A stretch of 64,000 bases of DNA from Ignavibacteria bacterium (GCA_026417135.1 JAOADV010000001.1:124001-188000), one strand, 5' to 3'. Counted from the stretch's first letter, positions 1-64,000 are shown. Numbers and translations: made by a program. Notes: generated by a model from the sequence alone, not told the origin.

Positions 1-3000
1 ATATCGAACCTCGAAGGTATCGTTCGCCAAGCTTATGAATACTTCAAACCTAAGTTTGGCAAGTCAATCATTTCTGATGCATATAGGTTTTTACTTTTCA
101 AAGAAGCATTCGACAATGCCAATCTAAAATTTTTTCGAAGAAATAATGAAAAGGTATCTTTATTTGTTATTAAGTGGCTTTCGCAAATTATTTTTGGGCT
201 AAAAGAAGATGGTATTACGGTTGAAACCTTCGACAAAGAGTTTACAGATGGAAATTCTAACATTGTTAATTATGCCAAATTCGAGGACACCCGAAATCTC
301 TTCCAATCTTATCAGCAACTTTTAACCAAAAGTGGATTTGTCGATATAATCGAAGCCTTTTATTTTGTAACCGAAGTTCTGGAAAATCTAATCGAAAAAA
401 ACTCCCAAAAGGATAGTTTATATTTACCATTTTTATCGGGAAAAAAATGTTTGATACTATTTGGATTTTTTGATTTTAAAATTCCAGAAATCAATTTTAT
501 TTCTACTCTATCAAAATTTAAAAATCCAGTTGCAATATACCTGGATTTCGACGAAACGAATGGGCCTCTTTTTGGAAATTATATCGATTTAATAATAAAG
601 TTTAAAGAAAGGGGTTTAAAAGTTTCGGGGACAAAAGTAGAGCCTTCCGAAACAAACACAAATTTTTTAAAAAAATATTTATTCAACAACATAGCAAAAA
701 AACAATGTAAATCGCTAAAAGAAACGATTAGAATATGTGAAACTGAAAATAGATATACAGAAGCAAAAGAAATTGCTAAGCTTTGTAAATATCTTATTTT
801 AAGAATGGGATATAAACCAAACGAAATTTGCATCACAACGAAGAATCCCCAAACATACGCCGAGCTATTTAGAGAAACTTTTGCAGATGCTAATATACCT
901 GTCAATATAACTGAACGCTTTCGGTTGAGTTCTTCCCCGCTCATCATTGCGATTATTTCTGCTCTGGAAGTTGTTTCGAAAGGTTTTCGGTTTAAAGATT
1001 TACGCAAAGTTTTGCTCAGTTTCTACTTTCGTTTCGAAAAAAAATTGGAACAAGAAGGGAAGACACAACCCATCGATAGTGAAAATTTTCTACACACAGC
1101 TTTGAAGATGAAAGCAATCGGTGGAAACGAACTTGGCGGAGTGAGGTATTGGCAAACTCGTTTCGAAAATAGAATCAAGATAATCCGCAATAGAATAACT
1201 TCGTTGGAAAATTTACCATATTCCGACCAAACTGAAATAATAAATTTGAAATCTGAACTGATTTCACTCGAGAAAGCCTACGAAGATTTTAAAGTATTAG
1301 CTGGCTACTTTAATTTTTTGAAACCAACATTAACTCCACAAGAATTCCAAAACATCATCATAGACGACATAATAAACAAGTTTGGGGTTCTTAGAACTTT
1401 GCAAGAAGTGGTCGATGGTACTTTAAAAGATATCGAAACATCGAACTATTATGACAAAATCAGCCGAATTGAAGAACTCGAGCGGGATACACGCGCACTC
1501 TCTCGATTTCTCCAGCTTCTCGAAGAATTTACATTTATCACCTATATCAGAAATAAAAACAAGAAATTCACATTTACAGAACTCTTAGAGCTTCTCCGGG
1601 TCGTAATATTTGAAGAAAGATACCAAATATCCCGTAAGTCGAACTACGGAGTAAATATAACTTCAATCGAACAAACACGAGGAATACCTTACAAAGTAAT
1701 GATTCTTTGCGGTGCAGTCGATGGCGAATTTCCCAAGAAGTATTCCCCGCAAAAGTTTTTAGGAAAAGAATTGGGTAAAAGCGAAAGACGACATTATGAA
1801 AATGAAAGATTAGAGTTCTTTTTCTTTTTAACGAATAATTCTACACTTTTCGATAAAAACAAAAGGTTAACTTATATTTTCTATCCCAAACAAGATTCAA
1901 AACGAGAATTTGTCCCAAGCCCTTTCATCGCTTCCCTTCTCGACTTATTCGAAAGAGATACCCAAGGAGTATTCTTTAATTTACGGTATTTAGATAAGTT
2001 ACGAAATCTTCCCACGGATATGCTTTGGGTCTTCGCAGTCGTTACAAAAATGGATGCTTATGAATACGAAACTTTGAACGAATCTCAAGCCAATCAAACA
2101 TTCCAGCACAATTTGATTTCGCAGATTTACTACGACAACTTTAAAGAAAATATACTAAATAGAGATGAGTTTACAGAAAATTCATTATTACTTCTAAACA
2201 AGCAAATTGCAAATCCAATTTCAATTTCCTATTTAGAAGAATATATACGTTGCCCCTTCAAATTCTTCGTCGAAAAGCTTCTAAAAATATCGAAAAAAGA
2301 GCCCGAATTCAACATTTTTCTTACAAACTTAGAAAAAGGAGAAATTTTGCATATCATCGTCTCAAATTTTTACAAGATTCTCGCTAAAAACGAATTACAA
2401 AAAAATGCAAGCTTTTTGTATGACAAAAAGAACCAAATAATTTACCCCAAGGTAAAACTTTTGCAAGAAAACAAAGAATTGTATTATAAACTGTTACGGG
2501 ATATTACAGAAGAAATACTTCATAAATTCGATACCGAACTATCTCTTTTCGAAATAGACATTGAAGAATTCTTTTCGCGAAGTCCCGAACGAATTGGATT
2601 AGCGGAGCTTTGGTTGAAATACGAATTGGATAGGTCCAACTGGGAATACCAACCTACTTTTTTTGAATTAAGTTTTGGTTTATACGTCAAAAATTCCCTA
2701 CAACCAGTAGAAATCGGTGAATTCAAGGGGAAAAAGTTAAAAATGCAAGGTAAAATCGATAGAATTGATATTGTCGAAACTGAGAATGGATTTGATTTCC
2801 TACTCATCGACTACAAATTGAAGAAAGCCGAAATCAGAACAATAGGAGATGCTTTAAGAGGAAACTTCTTCCAAATGCCACTTCTTGGGTTGGCTTTCGA
2901 GAAAATTGCTTACGAACTTTTCGCCCCGCATTCAGTTAATATTAACTTGTCCTATCAAATTTTCGACTATAAAATCGATGAAATAGACAAATCGAGATTT

Positions 3001-3249
3001 ATTTTAAATTATACCCCATTTTTAGTTGGGAGAGATTCGCATTTCGAAAAAATTATTAAAGAAAGGCAAAAGAATTGGAAGCCCAAGAAACTTACTTTTG
3101 ATGAACTAAAAGAAATTTCAGTGGAAAAGGCGATAGAAATAATTGAAAAAATTGTTGAATCCAATGAATTCCCAGTAAGTCCATTTCCAAATAATCGTAT
3201 CTGTAATTACTGCTCGTTTGCCCCAATATGCAAGATAGAAATATTTTAG
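1..3249 (+). CDS. addB: AddB-like PD-(D/E)XK nuclease/helicase subunit, 5' truncated
   Basis: The reading frame is open from the first base, so the true start lies upstream; 1082 residues are visible. The protein resembles the AddB/RecB-type subunit of an ATP-dependent double-strand-break repair nuclease. In visible numbering, a UvrD-like helicase segment is near 561-580 (motif KVMILCGAVDGEFP). The nuclease core has an Asp in KIDRID near 920 and the LIDYKLKK motif near 936. Cys751 (in YIRCPFKFF) plus Cys1068, Cys1071 and Cys1077 form the C-x(n)-CxxCx5C pattern that binds a 4Fe-4S cluster in AddB. The AddA partner is not in the window and may lie upstream. A TTG at 451 is an internal codon, not a start. 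The gene ends two bases before a convergent peroxidase gene. An orphan RecB-family nuclease is an alternative. Confidence 0.82.
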   Translation: MSNLEGIVRQAYEYFKPKFGKSIISDAYRFLLFKEAFDNANLKFFRRNNEKVSLFVIKWLSQIIFGLKEDGITVETFDKEFTDGNSNIVNYAKFEDTRNLFQSYQQLLTKSGFVDIIEAFYFVTEVLENLIEKNSQKDSLYLPFLSGKKCLILFGFFDFKIPEINFISTLSKFKNPVAIYLDFDETNGPLFGNYIDLIIKFKERGLKVSGTKVEPSETNTNFLKKYLFNNIAKKQCKSLKETIRICETENRYTEAKEIAKLCKYLILRMGYKPNEICITTKNPQTYAELFRETFADANIPVNITERFRLSSSPLIIAIISALEVVSKGFRFKDLRKVLLSFYFRFEKKLEQEGKTQPIDSENFLHTALKMKAIGGNELGGVRYWQTRFENRIKIIRNRITSLENLPYSDQTEIINLKSELISLEKAYEDFKVLAGYFNFLKPTLTPQEFQNIIIDDIINKFGVLRTLQEVVDGTLKDIETSNYYDKISRIEELERDTRALSRFLQLLEEFTFITYIRNKNKKFTFTELLELLRVVIFEERYQISRKSNYGVNITSIEQTRGIPYKVMILCGAVDGEFPKKYSPQKFLGKELGKSERRHYENERLEFFFFLTNNSTLFDKNKRLTYIFYPKQDSKREFVPSPFIASLLDLFERDTQGVFFNLRYLDKLRNLPTDMLWVFAVVTKMDAYEYETLNESQANQTFQHNLISQIYYDNFKENILNRDEFTENSLLLLNKQIANPISISYLEEYIRCPFKFFVEKLLKISKKEPEFNIFLTNLEKGEILHIIVSNFYKILAKNELQKNASFLYDKKNQIIYPKVKLLQENKELYYKLLRDITEEILHKFDTELSLFEIDIEEFFSRSPERIGLAELWLKYELDRSNWEYQPTFFELSFGLYVKNSLQPVEIGEFKGKKLKMQGKIDRIDIVETENGFDFLLIDYKLKKAEIRTIGDALRGNFFQMPLLGLAFEKIAYELFAPHSVNINLSYQIFDYKIDEIDKSRFILNYTPFLVGRDSHFEKIIKERQKNWKPKKLTFDELKEISVEKAIEIIEKIVESNEFPVSPFPNNRICNYCSFAPICKIEIF

Positions 3250-3251
3250 AT

Positions 3252-3824
3252 TTACTCTAACAACTTTTCGATGTCCTTTTCTAATTTTTCGGGTGTTGTT
3301 TGCGGGGCATATCTATCGACAACGTTGCCTTCTTTGTCAACTAAAAACTTAGTAAAATTCCACTTGATATCTTTTGAACCCATAATTCCGGGCTTAGCAT
3401 CTTTAAGAAATTTATACAAAGGATGAGCATTATCGCCATTAACATCAATTTTATCGAACAAAAGAAAGGAAACGTCGTAATTGGTTTTGCAAAAGTTTTT
3501 GATTTCTTCGTTTGTTCCGGGCTCTTGATTTCCAAATTGATTGCATGGGAAAGCCAAAATTTCGAATCCACGATTCTTGTATTTTCGATACAATTTCTCT
3601 AAGCCCTCGTATTGTGGAGTGAACCCACACTTACTTGCAACATTGACAATTAAGAGAACTTTTCCTTTGAACTTTGCAAGTGGTACTTCTTTTTTATCGA
3701 TATCAACGAGAGTAAGATTCAAAGAATAAATCGTTTTATTTGCATTGTTTTTTTCCATACCGAAAATTTCATAATTAAACAAACCGAAATAAAACACAAA
3801 AGCTAAAAAAACTAAGTATTTCAT
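3252..3824 (-). CDS. Glutathione/thioredoxin peroxidase, exported
   Basis: A 190-residue glutathione-peroxidase-family enzyme that reduces hydrogen peroxide or lipid hydroperoxides. The peroxidatic residue is an ordinary Cys66 ([10 protein letters not shown]), not selenocysteine. Gln100 and Trp155/Asn156 (KWNFTKF) complete the active site. Cys94 (AFPCNQF) and Cys112 (FCKTNYDV) are present; the latter sits where thioredoxin-dependent members carry the resolving cysteine, so thioredoxin is the likelier reductant. Residues 1-22 are hydrophobic and look like a signal peptide, implying a periplasmic location. The start is the only good ATG. It is a single-gene unit converging on the addB-like gene. 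Confidence 0.9.
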
Positions 3825-3941
3825 CTTTGCCTCGGATAAAAAAATATTTAACGAAATTAAAATGTAAATATTGAAAAATTAATAAGTATTACAAAGGCAA
3901 ATCTTTGAATGATTTGAAGGGCTACTTTTTACTTTAAAAAA

Positions 3942-6038
3942 TTATTTTAGATTTACTGGCGTTTCTATTGTAATTCTAACAGTTCGGCAATAGAAACGTC
4001 CTTCTGGCAATCTGTTATCGTAAAGCAAATATGATTCTCCAACTCCAATTGTTCGAGCAAATTCAAGGCCAAGCCATTTTGCAACTTCTTTTGCCCTCTT
4101 TTCGGATATTCTTTTATTTACCTTCTCGTCGCCCATACTATCGGTAAAGCCCTCAATAGTTATTATCGATTGAGAAGTTACCCTACGACTAATGAAATCA
4201 ATTACACTTTTATGTTCGCGTTCTAATTTCGATTTAGCGAAGTCAAAAAGTATAAGGCTATAATACTCATATTCTTTGTCGGAGACACCTTCGAGTCTCT
4301 TTTTGTCGACGGTTATTTTTTGCACAGCTAAAGGTTCAGCTTTTGCAAATCCGACTTGGTCGAGCAAATTGACAGCAAAATATTCAAATTCGAGTTTTCC
4401 ACTAAATACATCCTTGCCAAAACCATTTTCATTTATTTGCCAAACAAGCTCTTTTGGTGGCTCATCTTTTCCTTTAAATTCTTTTACAATAGATTGATTT
4501 TGTCGAACACGAAGCGACCATTCACGAATAGGAACATTAGATGAATAATTTAGATTGAATATAATACGGGAATTATCTACTTTTCGTAAAGTATCTACAG
4601 AAAGTATTGGTTCTAAAATTCGGATATCGTCTGTGAGAATTTCAACTCTACGATTTTCTTCATCACCTTCGGGTTCATTTGGATTCGATGGTTCTTTTGG
4701 CAAATTCCTTGCATCGACGTCAATCCTATTGGGCGAAATTTTCCAAACATCGACAAAATACTTTTTTACAGCTTCAGCCCGCCGTAATGAAAGCTCACGA
4801 TTGTTCTTTTCCTCTCCTTTTCCAGAATTAGTTCCAACAAGTTTAACCTTTGAATCTGGATTTTCTTTTAATTTTTTCCCAATAATATTCAAAACATAGT
4901 AATAAGTCTCCATAGTATTTTTGTCAGCAATCGATTCTAAACTGAAATTCTTTGCTTCTTCGGGGGTAAACTTTACATATCTACTTGGAATTTCGTCCGA
5001 GTTATGTTCAAAAAAAATGTAATTCAGCAAGGGCTTCATATTTAGCGAGACAAAATCCTCAATTTTCAAAGGTAAATTATTTAATTCTACCCCACTTGAA
5101 TCCAAAAACTTGTAAGTCAAGCTAACTTTGATTTGAGGAGGTTCCGCTTGTTTTGGGAAATCGGGCAAAGGAGGCTCAATAGGCGGTGGAGGTGGGGGCG
5201 GTGGGGGTATGGGTTCTCTAAACTTAATTGCTAAGCCAAGACGTGTTTGAAAACTACTCCAAGAAAGACCCCGAACTTGATTAACAAAATAGAACTTGAA
5301 AGAAATTTCTGGATAGAAAAAAAACAGTCCTTGTTTATGCCCTATAAACTCTCTTGAAATATTTACGGACAAGAAAGGTACAACTTTCCTAACATCACCA
5401 ATTGCACCAGAGGTATCGTTGCGTACTCTTAAACCATTATTAAAAGTTCCCCTATCGCGTGGCTCTACAATAATTTCCTTTTGACTGAAATCAGCATTGG
5501 TATTTATGCTTAACCCAAGCCCACCTGAAAACCAATAATGATAATCAAAGGTATAATTTCCAATTATTTGAAGAAGGAGATTGTTAAACTCAGTCCGGAG
5601 TTGGTGTTCAAAAGTTCCGTTCCGGGATTTACCATCGACAATGACAACTGTTTCTTCACGCTTGGAAAAATAAGCATCGTTAGATGAAAGAGAAATTTTA
5701 CCAGACAAAAAAAGATTATCTTCTACAAACATATCTCCTAATAGACCAAACTCAAAGCCCCATCCAAAGCCACTACCAAAATTTGGAGAACAACAAGGAA
5801 CATTTGGCAGCTTATTGAAGTTTGTAATATGGAGATTCGTGCCATAGTTTGCAAAGATACCTATCTTAGGCTTTAAAGAATACACAGCCCACAAACTGTC
5901 GAAATTGTATTCTTCATCTACTTGTGCTATTGCACTTTTAAGCACTAAAAAAAGAATAAAAATACATTTAACAAAGGAGATTCTCAAAGTTTTGAAACTG
6001 TGACTATGTCTAAAATTACGCATTTCCATAGAATTCAT
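3942..6038 (-). CDS. Outer-membrane protein with two OmpA-like domains
   Basis: A 698-residue envelope protein. After an N-terminal hydrophobic segment (about 20-38, ending in AIAQ) there is a region rich in alternating aromatic residues to about 270, likely a small outer-membrane barrel. A run of prolines follows near 275-292. Two separate OmpA_C-like segments come next: one starts near 340 (YIFFEHNSDEIP, later RRAEAVKKYF and NRRVEI), the other near 598 (ILFDFAKSKL, later SEKRAKEVAKWLG). Such domains normally bind peptidoglycan diaminopimelate, so the protein probably tethers the outer membrane to the wall. ATG 6038 overlaps holA by 23 bases; Met4 or Met6 are alternative starts. It is the last gene of the murI operon. 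The two-domain arrangement is unusual but the family assignment is firm. Confidence 0.78.
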   Translation of the reverse strand: MNSMEMRNFRHSHSFKTLRISFVKCIFILFLVLKSAIAQVDEEYNFDSLWAVYSLKPKIGIFANYGTNLHITNFNKLPNVPCCSPNFGSGFGWGFEFGLLGDMFVEDNLFLSGKISLSSNDAYFSKREETVVIVDGKSRNGTFEHQLRTEFNNLLLQIIGNYTFDYHYWFSGGLGLSINTNADFSQKEIIVEPRDRGTFNNGLRVRNDTSGAIGDVRKVVPFLSVNISREFIGHKQGLFFFYPEISFKFYFVNQVRGLSWSSFQTRLGLAIKFREPIPPPPPPPPPIEPPLPDFPKQAEPPQIKVSLTYKFLDSSGVELNNLPLKIEDFVSLNMKPLLNYIFFEHNSDEIPSRYVKFTPEEAKNFSLESIADKNTMETYYYVLNIIGKKLKENPDSKVKLVGTNSGKGEEKNNRELSLRRAEAVKKYFVDVWKISPNRIDVDARNLPKEPSNPNEPEGDEENRRVEILTDDIRILEPILSVDTLRKVDNSRIIFNLNYSSNVPIREWSLRVRQNQSIVKEFKGKDEPPKELVWQINENGFGKDVFSGKLEFEYFAVNLLDQVGFAKAEPLAVQKITVDKKRLEGVSDKEYEYYSLILFDFAKSKLEREHKSVIDFISRRVTSQSIITIEGFTDSMGDEKVNKRISEKRAKEVAKWLGLEFARTIGVGESYLLYDNRLPEGRFYCRTVRITIETPVNLK

Positions 6039-7107
6039 TAGGTTTTATTATTTTGCTCAACATAAATACTAAAAGGTTCACTGGGTCAATAGTTGATGAT
6101 TTAAGCAAAAAATCTGCTTGAACAATGTAATTTATTGCCTTTTCTGCTTCCTTTTTGGAATAATTCTGAATTCCTTCAAAATAATCGTTCATAAAGTAAG
6201 GTTGAACTCCTATCGATTTGGCAAGTAAAGTTCGGTCTCTTGTTGTTTTAATCTCATCGAATAAAAAAAGTAAGTTCTTAAAGAATTTTAACAATAATGA
6301 AAGCAAAAGGAGTTCTTGATGGGACTTCTTTATGACTAACTGGACAAGTTTAATAGAGTTATCCAAGTCTTTTTGGGCAACGAAGGATATGATTTCAAAA
6401 ACATTTGTTTCTTTTGTATTTGAATGAATTTTTGTTAACTCTGAAATCGACAAATTTTTCTTTTCCCCTAAATAAGACTTAATTTTTTCAAGTTCAGAAT
6501 TTAGTTCCCAAAGGTTAAAATTTGAATTCTCTAAAAGAAAATCTACAACGGCGGGTTCAGCTACGATATCCCTTCTTGCTAATTCTTTGGATAGCCAACT
6601 GCGGATTTGCTGTTGGGAAAGCTTAGGAAATTCAAACCAAGCACCTCCCCCAAACAAAAAGTCGAAAGGGAAAGCAAAATTTTCACAAGCATTTTTATTT
6701 TTCGAAAGTTCCTTTGCCAAACCAGACAATTTATCATCGTACGAAAGAACAACAATAAAATTCCCAAATACTTTTGTTTCTAATACTTCTGCAAACACTA
6801 AATCAAAATTATCGAGCTTTTTTTTCTTAGATTGAATTGGATAAATTTTTTCAATATTTTTTATAACCAAAAGCTTTTTACTTAGAAAAAAATCTTCATC
6901 TCGTAGAAAAAGTAAGGAATCTATAAGTTTTTCTTTACTCTTCTCTTCTTCGGCATCAAATACCAAAATCTCAACTTTGTATTCCTTAACCAATCGATTT
7001 CTGACTTGTTGGTATGCATCAAATACTAAAAACTGTTCGTTGCCAAAAAAGAAAAACAAATTATTTGTAAAGTTTCCTCGAGATATAAATTTATTAAATT
7101 CAATCAT
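6016..7107 (-). CDS. holA: DNA polymerase III delta subunit
   Basis: A 363-residue protein of the clamp-loader delta family, which opens the beta clamp during loading. The N-terminal part carries the FFFFGNEQFLVFDAYQ pattern typical of the AAA-like domain I, although delta has no functional P-loop. The middle (about 175-225) has the helical lid with LSKELARRDI and the C-terminal third is helical. Length is normal for the family (330-370). The start ATG overlaps the stop of the upstream response regulator as ATGA, so translation is coupled. The 3' end overlaps the OmpA-like gene by 23 bases. Confidence 0.85.
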   Translation of the reverse strand: MIEFNKFISRGNFTNNLFFFFGNEQFLVFDAYQQVRNRLVKEYKVEILVFDAEEEKSKEKLIDSLLFLRDEDFFLSKKLLVIKNIEKIYPIQSKKKKLDNFDLVFAEVLETKVFGNFIVVLSYDDKLSGLAKELSKNKNACENFAFPFDFLFGGGAWFEFPKLSQQQIRSWLSKELARRDIVAEPAVVDFLLENSNFNLWELNSELEKIKSYLGEKKNLSISELTKIHSNTKETNVFEIISFVAQKDLDNSIKLVQLVIKKSHQELLLLSLLLKFFKNLLFLFDEIKTTRDRTLLAKSIGVQPYFMNDYFEGIQNYSKKEAEKAINYIVQADFLLKSSTIDPVNLLVFMLSKIIKPNEFYGNA

Positions 7108-7532
7108 TGCTCTTTGGAATCATCTTTACTTTCTTTTTGCAAATTTTGTCTCGAAATATTCATTACTTTTTTCACCTTATCAATTAAAATTCGGTCAGTG
7201 GTAGGCTTTAAGATGTAATCACTAATATTTAGTTTAAGAAGAGATGCGAATAATTCCTTCGAGGCAAAAGCGGTGCAAGGGATAACAGGTACTTCTTGCA
7301 AACTTTCGATGCCACGAATTTTTTTTAAAAAAGTGTAACCATCCATCTCTGGTAAACCCATATCAAGCAAAATCAAATCTGGAACCTTTGTGCTCAAAAA
7401 GTCGAGAGCTTCATTGGGGTATTTGATACTTACAACATCGATATCGAGGTATTTTTTTAATATAAATTCAGTATAATGCCTAAACAAATCGTCATCGTCA
7501 ACTAACAATACTAAAAATTTTTGTTCTTCCAT
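7104..7532 (-). CDS. Single-domain response regulator (CheY-like)
   Basis: A 142-residue stand-alone receiver domain. The acidic pocket is Asp12-Asp15 (VDDDD), the phospho-acceptor is Asp57 (LILLDMGLPEMDGY), the switch Thr is Thr87 (IPCTAF) and the conserved Lys is Lys109 (YILKP). There is no DNA-binding or enzymatic output domain, only about 30 extra residues that are charged and Ser/Gln rich. It lies 22 bases downstream of the HD-GYP gene and overlaps holA by four bases. Its output is therefore probably protein-protein, possibly with the HD-GYP protein next door. No kinase gene is adjacent. Confidence 0.88.
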   Translation of the reverse strand: MEEQKFLVLLVDDDDLFRHYTEFILKKYLDIDVVSIKYPNEALDFLSTKVPDLILLDMGLPEMDGYTFLKKIRGIESLQEVPVIPCTAFASKELFASLLKLNISDYILKPTTDRILIDKVKKVMNISRQNLQKESKDDSKEQ

Positions 7533-7554
7533 AGAATTTTATAGAAACAAAAAG

Positions 7555-8511
7555 TCACTTCAATACAAGAATATTGCTTGGTATTGCCCCAAATTCAGCA
7601 AGTCGAATCAAGGCTCTTTTAGCTTCTATATCGATAACATCTCCACTTGCTGCTACCAATAACCCAGACTTTGTAAAATAATTCTGATAGATTATCATTC
7701 CGGGTTCAAGTTTTTGAACTGGCACTCGAACTATAATCTTTTGACCCAAGGATTTCCTTTCTTCCTCAATTATTTCAAGAAATGTTTCAACAAATTCACG
7801 AGAGTAGTGAAGACCAGAACGCTGGAGCAAGCTTGCTACTGCAGTCAAATAATTGCTGCCTCCAACTTCTACTTTCTTTGGGGGTAATGTGGTCTGTGCG
7901 GTTAAATTAACTGTTCGAGGGTCAACTTCCTTTCGAACCTTATATATTTGATTATGAAAATAATTAACTATACCAATAATTTGTGCAGAAGGGTGTATTT
8001 GATTTCCCCGAAGACCTTCTGGGAAACCAGAGCCATCGAGAAGTTCGTGATGTTGATACACAATTTCAGCAATAAAACTAAATTCACTGAACTTTTTCAA
8101 TATATCTCGTCCCAGTTCGCAATGAGTTTGGTAATATAAAGTTTCGCGTTCATTTAGCTCTTGAGGGAATTTAGCTAGTATAGCATCCTTAAACCCAACC
8201 TTCCCAATATCGTGCAGTAAACCAGCAACTTCAGTTATCCATACATCTTCCTTGCTCATCTTCAAGGCTTTTGCGACAGCTCCAGCTTTTTTGGAAACAT
8301 ATCTTGAATGGGAACCTTCATAATATTTCTCTTGAAAAGCTACAATTGAAGATAAAATTGATATAAATTCATAAATACTATTGGCATATTTCGTGGTTAT
8401 ATTGTCCAAAATTGCTTGAAGCTCTTCAATTTTTTCTTGCTTTTCTTTAAGTTCTAAATTTAATTCCTTAATATCAATATTAAATTCGTTGTTATTATCA
8501 ACATTTTCCAT
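7555..8511 (-). CDS. HD-GYP domain protein, likely cyclic-di-GMP phosphodiesterase
   Basis: A 318-residue protein with an N-terminal coiled coil (about 10-40) followed by an HD-GYP domain. Metal ligands are visible: SHSRYV (68-72), the HD pair with HDIGK at 100-104, His130, HH at 154-155, and the signature DGSGFPEGLRG at 159-169, where GYP reads GFP. HD-GYP enzymes linearise cyclic di-GMP to pGpG or GMP. No receiver domain is fused, but a separate receiver gene follows 22 bases downstream, so the two may act as a split version of the common receiver-HD-GYP protein. The C-terminal 60 residues (KLEPGMIIYQNYFTKSGLLV) match the tail common to this group. It lies three bases after murI. Confidence 0.85.
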   Translation of the reverse strand: MENVDNNNEFNIDIKELNLELKEKQEKIEELQAILDNITTKYANSIYEFISILSSIVAFQEKYYEGSHSRYVSKKAGAVAKALKMSKEDVWITEVAGLLHDIGKVGFKDAILAKFPQELNERETLYYQTHCELGRDILKKFSEFSFIAEIVYQHHELLDGSGFPEGLRGNQIHPSAQIIGIVNYFHNQIYKVRKEVDPRTVNLTAQTTLPPKKVEVGGSNYLTAVASLLQRSGLHYSREFVETFLEIIEEERKSLGQKIIVRVPVQKLEPGMIIYQNYFTKSGLLVAASGDVIDIEAKRALIRLAEFGAIPSNILVLK

Positions 8512-8514
8512 ACT

Positions 8515-9339
8515 TTAATGTTCCAAATTAACTATTTTAACCTCCTCGATATCGAAACCTAAAAAGTTTTTAGCAATTTCACGGAAATTGTATGGATAAT
8601 CAGTTAAAAAGAATTCAATATCTGGACTGAGTTTAGCATTATGTTCAACTGACCGTAGTAAATCCCTTTCCTTCAGCAATTTTACAGAATATTTTGCGGA
8701 CTCTTCCCCAGAATCAACTAAGAAAGTAGATGGAAGAACCTTCGAAATTACCCCAGAAAGCATCGGGTAATGTGTGCATCCAAGTATAAGAGTATCGACC
8801 GAGGCTTGCCTAAGTTCAGCAAGATATTCTTCGGCTATCAGCTCTGTCGAAGGATGCGAAACCATACCTTCTTCCACAAGTGGGACAAATAAAGGGCAGG
8901 GCTTCGCAAAGATTTCGATAGAATTATAAGAAGAAGCCTCCTTCAAAGCATTTTGATACGAGTGGCTAAGAATTGTTGCCCTTGTTCCAATAACCCCTAT
9001 TCTTTTTGTTTTCGAAAAAGCTAAGGCAGTATTAATGGTTGGAGTTATCATACCAACAATTGGTACATTTGAAATCTCTTCGACCAAATCTAATGCGACC
9101 GATGAAACTGTATTACAAGCAACAACTATTAATTTAACTTTTTGAGAAAGCAAAAAATTAGTAGATTGACGAGCGTAATTTCGAATTGTCTCTCTCGATT
9201 TATTGCCATAAGGAACTCTTGCAGTATCGCCAAGATACACATATCTTTCGTGTGGAAGGTATCGAAGAAAATGCTTTAAAACACTTAATCCACCAACCCC
9301 AGAATCGAATATGCCTATTTTAGCAAATCTTGAATCCAA
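8515..9339 (-). CDS. murI: Glutamate racemase
   Basis: A 274-residue enzyme that interconverts L- and D-glutamate for peptidoglycan synthesis. The N-terminal IGIFDSGVGGLSVL signature contains the catalytic Asp. The two catalytic cysteines are Cys75 (VVACNTVSS) and Cys188 (LILGCTHYPML). The DTARVPYGNKS loop is also conserved. Length is normal. It is the first gene of a five-gene minus-strand operon (murI, HD-GYP, receiver, holA, OmpA-like) and is divergent from cbpA with an 86-base intergenic region. Confidence 0.95.
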   Translation of the reverse strand: MDSRFAKIGIFDSGVGGLSVLKHFLRYLPHERYVYLGDTARVPYGNKSRETIRNYARQSTNFLLSQKVKLIVVACNTVSSVALDLVEEISNVPIVGMITPTINTALAFSKTKRIGVIGTRATILSHSYQNALKEASSYNSIEIFAKPCPLFVPLVEEGMVSHPSTELIAEEYLAELRQASVDTLILGCTHYPMLSGVISKVLPSTFLVDSGEESAKYSVKLLKERDLLRSVEHNAKLSPDIEFFLTDYPYNFREIAKNFLGFDIEEVKIVNLEH

Positions 9340-9425
9340 ATTTGTTTCATCAAAAAGTACAAATTGTAAAATTAAACAAATTTTAAGTAATTTTCGTTTT
9401 AAAAATAAACAAACATCTGAATTTT

Positions 9426-10358
9426 ATGGAATTTAAGGATTATTATAAAATTCTTGGGGTAGAACGAACTGCAAGCTTAGAAGAAATAAAAAAAGCATAT
9501 AGAAAATTAGCCCAGAAATATCATCCCGACAAGAATCCAGGAAACAAACAAGCAGAGGAAAAATTTAAAGAGATAAACGAAGCTTACGAAGTTCTTTCCG
9601 ACCCCGAAAAGCGCCAAAAATACGATAATTTAGGTAATTCTTGGTTTAATTTTCAACGGCAAGGAGGAACCTCCGACCAATTCAACTGGTCCGAGTGGTT
9701 TGCATACGAACCAGTCGGTAGCCGTCCTTCGAGTAAAACTGGGTTTTCATACCTTGACGATTTACTTGGCGCAAGCAGTTTTTCCGACTTTTTCGAAAAA
9801 ATTTTCGGCTCCAACTTTACTTTCCGAAGAGAAGGCAAATCATCGTCGCACAAATCAACATCGAAAGATACCAAAAAGGAAATTTATATAACTTTGGAAG
9901 AGGCATTCAAAGGAACTACAAAAATTATTGAAGCGGAAGGGAAAAAAATTGAAATAAACATCAAACCGGGTATTCAAGACGGACAAGTATTGAAAATCCC
10001 TCTCAACAGATTTACAAATAAGAATATCGATTTATTTATTACCATAAAGGTCAAACCTCACAAGAAAGTAGAACGAAAAGGCGATGACCTCTATGTTGAT
10101 GTTCCAATTGATATTTTCAAAATGATACTCGGTGGAGAGTCAAAAATTAGAACTTTTGGTGGAACAATTAAGTTTAAAATTCCAGCAAAATCACAAAACG
10201 GTACAGTCCTTCGTCTAAAAGGTCAAGGTATGCCAAACTATTACGACCCAACTCGAAGAGGTGATTTATATATAAAACTCGTTGCTCACATTCCAGAAAA
10301 TCTTTCAGAAAGAGACTTAAATTTGATTAGAGAAATCCAAAAATCTGGAGGAAAATAA
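9426..10358 (+). CDS. cbpA: DnaJ-class co-chaperone without zinc finger (CbpA type)
   Basis: A 310-residue J-domain protein that stimulates DnaK ATPase activity. The J domain occupies residues 1-70 with HPD at 33-35 ([10 protein letters not shown]). A Gly/Phe/Ser-rich linker (75-140) follows. The C-terminal substrate-binding domains begin near 150 ([12 protein letters not shown]). The four CxxCxGxG repeats of true DnaJ are missing, which makes it a type II/CbpA homologue. It heads a plus-strand gene run and is followed after about 60 bases by a secreted protein gene. Confidence 0.92.
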
Positions 10359-10422
10359 TGCTTTTTTCTTTATTTTTGAATTTTTATTTTCTTTCTAATT
10401 TGCTCACTTTTTGGGGGGAATA

Positions 10423-13400
10423 GTGTTTAGATTAATTTCCTTCTTTGCTCTTTATCTGCTTTTTATACCCTTATCTTCTAAGACTCAATTAATTAATTTA
10501 GATTTTTACAATAAAGAAAACGGCTCATTTATTGAATTTCTATGTTTGGACTCATCTTCGAATATCAATTTGAACTTAAAAAAGGAACATTTTCGTATCC
10601 TCGAAAATCACATCAAAATCACAAAGTTTAATTTTGTTCCACCCAAACCAATATCCGACAGCCTTTCTTCGGTAATTTTCCTTTTCGACCTATCTATTGG
10701 AAACTTAGACCAAACCAAACACAAATTGGAGTTAGTCAAACAGCTTCTGACAAGCATCGTTAGAAATCTTAGAAATACAGAAATTGCTCTAATCGCATTC
10801 GACAACCAAAACTTTTTACTTTCTGATTTTACATCCGAAAAAGGCAAAATAATTTCTCAAATAAATAAAATAACAACCACCAAATCTGCTTCTAATTTCG
10901 ACACTGCTTTTCTTGGGAATTATCTTGGCGCCATAGATTATAGTAAGAAAGCAAGATATCCAACCTCGATTGTTTTAATCACAGACAAAAATAGACAAAT
11001 AAGCCTTCCCAAAATCGAAAACCTTACGAAAAATAACAATCTCAAGGTATATGTTCTTTCACTAAGCAAGTATCTTTCGCAAGAATTAACCGATTTGTCT
11101 CGAAAAACCAACGGATTTACCTTTAACGTAAGTTCGGTAAAAGATAGCGTTAAAATAGCACAGTCCCTTAACTTTTTAACCCATAATGGAAAGCCAGCTA
11201 ATTTAAGCTGGGAGAACTTACCACTTTGTTTTAAGGAAAGACTCGCTAATATTATCTATAAAGATTTCGACACTATTTCAATCAATTTTAATGTAGAAAA
11301 TATAAACTATCCTCAAATAGTCGCAAAACCACCATTCCTTCGATATAGCTCGGTCATTCCATCACATTACAAAGACTTAGACCTTTATCTAATTGCCAAA
11401 AACTATTCAATTAAAATTGATAGTATAAAGTTAAAAAATCCGAATTTCAGTATTGTTTCCGGTGATATAAAAGCACCTCTTATACTGCAAAAAGATTCAG
11501 CCCATAAATTGACTATCAGATTTACCCCAAGCGATTCAGCAATTGTTTTCGACAGTTTGATCATTTACTCCGATGCTTGTTCAATAAAGAAAGTCAACTT
11601 AACTGGTGGATTCCCAAATAAGAAACCAAAGGAAAAAACTTTGACAATCATTTCTCCTAAATGCGAAGACCACTTCATCATTGGAGATACTGTAAAAATA
11701 AAATGGGAAGGGTTATTGCCCGCTGATGTTGTACAACTACAATACACTACAAATAATGGAACAAGTTGGGATACTCTTGCTGTAAATGTTCTTGGATTAG
11801 AATATTCGTGGTGGCTCGACCCCTCGAAATTTTCTGAAAGCGACTCTTGCTGGATTCGCATCATTCAAATTTGGCCGAATAATGCTGGCGAAACAATAGA
11901 ACTAAGACATCCCAGCTCGGTTAATTCAGCCAACTTTAACCGAGACGCTTCGCTAATCGTTACCTCGTCATATTCTTCAAATGGGTTTGCTAATGTATGG
12001 AATCCCGGTACGGGTGGAAAAATATTCTCTCTGCAAGGACATACACGAAATGTAAATTGGGCTTCGTTCGACAATCAAGACCGATACATAATAACTGCTT
12101 CCGACGATTCGACCGCAATCCTTTGGGATGTTAAAAACGGGGACTCCCTTTTTACATTCGTTGGCCACAACGGAAAAGTAACTTCCGCAAATTTCAGCCC
12201 CGACGGAAACTATGCTGTTACTTCGGGAACCGACGGTAAGAGCATCGTTTGGGATCTAAGAACCAAGAAATTAATATACACCTTGCCCATCGACCAAAAT
12301 CCAATTTACTTCGCCTCGTTTACTCCCGATTCTTTATTCATTGCCTACGCTTCATACGATGGAAATATTTACCTATTCGACATCTCTAAGCTCAAAGTAA
12401 CTAAAATTTTTCAAACAAATTTCAGTAATAACAGAATTAACCATTTCTCAATCCATTTAGGAGCAAAAAAACTTGCTGCAGCTTCCCATTTAGGCTTATT
12501 TTTTGTTTGGAATTACAATTTAGAAGACACAGCAAAAAAAGTAGACCCTTTATACCTACGCTCACACGACTCAATAAGTTTTCCAGCCATTAACACTTGT
12601 TATTTTAATTCTACAGGAAACTGGTTAATTACTGCTGGAAGCGACTTCCGTGTACTTCGATGGAACCCACAAACAGGCGAATTGATTGACTCAATCGCGA
12701 TTGGCGAGCATAATAATGCTATTACCTCCGCTTTATTTAGTTTCGACGACGCTATGTTGTTGACTTCAAGTTGGGATAGTACTGTTAAAATATTTAATCG
12801 AACAAAATTAGGACTACAAATTGACACAAACGATTGTGCTTTTTCTATTCTGCAATCGAAGTTGGCATCTTACAATGTTGATTTTGGTCGTCTTCCGTTA
12901 GGTAAATCTTTCGACACCCTTGTTAGCCCTGTAATTGTAAATAACTCTCGAATCCCTATTAAGTTCCAAAATATAGAAATCATTGGGGTTCACTCCAATG
13001 ATTTTAAAATTTTAGATGTAGGAGAAAATCTTGTTCTTAACCCAAATGATAGTTTAAAAATACTTTTCAACTTTACGCCAACGGACACTGGCGAAAGAGT
13101 AGCAAAAATTCTCCTCAAACACAAAGGTGGAAACGAAGAAATCAATTTGAAAGGATATAGTTACCTACCTTCTTTAGTGGTACACCCAAAAATCATAGAT
13201 ATGGGCATCGTTGAAGTTGGAGAGTATAAGGATACTTTATTAGCATTCGTAATCAAAAATATGAGTATTAAACCAGTAGTTATTTCATCTATTAGAAATA
13301 TCGGACCGGATTCGCTATATTTTACGATAATCAGTGGCAAAATTTCCGAACTTCTACCTCCAAATGGAACTATATCAATGACAATTCGCTTTACGCCAGA

Positions 13401-14178
13401 TACAGTAGGCCGAAAAAATTCCATTATTTTGATTGAAAACAATACCGAAGTCCCACTGGAATTTATTCAAGTTCTTGCAGAAGGAATATACCCCGTTTTC
13501 GACTCGCTCACAATTTTTACTGAAAATCATAAAGGGAAACCCGGTGATATTATTGAAATACCGATAAAAACAAAAAACAAAAAATTCCAACATCCTTACT
13601 CGTTTTATGAAGGAATCGCATTCGACCTAACTTTTAACAAAACCTTACTTGAGCCAATCGAAAATGATTTTGAATCCATTTTCGATGGAAATTATAGAAC
13701 TTTGAAAGTTTTCGCCCGCTCTAATATTTTGAAAGACTCTACGCTTATAAAATTAAAATTCAAAGTTGGATTAGGTAACGACACGATAACTACTCTGCAA
13801 ATATCTAATAGTTATCCGTTAGGAAGTGGAAAGATTGTTTTAAAAGAAGAATCCAGTATTTTTAAACTTGAGAATGTATGTCTTGAAGGAGGTGTTCGTT
13901 TATTCGAGCCTGACGGTCTAATATGGTTGGGCGAACCCAACCCAAACCCAAATACTGGTAACTTTTTTGTAGATTTCGAAACAATTGAAAGAGGTCCGAC
14001 CAAAATTCTGCTTTATGATTACAAAGGTGAACTATTGGGAACAATCTTAGAAAAAAATCTTTCCCCAGGAAGATACCGATATGAATTCACTTTCCGTAAT
14101 CTTTCCGAAGGAATTTATTTCCTTTCACTTCAAACCCCTACTCAAAAATTATTTAAAACAATAATAATAATAAAATGA
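10423..14178 (+). CDS. Secreted VWA / WD40-repeat / beta-sandwich protein with T9SS sorting domain
   Basis: About 1251 residues. I prefer GTG 10423 because a GGGGGGA ribosome-binding site sits just upstream and the product opens with a clean signal peptide (FRLISFFALYLLFIPLSS); TTG 10411 would add four residues. A VWA-like domain lies at about 60-250 (IFLFDLSIGN at the metal site, LITD later), with an imperfect DxSxS motif. A beta-sandwich of the choice-of-anchor type follows (306-396), then an Ig-like segment (405-490). A WD40 propeller of roughly seven blades spans 495-796 (GHTRNVNW, ILWDVKNG, GHNGKVTSANFSPDG). Two more anchor-type sandwiches (810-1020), a cohesin-like segment (1025-1143) and a type A sorting domain (EPNPNPNTGNFFV to the end) complete it. 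It is translationally coupled to the next gene by ATGA. The binding target is unknown. Confidence 0.8.
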   Translation: MFRLISFFALYLLFIPLSSKTQLINLDFYNKENGSFIEFLCLDSSSNINLNLKKEHFRILENHIKITKFNFVPPKPISDSLSSVIFLFDLSIGNLDQTKHKLELVKQLLTSIVRNLRNTEIALIAFDNQNFLLSDFTSEKGKIISQINKITTTKSASNFDTAFLGNYLGAIDYSKKARYPTSIVLITDKNRQISLPKIENLTKNNNLKVYVLSLSKYLSQELTDLSRKTNGFTFNVSSVKDSVKIAQSLNFLTHNGKPANLSWENLPLCFKERLANIIYKDFDTISINFNVENINYPQIVAKPPFLRYSSVIPSHYKDLDLYLIAKNYSIKIDSIKLKNPNFSIVSGDIKAPLILQKDSAHKLTIRFTPSDSAIVFDSLIIYSDACSIKKVNLTGGFPNKKPKEKTLTIISPKCEDHFIIGDTVKIKWEGLLPADVVQLQYTTNNGTSWDTLAVNVLGLEYSWWLDPSKFSESDSCWIRIIQIWPNNAGETIELRHPSSVNSANFNRDASLIVTSSYSSNGFANVWNPGTGGKIFSLQGHTRNVNWASFDNQDRYIITASDDSTAILWDVKNGDSLFTFVGHNGKVTSANFSPDGNYAVTSGTDGKSIVWDLRTKKLIYTLPIDQNPIYFASFTPDSLFIAYASYDGNIYLFDISKLKVTKIFQTNFSNNRINHFSIHLGAKKLAAASHLGLFFVWNYNLEDTAKKVDPLYLRSHDSISFPAINTCYFNSTGNWLITAGSDFRVLRWNPQTGELIDSIAIGEHNNAITSALFSFDDAMLLTSSWDSTVKIFNRTKLGLQIDTNDCAFSILQSKLASYNVDFGRLPLGKSFDTLVSPVIVNNSRIPIKFQNIEIIGVHSNDFKILDVGENLVLNPNDSLKILFNFTPTDTGERVAKILLKHKGGNEEINLKGYSYLPSLVVHPKIIDMGIVEVGEYKDTLLAFVIKNMSIKPVVISSIRNIGPDSLYFTIISGKISELLPPNGTISMTIRFTPDTVGRKNSIILIENNTEVPLEFIQVLAEGIYPVFDSLTIFTENHKGKPGDIIEIPIKTKNKKFQHPYSFYEGIAFDLTFNKTLLEPIENDFESIFDGNYRTLKVFARSNILKDSTLIKLKFKVGLGNDTITTLQISNSYPLGSGKIVLKEESSIFKLENVCLEGGVRLFEPDGLIWLGEPNPNPNTGNFFVDFETIERGPTKILLYDYKGELLGTILEKNLSPGRYRYEFTFRNLSEGIYFLSLQTPTQKLFKTIIIIK

Positions 14179-15410
14179 GATATTTTATTGTTATCTTAAT
14201 TTTCTTTTTCAACATACATCCGGAATTATCCTCTCAAAATTTATTTAATTCTGCAAGTAAGCATAATTCGAATATATGTGAACCGCACAATTTTAAACTA
14301 AATTATATAATCGAAGTCCCCAAGTTGAATTTCTTTGAGAAAAACTTTACTAATATTTTTAGTGAATTCAAAGAATCTTCCATATTACTTTTCGACGATT
14401 TTTTCAATTCAACACAAAGCATCGAACCAATACGATTTTATTATGTTCAAGTTGGCTCGTCCAGAACAAAAGGATTTTACATAGAAAATATCGGGAATGT
14501 TTCGTACACAATAAATAGAATATATTACCAAAATGGAGGTAAAGGGGTATTTAATTATATTTCTAATCCCCCAACCCCTGTTACTATAATTCCAAAACAA
14601 GCCATCTATGTATCTTTAATTTTCCAGCCCAATAAAGTTGGCTCTTTTTTCGACACCTTAATTATGGAATTTACCGAGCCGTTTAATTTTAACTACTTCG
14701 TCCCCGTCGAAGGGGTTTCCGAATTAAAAATCAAAATAGAAATACCCGACACCAACGGAATTGTCGGAACCGATAACTTTTCGGTTCCTATATATCTCGT
14801 CGGGGATTCAAACTTAGTCGAACCAGCTACTGCTAATATTTCGTTTTCAATAACCACAAATGCAAAAGTTTTTTTAATCAAAAGCATATCAAATGCAAAA
14901 ATTCTCTCAAGCTCAATAATGAATTCTTATATTACTTACAATATATTTATTGACAATTTGACCATAGATTCGAGGTCAAAACCAATCTGCTATCTTATTG
15001 GCAGAATACATCTTTCCGAAGAAGACACTACCCAACTAACAATCTCTAACTTTTCTGTCGATAATCCAGCTATTATGATTTCATCAAAAAATGGAACTTT
15101 AGAATTGCTTGGTTTTTGTGCCTCGGATTTATCGATAATTAATTTAGATGAAAACTTCGTGAACTTTTATATCGAATCTAACCCCGTAAAAGAAATTATT
15201 AAAATACGAACAGAAACAACAGAGAAAAACAAAAAACAAACTGCACAAATTTATCTTACAAACATTCTCGGAGAGATAATTTACTCGAATATGCATAGCA
15301 TCGAAAATTTAGTTGAAATACCAATCCCGCAAATTAGTTCTGGTATATACCAATTAGTCATAGTTCGGGAAACACAAAAATATTCTTACTTATTAAGAGT
15401 CCTTAAATGA
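14175..15410 (+). CDS. T9SS-secreted protein, anchor-type and cohesin-like domains
   Basis: A 411-residue protein. Residues 1-22 form a signal peptide ending near HPELSSQ. A choice-of-anchor-type sandwich lies at about 80-180 (FYIENIGNVSYTINRIYY), where the FYVxNxG pattern resembles the ASPM/SPD-2/HYDIN family. A cohesin-like beta domain lies at about 182-310 (KIEIPDTNGIVGTDNFSVPI). The C-terminal 80 residues carry a type A sorting pattern (ILGEIIYSN, then SSGIYQLVIVRE) that would direct it through the T9SS. Its ATG lies inside the stop of the VWA/WD40 gene, so the two are very probably made together and may act as partners. No enzymatic motif is visible. Confidence 0.72.
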   Translation: MRYFIVILIFFFNIHPELSSQNLFNSASKHNSNICEPHNFKLNYIIEVPKLNFFEKNFTNIFSEFKESSILLFDDFFNSTQSIEPIRFYYVQVGSSRTKGFYIENIGNVSYTINRIYYQNGGKGVFNYISNPPTPVTIIPKQAIYVSLIFQPNKVGSFFDTLIMEFTEPFNFNYFVPVEGVSELKIKIEIPDTNGIVGTDNFSVPIYLVGDSNLVEPATANISFSITTNAKVFLIKSISNAKILSSSIMNSYITYNIFIDNLTIDSRSKPICYLIGRIHLSEEDTTQLTISNFSVDNPAIMISSKNGTLELLGFCASDLSIINLDENFVNFYIESNPVKEIIKIRTETTEKNKKQTAQIYLTNILGEIIYSNMHSIENLVEIPIPQISSGIYQLVIVRETQKYSYLLRVLK

Positions 15411-15427
15411 TAAACTGCTCGACTTAA

Positions 15428-16693
15428 ATGATTTCATCGATAAGAGGAACGAAAGACATTTTACCAGAAGAAATTCCCGTTTGGCACTTTGTAGAAAAAA
15501 AACTTCACGAAGTTTCTAACCTTTTTGGTTTTAGTGAAATCCGACTACCCATCTTCGAGAAAACAGAAGTTTTTTCGCGTACAATTGGTGCAGATACCGA
15601 CTTAGTAAACAAGGAAATGTATACGTTTTTCGATAAAGGCGGCGATTCTATAACTTTAAGGCCCGAAATGACAGCATCTGTTGTTAGAGCTGTAATTCAA
15701 AATAATCTATTGCAACAAAGTTCGATTCTCCGCATATGGTATCTTGGTCCATTATTTCGCTATGAACGACCCCAAAAAGGTCGATTACGCCAATTCCACC
15801 AATATGGAGCAGAATTAATTGGAACCAACGAACCAGAAGCTGACGCAGAAATTATTTTACTTGCCAAAGAAATTTTTGATAAGCTTGGTATTAATGATTA
15901 CAATATTATCATCAACACTTTGGGTAACACTTTTTCCCGAATGCGATATAAGGAAATCCTCGTAGAATACCTTCGAAATCACATTGCCAAACTTTCGCCC
16001 GAAAGTCAAGTGCGTTTCGGGAAAAACCCATTAAGAATTCTTGATTCAAAAGACCCGAGAGATTTAGAGATAGTCTCTGAATGTCCGCGAATACTTAACT
16101 ATTTAGATAAACCCAGCCTTGAACACTATGAAAAAACAAAAAAAATTCTTGAAAAAAATGGAATAACTTTCATAGAAAATCCCTTCTTGGTTCGTGGATT
16201 AGACTATTATTCGCATACTGTTTTTGAATTTCAAAGCCCTTATTTGGGAGCTCAAAACTCCTTTGGCGGCGGTGGAAGATACAATGAACTTTTTGAGCAA
16301 TTCAATTATCCGAAGCAAGTCCCCGCGATAGGTTTTGCTCTTGGAATTGAAAGGATAATCATTATCCTTGAAGAACAAGGTCTAAAACTTGATAATTACT
16401 ATCCAACAGCCTATGTTGCAACGACTAAACCAGAATACTTAGATATGGTTGTCGAAATCACTCAACTGCTTCGAAAGAATAATATTTCGGCAATTTATGA
16501 ATTACAGAAACGCTCGCTTAAAGCTCAACTTAAAGAAGCAAATAGGCAAAAAGTGCTTTTTACTATAATAATTGGGGACGAAGAATACCAAAATGGCTTC
16601 GTTACGTTGAAAAATATGAAAGATGGTACGCAAAGAACATTAACTCTAAACGACACTTTAACTTACATTCAAAATTATCAAGGACAAATATAA
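15428..16693 (+). CDS. hisS: Histidyl-tRNA synthetase
   Basis: A 421-residue class II aminoacyl-tRNA synthetase charging tRNA-His. It opens with the family pattern IRGTKDILPEE. Motif 2 is near 110 (FRYERPQKGRLRQFHQYG), the histidine-A loop near 256 (RGLDYYSHTVFEF) and motif 3 near 300 (ALGIERI). The C-terminal anticodon-binding domain is present and length is normal. The gene begins 17 bases after the T9SS protein gene and its TAA overlaps the start ATG of the histidine kinase by one base. Confidence 0.96.
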   Translation: MISSIRGTKDILPEEIPVWHFVEKKLHEVSNLFGFSEIRLPIFEKTEVFSRTIGADTDLVNKEMYTFFDKGGDSITLRPEMTASVVRAVIQNNLLQQSSILRIWYLGPLFRYERPQKGRLRQFHQYGAELIGTNEPEADAEIILLAKEIFDKLGINDYNIIINTLGNTFSRMRYKEILVEYLRNHIAKLSPESQVRFGKNPLRILDSKDPRDLEIVSECPRILNYLDKPSLEHYEKTKKILEKNGITFIENPFLVRGLDYYSHTVFEFQSPYLGAQNSFGGGGRYNELFEQFNYPKQVPAIGFALGIERIIIILEEQGLKLDNYYPTAYVATTKPEYLDMVVEITQLLRKNNISAIYELQKRSLKAQLKEANRQKVLFTIIIGDEEYQNGFVTLKNMKDGTQRTLTLNDTLTYIQNYQGQI

Positions 16694-17925
16694 TGTCCAT
16701 TTTCAAAATTACAACCACTAATAAATGGAAAATTAAGCTGTTTCTACTCGCATTTGCGTTAATAATAGTTACTTTAGTAATGTTTTATTCAAACCTATTA
16801 GTATCGGAGTTAATAGAAAGGGAAAAGAAATCTATTGAATTTTATGCAGACGTCTATCGTCGCTACACCAATCCAAATGCAAACATCGAGGAATTAGACC
16901 TACTTGTAAGCAATTTATCTAACCTTATTCAATTTCCAATAATAATGACCGACGAAAACGACAATCCTATCTACCCTTTCGATTCATACACTTTGAATAT
17001 CAAATTTAATAAAAAGTGGGGGATCGAAGAGAAAAGAAATTATTTAAAAAATCTCATCAATAAAATGAAAAATGAGTATCCCCCGATTGTTATTTTCGAT
17101 TACAACGGTCAAGTTTTCGCTAAATTTTATTATTCACATTCATCCTTAATAGAAAGACTAAAATTTTTCCCTTTAATAGAAATTGTAATCTCTATTGCTT
17201 TTATTACTTTTGCTTACATTGCCTACAAAAACTTAAAGAAAAGCGAAGAATCAAAACTTTGGTTTGGTATGGCACGCGAAGCTGCCCACCAGTTGGGAAC
17301 CCCCCTATCATCGTTACTTGCGTGGTTAGAATTACTAAAGGACAAGAAAGGAAACATACTCTCCCAAGAAGAAGTCATAGACGAAATGGAGCAAGATATT
17401 CAGCGATTGCAAACGATTTCCGAAAGATTTGCCAAAATTGGTTCACAACCAGAAAGAAAACGCGAAAATTTAGTTGAATTAATCAATAATGTAATAAATT
17501 ACTTTGAAAAGCGAGTCCCACAAAAAGATAAAAAAATTTCCATTTTTCGACAATTTCCCACAGACATTGTACTTGCCGATGTTAACACCGTTCTTTTTAC
17601 TTGGGTTATCGAAAACCTCTTAAAGAATGCAATTGAATCCATAGATTCTAAAGAAGGTTGGGTGAAAATTACAATTAAAACTACAAAGAGAAAAGTAATA
17701 ATCTTAGTTTCGGATAACGGACGAGGAATGAATTTGCAACAGAAAAGACTTGCATTTCAACCAGGTTACACAACCAAAAGAAGAGGCTGGGGAATTGGTC
17801 TAACTTTTTGCAAAAGAATAGTCGAAGATTACCACGATAGCAAAATATACATAAAAGAAACTTCGCCGGGCAAAGGAACAACTTTTGCTATTGAACTTCC
17901 CAATAAATTTCCTAATATTACCTAA
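16693..17925 (+). CDS. Membrane sensor histidine kinase
   Basis: A 410-residue kinase. Transmembrane segments at about 13-38 and 158-178 flank a periplasmic sensor domain of roughly 120 residues with no recognisable fold. The H-box is AREAAHQLGTPLSSL with the phospho-acceptor His199, a form common in Bacteroidota kinases. The N-box (NLLKNAIESI), G1 (VSDNGRGM) and G2 (GWGIGLTFCKRIV) boxes are all intact. There is no HAMP domain and no adjacent response regulator on this strand. The nearest receiver gene (7104-7532) is also an orphan. The 3' end overlaps a convergent oxidoreductase gene by four bases. Confidence 0.9.
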   Translation: MSIFKITTTNKWKIKLFLLAFALIIVTLVMFYSNLLVSELIEREKKSIEFYADVYRRYTNPNANIEELDLLVSNLSNLIQFPIIMTDENDNPIYPFDSYTLNIKFNKKWGIEEKRNYLKNLINKMKNEYPPIVIFDYNGQVFAKFYYSHSSLIERLKFFPLIEIVISIAFITFAYIAYKNLKKSEESKLWFGMAREAAHQLGTPLSSLLAWLELLKDKKGNILSQEEVIDEMEQDIQRLQTISERFAKIGSQPERKRENLVELINNVINYFEKRVPQKDKKISIFRQFPTDIVLADVNTVLFTWVIENLLKNAIESIDSKEGWVKITIKTTKRKVIILVSDNGRGMNLQQKRLAFQPGYTTKRRGWGIGLTFCKRIVEDYHDSKIYIKETSPGKGTTFAIELPNKFPNIT

Positions 17926-18953
17926 TCGACTTTTAGGACAATTTTACCTATGTGTTGACCCAATTCCATATAGGAATGCGAATCACGAGCATCTTTTAAA
18001 CGGAATACATTATCAATTCTCGGCTTAATTTTATTGGAAACAAAAAGTTCAACTAACTCTTTGAAGGAATTAAATGAACCCAAATAAAACCCAGACAAAT
18101 TAAGATGTCGCAAATAAAACTGTTGGAAATTAAACATTACTTGATTTCCAGTCATTATTCCACACACCATCATCTTACCGTTTTTTCGTAGTAAGGACAG
18201 AGATGTATCAAAAGTTGAAGTTCCAACAAAGTCCAACACGTAATCGACCCCGTTAGGATAAAGTTTTCTAACTTCCGTTGCAACATCGTCATTAAAATGA
18301 TTAAAGACAAAATCGGCACCATAAGATTTAACAATTTCTTTCTTAAAATCCTTCCCTACGGTTGTAATAACACTAACACCAGCAAGCTTTGCAAGTTGAA
18401 TTGCTAATATACCCAAACCGCTTGCTCCACCCCAAAAGAAGAAAATGTCGCCTTCCTTCATTTGTGCTATCTTATAAATACATTGGTAAGCGGTAAGCCC
18501 AGCAATAGGTAAAGTTGCTGCCTCATCAATATTAACATTATCCGGAAGAACAATCAGATTTTCGGAGGGCAAAGCAATGAATTCAGAATAAGAGCCATTG
18601 ATATGCATTCCAAAAAATCTCCAACCATCGTTTAAATGTTCAAAATCCTTGTAGCGCGGGTTCCTTTGCTCGGGCAAAACAATAGGATAAGCAACAACTT
18701 TATCTCCAATCCTAACATTTGTTACTTCCTCACCAATAGCGTAAACTTCGCCAGCAATATCTCCCCCAAGAATGTGGGGAAAATTAAGTTTCAAACCGGG
18801 ATAGCCACGTCGAAGAATTAAATCGACATTATTTAAGGAAGTAGCTGAAATTCGAACTAAAACTTCATTTGGTTTAAGTACTGGCTCGGGGAAATTTTCG
18901 ACGAATTCGAGAACCTCTGGTCCACCGTTTTCTTTTAAAATAACTGCTTTCAT
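17922..18953 (-). CDS. Medium-chain dehydrogenase/reductase (zinc-less, quinone-oxidoreductase-like)
   Basis: A 343-residue NAD(P)H-dependent oxidoreductase of the alcohol-dehydrogenase superfamily. The GroES-like N-terminal half (GGDIAGEVYAIGEEV) and the Rossmann half (WGGASGLGILAIQLAKLAG, 175-193) are clear. The catalytic-zinc cysteine is absent: the usual CxxD region reads SATSLNNVDLILRRG. The four structural-zinc cysteines are also missing from the loop at about 115-125 (LPEQRNPRYKDFEH). This points to a zinc-independent quinone/enone reductase. The substrate cannot be told. It is monocistronic and convergent with the kinase gene. Confidence 0.8.
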   Translation of the reverse strand: MKAVILKENGGPEVLEFVENFPEPVLKPNEVLVRISATSLNNVDLILRRGYPGLKLNFPHILGGDIAGEVYAIGEEVTNVRIGDKVVAYPIVLPEQRNPRYKDFEHLNDGWRFFGMHINGSYSEFIALPSENLIVLPDNVNIDEAATLPIAGLTAYQCIYKIAQMKEGDIFFFWGGASGLGILAIQLAKLAGVSVITTVGKDFKKEIVKSYGADFVFNHFNDDVATEVRKLYPNGVDYVLDFVGTSTFDTSLSLLRKNGKMMVCGIMTGNQVMFNFQQFYLRHLNLSGFYLGSFNSFKELVELFVSNKIKPRIDNVFRLKDARDSHSYMELGQHIGKIVLKVD

Positions 18954-19014
18954 AATAATTTTTATTTAATTAACAATTTTTTTAGCTAAATAAAAAAAAG
19001 AAACAATTAAAAAG

Positions 19015-19088
19015 CACACCCGGAGGGACTCGAACCCCCAACCCTCTGATCCGAAGTCAGATGCTCTATCCTATTGAGCTACGGGTGC
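19015..19088 (-). tRNA. tRNA-Arg(UCG)
   Basis: A 74-nucleotide cloverleaf on the minus strand. Acceptor arms GCACCCG and CGGGTGT pair (the terminal pair is G-U), with discriminator G73. The anticodon stem TCTGA/TCAGA encloses the loop CTTCGGA, giving anticodon TCG for arginine CGN codons. The T arm contains GGTTCGAGTCC. CCA is not encoded. Its first 18 bases also encode the C-terminus and stop of rpsT. Confidence 0.95.
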
Positions 19089-19346
19089 TTGAGCTTTCAA
19101 TTTATTCAAGAAAAGGGATAATTTCGATTTTTTGTTACTTGCATTATTTTTATGAACAATGCCACGAGCTGCTATACGGTCCAATACACTATAAGCCTTT
19201 CTCAAAAGTTCAAGACCTTCTTCATACGAGCGAGCTTTTTTGACTGCCTTAATAGCATCTTTTGCCAATTTTTTGTTAAGCCTATTATATAGGCGCCGCT
19301 TTTTGCTTTGCCTTATTCTTTTAAGAGCCGACTTGTGATGAGCCAT
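19071..19346 (-). CDS. rpsT: 30S ribosomal protein S20
   Basis: A 91-residue basic protein beginning AHHKSALKRIRQSKKRR, the typical S20 start; it binds 16S rRNA early in 30S assembly. Helical segments and the DRIAARGIVHKNNASNKKS motif are conserved. The last five codons (APVAQ) and the TAG stop lie inside tRNA-Arg on the same strand. A TTTG / TAATTTTG promoter pair lies just upstream. Confidence 0.95.
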   Translation of the reverse strand: MAHHKSALKRIRQSKKRRLYNRLNKKLAKDAIKAVKKARSYEEGLELLRKAYSVLDRIAARGIVHKNNASNKKSKLSLFLNKLKAQAPVAQ

Positions 19347-19376
19347 AAATTCCTTAAAATACTTAAAAAAGAGTTA

Positions 19377-19407
19377 CAAAATTAATAAAACTAAAAAATA
19401 GAACAAA
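19377..19407 (-). promoter_or_regulatory. Promoter of rpsT-tRNA-Arg (Bacteroidota-type)
   Basis: Read on the minus strand, TTTG (19407-19404) and TAATTTTG (19384-19377) are separated by 19 bases, matching the -33 TTTG and -7 TAnnTTTG boxes of Bacteroidota. The -7 box ends 30 bases before the rpsT ATG. Confidence 0.65.
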
Positions 19408-19447
19408 ATGTTGAGCGTGGAAAATTCTTAGTTTATTAAATTTTTTG

Positions 19448-19455
19448 TAATTTTG
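19448..19455 (+). promoter_or_regulatory. -7 box of tRNA-Leu promoter
   Basis: TAATTTTG followed by CA, eleven bases before the first tRNA nucleotide. No convincing -33 TTTG at the normal spacing. Confidence 0.55.
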
Positions 19456-19466
19456 CATAAGTTTTT

Positions 19467-19552
19467 GCTCGGATGGCGGAATAGGTAGACGCACAGGACT
19501 TAAAATCCTGTGGGCATTCGTGCCCGTGTGGGTTCGAGTCCCACTCCGAGCA
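19467..19552 (+). tRNA. tRNA-Leu(UAA)
   Basis: An 86-nucleotide type II tRNA. Acceptor arms GCTCGGA/TCCGAGC with discriminator A73, anticodon stem CAGGA/TCCTG around the loop CTTAAAA (anticodon TAA), a long variable arm (GGGCATTCGTGCCC) and a T arm with GGTTCGAGTCC. CCA is not encoded. A T-rich run follows directly and may serve as terminator. Confidence 0.97.
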
Positions 19553-19746
19553 CTTTTTCTACTCGATTTGTTTCCCGTCTAGCATAAAATTGCATAAGTA
19601 ATGATTGAAAAAAATCGAGATTGAACCAAAGACATATTCAGAGAATAAAACAAGAAAAACAATTCTAATCACTGAGATTAGCAATTAGTTCAATTATTCG
19701 GAGACACATACAAAGATAAATTCATTCCAACTTGTCTTTATGCAAT

Positions 19747-21123
19747 TTATTTGAATGAAATTCTAGAATACTTTACTCCTACATAATGACCATAATAGTT
19801 CAAGACAAAGAAAACAAAAGCAAGATTCATCCATAGTAGAAAGTAAACAAGAATGTTTGCGGTAAAACTGCAACGAAAAATTTCGTAAGCAATTATGTAT
19901 GGTGCAATCCCTATCAACTTTCTTTCTTGTAAAGACAACGAAATATCGTCGCGAACTCGGCGATACAGCTTTAAAGAAGCAAAGAATAATGAAAACATCA
20001 TAGCATTGAACAGCAGAAAATTAAATATACCGGCTTCGGCAAGAATGGACAAAGAAGTGGTATCGCTAAAAAGGTCGACAAATTCCTTTTGATAACCAAT
20101 TAACCCAAGCCCAACTCCTAACACAGGAGCAGTGGTCCAAATGTGAATCGAGGAGAGTGCATTTTTAAATCGCCCAGAAAAGCTTTCACCCCCCATTTCA
20201 TTTTCGCCTAAAGTAAGTATGTTTTCTATTCTAACTGTAAACATTTTTAAAAGGTCAAAATCAAAAACTTGGGCAACGAAAAAATTTGTAATCAAGATAG
20301 GAACAATAGCTATTAAAATAATTCTAAACAAGAATTTGTATGACTGAAAATATTCAATTAGAAAAATCACTAAAAGAACCACAAAAGCCCCGAAGATTCC
20401 AGTAAGAGAAAAGGTCAAAAACAAGGTAACTAAATTAATAATTATAAGCAATAATAAAAGCTTATTGTTTTTTACGAAACCCTCTCGAAACTGAATCCAA
20501 GGTATCATAAGAAAAATTAGAAGATAAACATTGTAGCTTGCTAAAACGGTAGGTTCGGTAAAAATTGAGGTTGCCCGAACAAATGCACCAAAAGCAAGCG
20601 AAGCTTGACTAACCCCACCAATTATATCTAACCGTGAGAAGATACCTCTATTGGAATACTCTACCCAAGCGAATGGCAAGCCGAAGGCACGAGCAAATAA
20701 CTGGTAAATACCAAATAGATTAAAAATTAGCATCAAAACAATAAACCATTTCACTACCCAAAGAAAACTTTTCGGCTCGAGATATTCTGAAAATAGAAGA
20801 AGAATAAAAGCCACAATATAATAATAATGAAAAGTGGTTTTTATATTCTGTATTATTTCAGACGATGACCCAAAAATCAGAGGACCAAGTATGGTGAAAA
20901 GCATCATAAAATTGAAAGCAAAAAACAGCATATTCGGATAATTGATAGCAATTATTAGCTTTCTGTTTAAGAGGAAAAATGAAATTAGAAGTAAAATGTA
21001 TGCAAAAATAATGTTTAAGTCGTGCGCAGTAATTCCATAATTAAAAAAATAAAAGAATGCATAACCAAATAGGAATTGGGTGAAATAGGTCAATGCAAAA
21101 GATATGTTATAAACTTTTTTCAT
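19747..21123 (-). CDS. O-antigen polymerase/ligase-like polytopic membrane protein
   Basis: A 458-residue inner-membrane protein with about ten or eleven hydrophobic spans. Near 330-345 it contains TTAPVLGVGLGLIGYQKEF, resembling the P-x-x-G-x-G-x-G segment that precedes the last helices of Wzy/WaaL (Wzy_C) proteins. Those enzymes polymerise or ligate lipid-linked glycans on the periplasmic face. A large periplasmic loop after a central run of helices is consistent. It has its own -7 box and is separated from the T9SS gene upstream by a strong terminator, so it is not part of that operon. Polymerase versus ligase cannot be decided. Confidence 0.7.
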   Translation of the reverse strand: MKKVYNISFALTYFTQFLFGYAFFYFFNYGITAHDLNIIFAYILLLISFFLLNRKLIIAINYPNMLFFAFNFMMLFTILGPLIFGSSSEIIQNIKTTFHYYYIVAFILLLFSEYLEPKSFLWVVKWFIVLMLIFNLFGIYQLFARAFGLPFAWVEYSNRGIFSRLDIIGGVSQASLAFGAFVRATSIFTEPTVLASYNVYLLIFLMIPWIQFREGFVKNNKLLLLLIIINLVTLFLTFSLTGIFGAFVVLLVIFLIEYFQSYKFLFRIILIAIVPILITNFFVAQVFDFDLLKMFTVRIENILTLGENEMGGESFSGRFKNALSSIHIWTTAPVLGVGLGLIGYQKEFVDLFSDTTSLSILAEAGIFNFLLFNAMMFSLFFASLKLYRRVRDDISLSLQERKLIGIAPYIIAYEIFRCSFTANILVYFLLWMNLAFVFFVLNYYGHYVGVKYSRISFK

Positions 21124-21143
21124 ACCTTCAAAAGCTCAAAAAT

Positions 21144-21151
21144 CAAAATTA
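21144..21151 (-). promoter_or_regulatory. -7 box for the Wzy/WaaL-like gene
   Basis: TAATTTTG on the minus strand, twenty bases before the ATG at 21123. Confidence 0.5.
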
Positions 21152-21160
21152 AACAAATAA

Positions 21161-21192
21161 AAAAAAAGCACGTGGCAAATTCTTCCACGTGC
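21161..21192 (-). terminator. Rho-independent terminator of the sigma-factor operon
   Basis: On the minus strand a perfect 8-bp stem (21192-21185 with 21175-21168, GCACGTGG/CCACGTGC), a 9-base loop and a following run of seven T. It lies 29 bases after the stop of the T9SS gene. Confidence 0.88.
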
Positions 21193-21220
21193 CTTTTGTA
21201 TTAAATTAACAATTATATTT

Positions 21221-23761
21221 TCAATAAACCGTTACTTTTACATTCCAAACTTTTTGACCGATTATTAAGTTAATGAAATACAACCCAGAATTTAGGTTCT
21301 CGAGGTCAAGAACAGTTGTTTTTTCTCCATTAATAGGTTTCAAAGTAATTGTCCGCCCAAGAATGTCGGTTAAAGCAATTTTACCCGATTCTACATTTTC
21401 TCCAAAATGTATAGTTAATAATTGCCCCACACGTGAAATCGAAAAGGGTGGCTCTTCGATTCCTTCAACTTCAAGAAACTCAGATTCAAGAGCAAAAGCC
21501 ATATCGATATTAAAATTGCTTACATAATCACTGTAAAACGATTCTACGTAGTCTTTAAATCCAAATTTAGTGGCATATAAGACCATTCTCGTTGGTGGAA
21601 GTTCGTCTATTACAAACTTACCGGAAGCGTCTGTTAAAGAATAATTCAAAAAATCACCGTTGACGTCGGTAACGTAGACTAAAACTTCCGATAGTGGGTC
21701 ACCATAGTCACATTGAGGTTGATTATTAGACTTAAATAAATTAACTCCAGTATAAACTTTCCCAGCGACTTGAACTAAACCACGGAAACCAGTGCGAGTT
21801 CGATGTTTAATTTCATAGACAATTGTTATCATATTGTCGTTAACGGAAATCCTTGTAGCTTCACGCCATTTCAACGTGGCAAAATCGCCCATTTTATAAT
21901 ATCCGGGAACGTAGGCTTTATCCTTTGGAACAGATAAAAGAACATATTCACCGTAGGGTAAATTCTTAAAAATAAACAAGCCTTCTGCATCTGTTTCGAC
22001 AACTTGTGAATGATAAGGTTTAAAGTATTTTGAATTTGGGGAAGGTTTAGTCATTAATGCAAATACAAACGATTCGATTGGATTTCTATCTTTATCCATC
22101 ACAATGCCAGTAATTGAATTTGTGCGTCTTTCGGGCGACTTCAAGTAAAAATTGATGTTTTCTAAATCTTTTTTAAGCTCCAAAATGTCGGCTTGATACG
22201 GTGAACTAACCTCTTTGTAATATTGGTCCAAATAATTCTCTTTATCCAAGGGAATTGCGTGTGCAATGTAGGTAAAATTGTTTGTTAAGGGTATGGAATA
22301 GAAACCATTCTGGTCTGTTTTGGCAATATTTTTGGAAATTACACCATATTTATCTTTATTCTCTTTGTTGTAAAAAAGTTCAAGTGGAATAAATTCAACA
22401 ATTGCCATCACTGGAGTATTATCAATTGCCGAAAGAACATATCCAGATACATTAAAAACTTCGGGCTCGGGTAGTTTACGAACGACCATTTGGATTTCGC
22501 AAACTTGGACTGTAGTATCTTCACAAACAAATTTCAAACGAGTAGCATCGATAGGTCGAGTTCCGTTCGTATAGAACATTCGCTCGAATTTTTCGCCATA
22601 GAACTCCATAATGTATGTTCCTTCGGGTAAGTAGAAATCAAATTGTCCATTCTTGATATATGTCTTAAAATAAACATTCGTTTGCTTGTCGTTAATGTCG
22701 AGCTTCCAAGCAACTGCAACTCCATTTTCCACTGGTGTATCATCATCGAAAACTGCTGTACCTTTGATGTGAACACAATATTTCATAGGTTGGGGATTAT
22801 CAACTACTCCAATGCAGATTCTTTGCAAAGCTCGAACATTTGTATCGCAAGTCAAAATGGCTTCGACAATTCCTGCAAATTGACCTTTTTCTTTGGGTAA
22901 CCAATAAACGGTACTCTCATCTGGTTTGAATATGGCTCCATCCATATTTATCGATTGAAATCGAATTTCTACTGGACACCTTATGTTAGATTCAGTAACA
23001 ACTCGATAAATCCAAGGAACTCCGACCATTGCAGTGGTTGGGGGTTGACTAACAATTCTGACGAATGGTTTATTACTATGGGTATCGGGTCGAACCACGT
23101 GAATTCTAAACGTCTGGATGGCTGGTTCAACATTTATTTTACACGATGTACCAGCTTTGATAGAAACCTCGTAAATACCTTCGGAAGTAGGAATCCACTC
23201 GAGCAAGCCCTTGTTTGATATTTTCATACCTTCGGGACGTGTGTTGGATAACTCAAAAATATCGACAGGGCAATTAATATTAGTTTGCACATAAACTTGA
23301 TAAACATATTTGACCCCAACGTAAGCAAAAACTGGTGGTTGCGAAACAATTCGAATAAATAACTTTTGATTTGTCAAGTCAATTCGAACAATATTGCTCG
23401 GTTTACTCTCTAAAACTTTCCCATCTGGATGAGTAATATACGATGTTACATAAAATTCATATACTCCGGGCAAAACATTTGGTATGGTGTAATGATATTC
23501 GTATTTGCCTTGAATTGCCTTTAAAATTCCTACAATTGAAGTTTTTGATGTCCCAAAATGAATAGTTTTCTGATAAATGTTAAAACCTTTTGGAAAAGTA
23601 CCTTGATTATCGATGTTCCAAGTTAAATTAACTTGGTAAGAACCATTCAACTCTGTGCAAGTTATATTCAAATTATGCGGTGGGTTGAGCGTTTGAGCGT
23701 AAGCACCCAAACCAAGTAAAAAAACTGCTAAAACTGACAAAGAAACAAGGAATTTTTTCAT
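21221..23761 (-). CDS. T9SS-secreted protein with Fn3-like, Ig-like and carboxypeptidase-regulatory-like domains
   Basis: An 846-residue surface or secreted protein. Residues 1-22 are a signal peptide (ending GLGAYAQ). A fibronectin-III-like domain lies at about 24-128 (NPPHNLNITC). Two tandem Ig-like repeats follow (about 133-230 and 235-325), each opening with RIVSQPP and containing a conserved INCPV/IRCPV segment. Four or so carboxypeptidase-regulatory-like beta-sandwiches occupy 330-750, recognised by repeats such as GKFVIDELPPTRMVLYATKFG. The last 80 residues are a type A sorting domain (DILGRTITLKP, NSGLYFINLIIG). It is the last gene of the ECF sigma operon and the likely cargo or effector of that unit. 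There is no catalytic motif, so a structural or adhesive role is plausible. Confidence 0.8.
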   Translation of the reverse strand: MKKFLVSLSVLAVFLLGLGAYAQTLNPPHNLNITCTELNGSYQVNLTWNIDNQGTFPKGFNIYQKTIHFGTSKTSIVGILKAIQGKYEYHYTIPNVLPGVYEFYVTSYITHPDGKVLESKPSNIVRIDLTNQKLFIRIVSQPPVFAYVGVKYVYQVYVQTNINCPVDIFELSNTRPEGMKISNKGLLEWIPTSEGIYEVSIKAGTSCKINVEPAIQTFRIHVVRPDTHSNKPFVRIVSQPPTTAMVGVPWIYRVVTESNIRCPVEIRFQSINMDGAIFKPDESTVYWLPKEKGQFAGIVEAILTCDTNVRALQRICIGVVDNPQPMKYCVHIKGTAVFDDDTPVENGVAVAWKLDINDKQTNVYFKTYIKNGQFDFYLPEGTYIMEFYGEKFERMFYTNGTRPIDATRLKFVCEDTTVQVCEIQMVVRKLPEPEVFNVSGYVLSAIDNTPVMAIVEFIPLELFYNKENKDKYGVISKNIAKTDQNGFYSIPLTNNFTYIAHAIPLDKENYLDQYYKEVSSPYQADILELKKDLENINFYLKSPERRTNSITGIVMDKDRNPIESFVFALMTKPSPNSKYFKPYHSQVVETDAEGLFIFKNLPYGEYVLLSVPKDKAYVPGYYKMGDFATLKWREATRISVNDNMITIVYEIKHRTRTGFRGLVQVAGKVYTGVNLFKSNNQPQCDYGDPLSEVLVYVTDVNGDFLNYSLTDASGKFVIDELPPTRMVLYATKFGFKDYVESFYSDYVSNFNIDMAFALESEFLEVEGIEEPPFSISRVGQLLTIHFGENVESGKIALTDILGRTITLKPINGEKTTVLDLENLNSGLYFINLIIGQKVWNVKVTVY

Positions 23762-23787
23762 TATTCCTCCAAAAATTTATTGGAAAA

Positions 23788-24567
23788 TTAATATCTCATT
23801 TTAAATCTAAAATTAACAAACAAAGAATCTGGATAACTTGTAATCTCTTCGATTCTAAGCTTAATTTCGTTTTTTTCCCAATATTCAATTTCTTTTATTA
23901 TTCTTTCAGTTCCAACCCAGATAGTATCGTATTTAATCTTTTTTACTGAATCAATTACAGTAGTGTCGCGAAAAACCACGGTGAACCTTTTATCGTAAAT
24001 CTTCGTATAACCACGAGCCCACACTTCACGTTGTGCCTTGTTTAAAATAAAGTCTATTTCGAAGCTGTTTGGGGGAAGCGTTGGGTCAATTATTGTATCG
24101 AAATTATCTTTTCTACCACGATTTAGCAAAAACTTAACCCAAGATGTCTTACTTTTTCCATTTGTAAAGGAGATTGGAACTCCAGTAATCGGTAGAGAAT
24201 CAAAATTAAAATTCATACCATATATGGTCAATCTTTGATTCCTTGAAAGCTTCTTCTTATCAATATGTTCTACTATGTATCTAAACCAAATTCTTGAAGG
24301 AGATACCAAAGTGTCGACCAAAATCTCGTGCTTTTTTATTAAAAGGTCCCTTTGCTTTTCCGGTTCAGCGAAAGAAAAATAGGGATTAGGAGCACCATTT
24401 TCGTCGAAAACAATCATTGTAATACGGGGTCGAATAAAAGCTTGATTTCTGTCAACAGGCGTAACACGACGTGGCGTTTCAATATCCACTGGTCCAGAGC
24501 AGCCGAAACCGAATGCGACAAATATAACCATCGTTAGTAATTGTTTCGCTCTTCTTATTTCTTTCAT
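23788..24567 (-). CDS. Lipoprotein of unknown function in the ECF sigma operon
   Basis: A 259-residue protein with a lipoprotein signal: hydrophobic stretch 11-22 followed by the lipobox FGFGCSG (Cys23). The mature part is rich in beta-type sequence and charged residues and shows no family I recognise. It contains a segment (about 200-225) with alternating Asp and aromatic residues (DTTVIDSVKKIKYDTIWV). The gene sits six bases after the anti-sigma gene and 26 bases before the T9SS gene, so it is co-expressed with them. It may be a periplasmic or outer-membrane partner of the surface protein or the barrel-like tail; that is inference. Confidence 0.65.
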   Translation of the reverse strand: MKEIRRAKQLLTMVIFVAFGFGCSGPVDIETPRRVTPVDRNQAFIRPRITMIVFDENGAPNPYFSFAEPEKQRDLLIKKHEILVDTLVSPSRIWFRYIVEHIDKKKLSRNQRLTIYGMNFNFDSLPITGVPISFTNGKSKTSWVKFLLNRGRKDNFDTIIDPTLPPNSFEIDFILNKAQREVWARGYTKIYDKRFTVVFRDTTVIDSVKKIKYDTIWVGTERIIKEIEYWEKNEIKLRIEEITSYPDSLFVNFRFKMRY

Positions 24568-24573
24568 TTCAAC

Positions 24574-25782
24574 CTAAAAAATAATACACATACCATAAGT
24601 TAGACCAAACTTTTGAGTTGAATAGAATCTCCCTTGGTTTTGATAAAACAATAAAGACCCTTCGAGCCCTAAAAAGAAATCGAATGGTGAATTAGCTGGT
24701 TTAAACCTAATTCCACTTAGTCCTTTAATCAATGGTCCACCAACTTGGGACCCACCAGCAAGAAATGTAATATAAGGTCGCAAATAATTTTGTTTTAAAA
24801 GATTGTAAGGAAATGTATAATCAAAAGCAACACCAGCCCAATATATCGTTGGTTTCTGTTCATACAACAATTCCACCCCTTCTTCAATGTTTTTGAACCT
24901 TTGTCCGAATGGTTCTTTACCAATCTCAATCCCAAACCGAACATTATCCCATTGAGAAAAATATATTCCTAAACTTACATTAGACAAACCCGAACCAAGA
25001 GTTGATGGGACATCGGGGTCTGGGAAAGACCAGCTTGTTAAATGACGAACGAGAACCCCAAAGCTTTGTTCAGATTTAGAAGTAACAAAATTTGACATAA
25101 ATGGTGAATAAGGTAAAGATTCCAAAGGTATTAAATCGGAGCTTTGTTTATTATTTAATAAAGTTCTAACCGAAAGGTCATTTCCTCTGTTAACATTAGT
25201 TGAATGATCCAAAATTAATCCATAGTTAGTAGAAGTAGGATTTTCTGCTAACAGATTAGAGGACTTAGTATCTTCCTTAACAATTTGAATATTGTTCGAA
25301 ACTTTCGTAGATTCTAATGGACGAGGTTTTTCGTCTGACTCTGAAATTACAACAATTTTTGGTGGAGTTTGGACAATCGCTTGAACTTTCTCAACTTTCG
25401 ATGTATTCAAAGAATTCAATATAAAATAAGTAGCAAAAAATGTAAGAACCGCTGAAACAAAGCTAAAGAATAAAGGTAATTTAACTTTTTGCCAAAGTGA
25501 GACATTTCCCTCTTTTATGTTGGGAAAAGCGGTGCTGGATTTAGAAATAGGTAGAGTTGAAGTAAAACCAAGAGAATTGAAAATATGATGCGTAGCCGAC
25601 TCTGGGGGTTGATAAGACTGTAAGTCAGTTTTTATTGAACGACTAAGAGTTAAATGCTCGCGCATTAAATTTCGGAATTCCTCGTTATCAGAAAGAACAG
25701 CAAACAAGTAATGTTCCTCGTTGGGAGGTAGTTCACCATCAAGATATTCAATTATCATCTGAGCAACATCCTTTTCAGCCAT
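24574..25782 (-). CDS. Anti-sigma-like membrane protein with an outer-membrane-barrel-like C-terminal domain
   Basis: A 402-residue protein directly after the ECF sigma gene. Residues 1-90 are cytoplasmic-like and helical (MIIEYLDGELPPNEEHYL, an anti-sigma-type pattern without the zinc motif). One transmembrane span lies at 102-124. A low-complexity Ser/Pro/Asn-rich linker runs to about 215. The C-terminal 170 residues look like an outer-membrane beta-barrel or barrel-like sandwich: alternating aromatic/polar strands such as VSLGIYFSQW and PYITFLAGGSQ, ending in Phe (TYGMCIIF), as barrel proteins do. The combination suggests a one-piece link between a cytoplasmic sigma factor and the outer membrane. 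Anti-sigma assignment rests on position and topology, not on a strong motif. Confidence 0.6.
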   Translation of the reverse strand: MAEKDVAQMIIEYLDGELPPNEEHYLFAVLSDNEEFRNLMREHLTLSRSIKTDLQSYQPPESATHHIFNSLGFTSTLPISKSSTAFPNIKEGNVSLWQKVKLPLFFSFVSAVLTFFATYFILNSLNTSKVEKVQAIVQTPPKIVVISESDEKPRPLESTKVSNNIQIVKEDTKSSNLLAENPTSTNYGLILDHSTNVNRGNDLSVRTLLNNKQSSDLIPLESLPYSPFMSNFVTSKSEQSFGVLVRHLTSWSFPDPDVPSTLGSGLSNVSLGIYFSQWDNVRFGIEIGKEPFGQRFKNIEEGVELLYEQKPTIYWAGVAFDYTFPYNLLKQNYLRPYITFLAGGSQVGGPLIKGLSGIRFKPANSPFDFFLGLEGSLLFYQNQGRFYSTQKFGLTYGMCIIF

Positions 25783-25794
25783 ATAATTCCCCTT

Positions 25795-26358
25795 CTAAAG
25801 TTTAGACAATTCAGAAATATAGGGTTGAAGAATTTCCCGTAACTTTTCTTTTGCACGGAAAATTCTTATTTTCACATTTGACATAGAGATACCCAAAAAT
25901 TCGGCAATTTCTTGATAACTCATACCTTGATATTCTCGAAGAATGAATATTTCACGAAGTTCAGTTGGCAAATTTGTCAGTGCATTCTGAATCAGATTAA
26001 GCAATTCCGTCTGCTCACGAATTTCGTTAGCATTTTCGATTTTCATATAATCTTTTAACTCGACCGAATTTTTCCGCAACCGCAAAGAGTTCAAACACAG
26101 ATTTCTTGCAATTCGTAGCAAAAAAGCAGGCAAATTTGTCATTTCCCTTTCTTGCTTGGAACTCTCGTAAAATTTAATAAATGTATCTTGAAAAACATCC
26201 ATAGCATCTTCACGGTTACCTAAAAATTTGCGACAGTAAGTGTAAACCCTCCCGGAATAACGTCTATAAATCTCTTTAAAAACATATTCGCTTTCCCTAC
26301 CATTCGAAAGCAATTTAAATAATTCATAATCACTATATTTTTCTAAATCGTTATTCAT
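25795..26358 (-). CDS. ECF-type RNA polymerase sigma factor
   Basis: A 187-residue sigma-70-family factor of the extracytoplasmic-function group. Region 2 (residues 20-90) contains DAMDVFQDTFIKFYES and region 4 (about 125-180) contains the helix-turn-helix YQEIAEFLGISMSNVKIRIF. Regions 1 and 3 are absent, as expected. It is the first gene of a four-gene operon ending at 21221, with 12 bases to the anti-sigma-like gene. Upstream, TTATTTTGCA is a degenerate relative of the local -7 box, so autoregulation by a different promoter type is possible. Confidence 0.93.
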   Translation of the reverse strand: MNNDLEKYSDYELFKLLSNGRESEYVFKEIYRRYSGRVYTYCRKFLGNREDAMDVFQDTFIKFYESSKQEREMTNLPAFLLRIARNLCLNSLRLRKNSVELKDYMKIENANEIREQTELLNLIQNALTNLPTELREIFILREYQGMSYQEIAEFLGISMSNVKIRIFRAKEKLREILQPYISELSKL

Positions 26359-26429
26359 TAATAACTTTTTAACACTGCAAAATAAAAAATGTTACAACAA
26401 ATTCGCTCTTAGTTGTAAAGACTAAGTCG

Positions 26430-26457
26430 TTGTGTTACTATTATATTCTTAATTTTG
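26430..26457 (+). promoter_or_regulatory. Promoter of wecB-galE
   Basis: TTG (26430-26432) and TAATTTTG (26450-26457) are 17 bases apart, followed by CA. The -7 box ends 17 bases before the GTG start at 26475. Confidence 0.6.
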
Positions 26458-26474
26458 CATTTTTTTAGATTTCA

Positions 26475-27599
26475 GTGAAAAAAATTAAGATAATCTCGGT
26501 AGTTGGCGCCCGACCAAATTTTATGAAGGTTGCCCCTCTCGAGCGGGAATTTGCAAAACTTCCTCATATCTTCGAGCATTTAATATGCCACACAGGTCAA
26601 CATTATGACTACGAGATGTCACAATCCTTTTTCGACGATTTGGGACTTTCCAAACCAAGCTTCTACTTGGGTGCTGGTTCTGGTTCACACGGAGAACAAA
26701 CGGGCAAAATATTGATAGAATTTGAAAAGGTTTGTCAAACAGCCAAACCCGACCTTGTTATCGTTGTTGGAGATGTTAATTCAACTATTGCTGCAACTTT
26801 GGTCGCAGTAAAAATGGGAATTAAAACAGCACATATAGAGGCGGGACTTAGAAGTTTCGATAGAACAATGCCCGAAGAAATTAACAGAATCGCCACCGAT
26901 TCAATCTGCGACTATTTCTTCGTAACAGAAGAAAGTGGCGTCAAAAACCTTCTTCGCGAAGGACGAAGTCCCGAAAAAATATTCTTTGTAGGCAACACAA
27001 TGATTGATTCATTAATTGGTATTTTACCTAAAATTGACAAAAGCAAAATACTTGAAAATTTAAATATTAGCCCTAAGACTTTTGCTTTGATGACTTTGCA
27101 TCGTCCGAGTAATGTCGATTCCAAAAAACAACTTTCCAAAATCGTGGAAATTATAAGATTTATAGCAGAGAAAATTACAATAGTATTTCCAATACATCCA
27201 CGAACAAAAAAAAATCTCGAAAAACTTAGCTTACTGTCCGAACTTGAAGAAATCCCAAACTTAATACAAACGGAACCACTGGGCTACATCGACTTTATCA
27301 AGCTAATGAAAAATTCACGCTTTGTTATCACAGACTCGGGTGGCATCCAAGAAGAGACCACTTTTTTACAAATACCTTGTCTAACTTTAAGAACTACAAC
27401 AGAGCGACCAATAACAACCGAAATTGGCACGAACAGATTAGTTCCGCCCGTTAAAGAAAAAATAATCGAAGCAATTATTGAAACATTAAACCAACCAAAT
27501 GTAGAATCTGCAATTCCACCTTTATGGGATGGAAAAACAGCAGAGCGAATCGTTAATATTATAGCAAATGTAATTTTTAAAAATAGGATAAATAAATGA
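26475..27599 (+). CDS. wecB: UDP-N-acetylglucosamine 2-epimerase (non-hydrolysing)
   Basis: A 374-residue enzyme making UDP-ManNAc from UDP-GlcNAc for surface polysaccharides. Family motifs are GARPNFMKVAPLEREF near the N-terminus, HIEAGLRSFDRTMPEEINR near 117-135 and TDSGGIQEE near 287. It starts with GTG at 26475; no ATG is better placed. It overlaps galE by ATGA, so the two are translated together. They probably supply precursors for the same glycan as the nearby Wzy/WaaL-like protein. Confidence 0.94.
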   Translation: MKKIKIISVVGARPNFMKVAPLEREFAKLPHIFEHLICHTGQHYDYEMSQSFFDDLGLSKPSFYLGAGSGSHGEQTGKILIEFEKVCQTAKPDLVIVVGDVNSTIAATLVAVKMGIKTAHIEAGLRSFDRTMPEEINRIATDSICDYFFVTEESGVKNLLREGRSPEKIFFVGNTMIDSLIGILPKIDKSKILENLNISPKTFALMTLHRPSNVDSKKQLSKIVEIIRFIAEKITIVFPIHPRTKKNLEKLSLLSELEEIPNLIQTEPLGYIDFIKLMKNSRFVITDSGGIQEETTFLQIPCLTLRTTTERPITTEIGTNRLVPPVKEKIIEAIIETLNQPNVESAIPPLWDGKTAERIVNIIANVIFKNRINK

Positions 27600-28522
27600 A
27601 AATTCTTGTAACTGGTGGAGCCGGATTTATTGGTTCCCATATCGTTGATGCTTACATCAATTTAGGTTACGATGTTACCATTGTCGATAATCTTTCGACA
27701 GGCTCCCAGAAAAACCTAAATAGTAAAGCAAGATTTATCAAGATGGATATAAACGATTCAATCATCGAGGAGCTTATCTGCGATGAAAAATTCGATATTA
27801 TTAATCATCACGCAGCCCAAATTGATGTCCGAATATCAGTCGAAAATCCATTTTTCGACGCACAAACAAACATACTCGCAAGCCTTAGAATTTATGAATC
27901 CGCAAAGAAATCAAATGTAAAAAAAATAATTTTTGCTTCTTCTGGCGGAACAGTCTACGGCGAACAGATTTACTTCCCCGCAGATGAAAATCACCCATTA
28001 CTACCTTGCTCCCCTTATGGTATTTCCAAGCTCGCCAACGAAAAATACCTCTTCTATTACAAAACCATACATAATTTAGATTATGTAGCCTTGCGATACA
28101 GCAATGTTTATGGTCCACGACAAAATCCTTATGGAGAAGCTGGAGTCGTAGCGATTTTTACTAAAAAATTCTTAATTGGCGAGCAACCAATAATTAACGG
28201 AGACGGTTTTAACACACGCGACTATGTTTACATTTCCGATGTTGTTCGAGCAAACGTTTTAGCATTAAAAGAAAATGTAAATGGTTCATTCAATATTGGA
28301 ACTGGAAAAGAACACGATGTAAACTACATCTTTCAAAAGTTAAAGGAAATAACGGGCTCAAATCTACCAAAAATTCACGGACCTGCGAAACCCGGCGAGC
28401 AAAGAAGAAATTCCTTATCTTACGAGAAATTCTACCTTGCAACTGGATGGAAACCCGAAATAGATTTCGACGAAGGCCTTAAAAAAACAGTAGAATTCTT
28501 TAAAAACAACCCTGACTTTTAA
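27596..28522 (+). CDS. galE: NAD-dependent nucleotide-sugar epimerase (UDP-glucose 4-epimerase-like)
   Basis: A 308-residue extended short-chain dehydrogenase. The Rossmann motif GGAGFIGSH is at 7-15, the catalytic Ser/Thr region at about 118-125 (FASSGGTVYGE) and the YxxxK pair in PYGISKLANEKY. YVYISDVVRANVLAL and the FNIGTGKEHDVN segment are typical of GalE-like epimerases. Whether the substrate is UDP-Glc, UDP-GlcNAc or another sugar cannot be seen. It is coupled to wecB and is followed by a frameshifted remnant. Confidence 0.85.
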   Translation: MKILVTGGAGFIGSHIVDAYINLGYDVTIVDNLSTGSQKNLNSKARFIKMDINDSIIEELICDEKFDIINHHAAQIDVRISVENPFFDAQTNILASLRIYESAKKSNVKKIIFASSGGTVYGEQIYFPADENHPLLPCSPYGISKLANEKYLFYYKTIHNLDYVALRYSNVYGPRQNPYGEAGVVAIFTKKFLIGEQPIINGDGFNTRDYVYISDVVRANVLALKENVNGSFNIGTGKEHDVNYIFQKLKEITGSNLPKIHGPAKPGEQRRNSLSYEKFYLATGWKPEIDFDEGLKKTVEFFKNNPDF

Positions 28523-28755
28523 GGTAGGGAAAAACTTCCCTCATTAAAATATCTAAGCAATGCTGAATTCATCGTTCCCTTGAATCAAAATCGGAAGCGT
28601 CTCGTATTTCCAAATAAGGGCGAAAGTAAAAAACTTACACCAGTGTTTTTAAAGACTTAGTACTTGAAAAAGAAGTAAAAATCACTTTACCAGAATACAG
28701 CATCGATAAAAAATTATATCTGAATTTTCCTATTACGAAAAAGGCGGAGACTTGA
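28523..28755 (+). pseudogene. Decayed coding remnant with a one-base frameshift
   Basis: Reading on in the galE frame after its stop gives about 45 open codons (containing EFIVPLNQNRKRLVFPNKGE) to a TAG at 28658. Restoring one T in the T5 run near 28646-28650 joins this to a second open stretch (VLEKEVKITLPEYSID and KKLYLNFPITKK) ending at TGA 28753-28755. The pieces have normal codon use but no usable start codon, and I do not recognise the family. A truncated gene left by deletion or decay is the simplest reading; a sequencing error in the T run would remove the frameshift but not supply the missing start. Confidence 0.42.
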
Positions 28756-28768
28756 TTTCTCCGCCTTT
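28740..28768. terminator. Bidirectional hairpin between galE and the minus-strand T9SS gene
   Basis: An 11-bp perfect inverted repeat (AAAGGCGGAGA at 28740-28750, TCTCCGCCTTT at 28758-28768) with a 7-base loop, lying between convergent genes. On either strand the stem ends in T residues, so it can terminate both transcripts. Confidence 0.75.
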
Positions 28769-28795
28769 CCTTATACAACAGCCTGAAATTAAAGC

Positions 28796-31700
28796 TTATT
28801 TGACGTAAATCATCTTCTTAGTATAACGCTTACCTTCTACTTGTAAAGTGTAGAAATAAACACCCGGAACAAGATTCAAATCTTCGGCACTAATATTAAT
28901 CGTATTCAATCCAGAAGTGAATTCCCCTTTTAAAATTGCGATAAGTTCACCATAAGGATTTGTAATCTTTATTTCTCCAATCATAGACTCCGGCAATGTA
29001 AATTCTATTTTTGTATGCGAATCAAAGGGATTCGGAACGTTCTGAAATAGCTCAATATTGAAATCTTGTACTTCCTTCTTTAGAATTGTTTTCATCGTTA
29101 CAGTAACTTGGCATTCATTGCTCCAAACTTCACCACATTGATTATAAACTTTCACCTTGTAAGTACCAGCGTCTTCGGCTCTGGCACTCGAAATTTCCAA
29201 GATACTTGTAACATAAGGAAGTTCGGTATCGTTTTTATACCATAAATAGCTCAAATTATCACCAGAAGCAACGATTTCGAGCCTAATTGGTTTTCCAGTT
29301 TCAACATTTAACGAAGTTGGAAGTCCTTTTTCTATCTTTGGAGGTGCATAAACAACTAAATTAGCTCCGTTGGAAATAACCTCGTCGAAACCGGGGATTC
29401 TAATCACACAATCATATCTTCCTCCATCGGAAAATTCGAGATTGCTTATGGTTAAAGTCGCTGTGTTTGTCCCTTGATATTTATTATTATCTGTGATTGG
29501 AGTGCCATTGAAACGCCATTGGTAAACTAAATTGTATCCGGGAACTGTTGATGTAGCTGTAATTGAAATAGAAGTCGTGGCACCTTTACAAGCTTCTAAA
29601 TCATTCAATAGAGTGAATACTACTTTGGGTTTTTCGGCAAGTGTTATTGGCTTAGAGGTATCGGCTCCACACAAGCCGCGAACTATGACATAATAATTTG
29701 TTGCATAGTCAATGTGTTTTACATCCTTTATAGTCAAAATCGAAGAGTTCGAGCCAGCAATTCGGTCGTTATCTCGTAATGGAGTATTACCTCGGTACCA
29801 TTGTATCATTGGTTCACCAACTTCTTCTTTCTCCTCTGGTGTGATATGCATATCGATTTGGAAGGTTGCAACTTCCCCGGGAAGTAAATAAGTAGTTGTT
29901 GGCTGACGAGTTATTTTTGTTGGCATCAAAGCATACAACAAAGCATCCTTGGAACGAACTGGTTCGGCTTCGCCAGTACCAGAAACGAGGCAGTAATAAA
30001 TTCCTGCCATATCGTGCCTTAAAGTGGGAAGCATCAGTATTGGCTGAGTAGCTCCAACAACTGGTTGGCCATTAAAATACCATTGGAATGAAAGCTCACC
30101 GCCAAAATCGATTTCGGCAAGTACCGATAGAAAGTGTCCATTGTGACCCACGCAACCAACAACTTTTTTGGGCTGTTCAAGAATGCGAATCTCGGGATTA
30201 AGTGTGTTTACACCCATATAAAAGGCTTTATAACGCCGTGTTCCATCAATATCAGCGTTTTCTACCTCGTCTTGCCAAACTGTTCCCATCAATTCGGGTA
30301 AAGGATATCTCAAATATAGGCGACCATCAATTTTGTTTATTCTTGGATTATCGTCAGAAATAAATTGAGGAACAACAGACGATGAATTCATATCTCTGCC
30401 AGTAGCCGAACGCCAAGCTGCAAGAGTAGCTCCAAGGTTAGAAAGGGATGTGCCACTTGTGTAAAGATTGTTCTCATCCATAATTAAATCGGTGGGAATT
30501 GTACCCGAAACCTGAACCGCAAAGCCCGTTCCTTTATTAAAGAAAATATTTCTTTTGAAAATATTGGTTGTTCTTAAAGTTGAGAATAAAGCTGTAGGAC
30601 CAGATGTATTCGAAAACAGCGTATTATAAAGCAACATCGTCCCAGATAGGTTATTCAATTGCAAAGCACTTGCATTTAATGTGGTAATAAGATTATTAGC
30701 AATTAGGCTGGGTGAATTGATAATAAACAATCCATATTTGTTGTTGCCGCTTAATTTAACATAGTTTCGATAGAACTTAATACTACGACTACCACTTGCA
30801 TATATACCGTGTGTGTTAGTACCAAAAATGCTATTTTTAGAAACAAACGAACCAGCTTGATAATTTGTAAATTCAAAGCCAGAATTGATTAAAACGATTC
30901 CGGACTTATCGAAAGTCCCAGTAGTACTTAAGGTTATGCTATTATTCACAATATTAAATGCATTCACCCCACTTAAATAAATTCCATTTGAATTCGTCGT
31001 CATTACTACATTATCCTCGACATTAGCCCCTTCAAATCCAGTTGTAGTATGAATTACACAGATACCACCCATATTGTCTGTCAACGAAGTTGAAGTCGAT
31101 GGACCAACACCATTTACCCTATTCCCACGAATTAACGAGCCATTTTGAACGAAAATCCCATTAATTAAATTTGTTCCAGAGACACTATTATTGGTAACTA
31201 AACAGCCTTGGACGTCTTCAATTCGGATACCTTGCCAATTTTGCCCAACAAAAATATTATTATCGATGCTAAAAGTTTGGGATAATTGACCAGAAGGCGA
31301 CTTGTGCCATATACCAACGGAGCCATTACGGAAGGTAGAATTCATAATGTTAAGTCCAAGGACTCTATTGTTATCGGAAAATAACAATGCAAAGTCAGTT
31401 GTCTTTGCGGGATTTAAACAACCAATTAACTCGCAGTTGTCGAGAGTTATATTCGAATTACCGCCTCGTAAAACAAGAACACGACCAAAGGTGCAGCTGT
31501 TATTTCTCAAAGTTACATTTCTGAAAATAACATCATTGTATCGATTAATTTCAATAACAAAATTTCCAGCGGCAGAAGTTGGGGAAGCACTAATGATAAC
31601 ATCTTCTTTTCTTCCAGTTTGGGATTCAAAAGTAAGTGGATACTGCCTTACACCGACTGGACTTAAACTGAAGTTAGCGGAGTATGTTCCCGGTCTTATA

Positions 31701-33049
31701 AGTAAAGTAACAGGACCGGCCATTCCCCAGTAACCAACAAAGCTTACAAAATCAATTAAATTAGCGAAGTCTGGTTCTCTTCCGCCAACTGTATAAATTC
31801 CGGGAGCAAGTGCTTTATAAACTTGTGTAGATAAAGTGTCGTTCGCTGTATTTTCATCTGGATAACCATTCGGATAGGAAGTCCAAGCAACTATTGGGAC
31901 TGGAATATTAGCGGTCCCAAAGTCGTATGCTCCGACGGTAACATCTATTGAATCTCTCGAAGCCAAATTTCCGGTCCAATAATATGGGGTTTGGAACTGA
32001 CCGTAGACGCTCCAATTAATATAAACCGAGTTCAAAGGTCTCGGAGCATAATTGTAAATTCTTAACCTAACTGGATTTATTCCTGGGTTAAGTGGAAGCA
32101 TTGGAGCAGCACTAATCACACCAGCATCGTGAAGAATACAAGGAATATTTTTTGAGTAGCTATCATTAGTTGGGTCGGTGTCGGGCTGAGCATTTGCAGC
32201 GGCATCAGGACCTCTCGGATTAGATGTCCAGGCTCTTATAGTGAAGGGATTCCAAGGAGGTTGTGGATTGAAACGGAATCCAGAATGAATCTCGACAACT
32301 GTTGTTGCACCCGTGTCGAGATAACCAGACCAATTGAACGGGGTTTGCGAAACCCCATCAACCGACCAATTAATTGTAACACTTGTCAATGGGAAATATT
32401 TCCCGAAATTTTTCAGAACAACGCGAACAGGTTGGTTCTGGTAGGAATTAAACTTGCTTTGTGGACTTACAATGTCCGCTATTCCAGCGTCGTTACCACG
32501 AGCACCAATTACAATTGTATAATCTTCCCATTCCATATAGTAATACGAATAGCAAGCACCGTAGTAAACAAGAGGTTGTGCGTAATAATGGTGTCCAGTA
32601 TAAGCTACTCTCATCCTCGTTTCACCCAATCGAGCATTGGAAGGAATACGAATAGTTCCAGTATATGTCTTCGTCCAACTTCCGCCGTATCTTGCCCTAC
32701 AAGATTCCCACTTATAGGCTACCAATTCATCGGTATTGTTAAAGGAGCGGTCTTGATTCCAGTCTATCCAGATTACATAACCAGTACAATTCCACCAAGA
32801 ATATCCGTCAACAGTAAAAGAATATGATTGACCCGGCAAGCAAGGGTTGGACCTAACAGATGTAAAATCGCTATAACCAGAAGAAGCATAAGTGCTTCGG
32901 TTATTAATTCCATTGAAAACGAACTGGGTCATATAACCACCTTGGGGGTAGTAACCCGTTACACTGCAGTATTGTGCAAACGAATCGATAGTTGTAAGAA
33001 AAGCAAAAACAATTGCAAATGAGGAAAATATCGTAGCAAAGCGTCTCAT
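28796..33049 (-). CDS. T9SS-secreted protein: GEVED, CARDB-like, beta-helix and Ig-like domains
   Basis: About 1417 residues. I choose ATG 33049 because GGAG lies eight bases upstream and the product opens with a basic n-region and hydrophobic core (RRFATIFSSFAIVFAFL); an ATG at 33076 would add nine residues. After the signal peptide there is a GEVED domain (about 25-180, VIWIDWNQDRSFNNTDE). Two CARDB-like sandwiches follow (185-400, each with a tINWSVdG/INWSVYG strand). A right-handed parallel beta-helix spans about 420-840 (many short N-rich turns such as NNSVSGTNLINGIFV). Four Ig-like domains run from about 965 to 1330 (FQWYFNGQPVVG, YQWRFNGTPI). The type A sorting domain ends the protein (FQNVPNPFDSHTKIEF). 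It is probably a surface adhesin or polysaccharide-binding protein; no enzyme residues are evident. Confidence 0.83.
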   Translation of the reverse strand: MRRFATIFSSFAIVFAFLTTIDSFAQYCSVTGYYPQGGYMTQFVFNGINNRSTYASSGYSDFTSVRSNPCLPGQSYSFTVDGYSWWNCTGYVIWIDWNQDRSFNNTDELVAYKWESCRARYGGSWTKTYTGTIRIPSNARLGETRMRVAYTGHHYYAQPLVYYGACYSYYYMEWEDYTIVIGARGNDAGIADIVSPQSKFNSYQNQPVRVVLKNFGKYFPLTSVTINWSVDGVSQTPFNWSGYLDTGATTVVEIHSGFRFNPQPPWNPFTIRAWTSNPRGPDAAANAQPDTDPTNDSYSKNIPCILHDAGVISAAPMLPLNPGINPVRLRIYNYAPRPLNSVYINWSVYGQFQTPYYWTGNLASRDSIDVTVGAYDFGTANIPVPIVAWTSYPNGYPDENTANDTLSTQVYKALAPGIYTVGGREPDFANLIDFVSFVGYWGMAGPVTLLIRPGTYSANFSLSPVGVRQYPLTFESQTGRKEDVIISASPTSAAGNFVIEINRYNDVIFRNVTLRNNSCTFGRVLVLRGGNSNITLDNCELIGCLNPAKTTDFALLFSDNNRVLGLNIMNSTFRNGSVGIWHKSPSGQLSQTFSIDNNIFVGQNWQGIRIEDVQGCLVTNNSVSGTNLINGIFVQNGSLIRGNRVNGVGPSTSTSLTDNMGGICVIHTTTGFEGANVEDNVVMTTNSNGIYLSGVNAFNIVNNSITLSTTGTFDKSGIVLINSGFEFTNYQAGSFVSKNSIFGTNTHGIYASGSRSIKFYRNYVKLSGNNKYGLFIINSPSLIANNLITTLNASALQLNNLSGTMLLYNTLFSNTSGPTALFSTLRTTNIFKRNIFFNKGTGFAVQVSGTIPTDLIMDENNLYTSGTSLSNLGATLAAWRSATGRDMNSSSVVPQFISDDNPRINKIDGRLYLRYPLPELMGTVWQDEVENADIDGTRRYKAFYMGVNTLNPEIRILEQPKKVVGCVGHNGHFLSVLAEIDFGGELSFQWYFNGQPVVGATQPILMLPTLRHDMAGIYYCLVSGTGEAEPVRSKDALLYALMPTKITRQPTTTYLLPGEVATFQIDMHITPEEKEEVGEPMIQWYRGNTPLRDNDRIAGSNSSILTIKDVKHIDYATNYYVIVRGLCGADTSKPITLAEKPKVVFTLLNDLEACKGATTSISITATSTVPGYNLVYQWRFNGTPITDNNKYQGTNTATLTISNLEFSDGGRYDCVIRIPGFDEVISNGANLVVYAPPKIEKGLPTSLNVETGKPIRLEIVASGDNLSYLWYKNDTELPYVTSILEISSARAEDAGTYKVKVYNQCGEVWSNECQVTVTMKTILKKEVQDFNIELFQNVPNPFDSHTKIEFTLPESMIGEIKITNPYGELIAILKGEFTSGLNTINISAEDLNLVPGVYFYTLQVEGKRYTKKMIYVK

Positions 33050-33280
33050 TTTTATTTCTCCAAAGTTCAACATCAAAATTTATTTTCTTAACAAAATATT
33101 TAACTAATTGTTACAATATTTTAATTAAACCTCCTTAGGCATTATAAAAGTAAGGAAAAAAGTAAAAATAAATTGTAAAGCATTTCAAAGGTTTCGATGT
33201 AAATTATTTTTGAATTATATTGTAGTAATTTTTTTTACATTGTAAAGAAAAACTTTTTTCAGTTCATTCAAATATTTACT

Positions 33281-33718
33281 TTATGTTCTATTTTTATCAT
33301 CTTTAAATGCTCGGAGGCGATTCTGTAATTTTTTTACTTCATTCAAGTCGTAACAAAGGTCTATTATATTTCTTCGTGCACCTAATGTATGCGATAAATA
33401 TACCTTTTCGACCCGACTAAAAAAACTTTCATCAGAAAACTGAATCACTTCGATTAATAATTTTGAAAATTTATCAAAAAGGTTTTCAAGCTCATTAGTT
33501 AAATTCTCCGAAATTTCCTTGTCTGAATGTGTTTTCAACGACCGGTACGTTGACCAAAGAGAAGAGCCAACGAAAATCAACTCGTTGGCTAACTCTGGCA
33601 AATTTCTTTGAGCAAGCAATTCTAATAATGACCCCAAATCCTCTCTTTTTCTCAAAGAATTTCCGGAAGTGTAATCTAAAAAGGTTAAAACTTCCTTTGT
33701 ATCTTTGGATAGTTCCAC
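33281..33718 (-). CDS. Hypothetical helical protein
   Basis: A 145-residue, all-helical, strongly charged protein without signal peptide or membrane segment. I recognise no family. It starts with GTG at 33718, one base after the stop of the upstream lipoprotein gene, so translation is probably coupled. Residues 100-135 (FFSRVEKVYLSH, CYDLNEVKKLQNRLR) could form a coiled coil. It is the last gene of a five-gene minus-strand unit, and a 200-base AT-rich region follows. Confidence 0.6.
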   Translation of the reverse strand: MELSKDTKEVLTFLDYTSGNSLRKREDLGSLLELLAQRNLPELANELIFVGSSLWSTYRSLKTHSDKEISENLTNELENLFDKFSKLLIEVIQFSDESFFSRVEKVYLSHTLGARRNIIDLCYDLNEVKKLQNRLRAFKDDKNRT

Positions 33719-33719
33719 A

Positions 33720-34346
33720 CTAATATTTAATTGTTGCTAATACAGATAAGAATATTTTATCGAACTCTTCATCGGAAATCGGTTCTTTCATCCTAAAATC
33801 TAACTGGAACAAAGAATACTCATAAACCTCATTCAGAGGAGTTATAAATACTGCGGACTTTCCAACTGTAGATTTTGAAGTATTAATATATTTATAAACA
33901 AAAAACTTTTGGTAACTATTTTTTAAATTTTCAATGTTGCCAATAAGTCGAAGTCGATGAAGACTTTTAGACGATTTGAGTTCGAAACTTTTCATTGCTA
34001 AACCAACTGGACCAGATTCTTTTAAAATCTGACCAACATTGATTTTATTTGTTAGCCGGGAAAAAACGAGACACAAGGTATAATTACTATTAACGGCAAT
34101 AGAAAAAATCGTCGACGGTGCTTTTTCCTCTGTATCAATGAAAAACCAATTTTCTGGAAGAAAAGCTATCATATCGCCGCGTGGCGACCTAATAGAAACA
34201 TCCGATATCGGGACTTGTGGCGCTGGTAACAAAGAAAATTCCGAACTTAACTCTTGCTCGGTAAAAACTTTTTCTTTTACAATTATGCAAGAAGGAAAGA
34301 TAAAAAGCAACCCAAGAAAAAAAAGAAATTTAATATTCTTCGACAT
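33720..34346 (-). CDS. Lipoprotein, unknown function
   Basis: A 208-residue protein with a lipoprotein signal peptide (hydrophobic 6-18, lipobox FPSC, Cys20). The mature part contains one predicted alpha/beta domain (about 50-205, DMIAFLPENWFFID, then TLCLVFSRL), with a pattern reminiscent of PsbP-like/DUF1795 lipoproteins, but this is only a resemblance. The start overlaps the end of the ferredoxin-reductase-like gene by 17 bases; the next gene starts one base after its stop. Confidence 0.65.
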   Translation of the reverse strand: MSKNIKFLFFLGLLFIFPSCIIVKEKVFTEQELSSEFSLLPAPQVPISDVSIRSPRGDMIAFLPENWFFIDTEEKAPSTIFSIAVNSNYTLCLVFSRLTNKINVGQILKESGPVGLAMKSFELKSSKSLHRLRLIGNIENLKNSYQKFFVYKYINTSKSTVGKSAVFITPLNEVYEYSLFQLDFRMKEPISDEEFDKIFLSVLATIKY

Positions 34347-35130
34347 GAAGCGAGCCCGGCCTAGTTTTTGTATGACGAATGTAATTAAATTGTTTTAAAA
34401 AGTTAGAAACGGATTCTACCATTTTTGGATTGCCACAAACATAAATGTGAGTTTTGTTTGGGTCTATTTCGATTCCAGCTTCTTTCTGCAATAAGTCATT
34501 CTGTAAATGTTCCTCAATATAGCCTCGCAAACCTGTCCACTCTTTGTCGGCGTGAATTAGAGTTGGGAAATAATAGAAATTATTAAAAGTAAATTTAAGA
34601 AAAGTGAGCTCACTAAAATAGCCTAAATCCCAAGGATAAGATGCACCGTGTATCACGGCAAGTTTCCTATGTTGGTTCTCTAATATGTGGGACCGAAGGA
34701 AACTGATATATGGAGCAAGACCTGTACCCGTAGCTATCATTACAATGTCGCATTCTTTCGGGGTTTCATTCAATTTGAAAAGACCTATGATACGAGTATC
34801 TACCCAAATCCTACTTCCAAGCGATAGATTGAACAACCTCGGAGTAAGTTGACCAGATTTGACTTGGCTAATGTAAAATTCAAAATTTTGAGTTTCGTGG
34901 TTTGCCGAAGCTATCGAGTAAGGTCTTTTAATAATTTTACCGGGAGCTATGTCTTCGCGGATAGGAACAGAATTTGCTGAACGCGGCTCGCTCGACAATA
35001 AACCTATTTGAGTGAATTGCCCAGCTTCGAATTTTGGCCGGGGTTCGTCAGTATGAATTCTTAAAATCATTAAGTCTGGAGTAAGTAATATTTTCCCAAC
35101 AACTGTGCTATTATATTCCGATGTTTCCAT
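34330..35130 (-). CDS. Ferredoxin-NADP reductase family protein
   Basis: A 266-residue flavoprotein that moves electrons between NADPH and ferredoxin or flavodoxin. The FAD-binding RPYS motif is in KRPYSIASANHETQ (about 68-82), the NADP-binding GTGLAP motif at about 133-138 (MIATGTGLAPYISFL) and the CGNPKM loop near 230. It ends with the typical TRPGSLHVEEY tail containing the C-terminal Glu and aromatic residue. It has its own TAATTTTG box 22 bases before the ATG, inside the gap to the CBS-domain gene, so expression may be partly independent of the operon. Confidence 0.88.
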   Translation of the reverse strand: METSEYNSTVVGKILLTPDLMILRIHTDEPRPKFEAGQFTQIGLLSSEPRSANSVPIREDIAPGKIIKRPYSIASANHETQNFEFYISQVKSGQLTPRLFNLSLGSRIWVDTRIIGLFKLNETPKECDIVMIATGTGLAPYISFLRSHILENQHRKLAVIHGASYPWDLGYFSELTFLKFTFNNFYYFPTLIHADKEWTGLRGYIEEHLQNDLLQKEAGIEIDPNKTHIYVCGNPKMVESVSNFLKQFNYIRHTKTRPGSLHVEEY

Positions 35131-35152
35131 AAAAATTGAAATTCTGAATTAG

Positions 35153-35160
35153 CAAAATTA
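35153..35160 (-). promoter_or_regulatory. -7 box upstream of the ferredoxin reductase
   Basis: TAATTTTG followed by CTAATTC on the minus strand, 22 bases before ATG 35130. No clear -33 box. Confidence 0.5.
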
Positions 35161-35179
35161 TTAAATTCTTACGGATTAT

Positions 35180-36235
35180 TTAGTTCTCGTTTTGATTTAA
35201 AGTTTGCTGGGTCATAAATCTTTTCATTCTTTCTTCTCGATACTTTTTGGCTACTTGGCGGAGGTCGATGTATTTATCTGCTTCGTCGACAATTTCTTCG
35301 CCAAGTATAGTCTCAATTAAATCTTCCATTGTAAGAAGACCCGTAATATTACCAAATTCGTCCACTACAAGAAAGATATGTTGTCTTTTCGTCAGAAACT
35401 GATTCAAGGCATCGTCGAGAGTAACATTTTCAGGAACATAATGGATTTCACGCGCCAGTTCTTTTAATTTTGTGTCCCAATTTTGGTTTAATGCAAATTG
35501 TAAAACATCTTTTGTAACAACATACCCTACAATTTTATCATCCAAAGATTCGCCATCGTAAATGGGGAACCTTGAAAAAACTTTAAGCTCCGCCAACTTT
35601 ATTGCTTCTTTCACGGTCAATTCAGCATTGCAACTAAATATAACTGTTCTTGGGGTCATAACATCAGAAACTGGTACTTGATTAAACTTGATTAGATTGG
35701 AAAATATTTTATATTCGCCAGTTTGAATGGCCCCCTCGTCGAGCGCTGTTTCAACAACTTCTTGAATATCCTCAAGTAAAACTTCCTCTTTGGGCGGGTT
35801 TATTTTTTTTAACATAAATTGATGAAAAAAACCAGCAAACTTTATAATACCATACACAAAATTTACGATTGGGAAAAAGAAGTTAAGCAGTTGCTTACTA
35901 TACTTGCTACTGTATGCGAAAATTATGGTACGAAGAATATATAAAGAAAAACCTAAAAAAATCAAAAACAAGAAAACTATATACCAAGAGTTCAAAAGTG
36001 CAGCAAGAAACGATAAAATCGAAATTATATAGAAAGAAAGGAAATAAAATAACAGCTCAAAAAATAAAAACGCAGTTCGTGCTATATTTTGGTCAATAAA
36101 GATACCACTCTTTTGTGCCTTAACTTGATTCTGCTCATTTAAATCCGAGAGTTCACCACCAACCAAAATTCCTTGAAAAAAAGAAAAAGTCAAACTCGAT
36201 AGGATAAGAAAAAAAGAAAACCAGAAAGCTTCCAT
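35180..36235 (-). CDS. CNNM/HlyC-CorC family membrane protein with two CBS domains
   Basis: A 351-residue membrane protein. An N-terminal DUF21-like part has about four hydrophobic spans (5-25, 50-75, 80-105 and 115-135). Two CBS domains follow (about 190-250 with VMTPRTVIFSCNAEL, and 255-315 with LVVDEFGNITGLLTMEDLIE). The C-terminal CorC_HlyC transporter-associated domain is absent; the protein ends with a short charged tail. CBS pairs bind adenine nucleotides, and the family is linked to magnesium/cobalt transport or efflux. It lies six bases after the LEA-like lipoprotein gene. Confidence 0.85.
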   Translation of the reverse strand: MEAFWFSFFLILSSLTFSFFQGILVGGELSDLNEQNQVKAQKSGIFIDQNIARTAFLFFELLFYFLSFYIISILSFLAALLNSWYIVFLFLIFLGFSLYILRTIIFAYSSKYSKQLLNFFFPIVNFVYGIIKFAGFFHQFMLKKINPPKEEVLLEDIQEVVETALDEGAIQTGEYKIFSNLIKFNQVPVSDVMTPRTVIFSCNAELTVKEAIKLAELKVFSRFPIYDGESLDDKIVGYVVTKDVLQFALNQNWDTKLKELAREIHYVPENVTLDDALNQFLTKRQHIFLVVDEFGNITGLLTMEDLIETILGEEIVDEADKYIDLRQVAKKYREERMKRFMTQQTLNQNEN

Positions 36236-36241
36236 AATAAA

Positions 36242-36868
36242 CTAATTAAAACTTTCACTTGTTATTTTAATTTTAGGGGATTGAAAATCTCCAAAGGGAG
36301 TAGAAAAAGTAGGCTCTGCTTCAATTGTTATAATAGAAGGATTAGAGTTGAAACCACCTAATTTCAATGCAAGATTCATAAGTCCTTCGTAACCACGATT
36401 GCCAAAGAATTGAAACAAATCCATTTTAACTTCCAAAGGCAAATGGCTCGGTTCGCTGGACGAGGGGAAATGGTATTCTTTTGCCAAACCACCAGAAACT
36501 GTTTGAATTCCATCTATAAACAAAGTCCATTTAAATTGGCTAAGTTTTACTGGTATAGGTTTTGTTCCACCAAAGCCAGTGTTGGGGTTTTTCACAGCAA
36601 CATTAATAACAAAAGAAACTGGAAGTCGATTTCCTGCAATCTCTTGACCAATTTTTAGTGCATCAACTGCTGTAAAATCATTTAAGGAAGATTTAGTTGC
36701 AAGATTAATACCAGCAAGTGAAAATTGCGTTATGCTTTCTATTTTAAAACGCAACGCAGTAAACGAACCAAGCTTATGTGTTATGTTCCTGATTTGTTGA
36801 CAAGAGGACGACAACAAAGCAAACAGTAACATTGCATAATATAAAATAGTTCTGCTACTAAAATTCAT
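36242..36868 (-). CDS. LEA14/WHy-like lipoprotein
   Basis: A 208-residue lipoprotein if ATG 36868 is used; GTG 36877 would add three residues. The signal peptide ends in the lipobox LSSSC. The mature sequence contains one WHy-type sandwich with VNVAVKNPNTGFGG (about 90-105) and LSQFKWTLFIDG, resembling late-embryogenesis-abundant type 2 domains found in Bacteroidota lipoproteins. Function unknown; a role in membrane or desiccation protection is only analogy. First gene of the five-gene unit. Confidence 0.7.
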   Translation of the reverse strand: MNFSSRTILYYAMLLFALLSSSCQQIRNITHKLGSFTALRFKIESITQFSLAGINLATKSSLNDFTAVDALKIGQEIAGNRLPVSFVINVAVKNPNTGFGGTKPIPVKLSQFKWTLFIDGIQTVSGGLAKEYHFPSSSEPSHLPLEVKMDLFQFFGNRGYEGLMNLALKLGGFNSNPSIITIEAEPTFSTPFGDFQSPKIKITSESFN

Positions 36869-36940
36869 ACACGCCACAAAAATTAATAAAGTTAATAAAT
36901 AAAGACGATTAAGTGCATAATTATTAAAATTATTGTTTCA

Positions 36941-36948
36941 CAAAATTA
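36941..36948 (-). promoter_or_regulatory. Candidate -7 box for the LEA-lipoprotein operon
   Basis: TAATTTTG on the minus strand, about 72 bases before the ATG, followed by TG. Weaker positional support than the other boxes. Confidence 0.35.
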
Positions 36949-37059
36949 ATTAGCAAGAAAATACAAAAAATCATACTTCCTTTCGTTAACGCTGTGTTTT
37001 TTATCTTGCTAACAAATCTGATTTTTGTAAATTATTATTTTTAAATATTAGGGGAAATT

Positions 37060-38736
37060 ATGAAAGTATTGCTTTTTTTGTTACAAGTATATCTAATTTT
37101 AACTAACTACCAGATATTCGCTTGTACAAATATCTTAGTTACCAAAGGTGCTTCTGTCGATGGTTCTGTTATGATTTCATATAATGCCGACGCTGGTGGT
37201 TTTATGGAACCTTTATACTTTTCACCAGCAAGAAGTTGGGGCGAAAATGATTCAATAGAAATCTACGATTGGGATACACATAAATACCTTGGAAAAATAA
37301 AACAAGTCCCACAAACATTCCAAGTTGTTGGACTCATCAACGAGTACCAAGTTTCGATTGGCGAAACAACATTTGGCGGCAGACCAGAACTTAGAGACAC
37401 AACTGGAATTATGGATTACGGAAGTTTAATGTTCGTTGCTTTGCAAAGAGCTAAAACTGCTCGCGAAGCAATCAAAGTTATGACCTCTCTCGTAGCGGAG
37501 TATGGTTATTATTCAACTGGGGAATCCTTTTCCATAGCAGACCCAAACGAAGTTTGGATAATGGAAATGATTGGTAAAGGTGTTGGCAACAAAGGTGCTG
37601 TTTGGGTTGCCCTACGAATTCCAGACGGGTATATTTGTGCACATGCGAATAAGGCCCGAATACGGGAGTTCCCATTAAACGACCCACAAAATTGTATGTA
37701 TGCTCCCGATGTAATTGATTTTGCAATTAAAAAAGGATACTATAAACTCAACGATGGTCCTTTTTCATTTTCGGATGTTTATGACCCACCTACTCCTGCT
37801 TCATTAATGTTTTGCGAAGGCAGAGTATGGAGTATCTTTCGGCGTGCAGCTCCTTCTCAAAATTTTTCGGATAACTACTGGCGTGCGGTTAAAGGTTCAA
37901 AACCCTATCCACTTTGGATTAAACCCGACAAAAAGCTTAGCGTAAGAGATGTTATTGCTCTTATGAGAGATTATTTCGACGGAACACCATATGATTTACG
38001 AAAAGGGCTCGCAGCTGAACCCTATGGTTGCCCAGTTCGCTGGAAACCCCTTGTTTGGAAAGTCGAAGGAGATACAACAGAATATGCTTGGGAAAGACCA
38101 ATTTCAACTCAGCAAACAGCTTTTACTTTCGTTTCGCAACTTCGCTCTTGGTTGCCAAGACAAATTGGTGGCGTTCACTGGTATGGAGTCGACGATACAT
38201 ACTCAAATGTCTATATTCCAATTTATTGCTCAATCAAAACACCACCAGAATGTTTCCGCGTTGGTAGTATTAGCAACTTTACACTCGAATCTGCTTTTTG
38301 GATTTTCAATTTAGTTTCAAATTGGGCATATACAAAATATTCATATATGTACGAAGATATACGAAAAGTTCAAAAAGAACTCGAAGATAAGTTTTTCGAC
38401 TACCAATCTGCTATCGAAAAAGTTGCTCTCGAATTAAATAAGGAAAGCACCGAAAAAGCAGTGAATTTCCTTACCGACTACTCTATTTCTCAATCTATGC
38501 TTGTAATGCGAAGATGGAGAGAGCTTTGGGAATTCCTCGTTATGAAATATAACGATGGCTATGTAAATGATGTAACAAAAAATTTTGGAAGAACTCCAAA
38601 AGGAGTTGGCTATGGAAATCACTTCTTTAAAATGCTTTTAAAAGAAAGACCCGGTTATTACGATGTCAAATGGAGAGAACACCCAGAGACACACCAAAGA
38701 GAATCTCCATTAAAAGGTGCTCCCGATACTCAATAA
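37060..38736 (+). CDS. C69-family dipeptidase, exported
   Basis: A 558-residue secreted peptidase of the PepD/C69 N-terminal-nucleophile family. Residues 1-21 are a signal peptide and Cys22 follows immediately (FACTNILVTKGASVDGS); after cleavage it becomes the N-terminal nucleophile. The fold-typical GSVMISYNADA segment is present. It is exported, so it probably degrades peptides in the periplasm or outside. It is monocistronic, divergent from the LEA operon, and followed after about 140 bases by gdhA. Because the signal peptide ends at the catalytic cysteine, a lipoprotein reading of the same Cys was considered and rejected, as the lipobox is poor. Confidence 0.85.
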   Translation: MKVLLFLLQVYLILTNYQIFACTNILVTKGASVDGSVMISYNADAGGFMEPLYFSPARSWGENDSIEIYDWDTHKYLGKIKQVPQTFQVVGLINEYQVSIGETTFGGRPELRDTTGIMDYGSLMFVALQRAKTAREAIKVMTSLVAEYGYYSTGESFSIADPNEVWIMEMIGKGVGNKGAVWVALRIPDGYICAHANKARIREFPLNDPQNCMYAPDVIDFAIKKGYYKLNDGPFSFSDVYDPPTPASLMFCEGRVWSIFRRAAPSQNFSDNYWRAVKGSKPYPLWIKPDKKLSVRDVIALMRDYFDGTPYDLRKGLAAEPYGCPVRWKPLVWKVEGDTTEYAWERPISTQQTAFTFVSQLRSWLPRQIGGVHWYGVDDTYSNVYIPIYCSIKTPPECFRVGSISNFTLESAFWIFNLVSNWAYTKYSYMYEDIRKVQKELEDKFFDYQSAIEKVALELNKESTEKAVNFLTDYSISQSMLVMRRWRELWEFLVMKYNDGYVNDVTKNFGRTPKGVGYGNHFFKMLLKERPGYYDVKWREHPETHQRESPLKGAPDTQ

Positions 38737-38833
38737 AAACTCGTTACTTTGATTACACACTTTTTTTACAATTTTTAATTATTAACCATTTAGATGCATT
38801 TTTTCCTTTTCAATTACATAATTTGCATTTTTT

Positions 38834-38848
38834 GGGAATTTAATTCCC
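38834..38848 (+). promoter_or_regulatory. Perfect 15-base palindrome upstream of gdhA
   Basis: GGGAATT-T-AATTCCC, 32 bases before the ATG and just after an ATAATTTGCA sequence that resembles the local -7 box. Its position near the promoter and its symmetry suggest an operator or mRNA 5' hairpin; binding protein unknown. Confidence 0.4.
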
Positions 38849-38880
38849 GGAGTTTTTGTTAAAATAAAGGAGAAAATACA

Positions 38881-40167
38881 ATGTCTGGGCAAGGTTTTAA
38901 TCCATTTCAGATGGCTCAACAGCAATTTGATGCTGTAGCAGAAAAGTTAGGTCTTGAACAAGCAGTCAGAGACTTGCTACGCTGGCCCGAACGCGAATAT
39001 CAATTTAACATACCAATTCGAATGGATGATGGAACATATCGAGTATTTCGTGGGTTTCGCGTACAACATAACGATGCGCGTGGACCAGCCAAAGGTGGAA
39101 TTAGGTTCCATCCACAAGAGACACTCGATACAGTTCGTGCATTAGCTATGTGGATGACTTGGAAAACAGCTGTGGTAGATATACCACTCGGTGGTGGCAA
39201 AGGTGGTGTTGTTTGCGACCCACATAATTTATCTATGAGAGAACAAGAACAAATCTGCCGAGGTTGGGTTCGACAAATTGTTAGGAACATTGGTCCTTAT
39301 CAAGACGTACCTGCTCCCGACGTTATGACAACAAGCCAACATATGATTTGGATGTTAGATGAATACGAAAAAATTACAGGGATAAAAGCGCCCGGAGTCA
39401 TAACCGGTAAGCCAATTGGCTTAGGTGGTTCGCTTGGTCGCACCGAAGCAACTGGATATGGAGTGGTATATACCATTCGAGAGGCATTAAAGTACCTCGG
39501 ACTCGACATTACAAAAACCTCGGCTTCGTTTCAAGGTTTCGGAAATGTTTCGCAATACGCACTTCAACTTTACAATCAACTTGGTGGAACATCAATTGCA
39601 GTTTCTACTTGGAATCACAAAGAACAAAAATCTTTCACATTTAGAAAAAAGAATGGAATTCAATTTGATGAATTAATAACAATCACAAACAAATTTGGCG
39701 AAATAGACAAAGACAAAGCTCAAGAGCTTGGCTACGAAATCCTTCCCGGCAACGCTTGGTTAGAAGAAGAAGTAGATATACTTGTTCCCGCTGCAATTGA
39801 AAATCAAATCAATAAAGATACAGTAAGTTTAATAAAACCAACAGTAAAAATAATTGCCGAAGGCGCCAATGGTCCAACAACCCCCGAAGCGGATGAGGTT
39901 TTAAAAGCGCGTAACATACACGTTATACCCGATTTTCTTGCTAATGCTGGAGGAGTTACTTGCTCCTATTTCGAGCAAGTACAATCAAATACTAATTATT
40001 ATTGGACAAAAGAAGAAGTATTGAGCAAGCTCGACCAGAAAATGACAAGCGCCTACTTATCTGTTCTCGAGCTAGCTAACAAAGAGGGCGTATATATGCG
40101 CGACGCAGCGTATATGATTTCAATTTCAAGAGTTTCCGAAGCTGTCAAACTTCGTGGCTGGGTTTAA
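38881..40167 (+). CDS. gdhA: Glutamate dehydrogenase (Glu/Leu/Phe/Val dehydrogenase family)
   Basis: A 428-residue enzyme interconverting glutamate and 2-oxoglutarate plus ammonia. The substrate-binding and catalytic region RGPAKGGIRFHP contains the family lysine, and IPLGGGKGGVV the second lysine. QGFGNVSQYAL is the dinucleotide-binding loop and AEGANGPTTPEAD is conserved. Length and sequence fit the hexameric, probably NAD-dependent class; coenzyme use is not proven. A GGAG ribosome-binding site precedes the ATG. A strong hairpin follows the stop. Confidence 0.94.
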   Translation: MSGQGFNPFQMAQQQFDAVAEKLGLEQAVRDLLRWPEREYQFNIPIRMDDGTYRVFRGFRVQHNDARGPAKGGIRFHPQETLDTVRALAMWMTWKTAVVDIPLGGGKGGVVCDPHNLSMREQEQICRGWVRQIVRNIGPYQDVPAPDVMTTSQHMIWMLDEYEKITGIKAPGVITGKPIGLGGSLGRTEATGYGVVYTIREALKYLGLDITKTSASFQGFGNVSQYALQLYNQLGGTSIAVSTWNHKEQKSFTFRKKNGIQFDELITITNKFGEIDKDKAQELGYEILPGNAWLEEEVDILVPAAIENQINKDTVSLIKPTVKIIAEGANGPTTPEADEVLKARNIHVIPDFLANAGGVTCSYFEQVQSNTNYYWTKEEVLSKLDQKMTSAYLSVLELANKEGVYMRDAAYMISISRVSEAVKLRGWV

Positions 40168-40185
40168 AAAATAAAATTAAACAAC

Positions 40186-40217
40186 AAAGAACAAGGGGCT
40201 TAAACCCTTTGTTCTTT
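40186..40217. terminator. Bidirectional terminator between gdhA and rpoZ
   Basis: A 13-bp stem (40186-40198 with 40205-40217, one G-U pair) and a 6-base loop, with A/T ends on both sides. Lies between convergent genes. Confidence 0.85.
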
Positions 40218-40261
40218 ATTTCTGTTTTTCGAATATAAAGTAAAATTTGCTAAGAAAGGTC

Positions 40262-40567
40262 TTAATTCTTATCTTGGGGAATTTCGTATTTGATTTTATC
40301 CTCGTACATCTCCAACATTGCAAGTATGGTTGGTTTAGGGATATTGTCGAACTCCCGGCTTATTGCAAGTTGGTCGAAATTTGGTTCATCTGTGTCAACA
40401 GAACTTTGAACTTCGGCAAGCCGTTCGGTAAGTTCTTGTCGAAGCTCGTCGTTTATTTGTCGGGCTCGCTTTCCCATAGCAACAATAGATTCGTATAATA
40501 CTCCCTTTTCTGTTTCTTTCATTCGAACTAAAATTGGATTAATATTAACTTTTTGCTTCATATTCAT
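40262..40567 (-). CDS. rpoZ: RNA polymerase omega subunit
   Basis: A 101-residue protein with the omega/Rpb6 core YESIVAMGKRARQINDELRQEL (shown here only to position 25-46), which folds around the beta' C-terminus. The acidic C-terminal half is typical of the Bacteroidota form. It starts at ATG 40567 (Met3 is an alternative) and has its own -7 box. Convergent with gdhA and divergent from pdxB. Confidence 0.88.
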   Translation of the reverse strand: MNMKQKVNINPILVRMKETEKGVLYESIVAMGKRARQINDELRQELTERLAEVQSSVDTDEPNFDQLAISREFDNIPKPTILAMLEMYEDKIKYEIPQDKN

Positions 40568-40587
40568 TTTTGACTTTTTATAGATTA

Positions 40588-40595
40588 CAAAATTA
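40588..40595 (-). promoter_or_regulatory. -7 box of rpoZ
   Basis: TAATTTTG followed by TA on the minus strand, 20 bases before ATG 40567. Confidence 0.55.
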
Positions 40596-40637
40596 TGAAA
40601 AAAATTAATTTTATAAATTAAATAATATAAATTCTGT

Positions 40638-41735
40638 ATGATAATATTTATTGATAATCAAATTTATCTACTAGATGAAATTTTATCGGGAGTTGGTCGA
40701 GTATATTCTTTCGAAGGTAGAAAATTAACTAATAAAGAATTAAAAGAAAAGCGGTGCGAGTTTCTGTTTGTAAGGTCGACAACAAAAGTAAATCAAATAT
40801 TACTCGAAGAAACAAGTGTTCGTTTTGTGGGAACTGCAACATCTGGTATCGACCATATCGATACCGATTATTTAAAAAAAAGAAACATAGCTTTTGCTGA
40901 AGCAAAAGGTTGTAATGCGAATTCTGTCGCCGAATATGTTATTTATTCAATACTCAGTTGGTTAAAAACCAATAACCTACAGCTTTCCGAGCAAACAATT
41001 GGAATAATAGGATTCGGAAATATTGGTACCCTTGTTGCAAAATATTCGTATCTTTTAGGACTTAAAATTTTAGTAAATGACCCGCCGCTTTTAGAAAAAA
41101 TGCAAGAATCATCAACTAATCCATTTCCTAATTATACAAACTACTGTGAGCTCGAAAAACTACTTTCAGAAGCAACTATTATTACAAACCACGTCCCACT
41201 CACTGAAACTGGTAAATACCCAACAAAAAATTTGCTTAACAAGGAGAATCTAAAACTTTTGCAAAACAACGCACTTTTTATCCATACTTCGCGTGGAGGT
41301 GTTGTCGACGAAGACGTTCTTTTAGAAATGAAAAGAGAGAAAAAATTAACTCTTGTCGTAGATGTGTGGAAAAACGAACCATTTATAAATTGTAAATTAC
41401 TCGAAAGTTCGTATATTGCAACCCCGCATATCGCTGGATATTCTTACGATGGAAAGATTCGGGGTACTAAACTTATGGTCGATGCATTTAACAAATTTAC
41501 TGGACTTTCAATACGGTCAAATTTATTGGAAAATGAACTGAATTCATATAAACCTCTGCAAGAAATATATTACAAAAAGCCACAATTAATTTTCGAGAAA
41601 TTAAATGAAAGCAGAAAAATTATGGAAGATTTCGAGCAATTTAAAAAAATCCTAAAAATAAAAAACGAAATCGAACGAGGTAAATATTTCGATTTTTTAA
41701 GAATTAACTACCCCATTCGAAGAGAAATTCTATAA
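40638..41735 (+). CDS. pdxB: Erythronate-4-phosphate dehydrogenase
   Basis: A 365-residue D-2-hydroxyacid dehydrogenase of the PdxB type, acting in the DXP-dependent route to pyridoxal phosphate. The NAD-binding motif is GIIGFGNIG (about 121-129). Catalytic residues fall in HTSRGGVVDEDVL (Arg), VDVWKNEP (Glu) and TPHIAGYSYDGK (His). FVGTATSGIDHID near the N-terminus is characteristic of PdxB. It lies four bases before folC, forming a two-gene cofactor-biosynthesis operon. Other hydroxyacid dehydrogenases are less likely given the SGIDHID and AGYS motifs. Confidence 0.88.
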   Translation: MIIFIDNQIYLLDEILSGVGRVYSFEGRKLTNKELKEKRCEFLFVRSTTKVNQILLEETSVRFVGTATSGIDHIDTDYLKKRNIAFAEAKGCNANSVAEYVIYSILSWLKTNNLQLSEQTIGIIGFGNIGTLVAKYSYLLGLKILVNDPPLLEKMQESSTNPFPNYTNYCELEKLLSEATIITNHVPLTETGKYPTKNLLNKENLKLLQNNALFIHTSRGGVVDEDVLLEMKREKKLTLVVDVWKNEPFINCKLLESSYIATPHIAGYSYDGKIRGTKLMVDAFNKFTGLSIRSNLLENELNSYKPLQEIYYKKPQLIFEKLNESRKIMEDFEQFKKILKIKNEIERGKYFDFLRINYPIRREIL

Positions 41736-41739
41736 TATT

Positions 41740-43077
41740 ATGAACAAGGAATTACTCGACAAATTATTTTCACTTCGCCGATTCGGTATAAAACCGGGAC
41801 TTGAAAGAATCAAACACCTTGTCGAGACGACAGGAAGTCCTCACAAAAAAATTAGGGCTATACATATTGCAGGTACAAACGGGAAAGGGAGCACAGCTGG
41901 ACTTATCGCTTCGATACTTATGGAAGGTGGCTACAAAGTCGGACTTTATACTTCACCACATTTCTATTCCTTTAACGAAAGAATAAAAATTAATGGAGAA
42001 AACATTAGCGACGATGAACTAACACCTTTGCTACAAAAATACATTGCATTAGGAATTGGTATAAACGCAACCTTTTTCGAAATAACAACAGCAATTGCTT
42101 TCGAATACTTTGCCAACTCGAATACAGATGTTGTTGTGATTGAAACTGGAATGGGAGGTCGTTATGATGCTACAAATATAATCGACCCTCTTCTTTCAAT
42201 AATAACAAAAATAGATTTCGACCACGAAAAGTTTCTTGGAACAACAATAAAGGAAATTACAGTAGAAAAGGCAGGAATTATAAAACCGGGAAAGCCAGCA
42301 ATAATTTCACACAATACAGAAGAAGTTTACGAAACTATCATTGAAGAAAAAGGAGACGTCGCTCGGCTCATTTTTGCCGAAATGGTTGCAAAGATTGAAA
42401 GAATTGATATAAACCCAGATAAAATGGTAATTGATTGCCATACGCCAAAAGAATCATATAATTCCTTGGTAACTCCTTTAATTGGGAAACAGCAAGCAGA
42501 AAATCTTGTAACTTCAATTCTTGCCGTCGAAACTTTGTTCGACCTTTTCCCAATTTCAAAAGAATGTATTTATTATGGAATTAACAGGGTGCGCCAAAAT
42601 TCAGGTTTATTTGGAAGATTTGAACTGTTAAAGACAGAGCCACCGTTAGTTATTGATGTCGCTCATAATCCTAATTCTATCAAAAATGTAGTAAATCTTA
42701 TTGAAGAATTATTTCCAAATTCCTCTTGGTCGGTGGTTTTCGCGGTTATGGCAGATAAGAACTATATAGAAATGCTTAAAGACTTGCAACGCATAACTAA
42801 AACTTTCCTCTTGCCAAATTTAAAGTATGAAAGAGCAGAAAGTAACAAAACCTTATCGGATGTGATTTGCAAATTGAACGAAGAAAATCGAAGTCAGAAA
42901 GAACCCACCGTTGTCTATACTTTTGACAATCCCATTGATGCTTTACAAACTGCATTATCGAAGGAAGAACCAATCTTTATAACAGGTTCGTTTTATCTAA
43001 TAAATGAACTCACACCTTTTTTGATTAACAATCTTGGTTGGAAATACAAGATGAATTCAGATAGGTTGGTAATTTAA
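41740..43077 (+). CDS. folC: Folylpolyglutamate / dihydrofolate synthase
   Basis: A 445-residue Mur-ligase-family enzyme that adds glutamate to dihydropteroate or tetrahydrofolate. The ATP-binding loop is GTNGKGSTAGLIA (about 45-57), and the TSPHFYSFNERIKING segment and the VVIETGMGGRYDATN motif are conserved. DVAHNPNSIKNV (about 304-315) is the C-domain signature. Length is normal. It follows pdxB directly. Confidence 0.95.
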   Translation: MNKELLDKLFSLRRFGIKPGLERIKHLVETTGSPHKKIRAIHIAGTNGKGSTAGLIASILMEGGYKVGLYTSPHFYSFNERIKINGENISDDELTPLLQKYIALGIGINATFFEITTAIAFEYFANSNTDVVVIETGMGGRYDATNIIDPLLSIITKIDFDHEKFLGTTIKEITVEKAGIIKPGKPAIISHNTEEVYETIIEEKGDVARLIFAEMVAKIERIDINPDKMVIDCHTPKESYNSLVTPLIGKQQAENLVTSILAVETLFDLFPISKECIYYGINRVRQNSGLFGRFELLKTEPPLVIDVAHNPNSIKNVVNLIEELFPNSSWSVVFAVMADKNYIEMLKDLQRITKTFLLPNLKYERAESNKTLSDVICKLNEENRSQKEPTVVYTFDNPIDALQTALSKEEPIFITGSFYLINELTPFLINNLGWKYKMNSDRLVI

Positions 43078-43172
43078 AAGATATTGAGGATTGTAATTTT
43101 ACCCTATTTATGGAAAAAGATTGACAAAACAAATGTTGTTAAATTCTTAAATTTGGTTTTTTTCAACTTTAT

Positions 43173-44348
43173 ATGTTTGAATTAATCGATGTAGAGAAAA
43201 ACTGCTTTGTCCAAGTTTATAAAAGATTTCCTTTTGTTGTCAGTCGAGCCGAAGGAGCAAGAATTTACGACACAAATGGAAATTCTTATTTAGATTTCCT
43301 AAGTGGATTAGCGGTAAATATCTTAGGGCACTCCCACCCTATTGTCATTGCAGCTATTGAAAAACAAGCAAAAAGGTATCTGCACCTATCAAACTTTTTT
43401 TATCAAGACATCCAGATTTTATATGCTGAAAAAATTCTAAAAATTGCGAGATACGACAAAATCTTTTTTGTAAACACTGGTGCCGAAGGAATCGAAAATG
43501 CTTTGAAAGCAGTTAGACTTTGGGGTAACAAAAGAAAGAAAAAAAACGTTATAGCTTTTGGCAATTCATTTCACGGACGGACCTATGGTTGCCTCTCGTT
43601 GATGAACAAACCACTTTACAAAAACGGGATGGAACCTTTCTTACCCAACATTACGATTTTACCTTTTAACGATATTGAAAGCTTGGTAAACCATATCGAT
43701 GAGCAAGTCGCTGGTATTTTTCTCGAAAGTATTCTTGGCGAAGGTGGATTAGATACTATCTCGCAAAAGTTTGCCGATACTTTAATGGATTTAAAAGAAA
43801 AGTACGACTTCTTGATTGTAGCAGACGAAATTCAATCTGGCTTGTTTCGTACAGGTTCATTCTTCGCTTTCGACCACTTCGGCATTAAACCAGATATTGT
43901 AGCCTTAGCAAAAGGTTTAGGAGGTGGTCTGCCATTAGGGGCTGTGTTGTTTTCGGAAAGATTTTCAGATTTTTTCAATAAGGGAACGCTGGGAACTACT
44001 TTCGGCGGGAATCCCTTGTCTTGTGCTGCTGGTTTTGCCACTTTAGATTTTATTCATCCAAATTTATTACCACATATTAATTATATATCTTCGTACTTAG
44101 ATGGTAAATTAAAAGAGCTGCAAAGCAAGTTTAGTGATTCCATCGTATCTTTGAAGGGGTTAGGTCTGATGAGAGGTATTTCTCTAAAATTCGACGCATC
44201 CATACTTGTCGATAAACTTTTCGAGCAAAAGATTATTTCTAATGCAACTTCTTCGAATGTTTTAAGAATTTTACCACCTTTCATAATAAACAAAGCTGAG
44301 GTCGATGAATTTATCGAAGGAATTAAAAATGCTTTGGAAAATATTTAG
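43173..44348 (+). CDS. argD: Acetylornithine aminotransferase-like class III aminotransferase
   Basis: A 391-residue PLP enzyme. The PLP-binding lysine is Lys247 (ALAKGLGGGLPLGA), preceded by Asp218 (IVADEIQSGLFRTG). FVNTGAEGIENALKAVR and FHGRTYGCLS are the cofactor phosphate-binding regions. The sequence fits acetylornithine or succinyl-diaminopimelate aminotransferases best. No other arginine gene is in the window. Its 3' end overlaps the SUMF1-domain lipoprotein gene by 20 bases, so the two are coupled. Confidence 0.88.
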   Translation: MFELIDVEKNCFVQVYKRFPFVVSRAEGARIYDTNGNSYLDFLSGLAVNILGHSHPIVIAAIEKQAKRYLHLSNFFYQDIQILYAEKILKIARYDKIFFVNTGAEGIENALKAVRLWGNKRKKKNVIAFGNSFHGRTYGCLSLMNKPLYKNGMEPFLPNITILPFNDIESLVNHIDEQVAGIFLESILGEGGLDTISQKFADTLMDLKEKYDFLIVADEIQSGLFRTGSFFAFDHFGIKPDIVALAKGLGGGLPLGAVLFSERFSDFFNKGTLGTTFGGNPLSCAAGFATLDFIHPNLLPHINYISSYLDGKLKELQSKFSDSIVSLKGLGLMRGISLKFDASILVDKLFEQKIISNATSSNVLRILPPFIINKAEVDEFIEGIKNALENI

Positions 44349-45390
44349 ACTAAATACAACTTTTCTTTTAATCTTTTTATTGACATACTGCACAAAAAAC
44401 ATTACCCCTACTGAAACACTCGGACCAGTCAAAATAGAAAAAATCACACCAGAAATAATTCATCCTTTCGATATAATTACTATTTACGGTAGCAGCTTTG
44501 GAATAAAAAGCGATTCTACCTTCTTACTTCTTGATAGTTTGAAAATACCATCTCTTTCTTGCATTAAATGGAACAATAGCTTTATACAGCTCCGGGCAGA
44601 GAAAAACTTTAAGAAAGGAAATTTGAGAGTCGTCAACGGAAGTGATACATCAAAACCTTATGTTTTCCAATTTTACTCATACCCAAAAATCGAATTTGTA
44701 AATATTCCATCTGGGACCTTTTATATGGGTTCAAATACTGGGCTCGGATACGAACAGCCAGTACACAAAGTAACTATAACTTACAATTTTCTAATTTCTA
44801 TACACGAAATAACTCAAAAACAATGGCTTACAGTTATGGATACAAACCCAAGCCCTTTTGTTGGACTGAACTTGCCCGTTTCTAATGTTGATTGGTTCGA
44901 TGCAATTTTATTTTGCAATAAGTTATCTAAAATTCGAGGCTTAGATACTTGTTACATAATTCTCGACTCAAATACTGTCGTTTTCGATACTATTGCAAAG
45001 GGCTTTCGACTCCCAACAGAAGCGGAATGGGAATATGCTTGCCGTGCTGGAACAACTGGCGACTTTTCTGGTACTGGAAATCCTTACGATATGGGATGGT
45101 TCGATGTCAACTCGGGTATGAAACCTCACCCAGTTGGACAGAAGCAAGCAAATAATTGGGGTATTTACGATATGCACGGAAATGTATGGGAATGGTGTTG
45201 GGATTGGTTCGACCCATTTTACTACGAAAAGTCTCCGAGCGTCAACCCTCGTGGTCCGAATGATGGAATGAATAGAGTTGTCCGTGGTGGCTCCTGGCAA
45301 AGAGGTACAATTTTCGGTAGAAGCAGCAGTCGTCAATTCCCAGAAGACCAAAAACTAAACTTTGGATTTAGAATCGTGCGAACTATTTAA
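44329..45390 (+). CDS. SUMF1 (formylglycine-generating-enzyme fold) lipoprotein with IPT/TIG-like domain
   Basis: A 353-residue lipoprotein. ATG 44329 is preferred because GAAGGA lies about eight bases upstream; ATG 44305 lacks this. The signal peptide ends in LLTYC. An IPT/TIG-like domain follows (about 35-115, KITPEIIHPFDIITIYGSS). The SUMF1 domain occupies 118-353 with the hallmark motifs IPSGTFYMGS, RLPTEAEWEYACRAG, MHGNVWEWCWDW and VVRGGSW. The two copper-binding cysteines of true formylglycine-generating enzymes are absent (WQRGTIFGRSSSR), so it is unlikely to oxidise sulfatases. Such domains also occur in ergothioneine-type enzymes and in structural lipoproteins (GldK/PorK-like). GldJ/GldK of T9SS have the same fold, so a gliding or T9SS role is possible but unproven. 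Confidence 0.82.
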   Translation: MLWKIFRLNTTFLLIFLLTYCTKNITPTETLGPVKIEKITPEIIHPFDIITIYGSSFGIKSDSTFLLLDSLKIPSLSCIKWNNSFIQLRAEKNFKKGNLRVVNGSDTSKPYVFQFYSYPKIEFVNIPSGTFYMGSNTGLGYEQPVHKVTITYNFLISIHEITQKQWLTVMDTNPSPFVGLNLPVSNVDWFDAILFCNKLSKIRGLDTCYIILDSNTVVFDTIAKGFRLPTEAEWEYACRAGTTGDFSGTGNPYDMGWFDVNSGMKPHPVGQKQANNWGIYDMHGNVWEWCWDWFDPFYYEKSPSVNPRGPNDGMNRVVRGGSWQRGTIFGRSSSRQFPEDQKLNFGFRIVRTI

Positions 45391-45431
45391 ATTATTTCAC
45401 CTAAAACTTTTATTCTTTATTTTCGCATAAC

Positions 45432-45467
45432 TTTTAGAGCTTTCGTATCAAGTAGAAAGCTCTAAAA
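45432..45467. terminator. Hairpin between convergent SUMF1 and SPT-like genes
   Basis: A perfect 13-bp stem (TTTTAGAGCTTTC at 45432-45444, GAAAGCTCTAAAA at 45455-45467) with a 10-base loop. The T and A runs are inside the stem, so strength is uncertain. The rest of 45391-45655 shows no gene. Confidence 0.6.
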
Positions 45468-45655
45468 CACTATAGGAAAATTGAAAAAAATTGTTTTTTT
45501 TCTTTTCGAGATTTTTCAGATAAGGTTATGTTCCAAATAAAGGTAAATTCAAAAAAATAATTTGAAGGCTTAAAATTTATAAAAGGGTAATTAATCGAAT
45601 ACGAAGTCAAATTACCAAAATTTAAAGAATTTTATTAAAAGTCAAATAAACAAAA

Positions 45656-46879
45656 TTAAATTATACCAAGTTCCTTGCCTACTTTAGCAAAAACTTCTAA
45701 AATTTTCTCAAGGTGTTCATCTTCGTGAGTGGCCATATAAGATGTTCTCATCATACTCATATTTGGTGGAACACCAGGAGGTATGAAAGCATTGACAAAA
45801 ACCCCATTGTCGAAAAGCTTACGCCAGAAAATAAATGCCTTTTCAACATCACCTACAATAACTGGAACAATAGCGGATTCATTCTCAACGATATTAAATC
45901 CCAAATCTTTAAAACCTTTCCTCATTTTGTCAGCATTCTTCCGAAGTTTTTCCACAAGTTCGGGGCACTCTTCGAGTATATCGAGTGCAGCAAGAGCAGC
46001 AGCACAAGACGCAGGAGTTGGACTTGCACTGAAAATAATCGCTGGAGAATGATGTTTCAGATAATTAACAACTCTTTCTGGTCCACAAACAAAACCACCA
46101 AGAGCAGCAAATGTTTTAGAAAAAGTTGACATTGTCAAGTCTGTATCTTCAACACAGTTCCAATAATGAGCAGTTCCTTTGCCTCCGGGACCTATAACGC
46201 CAATGGCGTGAGCATCGTCAACAAGAACCCGTGCATTATATTTTTTTGCAATCTCGAGAAGAGGTGGAAGTTCAACAACTTCACCAGTTACAGAGAAGAC
46301 ACCATCTGTAACCACAAGTTTATTTACGTCCTCTGGTAAAGAAGAAAGAACACGGTCTAAATCCTCGAAGTCGCTATGACGATATCTTAAAAATTCAGCA
46401 TATCCACCTTTTGCAAGAAGACAGCCAGCAACAATACTCGCGTGATTTTCCTTGTCGGATATTACATAATCACCCTTTTGAACCAAGGTTGAAATGACCC
46501 CCAAATTAGTTTGGAATCCAGTAGAAAACAAAAGGCAAGCCTCGTAATTTAGGAATTTAGCAAGACGCTCTTCCAATTGAATATGTAAATCCAAAGTTCC
46601 AGTGAGATAGCGGGAACCCGAACAACCAGTCCCATATTTTTGAATTGCTTTTATTGCCGCTTCTTTCACTTTTGGGTGGGCTGTCAGTCCAAGATAATTA
46701 TTCGAACCCGCCATAATAATTTTTCGACCATCGATTTGAACCACGGGACCTTCATTTTCTTCTATTGGGTGAAAATAAGGATAAAGGCCCATTCTTTTCA
46801 CTTCGTCGGCGCGAGTAAATGCGTAGCACTTATAGAAAAGGTCGTTTTCTTTTAGCTTTGTAGATAAATTAATTTCCAT
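45656..46879 (-). CDS. Serine-palmitoyltransferase-like alpha-oxoamine synthase
   Basis: A 407-residue PLP enzyme of the KBL/BioF/SPT family, which condenses an acyl-CoA with an amino acid. The PLP lysine is Lys255 ([12 protein letters not shown]), with His224 in [10 protein letters not shown] and His146 in ENHASIV. The N-terminal [10 protein letters not shown] and [10 protein letters not shown] segments match bacterial serine palmitoyltransferase-like proteins of Bacteroidota, which start sphingolipid synthesis. BioF would normally lack this N-terminal extension. No other sphingolipid gene is visible, so function is provisional. It lies 44 bases downstream of lepB on the same strand. Confidence 0.78.
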
Positions 46880-46923
46880 AAAATTTTCAAATATGTTAGT
46901 TATAAATTTCGAACAAAAATTAA

Positions 46924-47892
46924 CTACTTTATGGTGGAAAAAATTCTTCCCCAGCGAATAGAGCGAACTTTATCGACAATGTTAAACAACGGAATATCAG
47001 TATCCCAAGACATATAAATAAATAATGGCGCACCAACTACATTTTCATAAGGAACAAAACCCCAATATCTACTATCGGAACTGTGGTCTTGGTTATCACC
47101 CATTGCAAAACAATAATCCCGCTTAACAATGTAATAATTACTGGGCTTACCGTCGACTATTAAGTTAACGCCATCGAAATACACATCCTGATTTTCTTTC
47201 TTAATAAAGTATTCCCACTCTCTCCAATTTTTCGAATTAATGTAGATTGTATCGCCCGCTTTGGGCACGCGTAGAGGTCCATAATTGTCTCTGGTAAAGC
47301 CACGTCCGGGAGGGAAGGTTTCCCACTTATTAAAAGGTGAAAGCGGTTCGCTTGGGTCTAATTTACCAGTAGAAGGTAAAGGTCGCTCCACCCCATTTAC
47401 AAAAATTTTCTTGTTAACTATTTGTATTGTATCGCCAGCAATTGCTACACACCTTTTCAAGTAATATTGAAATTCTCTCGGTTTAATTTCATCACGGTCC
47501 CCGGGGTAAACAAAAACAATTACGTCGCCGCGCTCGGGTTCTTTTATTCCCGGGAATTTTATGTATGGTAAAGGAATATTAAGAAAAGGTATTATCTGGG
47601 GAGTGGTTGGCCCGTAAATAAATTTATTAACAAAGAGGAAATCGCCAGTCATTACAGTGTTTTCCATAGAACCGGTTGGTACAACAAACGAAGCAACTAA
47701 AAGACCATTTATGAACATAACAATAATCAAAGCTCCAAGAATTGTTTTCACCCAAGATAGAACAGCTTCGCCAAAGGTTTTTGGTTTCTTTCTCTTTTCC
47801 TTGGCAATCCTTCTTCTTTCTTTATACCAATGCCAAAGTTGCTTGAAAAAATTATCCTTTACGTTAACTTTTGTTTTACCTTGCTTTTCCAT
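46924..47892 (-). CDS. lepB: Signal peptidase I
   Basis: A 322-residue membrane protease that removes signal peptides. After a basic N-terminus a transmembrane helix spans about 48-70. The catalytic Ser75 is in [10 protein letters not shown] and the Lys146 general base is in [31 protein letters not shown] is the conserved box E. The extra-long catalytic domain with insertions is typical of Bacteroidota. A TAATTTTG box overlaps the stop of the upstream lepA gene and lies only ten bases before the start. Confidence 0.93.
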
Positions 47893-47902
47893 ATAAAAAA
47901 TA

Positions 47903-47910
47903 CAAAATTA
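47903..47910 (-). promoter_or_regulatory. Possible -7 box of lepB, overlapping the lepA stop codon
   Basis: TAATTTTG on the minus strand, with the TAA of lepA as its first three bases. Only ten bases separate it from the lepB ATG, which would give a very short leader. Chance occurrence is possible. Confidence 0.35.
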
Positions 47911-49719
47911 ATCATTTTCGCCAATAGTAAGCACAGCAAGAAATGCCTCTTGAGGCACTTCTACTCGTCCAACTTGTTTCATACGCTTTTTACCTTCTTT
48001 CTGTTTTTCCAGTAATTTACGTTTACGAGTAACATCACCACCATAACATTTTGCTAAGACGTTTTTTCGTAAAGGCTTAATTGAGGACCTTGCAATAACT
48101 TTCGAACCAATAGCTGCTTGGATAACAACTTCAAAAAGGTGTCTTGGTATAATTTCCCTTAATTTTGAACAGATTTTTTGTCCCCATCGATAAGCTTTTG
48201 TTCTATGAACGATTGTCGAAAGAGCATCGACTGGCTCGCCATTAAGTAGAATATCCAACTTTACCAAATCTTCTGTTCGATACTCGCTAAATTCATAATC
48301 CAAGGACGCATAACCTTTAGAAACAGACTTGAGCTTGTCGAAGAAATCGAAAATTACTTCGGCGAGAGGTAATTCAAATTCTAAATCGACCCTCGTTTGC
48401 GAAAGGTAAGTTGTATTAAGATGTCGCCCTCTACGTTCCATACATAACTGCATTATCGAGCCGACATATTCATCGGGCGTGATTATTTGTGCCTTGACAA
48501 AAGGTTCTTGTATCTCGCGAATTTGAACAGGTGGGGGCAATTGCACTGGATTTTCAATAAAGACTTCTTCTCCATTTGTTTTAATCACTTTATAACGAAC
48601 GTTCGGGACAGTTGTAACAATATTTTGATGAAATTCTCTTTCAAGCCTTTCTTGGAAAATTTCCATATGGAGAAGACCAAGGAATCCACAGCGGAAGCCA
48701 AAACCTAATGCAGAAGATGTTTCAGGCTCGTAAGTAATTGCAGCATCATTCAACGACAATTTAGCAAGTGCGTCCCTAAGATTTTCGAAGTCATCTGGGT
48801 CGGCTGGGTAAACCCCACTGAACACCATTGGCTTTACAATACGAAATCCAGCTATCGGCTCCGAGCAAGGCTTATCCAAATGCGTTATTGTATCTCCAAC
48901 CTTTGTGTCGTGTAAATTTCGAATATTTGCTATCAAGTAGCCTACATTTCCAGCTTCGAGTATACCAGTTCGGTGACGCTTTAAGTACAATACGCCAACC
49001 TCTTCGACTTCATACGTTTGCCCCGTTGCCATAAGTAAAATTTTATCTCCTTCTCTCAGCACTCCATCGAAAATCCTAACATTAACCACAACCCCACGAT
49101 AATTGTCAAATAAGGAGTCGTAAATTAATGCACGGAGCGGTAAATTAACATCTCCTTTCGGAGGAGGTATCCGTTGTACAATCGCTTCTAATATTTCATC
49201 AATACCAATTCCCAACTTCGCTGAACAGAAAAGTATTTCATCCCGGCGGCAACCAATTAAATCGACTATCTGATTTACAACATTCTCTAAGTTTGTTTGT
49301 GAACTTGGCAAGTCAATCTTATTTATGATTGGGATAATCTCTATATCCGACTCTATTGCCATATACAAGTTACTAATCGTTTGAGCTTCGACCCCTTGGG
49401 TTGCATCAACAACAAGTAGGGCTCCTTCCCCAGCAGCAAGAGACCGAGATACCTCGTATGAAAAATCAACGTGGCCCGGAGTATCGATTAAATTTAATAT
49501 ATACTGATTACCGTCGGAGGCTTTGTATTCCATCTGTATTGCGTGCAACTTTATCGTAATTCCCCTCTCTTGTTCTAAAGGGTTATCATCCAAAATTTGG
49601 TCGTAAACCATTTCTCTCGGGCTGACACGACCGGTCTTTTCAAGAAGTCTATCGGCAAGCGTAGATTTGCCGTGGTCTATATGAGCAATAATGCAAAAAT
49701 TTCTAATATTTTTCATCAA
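47908..49719 (-). CDS. lepA: Elongation factor 4 (back-translocase)
   Basis: A 603-residue GTPase that acts on stalled ribosomes. G1 is AHIDHGKST (12-20), G3 DTPGHVDF (about 78-85) and G4 NKID. The C-terminal domain specific to LepA follows, including [14 protein letters not shown] and the terminal [14 protein letters not shown]-type region. Length is normal. It has a -7 box just upstream. The gene order lepA-lepB is common in bacteria. Confidence 0.97.
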
Positions 49720-49737
49720 GCTAACTTATAAATTCTA

Positions 49738-49745
49738 CAAAATTA
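49738..49745 (-). promoter_or_regulatory. -7 box of lepA
   Basis: TAATTTTG followed by TA on the minus strand, 18 bases before ATG 49719. Confidence 0.55.
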
Positions 49746-49779
49746 CCAATTTCAGCTAATTAATTCATTATTGACAAAA

Positions 49780-50901
49780 CTACATATAGTTGGAACTATT
49801 TTCCTTCCGTAACTCCATTATTTCTAGAAGATTTTGTAGAACGATTTCAGGAGTTATATCATCGAAATTTTTCAAGTTCTTCGAAATTAATAATTTATAT
49901 TCAACATTATTTGGCAACCATTCGTTAATATTTGAACCAGTTCTTGAATACAACAACACCATTGGTTTTCGGAAAACATTTGCAAAATGAACTACCGATG
50001 TATCTGGGGTGAAAACAAAATCCACTATATGGACAAGTGCAATCACATCATAAATTGTTGTTTTTTCTGGCAAAGTAAAAATACCAGACGAGAACTTAGA
50101 AATTGTTTTTATTTTTTTGTAATCTTTAGGATGACCAACAAATATAATCCCAAGGCTCGGAATTTTTGATTTTATCAGTTCAACAAGCCGAATATAATTC
50201 AAAACCGACCATTGCTTTCCAGCCGAGATATTGACCAATAGAACTTTTTCCGAAGGAATTTCGTTTCGAAATATTATTGCTCTTTTCCTAAAATCTTCTG
50301 GAACAGGAATTGAATACTTTGATAAATATTCATAGTCGAAATTTTTCCCGAAAAGTAATCCAATATAGTAACAAAGGAATTCGCTCATTGGGACTTTCCC
50401 GTGGAGTTCGTGGTGAAGCTGGATATTAAACAATTTCGAGTATAAATTATATCTTTTTTCGTGTGCCAAATTTACCTTTACAGCCTTATGATTTATCAAA
50501 TTAGCCAACAATCCAGCTTTGGTAGTTCGATAAAAGACAAAATTTATTATTAAATCGAATTTTTCCTTTCTTAAATTTAAAATAGTTCTTAACTTCCCCA
50601 TAAAACTTTTAGGCAAGACTATTTGATGGTCAATTAAACAAAAATTTTCTAAAAGAAAAGCGTTAGTTGGAGATGAAAGAACGCAAATGTAAGTCTCGGG
50701 CAAAATATCTCTCAACATAGCAAAACTTGGTTGCGAAACTACCATATCTCCAATCTTATCGTATCGAAACACAAGAACCTTTTCTATATTTTTAGGATTT
50801 AATGGATATTTTATCGGTCGATTTTTGAAGAGGAAACCAAAGAATAAATAGACAATGAATTTAATAGCTTCGCTTATTTTTCTCATTAAGTTTCCGCTCA
50901 T
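49780..50901 (-). CDS. Glycosyltransferase family 9 (heptosyltransferase-like)
   Basis: A 373-residue glycosyltransferase of the GT9 type, which usually adds heptose to lipopolysaccharide core. The N-terminal FRYDKIGDMVVSQPSFAML segment and the C-terminal FTPDTSVVHFANVFRKPMV segment are family signatures, and AGKQWSVLNY sits at the donor-binding site. The first ATG overlaps the GT2 gene by 41 bases; Met6 would reduce this. The acceptor is unknown. Confidence 0.85.
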   Translation of the reverse strand: MSGNLMRKISEAIKFIVYLFFGFLFKNRPIKYPLNPKNIEKVLVFRYDKIGDMVVSQPSFAMLRDILPETYICVLSSPTNAFLLENFCLIDHQIVLPKSFMGKLRTILNLRKEKFDLIINFVFYRTTKAGLLANLINHKAVKVNLAHEKRYNLYSKLFNIQLHHELHGKVPMSEFLCYYIGLLFGKNFDYEYLSKYSIPVPEDFRKRAIIFRNEIPSEKVLLVNISAGKQWSVLNYIRLVELIKSKIPSLGIIFVGHPKDYKKIKTISKFSSGIFTLPEKTTIYDVIALVHIVDFVFTPDTSVVHFANVFRKPMVLLYSRTGSNINEWLPNNVEYKLLISKNLKNFDDITPEIVLQNLLEIMELRKENSSNYM

Positions 50902-51649
50902 AATTCTTTTCCCAAAGGAAAGAATATTTCAAGAATGAAGATACGAAAGCACTAACCCCAGCAAATAACCCACGAACACCATCGAGAAATCCAAGATTGA
51001 TAAAGTACAATTTGACAAAGGCAAAAATAGGGCTAAAGAAGAGCTTGAAAAAACTAAATTTTCTCCCACTTTGAAAATATACTTTTGCAGAGGTTTTAGA
51101 ATAAAATAATGTTTTTTCGTAATGATGTTCCAAATTCTTAAAGGGATAATGAAGTAATTTCCCTTTTAGTTTCTTTTGTGGGCAATCGGCTATTAAACCT
51201 TCGTGAAGATAATTTCCAACCCATCGTGGATTGCAATCCTTTCGCACCAATCTTAATTTCCAATCTGGACGCCAAGAATATCTCAATTCTTTACCAAGAT
51301 AAACCGTCCTCCTATCCAACAGATAAGCATATTTGATATTCTCATAAACAGCAGAGACAATTTCTTCTGCTAAACTTACTGTAACAACCTCATCACAATC
51401 GAGAAACAATATCCAATTATGAGTGCATTTTTTTAGAGCAGAATTTTTCTGCTCAACAAAGCCTTTCCATTCTTCTTGGAAAACCTTCGCCCCAAAGTCT
51501 TTAGCAATTTCGACGGTCTTATCTACTGAAAATGAATCTACAACCACAATTTCTTCGGCAAACCCCGAAATAGCGCTAAGTGTCCTTGCTATATTCTCCT
51601 CTTCGTTATAGGCTACTAATGCAACCGACAGAGAAATTTTTGTACTCAC
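50861..51649 (-). CDS. Glycosyltransferase family 2 (LPS core type)
   Basis: A 262-residue GT-A glycosyltransferase resembling WaaE/KdtX. The N-terminal SVALVAYNEEENIARTL and the DxD motif in LFLDCDEVV (Asp84-Asp86) mark the nucleotide-sugar and metal site. The C-terminal 60 residues contain hydrophobic segments that could associate with the membrane. It is co-expressed with the GT9 gene and has its own -7 box 26 bases upstream. Together the pair probably builds part of the LPS core. Confidence 0.85.
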   Translation of the reverse strand: MSTKISLSVALVAYNEEENIARTLSAISGFAEEIVVVDSFSVDKTVEIAKDFGAKVFQEEWKGFVEQKNSALKKCTHNWILFLDCDEVVTVSLAEEIVSAVYENIKYAYLLDRRTVYLGKELRYSWRPDWKLRLVRKDCNPRWVGNYLHEGLIADCPQKKLKGKLLHYPFKNLEHHYEKTLFYSKTSAKVYFQSGRKFSFFKLFFSPIFAFVKLYFINLGFLDGVRGLFAGVSAFVSSFLKYSFLWEKNYERKLNEKNKRSY

Positions 51650-51675
51650 AGAATAAAATAATTAAAATTAGCTTA

Positions 51676-51683
51676 CAAAATTA
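51676..51683 (-). promoter_or_regulatory. -7 box of the GT2-GT9 operon
   Basis: TAATTTTG followed by TA on the minus strand, 26 bases before ATG 51649. Confidence 0.55.
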
Positions 51684-51952
51684 TGCAGTTTCTCCAATGT
51701 ATAAGATATTTTTATGAGAAATTTATAAATCACTAAACACTCAAAAGGTCTCGAACAGTATATTAACTTTTCTTGAAAAGAGAGATTTATTGGAGAATTC
51801 TAACTTATTATACATTTTAAACAAGGGAAGGATATTTAAAACCAATTATCGTTCTTTGCTAAAGGAAAATATTAATTAAAATCTTTGGAACCTCGAAGAA
51901 AAGTCGAACCAAAACAAAAAGTGCGATTTAGATAAAAATTGGAACAAATCAC
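51684..51952. other. Non-coding gap between rplY and the glycosyltransferase promoter
   Basis: Very AT-rich sequence with stops in all frames. I see no RNA gene or strong hairpin. Confidence 0.6.
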
Positions 51953-52516
51953 TTACTTTTTGGCAGTTATTCTTGGAGCTAAGCAAGCAACAATTACGGT
52001 TTCTGGCGATAGCTCGAATTCAATTCCTTCGGCGTGTATATCGCTGATGTGAATTGCACGACCAATTTTTAAATTTGAAATATCAATCTCGAAATGCGTA
52101 GGTATTTTATCGGGCAAACACTTTATTTTGACTTTTGAAAGATTTTGTTGCAAGGTACCACCTTCCCTTACCCCAACAGCAAAACCTTTCAAAACTATTG
52201 GTACCTCAACTGTTAGTTTAGTTCCTTCTGCTATGCCAAACAAATCGAAATGGGAAATAGTGTCTTTAATAGGGTCTATTTGAACATCCTTCAAAATGCA
52301 TTTAAATTCTGCATCTTCACCTTCAATTCTCAATGAAATTATCTTTGTTTCAGTTGTATGAACTAAAGGTTTTAAAGGTTTCAATTCAACTTGAATTGGT
52401 ATAGGATTTAAACCTTTTGCATAAAAAATACCTGGTACTAAACCTTTTTCACGCAAATGCTTTGCAGAGCTCTTGCCTACTAATCTCCTTTTTACATTTA
52501 AAATTACTTCACCCAT
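51953..52516 (-). CDS. rplY: 50S ribosomal protein L25 (general stress protein CTC type)
   Basis: A 187-residue two-domain L25/TL5 protein that binds 5S rRNA. The N-terminal domain (1-95) contains the SSAKHLREKGLVPGIFYAKG pattern and the C-terminal CTC domain (100-180) follows. It lies 19 bases after prs, as in many bacteria, and is probably co-transcribed with tRNA-Gln and prs. Confidence 0.93.
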   Translation of the reverse strand: MGEVILNVKRRLVGKSSAKHLREKGLVPGIFYAKGLNPIPIQVELKPLKPLVHTTETKIISLRIEGEDAEFKCILKDVQIDPIKDTISHFDLFGIAEGTKLTVEVPIVLKGFAVGVREGGTLQQNLSKVKIKCLPDKIPTHFEIDISNLKIGRAIHISDIHAEGIEFELSPETVIVACLAPRITAKK

Positions 52517-52535
52517 TTTAACACCTTACACAAGT

Positions 52536-53474
52536 TTATCTTTCAATTTCAAATAAAGAACTTATAGAACGATTATCATAGGTTCTTATTATTGCCTCGG
52601 CAAATAGTTCAGCAACAGATACGATTTCTATCTTGTTGGATTTACCTTTAAAAGGAATGGTATCGGTAATGTAAAGATATTTTATCGCTTGAGAATTATT
52701 GATTTTTTCGAGGGCATTACCAGAAAACACTGGATGAACACAAACTCCATAAATATCGAGAGCACCATTTTCCTTCAAAACTTCTGCACATTGAGTAAAC
52801 GTTGTAGCAGTATCTATTAGATCATCGACGATAACCACATTTTTGCCCTTTGGGTCGCCAATTAAATTAACAATCTCAGCCTGATTGTGTTCGGAGCGTC
52901 GTTTATCTACTAAAACCAAATCTGCATCAAGTCTTTTAGCATAAGCGCGGGCTGTTCTTACACCACCAAAGTCGGGGGCAGAAACAACAAAATTTCCCAA
53001 GTTTAGTTGGAGAATCTTTTTGATTAGCACTGGCGAAGCGTAAAGATGGTCCAATGGAATGTCGAAAAATCCTTGAATCTGCGAACTATGAAGGTCTATC
53101 GTAATGACTCTGTCGGCCCCAGCGCGTGTTATTAAATTTGCAACAAGTTTGGCACTTATTGAAACTCTCGGTTGGTCTTTTCTATCCTGACGAGCGTAGG
53201 CAAAATAAGGAATAACTGCTGTAACCCTTCGGGCGGAAGCTCGTTTTGCTGCATCAATAAGCAAGAGAAGTTCCAATAGATTATCTGCGGGAGCAAAGGT
53301 AGATTGGACAATGAATAAGTCGACACCTCGGATATTTTCCTCGTATTTGACCCAAATTTCACCATCGCTGAAATTCTTAATGGTCACTGGTGTAAGTTGA
53401 ATACCAATGTATTCAGCAATTTTCTGAGCTATTTCCCTATTCGCACGACCCGAAATAATTTTAAAATCGAGCAT
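52536..53474 (-). CDS. prs: Ribose-phosphate pyrophosphokinase
   Basis: A 312-residue enzyme making PRPP from ribose 5-phosphate and ATP. The catalytic flexible-loop region YFAYARQDRKDQPRV and the divalent-metal DLHSSQIQGFF motif are present. The PRPP-binding loop reads VIVDDLIDTATTFTQ, with Thr where most enzymes have the second Gly (DT-A/G-G-T). The rest is normal. It starts 19 bases after tRNA-Gln on the same strand and is followed by rplY. Confidence 0.95.
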   Translation of the reverse strand: MLDFKIISGRANREIAQKIAEYIGIQLTPVTIKNFSDGEIWVKYEENIRGVDLFIVQSTFAPADNLLELLLLIDAAKRASARRVTAVIPYFAYARQDRKDQPRVSISAKLVANLITRAGADRVITIDLHSSQIQGFFDIPLDHLYASPVLIKKILQLNLGNFVVSAPDFGGVRTARAYAKRLDADLVLVDKRRSEHNQAEIVNLIGDPKGKNVVIVDDLIDTATTFTQCAEVLKENGALDIYGVCVHPVFSGNALEKINNSQAIKYLYITDTIPFKGKSNKIEIVSVAELFAEAIIRTYDNRSISSLFEIER

Positions 53475-53493
53475 AAAAAAGGCAAAAAAATAG

Positions 53494-53565
53494 CAGGGAT
53501 GGCAGGATTCGAACCTGCGAATGTCGGCTCCAAAGGCCGATGCCTTACCGCTTGGCTACATCCCT
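53494..53565 (-). tRNA. tRNA-Gln(UUG)
   Basis: A 72-nucleotide cloverleaf. Acceptor arms AGGGATG/CATCCCT pair fully, discriminator G73. The anticodon stem TCGGC/GCCGA encloses CTTTGGA, giving anticodon TTG. The T arm has GGTTCGAATCC. CCA is not encoded. Probably the first product of a tRNA-Gln - prs - rplY transcript. Confidence 0.95.
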
Positions 53566-53582
53566 GTATTGAAAGTTCAATA

Positions 53583-53614
53583 CAAAATTACATAAATTTC
53601 GTTTTATAACCAAA
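53583..53614 (-). promoter_or_regulatory. Promoter of tRNA-Gln-prs-rplY
   Basis: TTTG (53614-53611) and TAATTTTG (53590-53583) are 20 bases apart on the minus strand, a good match to the Bacteroidota -33/-7 pattern. The -7 box ends 17 bases before the tRNA. Confidence 0.68.
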
Positions 53615-53638
53615 TTTCTATTTTAAAAAATTTATTTG

Positions 53639-53646
53639 TAATTTTG
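53639..53646 (+). promoter_or_regulatory. -7 box of rplS
   Basis: TAATTTTG followed by TAACTC, 30 bases before ATG 53677. The same TAATTTTGTAACTCTTTTTT string occurs upstream of rpsT. Confidence 0.6.
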
Positions 53647-53676
53647 TAACTCTTTTTTATAAGGCTCGAGGAAAAG

Positions 53677-54057
53677 ATGAATAAATTTTTGTTTGCCCAA
53701 AATTTCATTAGCGAGAAAGCTGAACAAATCAAAAAAGAGCAAATTAAAGAAAACTATTCCAATTTACCCGATTTTAAAGCTGGAGATATTGTAAATGTTG
53801 CTGTGCGTGTTGTCGAAGGCGAAAAAGAACGGATTCAGAACTTTAAAGGAATTGTCCTTTACAGGCGGGGAACTGGACCCAACCAAACATTTTGTGTTAG
53901 AAAAGTATCCAACGGGATAGGCGTAGAGAGGATTTTTCCCCTTTATTCCCCTATGATACAAAGTATTTCTATTGTTCAATCCAGTAAAGTTCGGCGCGCA
54001 CGTCTTTATTACCTTCGTGGGATGACCGAAAAGAAAATCCGACAAAAACTTTCCTAA
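53677..54057 (+). CDS. rplS: 50S ribosomal protein L19
   Basis: A 126-residue ribosomal protein at the 30S-50S interface. FKAGDIVNVAVRVVEGEKER and GVERIFPLYSPMI are family signatures, and the C-terminus is basic (RRARLYYLRG). The N-terminus is about ten residues longer than average. It is followed five bases later by an alkyltransferase-like gene. Confidence 0.96.
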   Translation: MNKFLFAQNFISEKAEQIKKEQIKENYSNLPDFKAGDIVNVAVRVVEGEKERIQNFKGIVLYRRGTGPNQTFCVRKVSNGIGVERIFPLYSPMIQSISIVQSSKVRRARLYYLRGMTEKKIRQKLS

Positions 54058-54062
54058 TTTTT

Positions 54063-54530
54063 ATGAAAAAATCTTGGAAAGCCAAACTTTTAGATAAGGA
54101 AGGTCTACCTAAAATAGTCGAACTTAGCGAAGAGTCTGCTAAGAAATGGGGAGGCAAAACTATGGTTGTTCCTCACCCCCGCGATATCTACAATTTCGTA
54201 GATAAAATTCCCTACGGTAAAGTTGTAACTTTGCCAACTATTCGCCAATTTTTAGCCAAAAAATACGAAACAGAAATTGCTTGCCCTTTGACAACGGGTA
54301 TTTTTGTTTCCCTTTTAGCCCGTGCGTCGGTCGAAGAGCCAGAGAACTTTAATCAAATACCATTTTGGCGAGTTTTAATGCCAAATGGAATTTTAAACGA
54401 TAAATTTCCGGGCGGACTAGAGTTCCAAAAATTAAAACTCGAAAAAGAAGGATTTACGATTCATAAAATGGGTAAAAAGCTTGCAGTCGTTAATTATCAA
54501 AACCATCTTTTCACGCCAAATTCCGATTAA
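54063..54530 (+). CDS. Alkyltransferase-like (MGMT-fold) DNA-binding protein
   Basis: A 155-residue protein of the MGMT/ATL superfamily. The winged-helix part is recognisable (VDKIPYGKVVTLPTIRQFL, then IPFWRVLMPNG), but the PCHR motif with the alkyl-accepting cysteine is replaced by PFWR, so it cannot demethylate by transfer. ATL proteins bind O6-alkylguanine and hand it to nucleotide excision repair. This subgroup with the KKSWKAKL N-terminus is found in many bacteria but its role is not established. It lies five bases after rplS, and is probably co-transcribed with it. Confidence 0.7.
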   Translation: MKKSWKAKLLDKEGLPKIVELSEESAKKWGGKTMVVPHPRDIYNFVDKIPYGKVVTLPTIRQFLAKKYETEIACPLTTGIFVSLLARASVEEPENFNQIPFWRVLMPNGILNDKFPGGLEFQKLKLEKEGFTIHKMGKKLAVVNYQNHLFTPNSD

Positions 54531-54859
54531 CTTATCTTCATCAATTTATATAGACCTCGTCGCAATATTAAAGACCCAAATTTCTAAACGAAGTAGTAAA
54601 ATCTATCAAAAAATTTTAAGAGACAGTAAATGAAATTTTCACTAAAAACCAAAAATTTTCGTTATCTAATTCGATTTTAATTTCTTAAGATAGCAGTTTT
54701 GTATAACATAAATAAAAATAATAATTTTGATTTCGATGTTAAACAAATTTGAATGATTTATTGAGCCTTTGATACACTTTTACAATTTTACGATTAATTT
54801 TTTAATTCATTGATTAAATTAGTATTTGCCGAAAGTCTAATGAGGTTTAGTCTTTGGGA
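54531..54859 (+). other. Non-coding leader region before sprA
   Basis: About 330 AT-rich bases with stops in every frame. It holds a TAATTTTG sequence at 54722-54729 and a TTTGATACACTTTTAC segment near 54767 that could be promoter elements. No RNA gene seen. Confidence 0.5.
54722..54729 (+). promoter_or_regulatory. Candidate -7 box of sprA
   Basis: TAATTTTG followed by AT, about 130 bases before the ATG. The distance is longer than at the other genes, so this is weak. Confidence 0.3.
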
Positions 54860-57800
54860 ATGAAAGTGTATCGAAGGTCAATTAAATTTAAAGATTTCTA
54901 TATTCTATTTTTTTTCCTCTTTTTCTTTTCCTTAAATCAATTTGCCAAAGGTCAAGAATTAGATACATCTTTATTAAATCTAAAAGTTCCTGAGTTTGCC
55001 AAATCAAAAATCCCAAGTAAAAGATTATTCTTGATAAATAATTTATATCGTTATCCAGATATGGATAACCCTCGTTTTAAGTATATTCACGAGGGAATGT
55101 TTAAATACTTCGATATCGACCCAGATGTTTCCAAACTGCATTTTAGATATGCATTTTGGAACGACCCCATTACTTACGACTATACATTAGACCTTGAAGA
55201 TTACCTTGTTATACGGAAAGAAGCTATTCAGAAAGAAATTTGGGATTCACTTTCGAACTCATACGATTTAAAGGTAGCTTTAAGTGGGGGTGATATTGCC
55301 AGAATACTCAGCCAAGCAACTGGTCTGACTATTCCAATACCATCGAACCCTTTAATCACGATATTTGGGAAGCCCGAAATAAGTCTGAATGTAAATGGAG
55401 AAGTCAACATTCGGTTAGGTTGGCGATGGGATATTCAAAATCTTGGAAGCACTTCTGCTTTTGGTCAAACACAATCTTCCCCTATGTTCAGCCAAGACAT
55501 ACGGGTAAATGTAACTGGAAAGATTGGGGACAAACTTGCCATAGGTACAGATTGGAACACAAGAAGACAACTTGATTTCGACAATAAGTTTAAAATTGGA
55601 TACCAAGGCGAAGACGACGATATTATAAAGCTTTTGGAAGTCGGTAACGTTACTATGCCCATACCTTCAACCTTAATTGGAGGTGGACAATCACTTTTCG
55701 GGGTTCGTGCCGATTTCCAATTTGGACCTTTATTCCTCAAAACTATCGCATCACAAAAACGTGGAGAGCGTCGTTTCGTCGATGTTCGTGGTGGAACGAG
55801 CAAACAATATTTTGCTCTCCGTGCTTATGACTACGCAAAAAATCATTTCTTCCTCGATACAGCCTATCGAAGCATTTATAGAGAATATTTTAAAAATTCC
55901 ACACCCGTCATTCCAGTATCATCATCTTATTACAGAGTAAAGGAACTTGAAGTATACGAATCAACAACAGATGTTCGGGATAATGCTTACGGAGGCAACG
56001 CAGTCGCTTTTGCCGACTTGGAACCCAAAAGAATGCGACAAAATGAACTTTACGACCCACAGCTTAAATTCACTCCAATACAAACTGGCGTAGTAGAACG
56101 TGGGACTTTTATGCGATTGGATTCAACTCGATATAAAATTGATTACAATCTTGGTACTCTTTCAATTCTTAGTATGCGACAAGACCGCTATTATGCAGTT
56201 GCCTATCGAATCGAAGGTCCCACACCAGATTCGACCGACGACCTTTACTATGGCACACTTTCTACGATTCAAAGCGAAAGAGATACTCTAATTTTGAAAT
56301 TAATTTTTCGCCCCAATCTGCTCCCAGCTTACAAATCGCTTTGGGCTCGGCAGATGAAAAACATTTACCAAATAAACGCTACAAATGTTTCGGTCAACGA
56401 AACCAAAATTAATCTGTGGTATATCAATCAAAACAATGATTCTTCGGATGTTCTGCCAGGTGTCCCCGACAAACTTGTTACTATACTTCAAGTCGACCAA
56501 GTTAACAATTCAACAGGTGCACCACCGAGCGATGGACAATTCGATTTAAGGCCTCCTTTCTTCAATCCTATTTACGGAGAAATTACTTTCCCGAGCTTGG
56601 AACCATTCCGCGAAGGTATTCGAAGTTATTTCGAACGAGTTGGAACACCCCAACTAGCTGAACAATATGTTTATGGCGAAGTTTACGACACAACATACGA
56701 AACAGCAAGACGAAACACTGCTCGGGATAGATTTCTAATTTCTGGAGAAGTTTCTGGTCGCTTAACAGATAGAATATCGCTTGGGGCTTTCAACTTGAGC
56801 CCAAATAGTGTAAGAGTTACTCTCGACGGAGTCCCACTTCGAGAATACGACGATTACATAATAGACTATTATTCTGGAACATTAACTCTTCGAAATCCAA
56901 GAGCTTCGCTTCCAAATGCTAATCTTAAAATCGAATACGAACAGCAAGATATTTTTAGCATTACTACAAAAACACTTTTAGGTTTACGAGCCGATTATCA
57001 ACTTTTTAAAACGCGAAGTAGCGACGCAAGCATTGGTTTTACTTCGATGTATTACCAACAATCCTTAGTTACTGACCGTGTTCGTTTAGGGGATGAACCA
57101 GTTAGTAATGCAATGTTTGGATTCGACGCAAAAATGAATTTGGATTTACCTTGGCTCACTAAAATTGTAGATTTACTTCCATTTCACGATACCAAAGCCA
57201 ATTCATCATTTAACATTCGGGGCGAATGGGCTATGATTTCACCTAACCCCAATCGTCGTAGGTCCGATGTCATCAGCGATAGAAATGAACCAGTTGTTTA
57301 TATCGACGATTTCGAAGGCGCACAGCGATATATCTCGTTGAGCTTAACACCTTCCCTATGGACACATAGTAGCCCACCACAAGATGAATCCATCGGACCA
57401 GACGATAGCACACGTGCTAAATATCGTGGCCGATTATTTTGGTGGCAATATGCCCTCCCAAGAATTCCCATAAGAGATGTCTATCCAAATAGGGACTACA
57501 TTCCGGGCCAAGCAAATCTTTCAGCTCTATTTATTGATTTCGACCCACTTTACAGAGGGATTTATAATAAAAATCCAGAGTATTTAGACCCGCTAAATCC
57601 ACTTTTTGATTCAACTAACATTTTTGCCAACGACCCATTCAACCGAGAAAGAATTTGGGGAGGAATGACCAAACTTATTTCGACTTTCAATACGAACTTC
57701 GACAATGAAAACATAGAATTTATCGAAATAATGATGAAAATTGAATCGTACGAACCGGGCAAAACAAAAATGTTCTTGGAATTGGGTCAAATTAGCGAAG

Positions 57801-60800
57801 ATATTATTCCAAATCAACGACTCGACACAGAAGATGGCATAACGAAAGCAAGTCCAATGCCTAACGGTATAATTGACATAGACGAAGATGTTGGTATCGA
57901 CGCGTTAAATGATGATAAGGAAAAAATTGTTTATCCATATCCACTCAATCTTGAAAAGGACCCAGCACGCGATAATTTTAAATTTGACTTCGGAAAAGAC
58001 GATGCTACTCGGCAACCATCAGATTTCATCCAATTTAACAACTACGAAGGTAACGCAATATCAGAAATGGGGCAATACCCAGACCTTGAAGTATTAAATC
58101 GAAATAACGGACAAACAATTTCCTTAGCAAACGACTATTTTCTTTATGAAATACAACTTAACCCAGACCAAAACACGAATCCACAGATAGTTGGTGGTAA
58201 TCCAGAAAAGGGCTGGTTACTGTATAGAATACCTGTACGAAAGCCTAACCGAATAGTTGGTAATCCAACTTTTGCAAATATTCAATATTCAAGAGTTTGG
58301 TTCAAAGGTGGACACATTAAACTTGCTATTGTTGAATGGAGACTTGTCGGTGCACATTGGCAAAGGAGCAATAATATCCAAAGTAACGTAAACCCTAACG
58401 ACAGTGTGCTACAAGTAGCTTTTGTAAATCTCGAAGAAAACAAGTACGCTCCCGATTTCTATACTATGCCACCCGGAGTTCAAGCACCGAGGAGACTGGA
58501 CAATCCCGACCCAACTCGAATAATTAGAATGAATGAACAATCGCTTTCAATTTCTGTAAGAAACCTTCGATACGGCGAAGAACGACTTGCAGTCCGATAT
58601 TTTAGAAATTTAGATATATTCTATTACAAAAAACTGAAATTTTTTGTTCACGGCGATGGAACAATGCCCGAAAATATCGTTCCCGGGGTAATCCCACCTG
58701 CTTACGCTTTTATTCGCTTCGGTATTGATTCTTTAAACTACTACGAATATCGTGTACCATTGCTCCGAGGCTGGCAAGACATCGAAATAAACTTGAGCGA
58801 TTTAACCAGCATAAAGCAAATACGGGACAGCACAAGAATTTACGAAAGGCAAGTTTTTCCTGTTGCAAACAACCCACTTGCTCTTTACGTAATAAGAGGG
58901 AATCCCATTCTAACGAGAGTTCTCTTTTTCGGCTTCGGTATTGCTAACCCAAACGAACGATATCCAAATGAACTAACAACAACTATGTGGATTAATGAAT
59001 TAAGACTAATTTCACCCGAAAACCGAAATGATTGGTCAGCTATTGCTTCTTCCGAGCTAAAATTAGCAGATTTTGCCACAATTAATACATCTTTCAATCA
59101 TTCTCGACCAAATTTCCACAGATTAGAAGAAAGATTTGGAAATCGAATTACATCATCAAATTATTCTATCAACACCCTTGCAAGTTTGGAAAAGCTTTTA
59201 CCAAAATTTTTACAAAAATTTAAAATCCCATTCACTTTTACCCACAGCGAGCAATTCGAAAATCCAGAGTTTGTAGCTAATAACGATATTAATTTGCTCG
59301 ACGCTGCCGACGCAGCAAAAAGAAGTGCACTTGAATCTGGTGCAACAGACGCAGAAGCAAAAAAGATTCGAGATGAAGTCATACTCAAATCGCAAACGTT
59401 AAGAATACAAGACAGTTGGGCAATAACTGGAATGAGATTGGGGTTACCAATAGAACATTGGTTGATTAACGAAACTTTCAATAAAGTAGCAATTGGTTAC
59501 TCGTATTCACAAGAATATGAACGCTCGCCGATTTATGTACAAAGATTTAATTGGATTTGGAACTTAACCCTACAATATTCAAACTCAATACCCGAAATTC
59601 TTGCGTTTCGGCCATTATCTTTTGTAAAAGCTGGCTTCTTTTCAATTTATACGGATTGGAAAATCAATCTCCTTCCTAACAACATTAGTCTTGGTTTGAA
59701 TATGATGAGACGGCGACAAACTGAACAGTCTCGATTTCTCGATTTTCCAAGCCCAGTTATTAGAAATTTTTCCGCTGTGAGAAATGCACAATTTTCTTGG
59801 AAACTATCTGAAAACGGTCTTTTGAGTCCAATTATAGACTATTCTTTTAGCACTACAAGTACCCTTGTTCCATTTGAAATCGATGAATATGGAAGGCAAA
59901 GAAGTAGCAGTCAAATACTGAAAATGATGTTCTTCAGAAATGGCCACCTACTAAACCTTGGCTCCAACAATATCCATACTCAAACAGTTTCAATTAACTT
60001 CCGCCCCCGACCACCACTCGGAAAATTCTCACGCTACTTCGATAACACGGGAAGTTACCAAGTTACATATTCTTGGAACGACCCACTTCAACCCGACCCA
60101 CGAATTACAAACATCGTTAAAAGTGCATCTTGGAATAGTTCTATACGATATAATCTCAGTTTACGTTACAAAAACCTACTCGAAGATGCTTTGGGAATTA
60201 CCACAAGTCCAGCGGGGACATTCCATCGTCCTACAACAACCCCAGATACAACCCCTCGAACATTTTGGGAAGGTTTACTTTCCACACTGAAAACCATCTT
60301 CGTTGATTTCGAAAAAGTAGATTTCATATTCAATCAAACAAATTCATCGAACAACCCGGGTGTTTTTGGTGGAACAGGTTTCGATAACTTCTGGTCTCGC
60401 GGTTTTATATTTCGCGAGAGTGAAGAGCACTTCGGTCCAAGTTTTGCATACCAACTTGGACTTGTTGGTAGTCCACACGGAAGCTTCAAAATTGTCCCTT
60501 CTTCGAATTTTCCTTACTTTGGGTTTAAAACGAGCCCTGGACGCCGACCAGAAAATGCAATTTTGCAAGAAAATTTTAACCAACGAACGACATTCGAAAT
60601 AAGAACGACCCGAAGACTTTGGCAAGGAGCAAACTTGGATTTAAATTGGCGTTCCGAACTTGCGTTCAACAAAAACCAGACGGTCGTAACCGACTCGCTT
60701 GGGATACCAACATTTACAAATGTTATTTCGACGCAGTCGCTAAGTCGAACCTATTTGACTTTACCCACAATATTTTATTTGAATATCTTCAATAATAATA

Positions 60801-61621
60801 TTGAAAATGTAATAAGGTTATATAACAAAGAAAAAGAAAAAATCCTAGCTACTAACCTCGATACAATTCGGAAGAATCAACTTTTGCTTCAAGCGTTAAC
60901 AGATGCATTCCATAAAGGTTTAGAAGCTTTCAGCATCTTTCGTGGTGAAGTAGGGAAATTTCTACCAGCAATAAATTGGGCATTTCGTTGGGAAGGATTA
61001 GAAAAATGGGACCTACTTAAACCTATTGCCCCGAAAAGAATTCTTATAGAGCACATTTATAGTTCCAAATATCAAGAAAATGCTCTTTTAAATGATAATG
61101 GCAAAACAATTCAGGGGCAATCCGTTCAATATGGTTTTCAACCATTAATTGGTATTTCAATTTCTTTCGACGAAAATAAATACAAAGGAGTTTTCACCAC
61201 AAGTGTACGATACAGCACAACAACTACTTTTCAAGTTAACTCGACTGCACGCTCAACAATCGTAAGGCAAACTACCGACGAATTTCAAGCACAAGGTAGT
61301 TATACTCTTCGCGGTTTCGAATTTCCTTTTCTTAATCTAGTTCTAAAAAACGATTTAGAATTCAGCCTACTTTCGTCGTTAAGAATTAATCGCAGAGCCA
61401 CCTACGATGTTTTAAATTATACGGACGAAAAAGGTAGAACCTTAGATGGGAACACCCAAATAATTTTCGAACCACGCGCAAGATATTCAATAAGCAATCG
61501 ACTTTCAGCCTCATTCTTTATGCGCTACGAAGGAACTCTTACAGAAGGCGCCTCGTCGCCTGGATTCAGCAATTTCCAAGTCGGTCTCGATATTCGATTA
61601 TCTATTTCCGGGGGAAGGTAA
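54860..61621 (+). CDS. sprA: SprA/Sov-type outer-membrane translocon of the T9SS
   Basis: A 2253-residue protein, complete and close to the family size (about 2400). I use ATG 54860, which follows GGGA; TTG 54854 would add two residues. A signal peptide covers 1-30 (FFFLFFFSLNQFAKGQ). Family features include repeated long beta-strand pairs in the first 700 residues (INVNGEVNIRLGWRW-type strands), and the characteristic region near 790-830 with SDVISDRNEPVVYIDDFEGAQ. The protein forms a very large barrel through which T9SS cargo passes. Other T9SS genes (gldK/L/M/N, porV, porU) are not in the window. The gene is directly followed by a FAD-oxidase gene whose start lies beyond its stop. Confidence 0.93.
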   Translation: MKVYRRSIKFKDFYILFFFLFFFSLNQFAKGQELDTSLLNLKVPEFAKSKIPSKRLFLINNLYRYPDMDNPRFKYIHEGMFKYFDIDPDVSKLHFRYAFWNDPITYDYTLDLEDYLVIRKEAIQKEIWDSLSNSYDLKVALSGGDIARILSQATGLTIPIPSNPLITIFGKPEISLNVNGEVNIRLGWRWDIQNLGSTSAFGQTQSSPMFSQDIRVNVTGKIGDKLAIGTDWNTRRQLDFDNKFKIGYQGEDDDIIKLLEVGNVTMPIPSTLIGGGQSLFGVRADFQFGPLFLKTIASQKRGERRFVDVRGGTSKQYFALRAYDYAKNHFFLDTAYRSIYREYFKNSTPVIPVSSSYYRVKELEVYESTTDVRDNAYGGNAVAFADLEPKRMRQNELYDPQLKFTPIQTGVVERGTFMRLDSTRYKIDYNLGTLSILSMRQDRYYAVAYRIEGPTPDSTDDLYYGTLSTIQSERDTLILKLIFRPNLLPAYKSLWARQMKNIYQINATNVSVNETKINLWYINQNNDSSDVLPGVPDKLVTILQVDQVNNSTGAPPSDGQFDLRPPFFNPIYGEITFPSLEPFREGIRSYFERVGTPQLAEQYVYGEVYDTTYETARRNTARDRFLISGEVSGRLTDRISLGAFNLSPNSVRVTLDGVPLREYDDYIIDYYSGTLTLRNPRASLPNANLKIEYEQQDIFSITTKTLLGLRADYQLFKTRSSDASIGFTSMYYQQSLVTDRVRLGDEPVSNAMFGFDAKMNLDLPWLTKIVDLLPFHDTKANSSFNIRGEWAMISPNPNRRRSDVISDRNEPVVYIDDFEGAQRYISLSLTPSLWTHSSPPQDESIGPDDSTRAKYRGRLFWWQYALPRIPIRDVYPNRDYIPGQANLSALFIDFDPLYRGIYNKNPEYLDPLNPLFDSTNIFANDPFNRERIWGGMTKLISTFNTNFDNENIEFIEIMMKIESYEPGKTKMFLELGQISEDIIPNQRLDTEDGITKASPMPNGIIDIDEDVGIDALNDDKEKIVYPYPLNLEKDPARDNFKFDFGKDDATRQPSDFIQFNNYEGNAISEMGQYPDLEVLNRNNGQTISLANDYFLYEIQLNPDQNTNPQIVGGNPEKGWLLYRIPVRKPNRIVGNPTFANIQYSRVWFKGGHIKLAIVEWRLVGAHWQRSNNIQSNVNPNDSVLQVAFVNLEENKYAPDFYTMPPGVQAPRRLDNPDPTRIIRMNEQSLSISVRNLRYGEERLAVRYFRNLDIFYYKKLKFFVHGDGTMPENIVPGVIPPAYAFIRFGIDSLNYYEYRVPLLRGWQDIEINLSDLTSIKQIRDSTRIYERQVFPVANNPLALYVIRGNPILTRVLFFGFGIANPNERYPNELTTTMWINELRLISPENRNDWSAIASSELKLADFATINTSFNHSRPNFHRLEERFGNRITSSNYSINTLASLEKLLPKFLQKFKIPFTFTHSEQFENPEFVANNDINLLDAADAAKRSALESGATDAEAKKIRDEVILKSQTLRIQDSWAITGMRLGLPIEHWLINETFNKVAIGYSYSQEYERSPIYVQRFNWIWNLTLQYSNSIPEILAFRPLSFVKAGFFSIYTDWKINLLPNNISLGLNMMRRRQTEQSRFLDFPSPVIRNFSAVRNAQFSWKLSENGLLSPIIDYSFSTTSTLVPFEIDEYGRQRSSSQILKMMFFRNGHLLNLGSNNIHTQTVSINFRPRPPLGKFSRYFDNTGSYQVTYSWNDPLQPDPRITNIVKSASWNSSIRYNLSLRYKNLLEDALGITTSPAGTFHRPTTTPDTTPRTFWEGLLSTLKTIFVDFEKVDFIFNQTNSSNNPGVFGGTGFDNFWSRGFIFRESEEHFGPSFAYQLGLVGSPHGSFKIVPSSNFPYFGFKTSPGRRPENAILQENFNQRTTFEIRTTRRLWQGANLDLNWRSELAFNKNQTVVTDSLGIPTFTNVISTQSLSRTYLTLPTIFYLNIFNNNIENVIRLYNKEKEKILATNLDTIRKNQLLLQALTDAFHKGLEAFSIFRGEVGKFLPAINWAFRWEGLEKWDLLKPIAPKRILIEHIYSSKYQENALLNDNGKTIQGQSVQYGFQPLIGISISFDENKYKGVFTTSVRYSTTTTFQVNSTARSTIVRQTTDEFQAQGSYTLRGFEFPFLNLVLKNDLEFSLLSSLRINRRATYDVLNYTDEKGRTLDGNTQIIFEPRARYSISNRLSASFFMRYEGTLTEGASSPGFSNFQVGLDIRLSISGGR

Positions 61622-61622
61622 T

Positions 61623-63098
61623 TTGATAATCAAATACAATCCAGAAGAGATACAAGCATACTTAACAGATGCCTCAAACTTGTTTGGTAATTGCGAAAAA
61701 GTTTATATTCCAGAAAATTTAGAGGAGTTATCAAACTGCATTAATGAGCTTTATCACAATAACACTCCCTACACAATTTCTGGGGGAGGAACAGGTTTGG
61801 TTGGCGGGCGAGTACCCTTCGAAGGTGTTGTCATATCGATGGAAAAATTGGACAAAGTAATTGATATTAATCCAGAAGAAAAATGGGTCTTTCTTCAATG
61901 TGGATGCACATATCAAAATTTGGAAGACTCTCTTTCAGAGTTTAACTTATTTCTACCGCCAAACCCTACCGAAAAAAACAGTTTTATAGGTGGTAATCTG
62001 GCTTGTAATGCATCTGGTTCACGCACCTTTAAATATGGTACTATTAGAAATTTTGTGCTTGAACTAAGTGTAGTTCTTCCTAATGGTGAGTTACTTAATC
62101 TTAAACGAGATAACAATTACAAAGTAACCTCTAAGTTCTCATTACTTACTCCGAACCAAACAAAAATTGAATTTCCAATCCCTAAAATTCCTTATCCAAA
62201 AATCGATAAAAACACAGCTGGTTATTACCTTTTCCCCGGAATGGACTTTCTCGACATTTTTATCGGAAGCGAAGGAACATTAGGCATCATTGTCGCCACT
62301 AAACTTAAAATTTATTCCAAACCAGAATCTGTTATCGGATTAATAATTTTCTTTGATGACCTAAACCGTGCTTTCGATTTCATTTCAGCAACAAGAACAG
62401 AAAGCATTAAATCGTTCCAAGCTAGTCAGAAGAATATCGGAATTTCTGCTCGTTTAATCGAATTCTTCGATAAAAATTCTCTCAGCCTTTTGCGAAACGA
62501 TTATCCACAAATCCTTAATAATATCGCTTGCGCAATCTGGGTCGAACAAGAATATAAAGTAGAACAGGAACAAGAAATACTAAATCTATGGCTCGAAAAT
62601 ATTTCTGAATTTACAAAACTTTCGGATTCAACTTGGGTTGCCCTAACTGAAAAAGAACACAATAGATTAAGAGAATTTCGACATAAAATACCATTAAAAG
62701 TTTTCGAAATTGTAGCTAAAAGTAAATTCAGCAAAATTGGTTCAGATGTTTCAGTTCCTAATCAATATTTTCGTAACTTCTACTTCGAAATTCTCGACAG
62801 ACTTGAATCCTCGAACTTGCAATATTTCATTTGGGGACATTTCGGAAACTCGCATATACATTTAAATATTATTCCAGAAACCGAACTCGAAAATACATTA
62901 GCAAAGCAAATCTACGATGAACATATAGAAAAAGCAATTAATATTGGCGGTACATATTCAGCAGAACACGGAACTGGAAAACTTAAAAAAAAGTATCTCG
63001 AAAAAATGTATGGAAAAAGGATAGTGGAAGAAATGAAAAGAATCAAAAAAATTTTCGACCCAAAGGACTTAATCGGACGAGGCAATCTTTTTCTTTAG
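61623..63098 (+). CDS. FAD-linked oxidase, GlcD-like
   Basis: A 491-residue flavoenzyme. The FAD-binding N-terminal half carries SGGGTGLVGGRVPFEG and NPTEKNSFIGGNLACNASGSR motifs. The C-terminal half has HFGNSHIHLNIIPE and GTYSAEHGTGKLKK. This pattern fits glycolate, D-lactate or D-2-hydroxyglutarate dehydrogenases; the substrate cannot be chosen. The start is TTG at 61623, two bases after the sprA stop, with GGGGGAAGG just upstream inside sprA. Its last 30 bases overlap mltG on the opposite strand. Confidence 0.85.
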   Translation: MIIKYNPEEIQAYLTDASNLFGNCEKVYIPENLEELSNCINELYHNNTPYTISGGGTGLVGGRVPFEGVVISMEKLDKVIDINPEEKWVFLQCGCTYQNLEDSLSEFNLFLPPNPTEKNSFIGGNLACNASGSRTFKYGTIRNFVLELSVVLPNGELLNLKRDNNYKVTSKFSLLTPNQTKIEFPIPKIPYPKIDKNTAGYYLFPGMDFLDIFIGSEGTLGIIVATKLKIYSKPESVIGLIIFFDDLNRAFDFISATRTESIKSFQASQKNIGISARLIEFFDKNSLSLLRNDYPQILNNIACAIWVEQEYKVEQEQEILNLWLENISEFTKLSDSTWVALTEKEHNRLREFRHKIPLKVFEIVAKSKFSKIGSDVSVPNQYFRNFYFEILDRLESSNLQYFIWGHFGNSHIHLNIIPETELENTLAKQIYDEHIEKAINIGGTYSAEHGTGKLKKKYLEKMYGKRIVEEMKRIKKIFDPKDLIGRGNLFL

Positions 63099-64000
63099 AT
63101 TTCGCTTATAAATCTTTTTATTTTTCAAATGCTCCTTGTAGGTTTTAGAAAAGAAGTGCCGACCGCTTCCATCCCCAACAGATACAAAAAAAAGATAATC
63201 ATGCTCTTCTGGAAATAATGCGGATTCAATCGAATTAACACTTGGCGAACAAATTGGTCCCGGCGGCAAACCTTCGACTCTGTATGTATTAAATTCACTT
63301 TTTACTTGAAGGTCAAGCAATCTTAGCCTCCTTTTCGAATTAAGTGCATATTGAACCGTGGGGTCCGATTCTAGTCTCATTTTTCTGTGCAATCTATTGT
63401 AAAAAACACCACTTATCCTTTTCCTCTCTTCAACTAAAGGACTTTCTAACTCAATAATTGAAGCAAGGGTTGTTACAAAATGACGACTTAACCCCTTCTT
63501 TCGAGCAATAGAATCGAAATTTGAGTTCCAAACCCTTGTCTGCGTGTTAACAAGTTTTTCAATAATTTCCCGAGCACTAACACCATAAAAAAAATTATAA
63601 GTTTCTGGCATTAAATAGCCTTCGATGCTTTTGTTAGGAAAACTTAACTCCAACGCAAATTTTCTTGCTTCGGAAAGGAAGCTCGAAGTATCTATTCCCA
63701 ACTTTCTTTGTGCAATATTTGCGAAATCTTTTAAAGTAATTCCCTCGGGGAAAGTAACGGAAACCAGCCAGCGATTTCTACCAGTGTAAAGTGAATTTAA
63801 AACATCAAAATTATTAACAATTCCTTCGAAGCGATAAGTTCCGGACTTTGGTTCAAGAGACAAAACAATAGAACCAACTCGCATCAACGGAAGAAAAAAC
63901 TCCTTTGGGCGAAGAAAGCCTTCACGATTTAATATTTCTACAACTAACCTTGTAGATGCATTATTCGGAATTCTAAGGACAATGCCATTACTTTTAACCT
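63069..64000 (-). CDS. mltG: Endolytic murein transglycosylase MltG, 5' truncated
   Basis: The frame is open to the window edge, so the start lies beyond 64000; 310 residues are visible. MltG cuts nascent glycan strands and so helps set their length. The LysM-like part with the EGFLRPKEFFLPLMRVGS segment is near the visible N-terminus. The catalytic region has ASIIELESPLVEE (Glu), FYNRLHRKMRLESDPTVQYA and the GLPPGPICSPS signature. The family usually reads EKEA where this has ELES. A TTG at 63887 is an internal codon. Confidence 0.92.
   Translation of the reverse strand, partial: VKSNGIVLRIPNNASTRLVVEILNREGFLRPKEFFLPLMRVGSIVLSLEPKSGTYRFEGIVNNFDVLNSLYTGRNRWLVSVTFPEGITLKDFANIAQRKLGIDTSSFLSEARKFALELSFPNKSIEGYLMPETYNFFYGVSAREIIEKLVNTQTRVWNSNFDSIARKKGLSRHFVTTLASIIELESPLVEERKRISGVFYNRLHRKMRLESDPTVQYALNSKRRLRLLDLQVKSEFNTYRVEGLPPGPICSPSVNSIESALFPEEHDYLFFVSVGDGSGRHFFSKTYKEHLKNKKIYKRNLKKKIASSD

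Follow-up and report, generated by a model that had tools for sequence, protein, structure and literature searches.

At positions 10423 to 15410 of the 64-kb stretch of DNA analysed here (hereafter, the window), two overlapping genes on the plus strand encode the T9SS proteins P1 and P2. In our reading, to which we assign a probability of roughly 0.55, P1 is a binding or scaffold protein that is anchored to the cell surface, has no enzymatic activity and performs a function common to a whole bacterial family, and P2 is its accessory. The first part of this reading is based on the domains and sorting signals of P1, the occurrence of a T9SS translocon gene in the same genome, the modelled propeller and the lack of matches to any catalytic family. 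A family-wide, vertically inherited function is proposed because orthologs occur across the family, are syntenic with hisS, diverge in step with HisS and are retained more often than a comparator protein. P2 is considered an accessory because it is homologous to the C-terminal third of P1 and its gene overlaps that of P1 at an ATGA sequence in all five genus members.

Modular organization of P1

The reading frames of P1 (10423-14178, 1251 aa) and P2 (14175-15410, 411 aa) were confirmed at the coordinates given in an earlier note on this DNA. Two start codons are available for P1, a GTG at 10423 and a TTG at 10411, the latter defining a longer ORF. The GTG is preferred because the sequence GGGGGG, which resembles a ribosome-binding site, is found just 5' of it, and the TTG start would lie in GGGGGG. 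Pfam and NCBIfam matches, together with an AlphaFold2 model and the orthologs described below, define P1 as a T9SS-sorted protein with the organization VWA-ASH-Ig-WD40-ASH-ASH-cohesin-CTD. The parts of P1 and P2 given below, as well as hisS and sprA, are located on the plus strand. The protein begins with a signal-peptide-like N-terminus (MFRLISFFALYLLFIPLSSKT; 10423-10482), and hydrophobic N-terminal leaders can also be read in the sequences of P2 and of the P1 orthologs.

The leader is followed by a VWA-like domain (aa 84-250, 10672-11172), which matches PF13519 (VWA_2) at 33.8 bits, above the curated cut-off of 27; a phmmer search of the PDB with this part of P1 returned nothing below E 0.1. 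The metal motif of this domain had been described as imperfect, and the MIDAS sequence of P1 is indeed DLSIG in place of DxSxS. The DxSxS motif is found in only two of the 31 P1 orthologs (L104 and L105) and is degenerate in the other 29. This loss counts against metal-dependent adhesion, and weakens to that extent the adhesive role suggested in the earlier note.

Downstream of the VWA-like domain are ASH1, a sandwich of the choice-of-anchor-D type delineated from ortholog conservation and the strands of the model (aa 301-400, 11323-11622), an Ig-like domain (aa 401-488, 11623-11886) and a WD40 propeller (aa 487-794, 11881-12804), which matches PF00400 at 109.9 bits (cut-off 27). ASH2 and ASH3 (aa 815-1015, 12865-13467) match NF012200 at 60.1 bits (cut-off 45) and PF22073 at 38.3 bits. 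The cohesin-fold domain that follows (about aa 1020-1158, 13480-13896) scores 25.4 bits against PF00963 when searched together with its neighbours in the frame (genome search; cut-off 24.1) and 23.2 bits as an isolated fragment, and a profile of the C-terminal third of P1 matches Hydin and cellulosomal cohesins of the PDB by sequence. P1 ends with a T9SS type A C-terminal sorting domain (aa 1174-1249, 13942-14169), recognized by PF18962 (Por_Secre_tail; 35.9 bits, cut-off 27). The TIGR04183 model (cut-off 23) scores 28.4 bits for P1 and 23.0 bits for P2 in the genome search, and 22.1 and 19.4 bits, respectively, with hmmscan. The earlier description of a protein combining VWA-like, sandwich, cohesin-like and sorting domains is thus supported.

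P1 is probably non-enzymatic, since neither P1 nor P2 matches a catalytic family in Pfam or NCBIfam. Six conserved cysteines of P1, at positions 269, 386, 414, 476, 805 and 1153, are compatible with an oxidising compartment. T9SS surface proteins are a known kind of protein, among which P1 is an unusual, new domain combination. A literature search found no paper describing a bacterial WD40 protein of this kind outside the cell, and the words secretion, signal peptide and VWA are absent from the text of a survey of prokaryotic WD40 proteins.

The AlphaFold2 model of P1, which covers aa 22-1200 and was obtained with 31 orthologs, has a mean pLDDT of 85 and a pTM of 0.57, values which indicate that the single domains are confident and that their relative arrangement is not. 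In this model, the propeller is made of seven closed blades, each of four strands, so that the stable, seven-bladed WD40 fold anticipated from the sequence is recovered by structure prediction. Residues 487-794 superpose on the seven-bladed designer propeller 7big (Z 42.5, rmsd 1.6 A, 285 residues) and on the WD40 domain of PkwA from Thermomonospora curvata (5yzv; Z 42.3, rmsd 1.6 over 290 residues). PkwA carries, like P1, a bacterial seven-bladed WD40 propeller, but is part of a predicted serine/threonine kinase and is not T9SS-sorted. Foldseek matches of the full P1 model are dominated by the propeller. As judged by the strand order in the model and by the alignment range, blade 7 appears to be closed by an N-terminal 'velcro' strand that immediately precedes blade 1.

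Conservation is uneven along P1. Mean pairwise identity among the 31 orthologs reaches 57% in blade 7, 54% in the Ig-like domain, 49% in blade 1 and 44% in ASH1, the four best conserved parts, and is among the lowest in blades 3 to 5 (25-28%) and in the VWA domain (26%). Because identity peaks in the Ig-like domain and in blades 7 and 1, the region of propeller closure and junction, we read the Ig-propeller junction as fixed and the rest of the disc as more variable.

Distribution and inheritance of P1

A scan of genome contigs with the single P1 sequence found no relative; an alignment-based scan identified 39 loci. The relatives that bear a name are Candidatus Kapaibacterium or Kapabacteria, along with related metagenome bins, and the source of the window is a Candidatus Kapaibacterium-type bacterium (Bacteroidota). 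P1 is matched at E < 1e-95 in 32 of the 35 other genomes of the family, and the orthologs are 27-57% identical. Of the three others, G005 has its P1 broken up by contig ends, and G008 and G012, both nearly complete, carry only P1 paralogs.

P1, or the P1-P2 unit, is located immediately 5' of hisS (15428-16693 in the window) in 19 of 27 orthologous loci. The divergence of P1 is correlated with that of HisS (Mantel r 0.58, a value reached by 0 of 2000 permutations), as expected for vertical descent. When at least 90% of the protein length has to be covered, P1 is present in 15 of 21 family genomes, and a comparator T9SS protein, encoded at 21221-23761 of the window, in 7 of the same 21; this comparison involves one comparator, and three more P1 copies are cut by contig ends or affected by low completeness. 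Judging from these sequence comparisons, P1 is old and family-wide, and is retained more strongly than this single comparator T9SS protein. One ortholog (L115, JAGXRP010000033.1), flanked by hisS and HK, belongs to a record labelled Desulfobulbaceae, apparently a metagenome bin that is either mixed or wrongly labelled.

Related proteins with VWA, ASH, Ig and propeller modules are spread across the order, often in multiple copies. Paralogs with a VWA-ASH-(propeller)-ASH-CTD organization were identified in the same order (L092, L094 and L095) and in the genome carrying P1 (L096, L097 and L098). These proteins feature the same module set as P1, and some have WD40 propellers; in contrast to P1, they map to other genomic places, are mostly 22-28% identical to P1, and some lack the propeller. 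For instance, L096 (2339-5911, G000:C44) encodes a VWA-ASH-cohesin paralog of 1191 aa that has no propeller and a cohesin domain above the Pfam cut-off.

For many T9SS substrates of deep-branching Bacteroidota no role has been assigned, and P1, kept in place family-wide, is one of them. Because the whole family keeps in one place a protein with a closed propeller that is expected to be extracellular, P1 is a good candidate for a general surface function, more so than for that of a niche adhesin. Its retention in nearly all relatives, usually beside the same gene, suggests a standing job at the cell surface.

The overlapping partner P2 and the cohesin domains

The P2 gene starts inside the stop codon of P1, as the earlier note had reported, at a four-base ATGA stop/start overlap (14175-14178) that is also found in four genus relatives. 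The protein is composed of a signal-like leader, an ASH domain, a cohesin-fold domain (14718-15119) and a T9SS sorting domain (15180-15383). The latter matches PF18962 at 28.5 bits, over the curated cut-off of 27, and ASH-type models remain below their cut-offs. In the AlphaFold2 model (pLDDT 79), the first domain resembles HYDIN/PapD-like domains (2e6j, Z 9.2, rmsd 2.3 over 101 residues), the second is structurally closest to cohesins (6kgc, Z 13.2, rmsd 2.2 over 120 residues), and the last is similar to the C-terminal part of PorU (6za2, Z 9.5, rmsd 2.4 over 86 residues). BLASTP comparison of P1 and P2 gave no significant match, but profile comparison does reveal that P2 is homologous to the C-terminal third of P1 (hhalign probability 99.0%, E 3.8e-18, 314 columns). 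This homology and the sorting domain agree with the previous description of the partner as a smaller T9SS protein with the same sandwich types.

Each of the other four genus members has P2 beside P1, 39-44% identical and with the ATGA overlap preserved. P2 is also present in one other genus, 25% identical and without the overlap; downstream of P1 in other family genomes, where readable, either hisS or an unrelated gene is found. Since it is restricted to this genus and one other, P2 looks like a later addition, i.e., a recent, largely genus-specific accessory related to the P1-type C-terminal module. The coupling of the two genes, which the earlier note had taken as the possible basis of a surface complex, thus holds in five of five genus members but does not extend to most of the family, where P2 is not beside P1. 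P1 would therefore function without P2 in general, and the pair is not obligatory. Neither of the two outcomes that the earlier note had listed as refuting, absence of the pair in relatives or a prediction of no stable WD40 fold, was observed. The overlap supports co-expression of P1 and P2, not their contact. Short gene overlaps also occur elsewhere in the window, for instance at 27596/27599 and between hisS and HK at 16693, and the ATGA overlap alone is consequently no argument for a P1-P2 complex. Cooperation between two T9SS surface proteins has a precedent in the trypsin-binding pair of Paraprevotella (PMC9477747).

P1 and P2 contain one cohesin domain each. These domains share the fold of cellulosomal cohesins (6kgc, 3ul4; Z about 13 for P2), but differ in being single domains within T9SS proteins. 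A Pfam dockerin search of the genome carrying P1 gave no match. When the dockerin protein of a relative was used as query, an ortholog with 51% identity was found in this genome (G000:C6:5650-7011), and orthologs were also found in most family genomes, which indicates that the earlier zero was a false negative of the Pfam model. The protein is T9SS-type and has two calcium-loop motifs, with an insertion between them; its score for Dockerin_1 is 13.8 bits (cut-off 22.9). It is the only dockerin protein found, and belongs to no known enzyme family. Neither multi-cohesin scaffoldins nor dockerin-bearing enzymes were seen in a search that can miss diverged dockerins. Of the cellulosome-like assembly envisaged in the earlier note, the cohesin folds are real, but the assembly itself is unsupported, given the single cohesin per protein and the results of the scaffoldin and dockerin searches. 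A cohesin-dockerin contact at the surface is possible; P1 and the dockerin protein do not strictly co-occur, as the dockerin copy was not detected in G004, which has both P1 and P2, and was found in two genomes devoid of P1, G008 and G012. At two loci, L157 (2633-4036, G000:C6) and L149 (864-2219), a T9SS-type protein was observed which combines an N-terminal part that appears cohesin-like by eye with a type I dockerin featuring a conserved insertion between its two calcium loops. This protein is kept across the family and the order, and escapes the Pfam dockerin model in the genome carrying P1.

Export route and candidate functions

About 73 matches to T9SS sorting domains are above cut-off in the genome carrying P1. 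The sprA gene, encoding the T9SS outer-membrane translocon, maps to the same window as P1 and P2 (54854-61621; TIGR04189, 737 bits, cut-off 200), and provides the export route expected for both proteins. Elsewhere in the window, a T9SS-sorted protein of 1426 aa with parallel beta-helix-like and Ig-like stretches is encoded at 28796-33076, and the product of 19747-21123, which matches an O-antigen ligase (Wzy_C) just under the cut-off, is possibly part of surface polysaccharide synthesis.

According to our preferred reading, P1 would be exported in two steps, first via Sec and then via the T9SS with its SprA translocon, and would be held at the cell surface, probably by exchange of the sorting domain for a lipopolysaccharide anchor. 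The ASH, Ig-like and cohesin-fold domains would serve as a stalk and as contact modules. Linked to the conserved Ig-like domain, the propeller may act as a ligand-binding disc, and the degenerate VWA domain as an additional, metal-independent contact module. This surface function would be common to the family and inherited vertically. P2, encoded by the next, overlapping frame, would be a younger accessory that follows the same export route and probably sits beside P1. A more ambitious version would make P1 a new T9SS surface organiser found throughout the Kapaibacterial lineage, with the propeller binding one shared partner (either the LPS-anchoring machinery or, via the cohesin, the conserved dockerin protein) and with P2 as a second docking site in one genus; this version is speculative and quite unlikely to be correct.

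Other roles can be envisaged for these proteins. P1, with P2, could be an adhesin for other cells or surfaces, in which the VWA domain and the propeller would mediate binding; T9SS-sorted proteins that are long and built of many domains, VWA and sandwiches among them, fit such a role, and related proteins form a large order-wide set. We consider this unlikely, as the MIDAS is degenerate in nearly all orthologs and as P1 is a single gene fixed in place across the family, unlike the fast-changing repertoires of adhesins. A role as accessory factor of the T9SS itself, i.e., an exported propeller helping to process or anchor other cargo, is suggested by PorZ, which is essential in P. gingivalis, reaches the surface through the T9SS and combines seven-bladed propellers with a C-terminal sorting domain (PMC5121618, PMC8545088). 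The retention of P1 in 32 of 35 family genomes, above that of the comparator cargo, would suit this role. PorZ, which delivers A-LPS to PorU, differs however from P1 in having two propellers before the CTD, and no VWA, ASH, Ig or cohesin domains (PMC5121618, PMC8545088), whereas P1 has one WD40 propeller. Moreover, no T9SS gene adjoins P1, and P1 is missing from the nearly complete G008 and G012 genomes. The PorZ-like role is, in our view, decidedly improbable.

We regard as very unlikely that the P1 and P2 cohesins hold the conserved dockerin-bearing T9SS protein at the surface. The cohesin folds and the conservation of a two-calcium-loop dockerin protein in the family, including this genome, favour such docking, but the sub-threshold score of the dockerin, the insertion between its loops, its imperfect co-occurrence with P1 and the negative search for many-cohesin scaffoldins and dockerin-bearing enzymes all argue against it. 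Equally little is to be expected of a structural coat similar to an S-layer subunit. Family-wide retention of P1 would be in keeping with a coat, and the S-layer protein 7ptp is among the many beta-sandwich matches of the P2 model (Z 9.1, rmsd 12 over 157 residues); yet such matches are generic for beta-sandwich chains, and nothing here points to a lattice, repeats or abundance. A binding or scaffold protein with a family-wide function remains the reading that we prefer for P1. P1 and P2 also offer a test of cohesin-dockerin pairing on Bacteroidota surfaces outside cellulosomes, and P1 is a clean test case of how exported WD40 propellers find their ligands.

The location of a WD40 propeller in a secreted protein had been highlighted as an oddity in the earlier note, since such propellers are normally cytoplasmic. 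This view does not hold here. Besides PorZ, an extracytoplasmic (periplasmic) WD40-type propeller tied to the T9SS is known in PorE/PG1058 (PMC5121618, PMC5053529), and export-type N-termini are found in all three Pfam-WD40 proteins of the genome: P1, a 334-aa protein encoded before a CRD-OmpA protein, and a 631-aa protein encoded beside an OmpA protein. WD40 domains outside the cytoplasm are thus not out of place in this lineage. PorE shares with P1 the extracytoplasmic, T9SS-linked propeller, but is a periplasmic lipoprotein with TPR, CRD and OmpA domains and no sorting domain (PMC5053529); Pfam and NCBIfam searches detected no TPR, CRD or OmpA domains in P1. The WD40 and CRD-OmpA gene pair of this genome is closer to PorE than P1 is. 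In this pair (L153, 6298-7302 and 7306-8031, G000:C8), a CarboxypepD_reg-OmpA protein is encoded after the exported-looking WD40 protein of 334 aa, and the two together look like the T9SS component PorE divided between two genes. The 631-aa WD40 protein, which has a T9SS-like tail, is encoded in a region (L152, 711-5311, G000:C20) together with a 434-aa protein without Pfam match and an OmpA-family protein, and all three are exported-looking.
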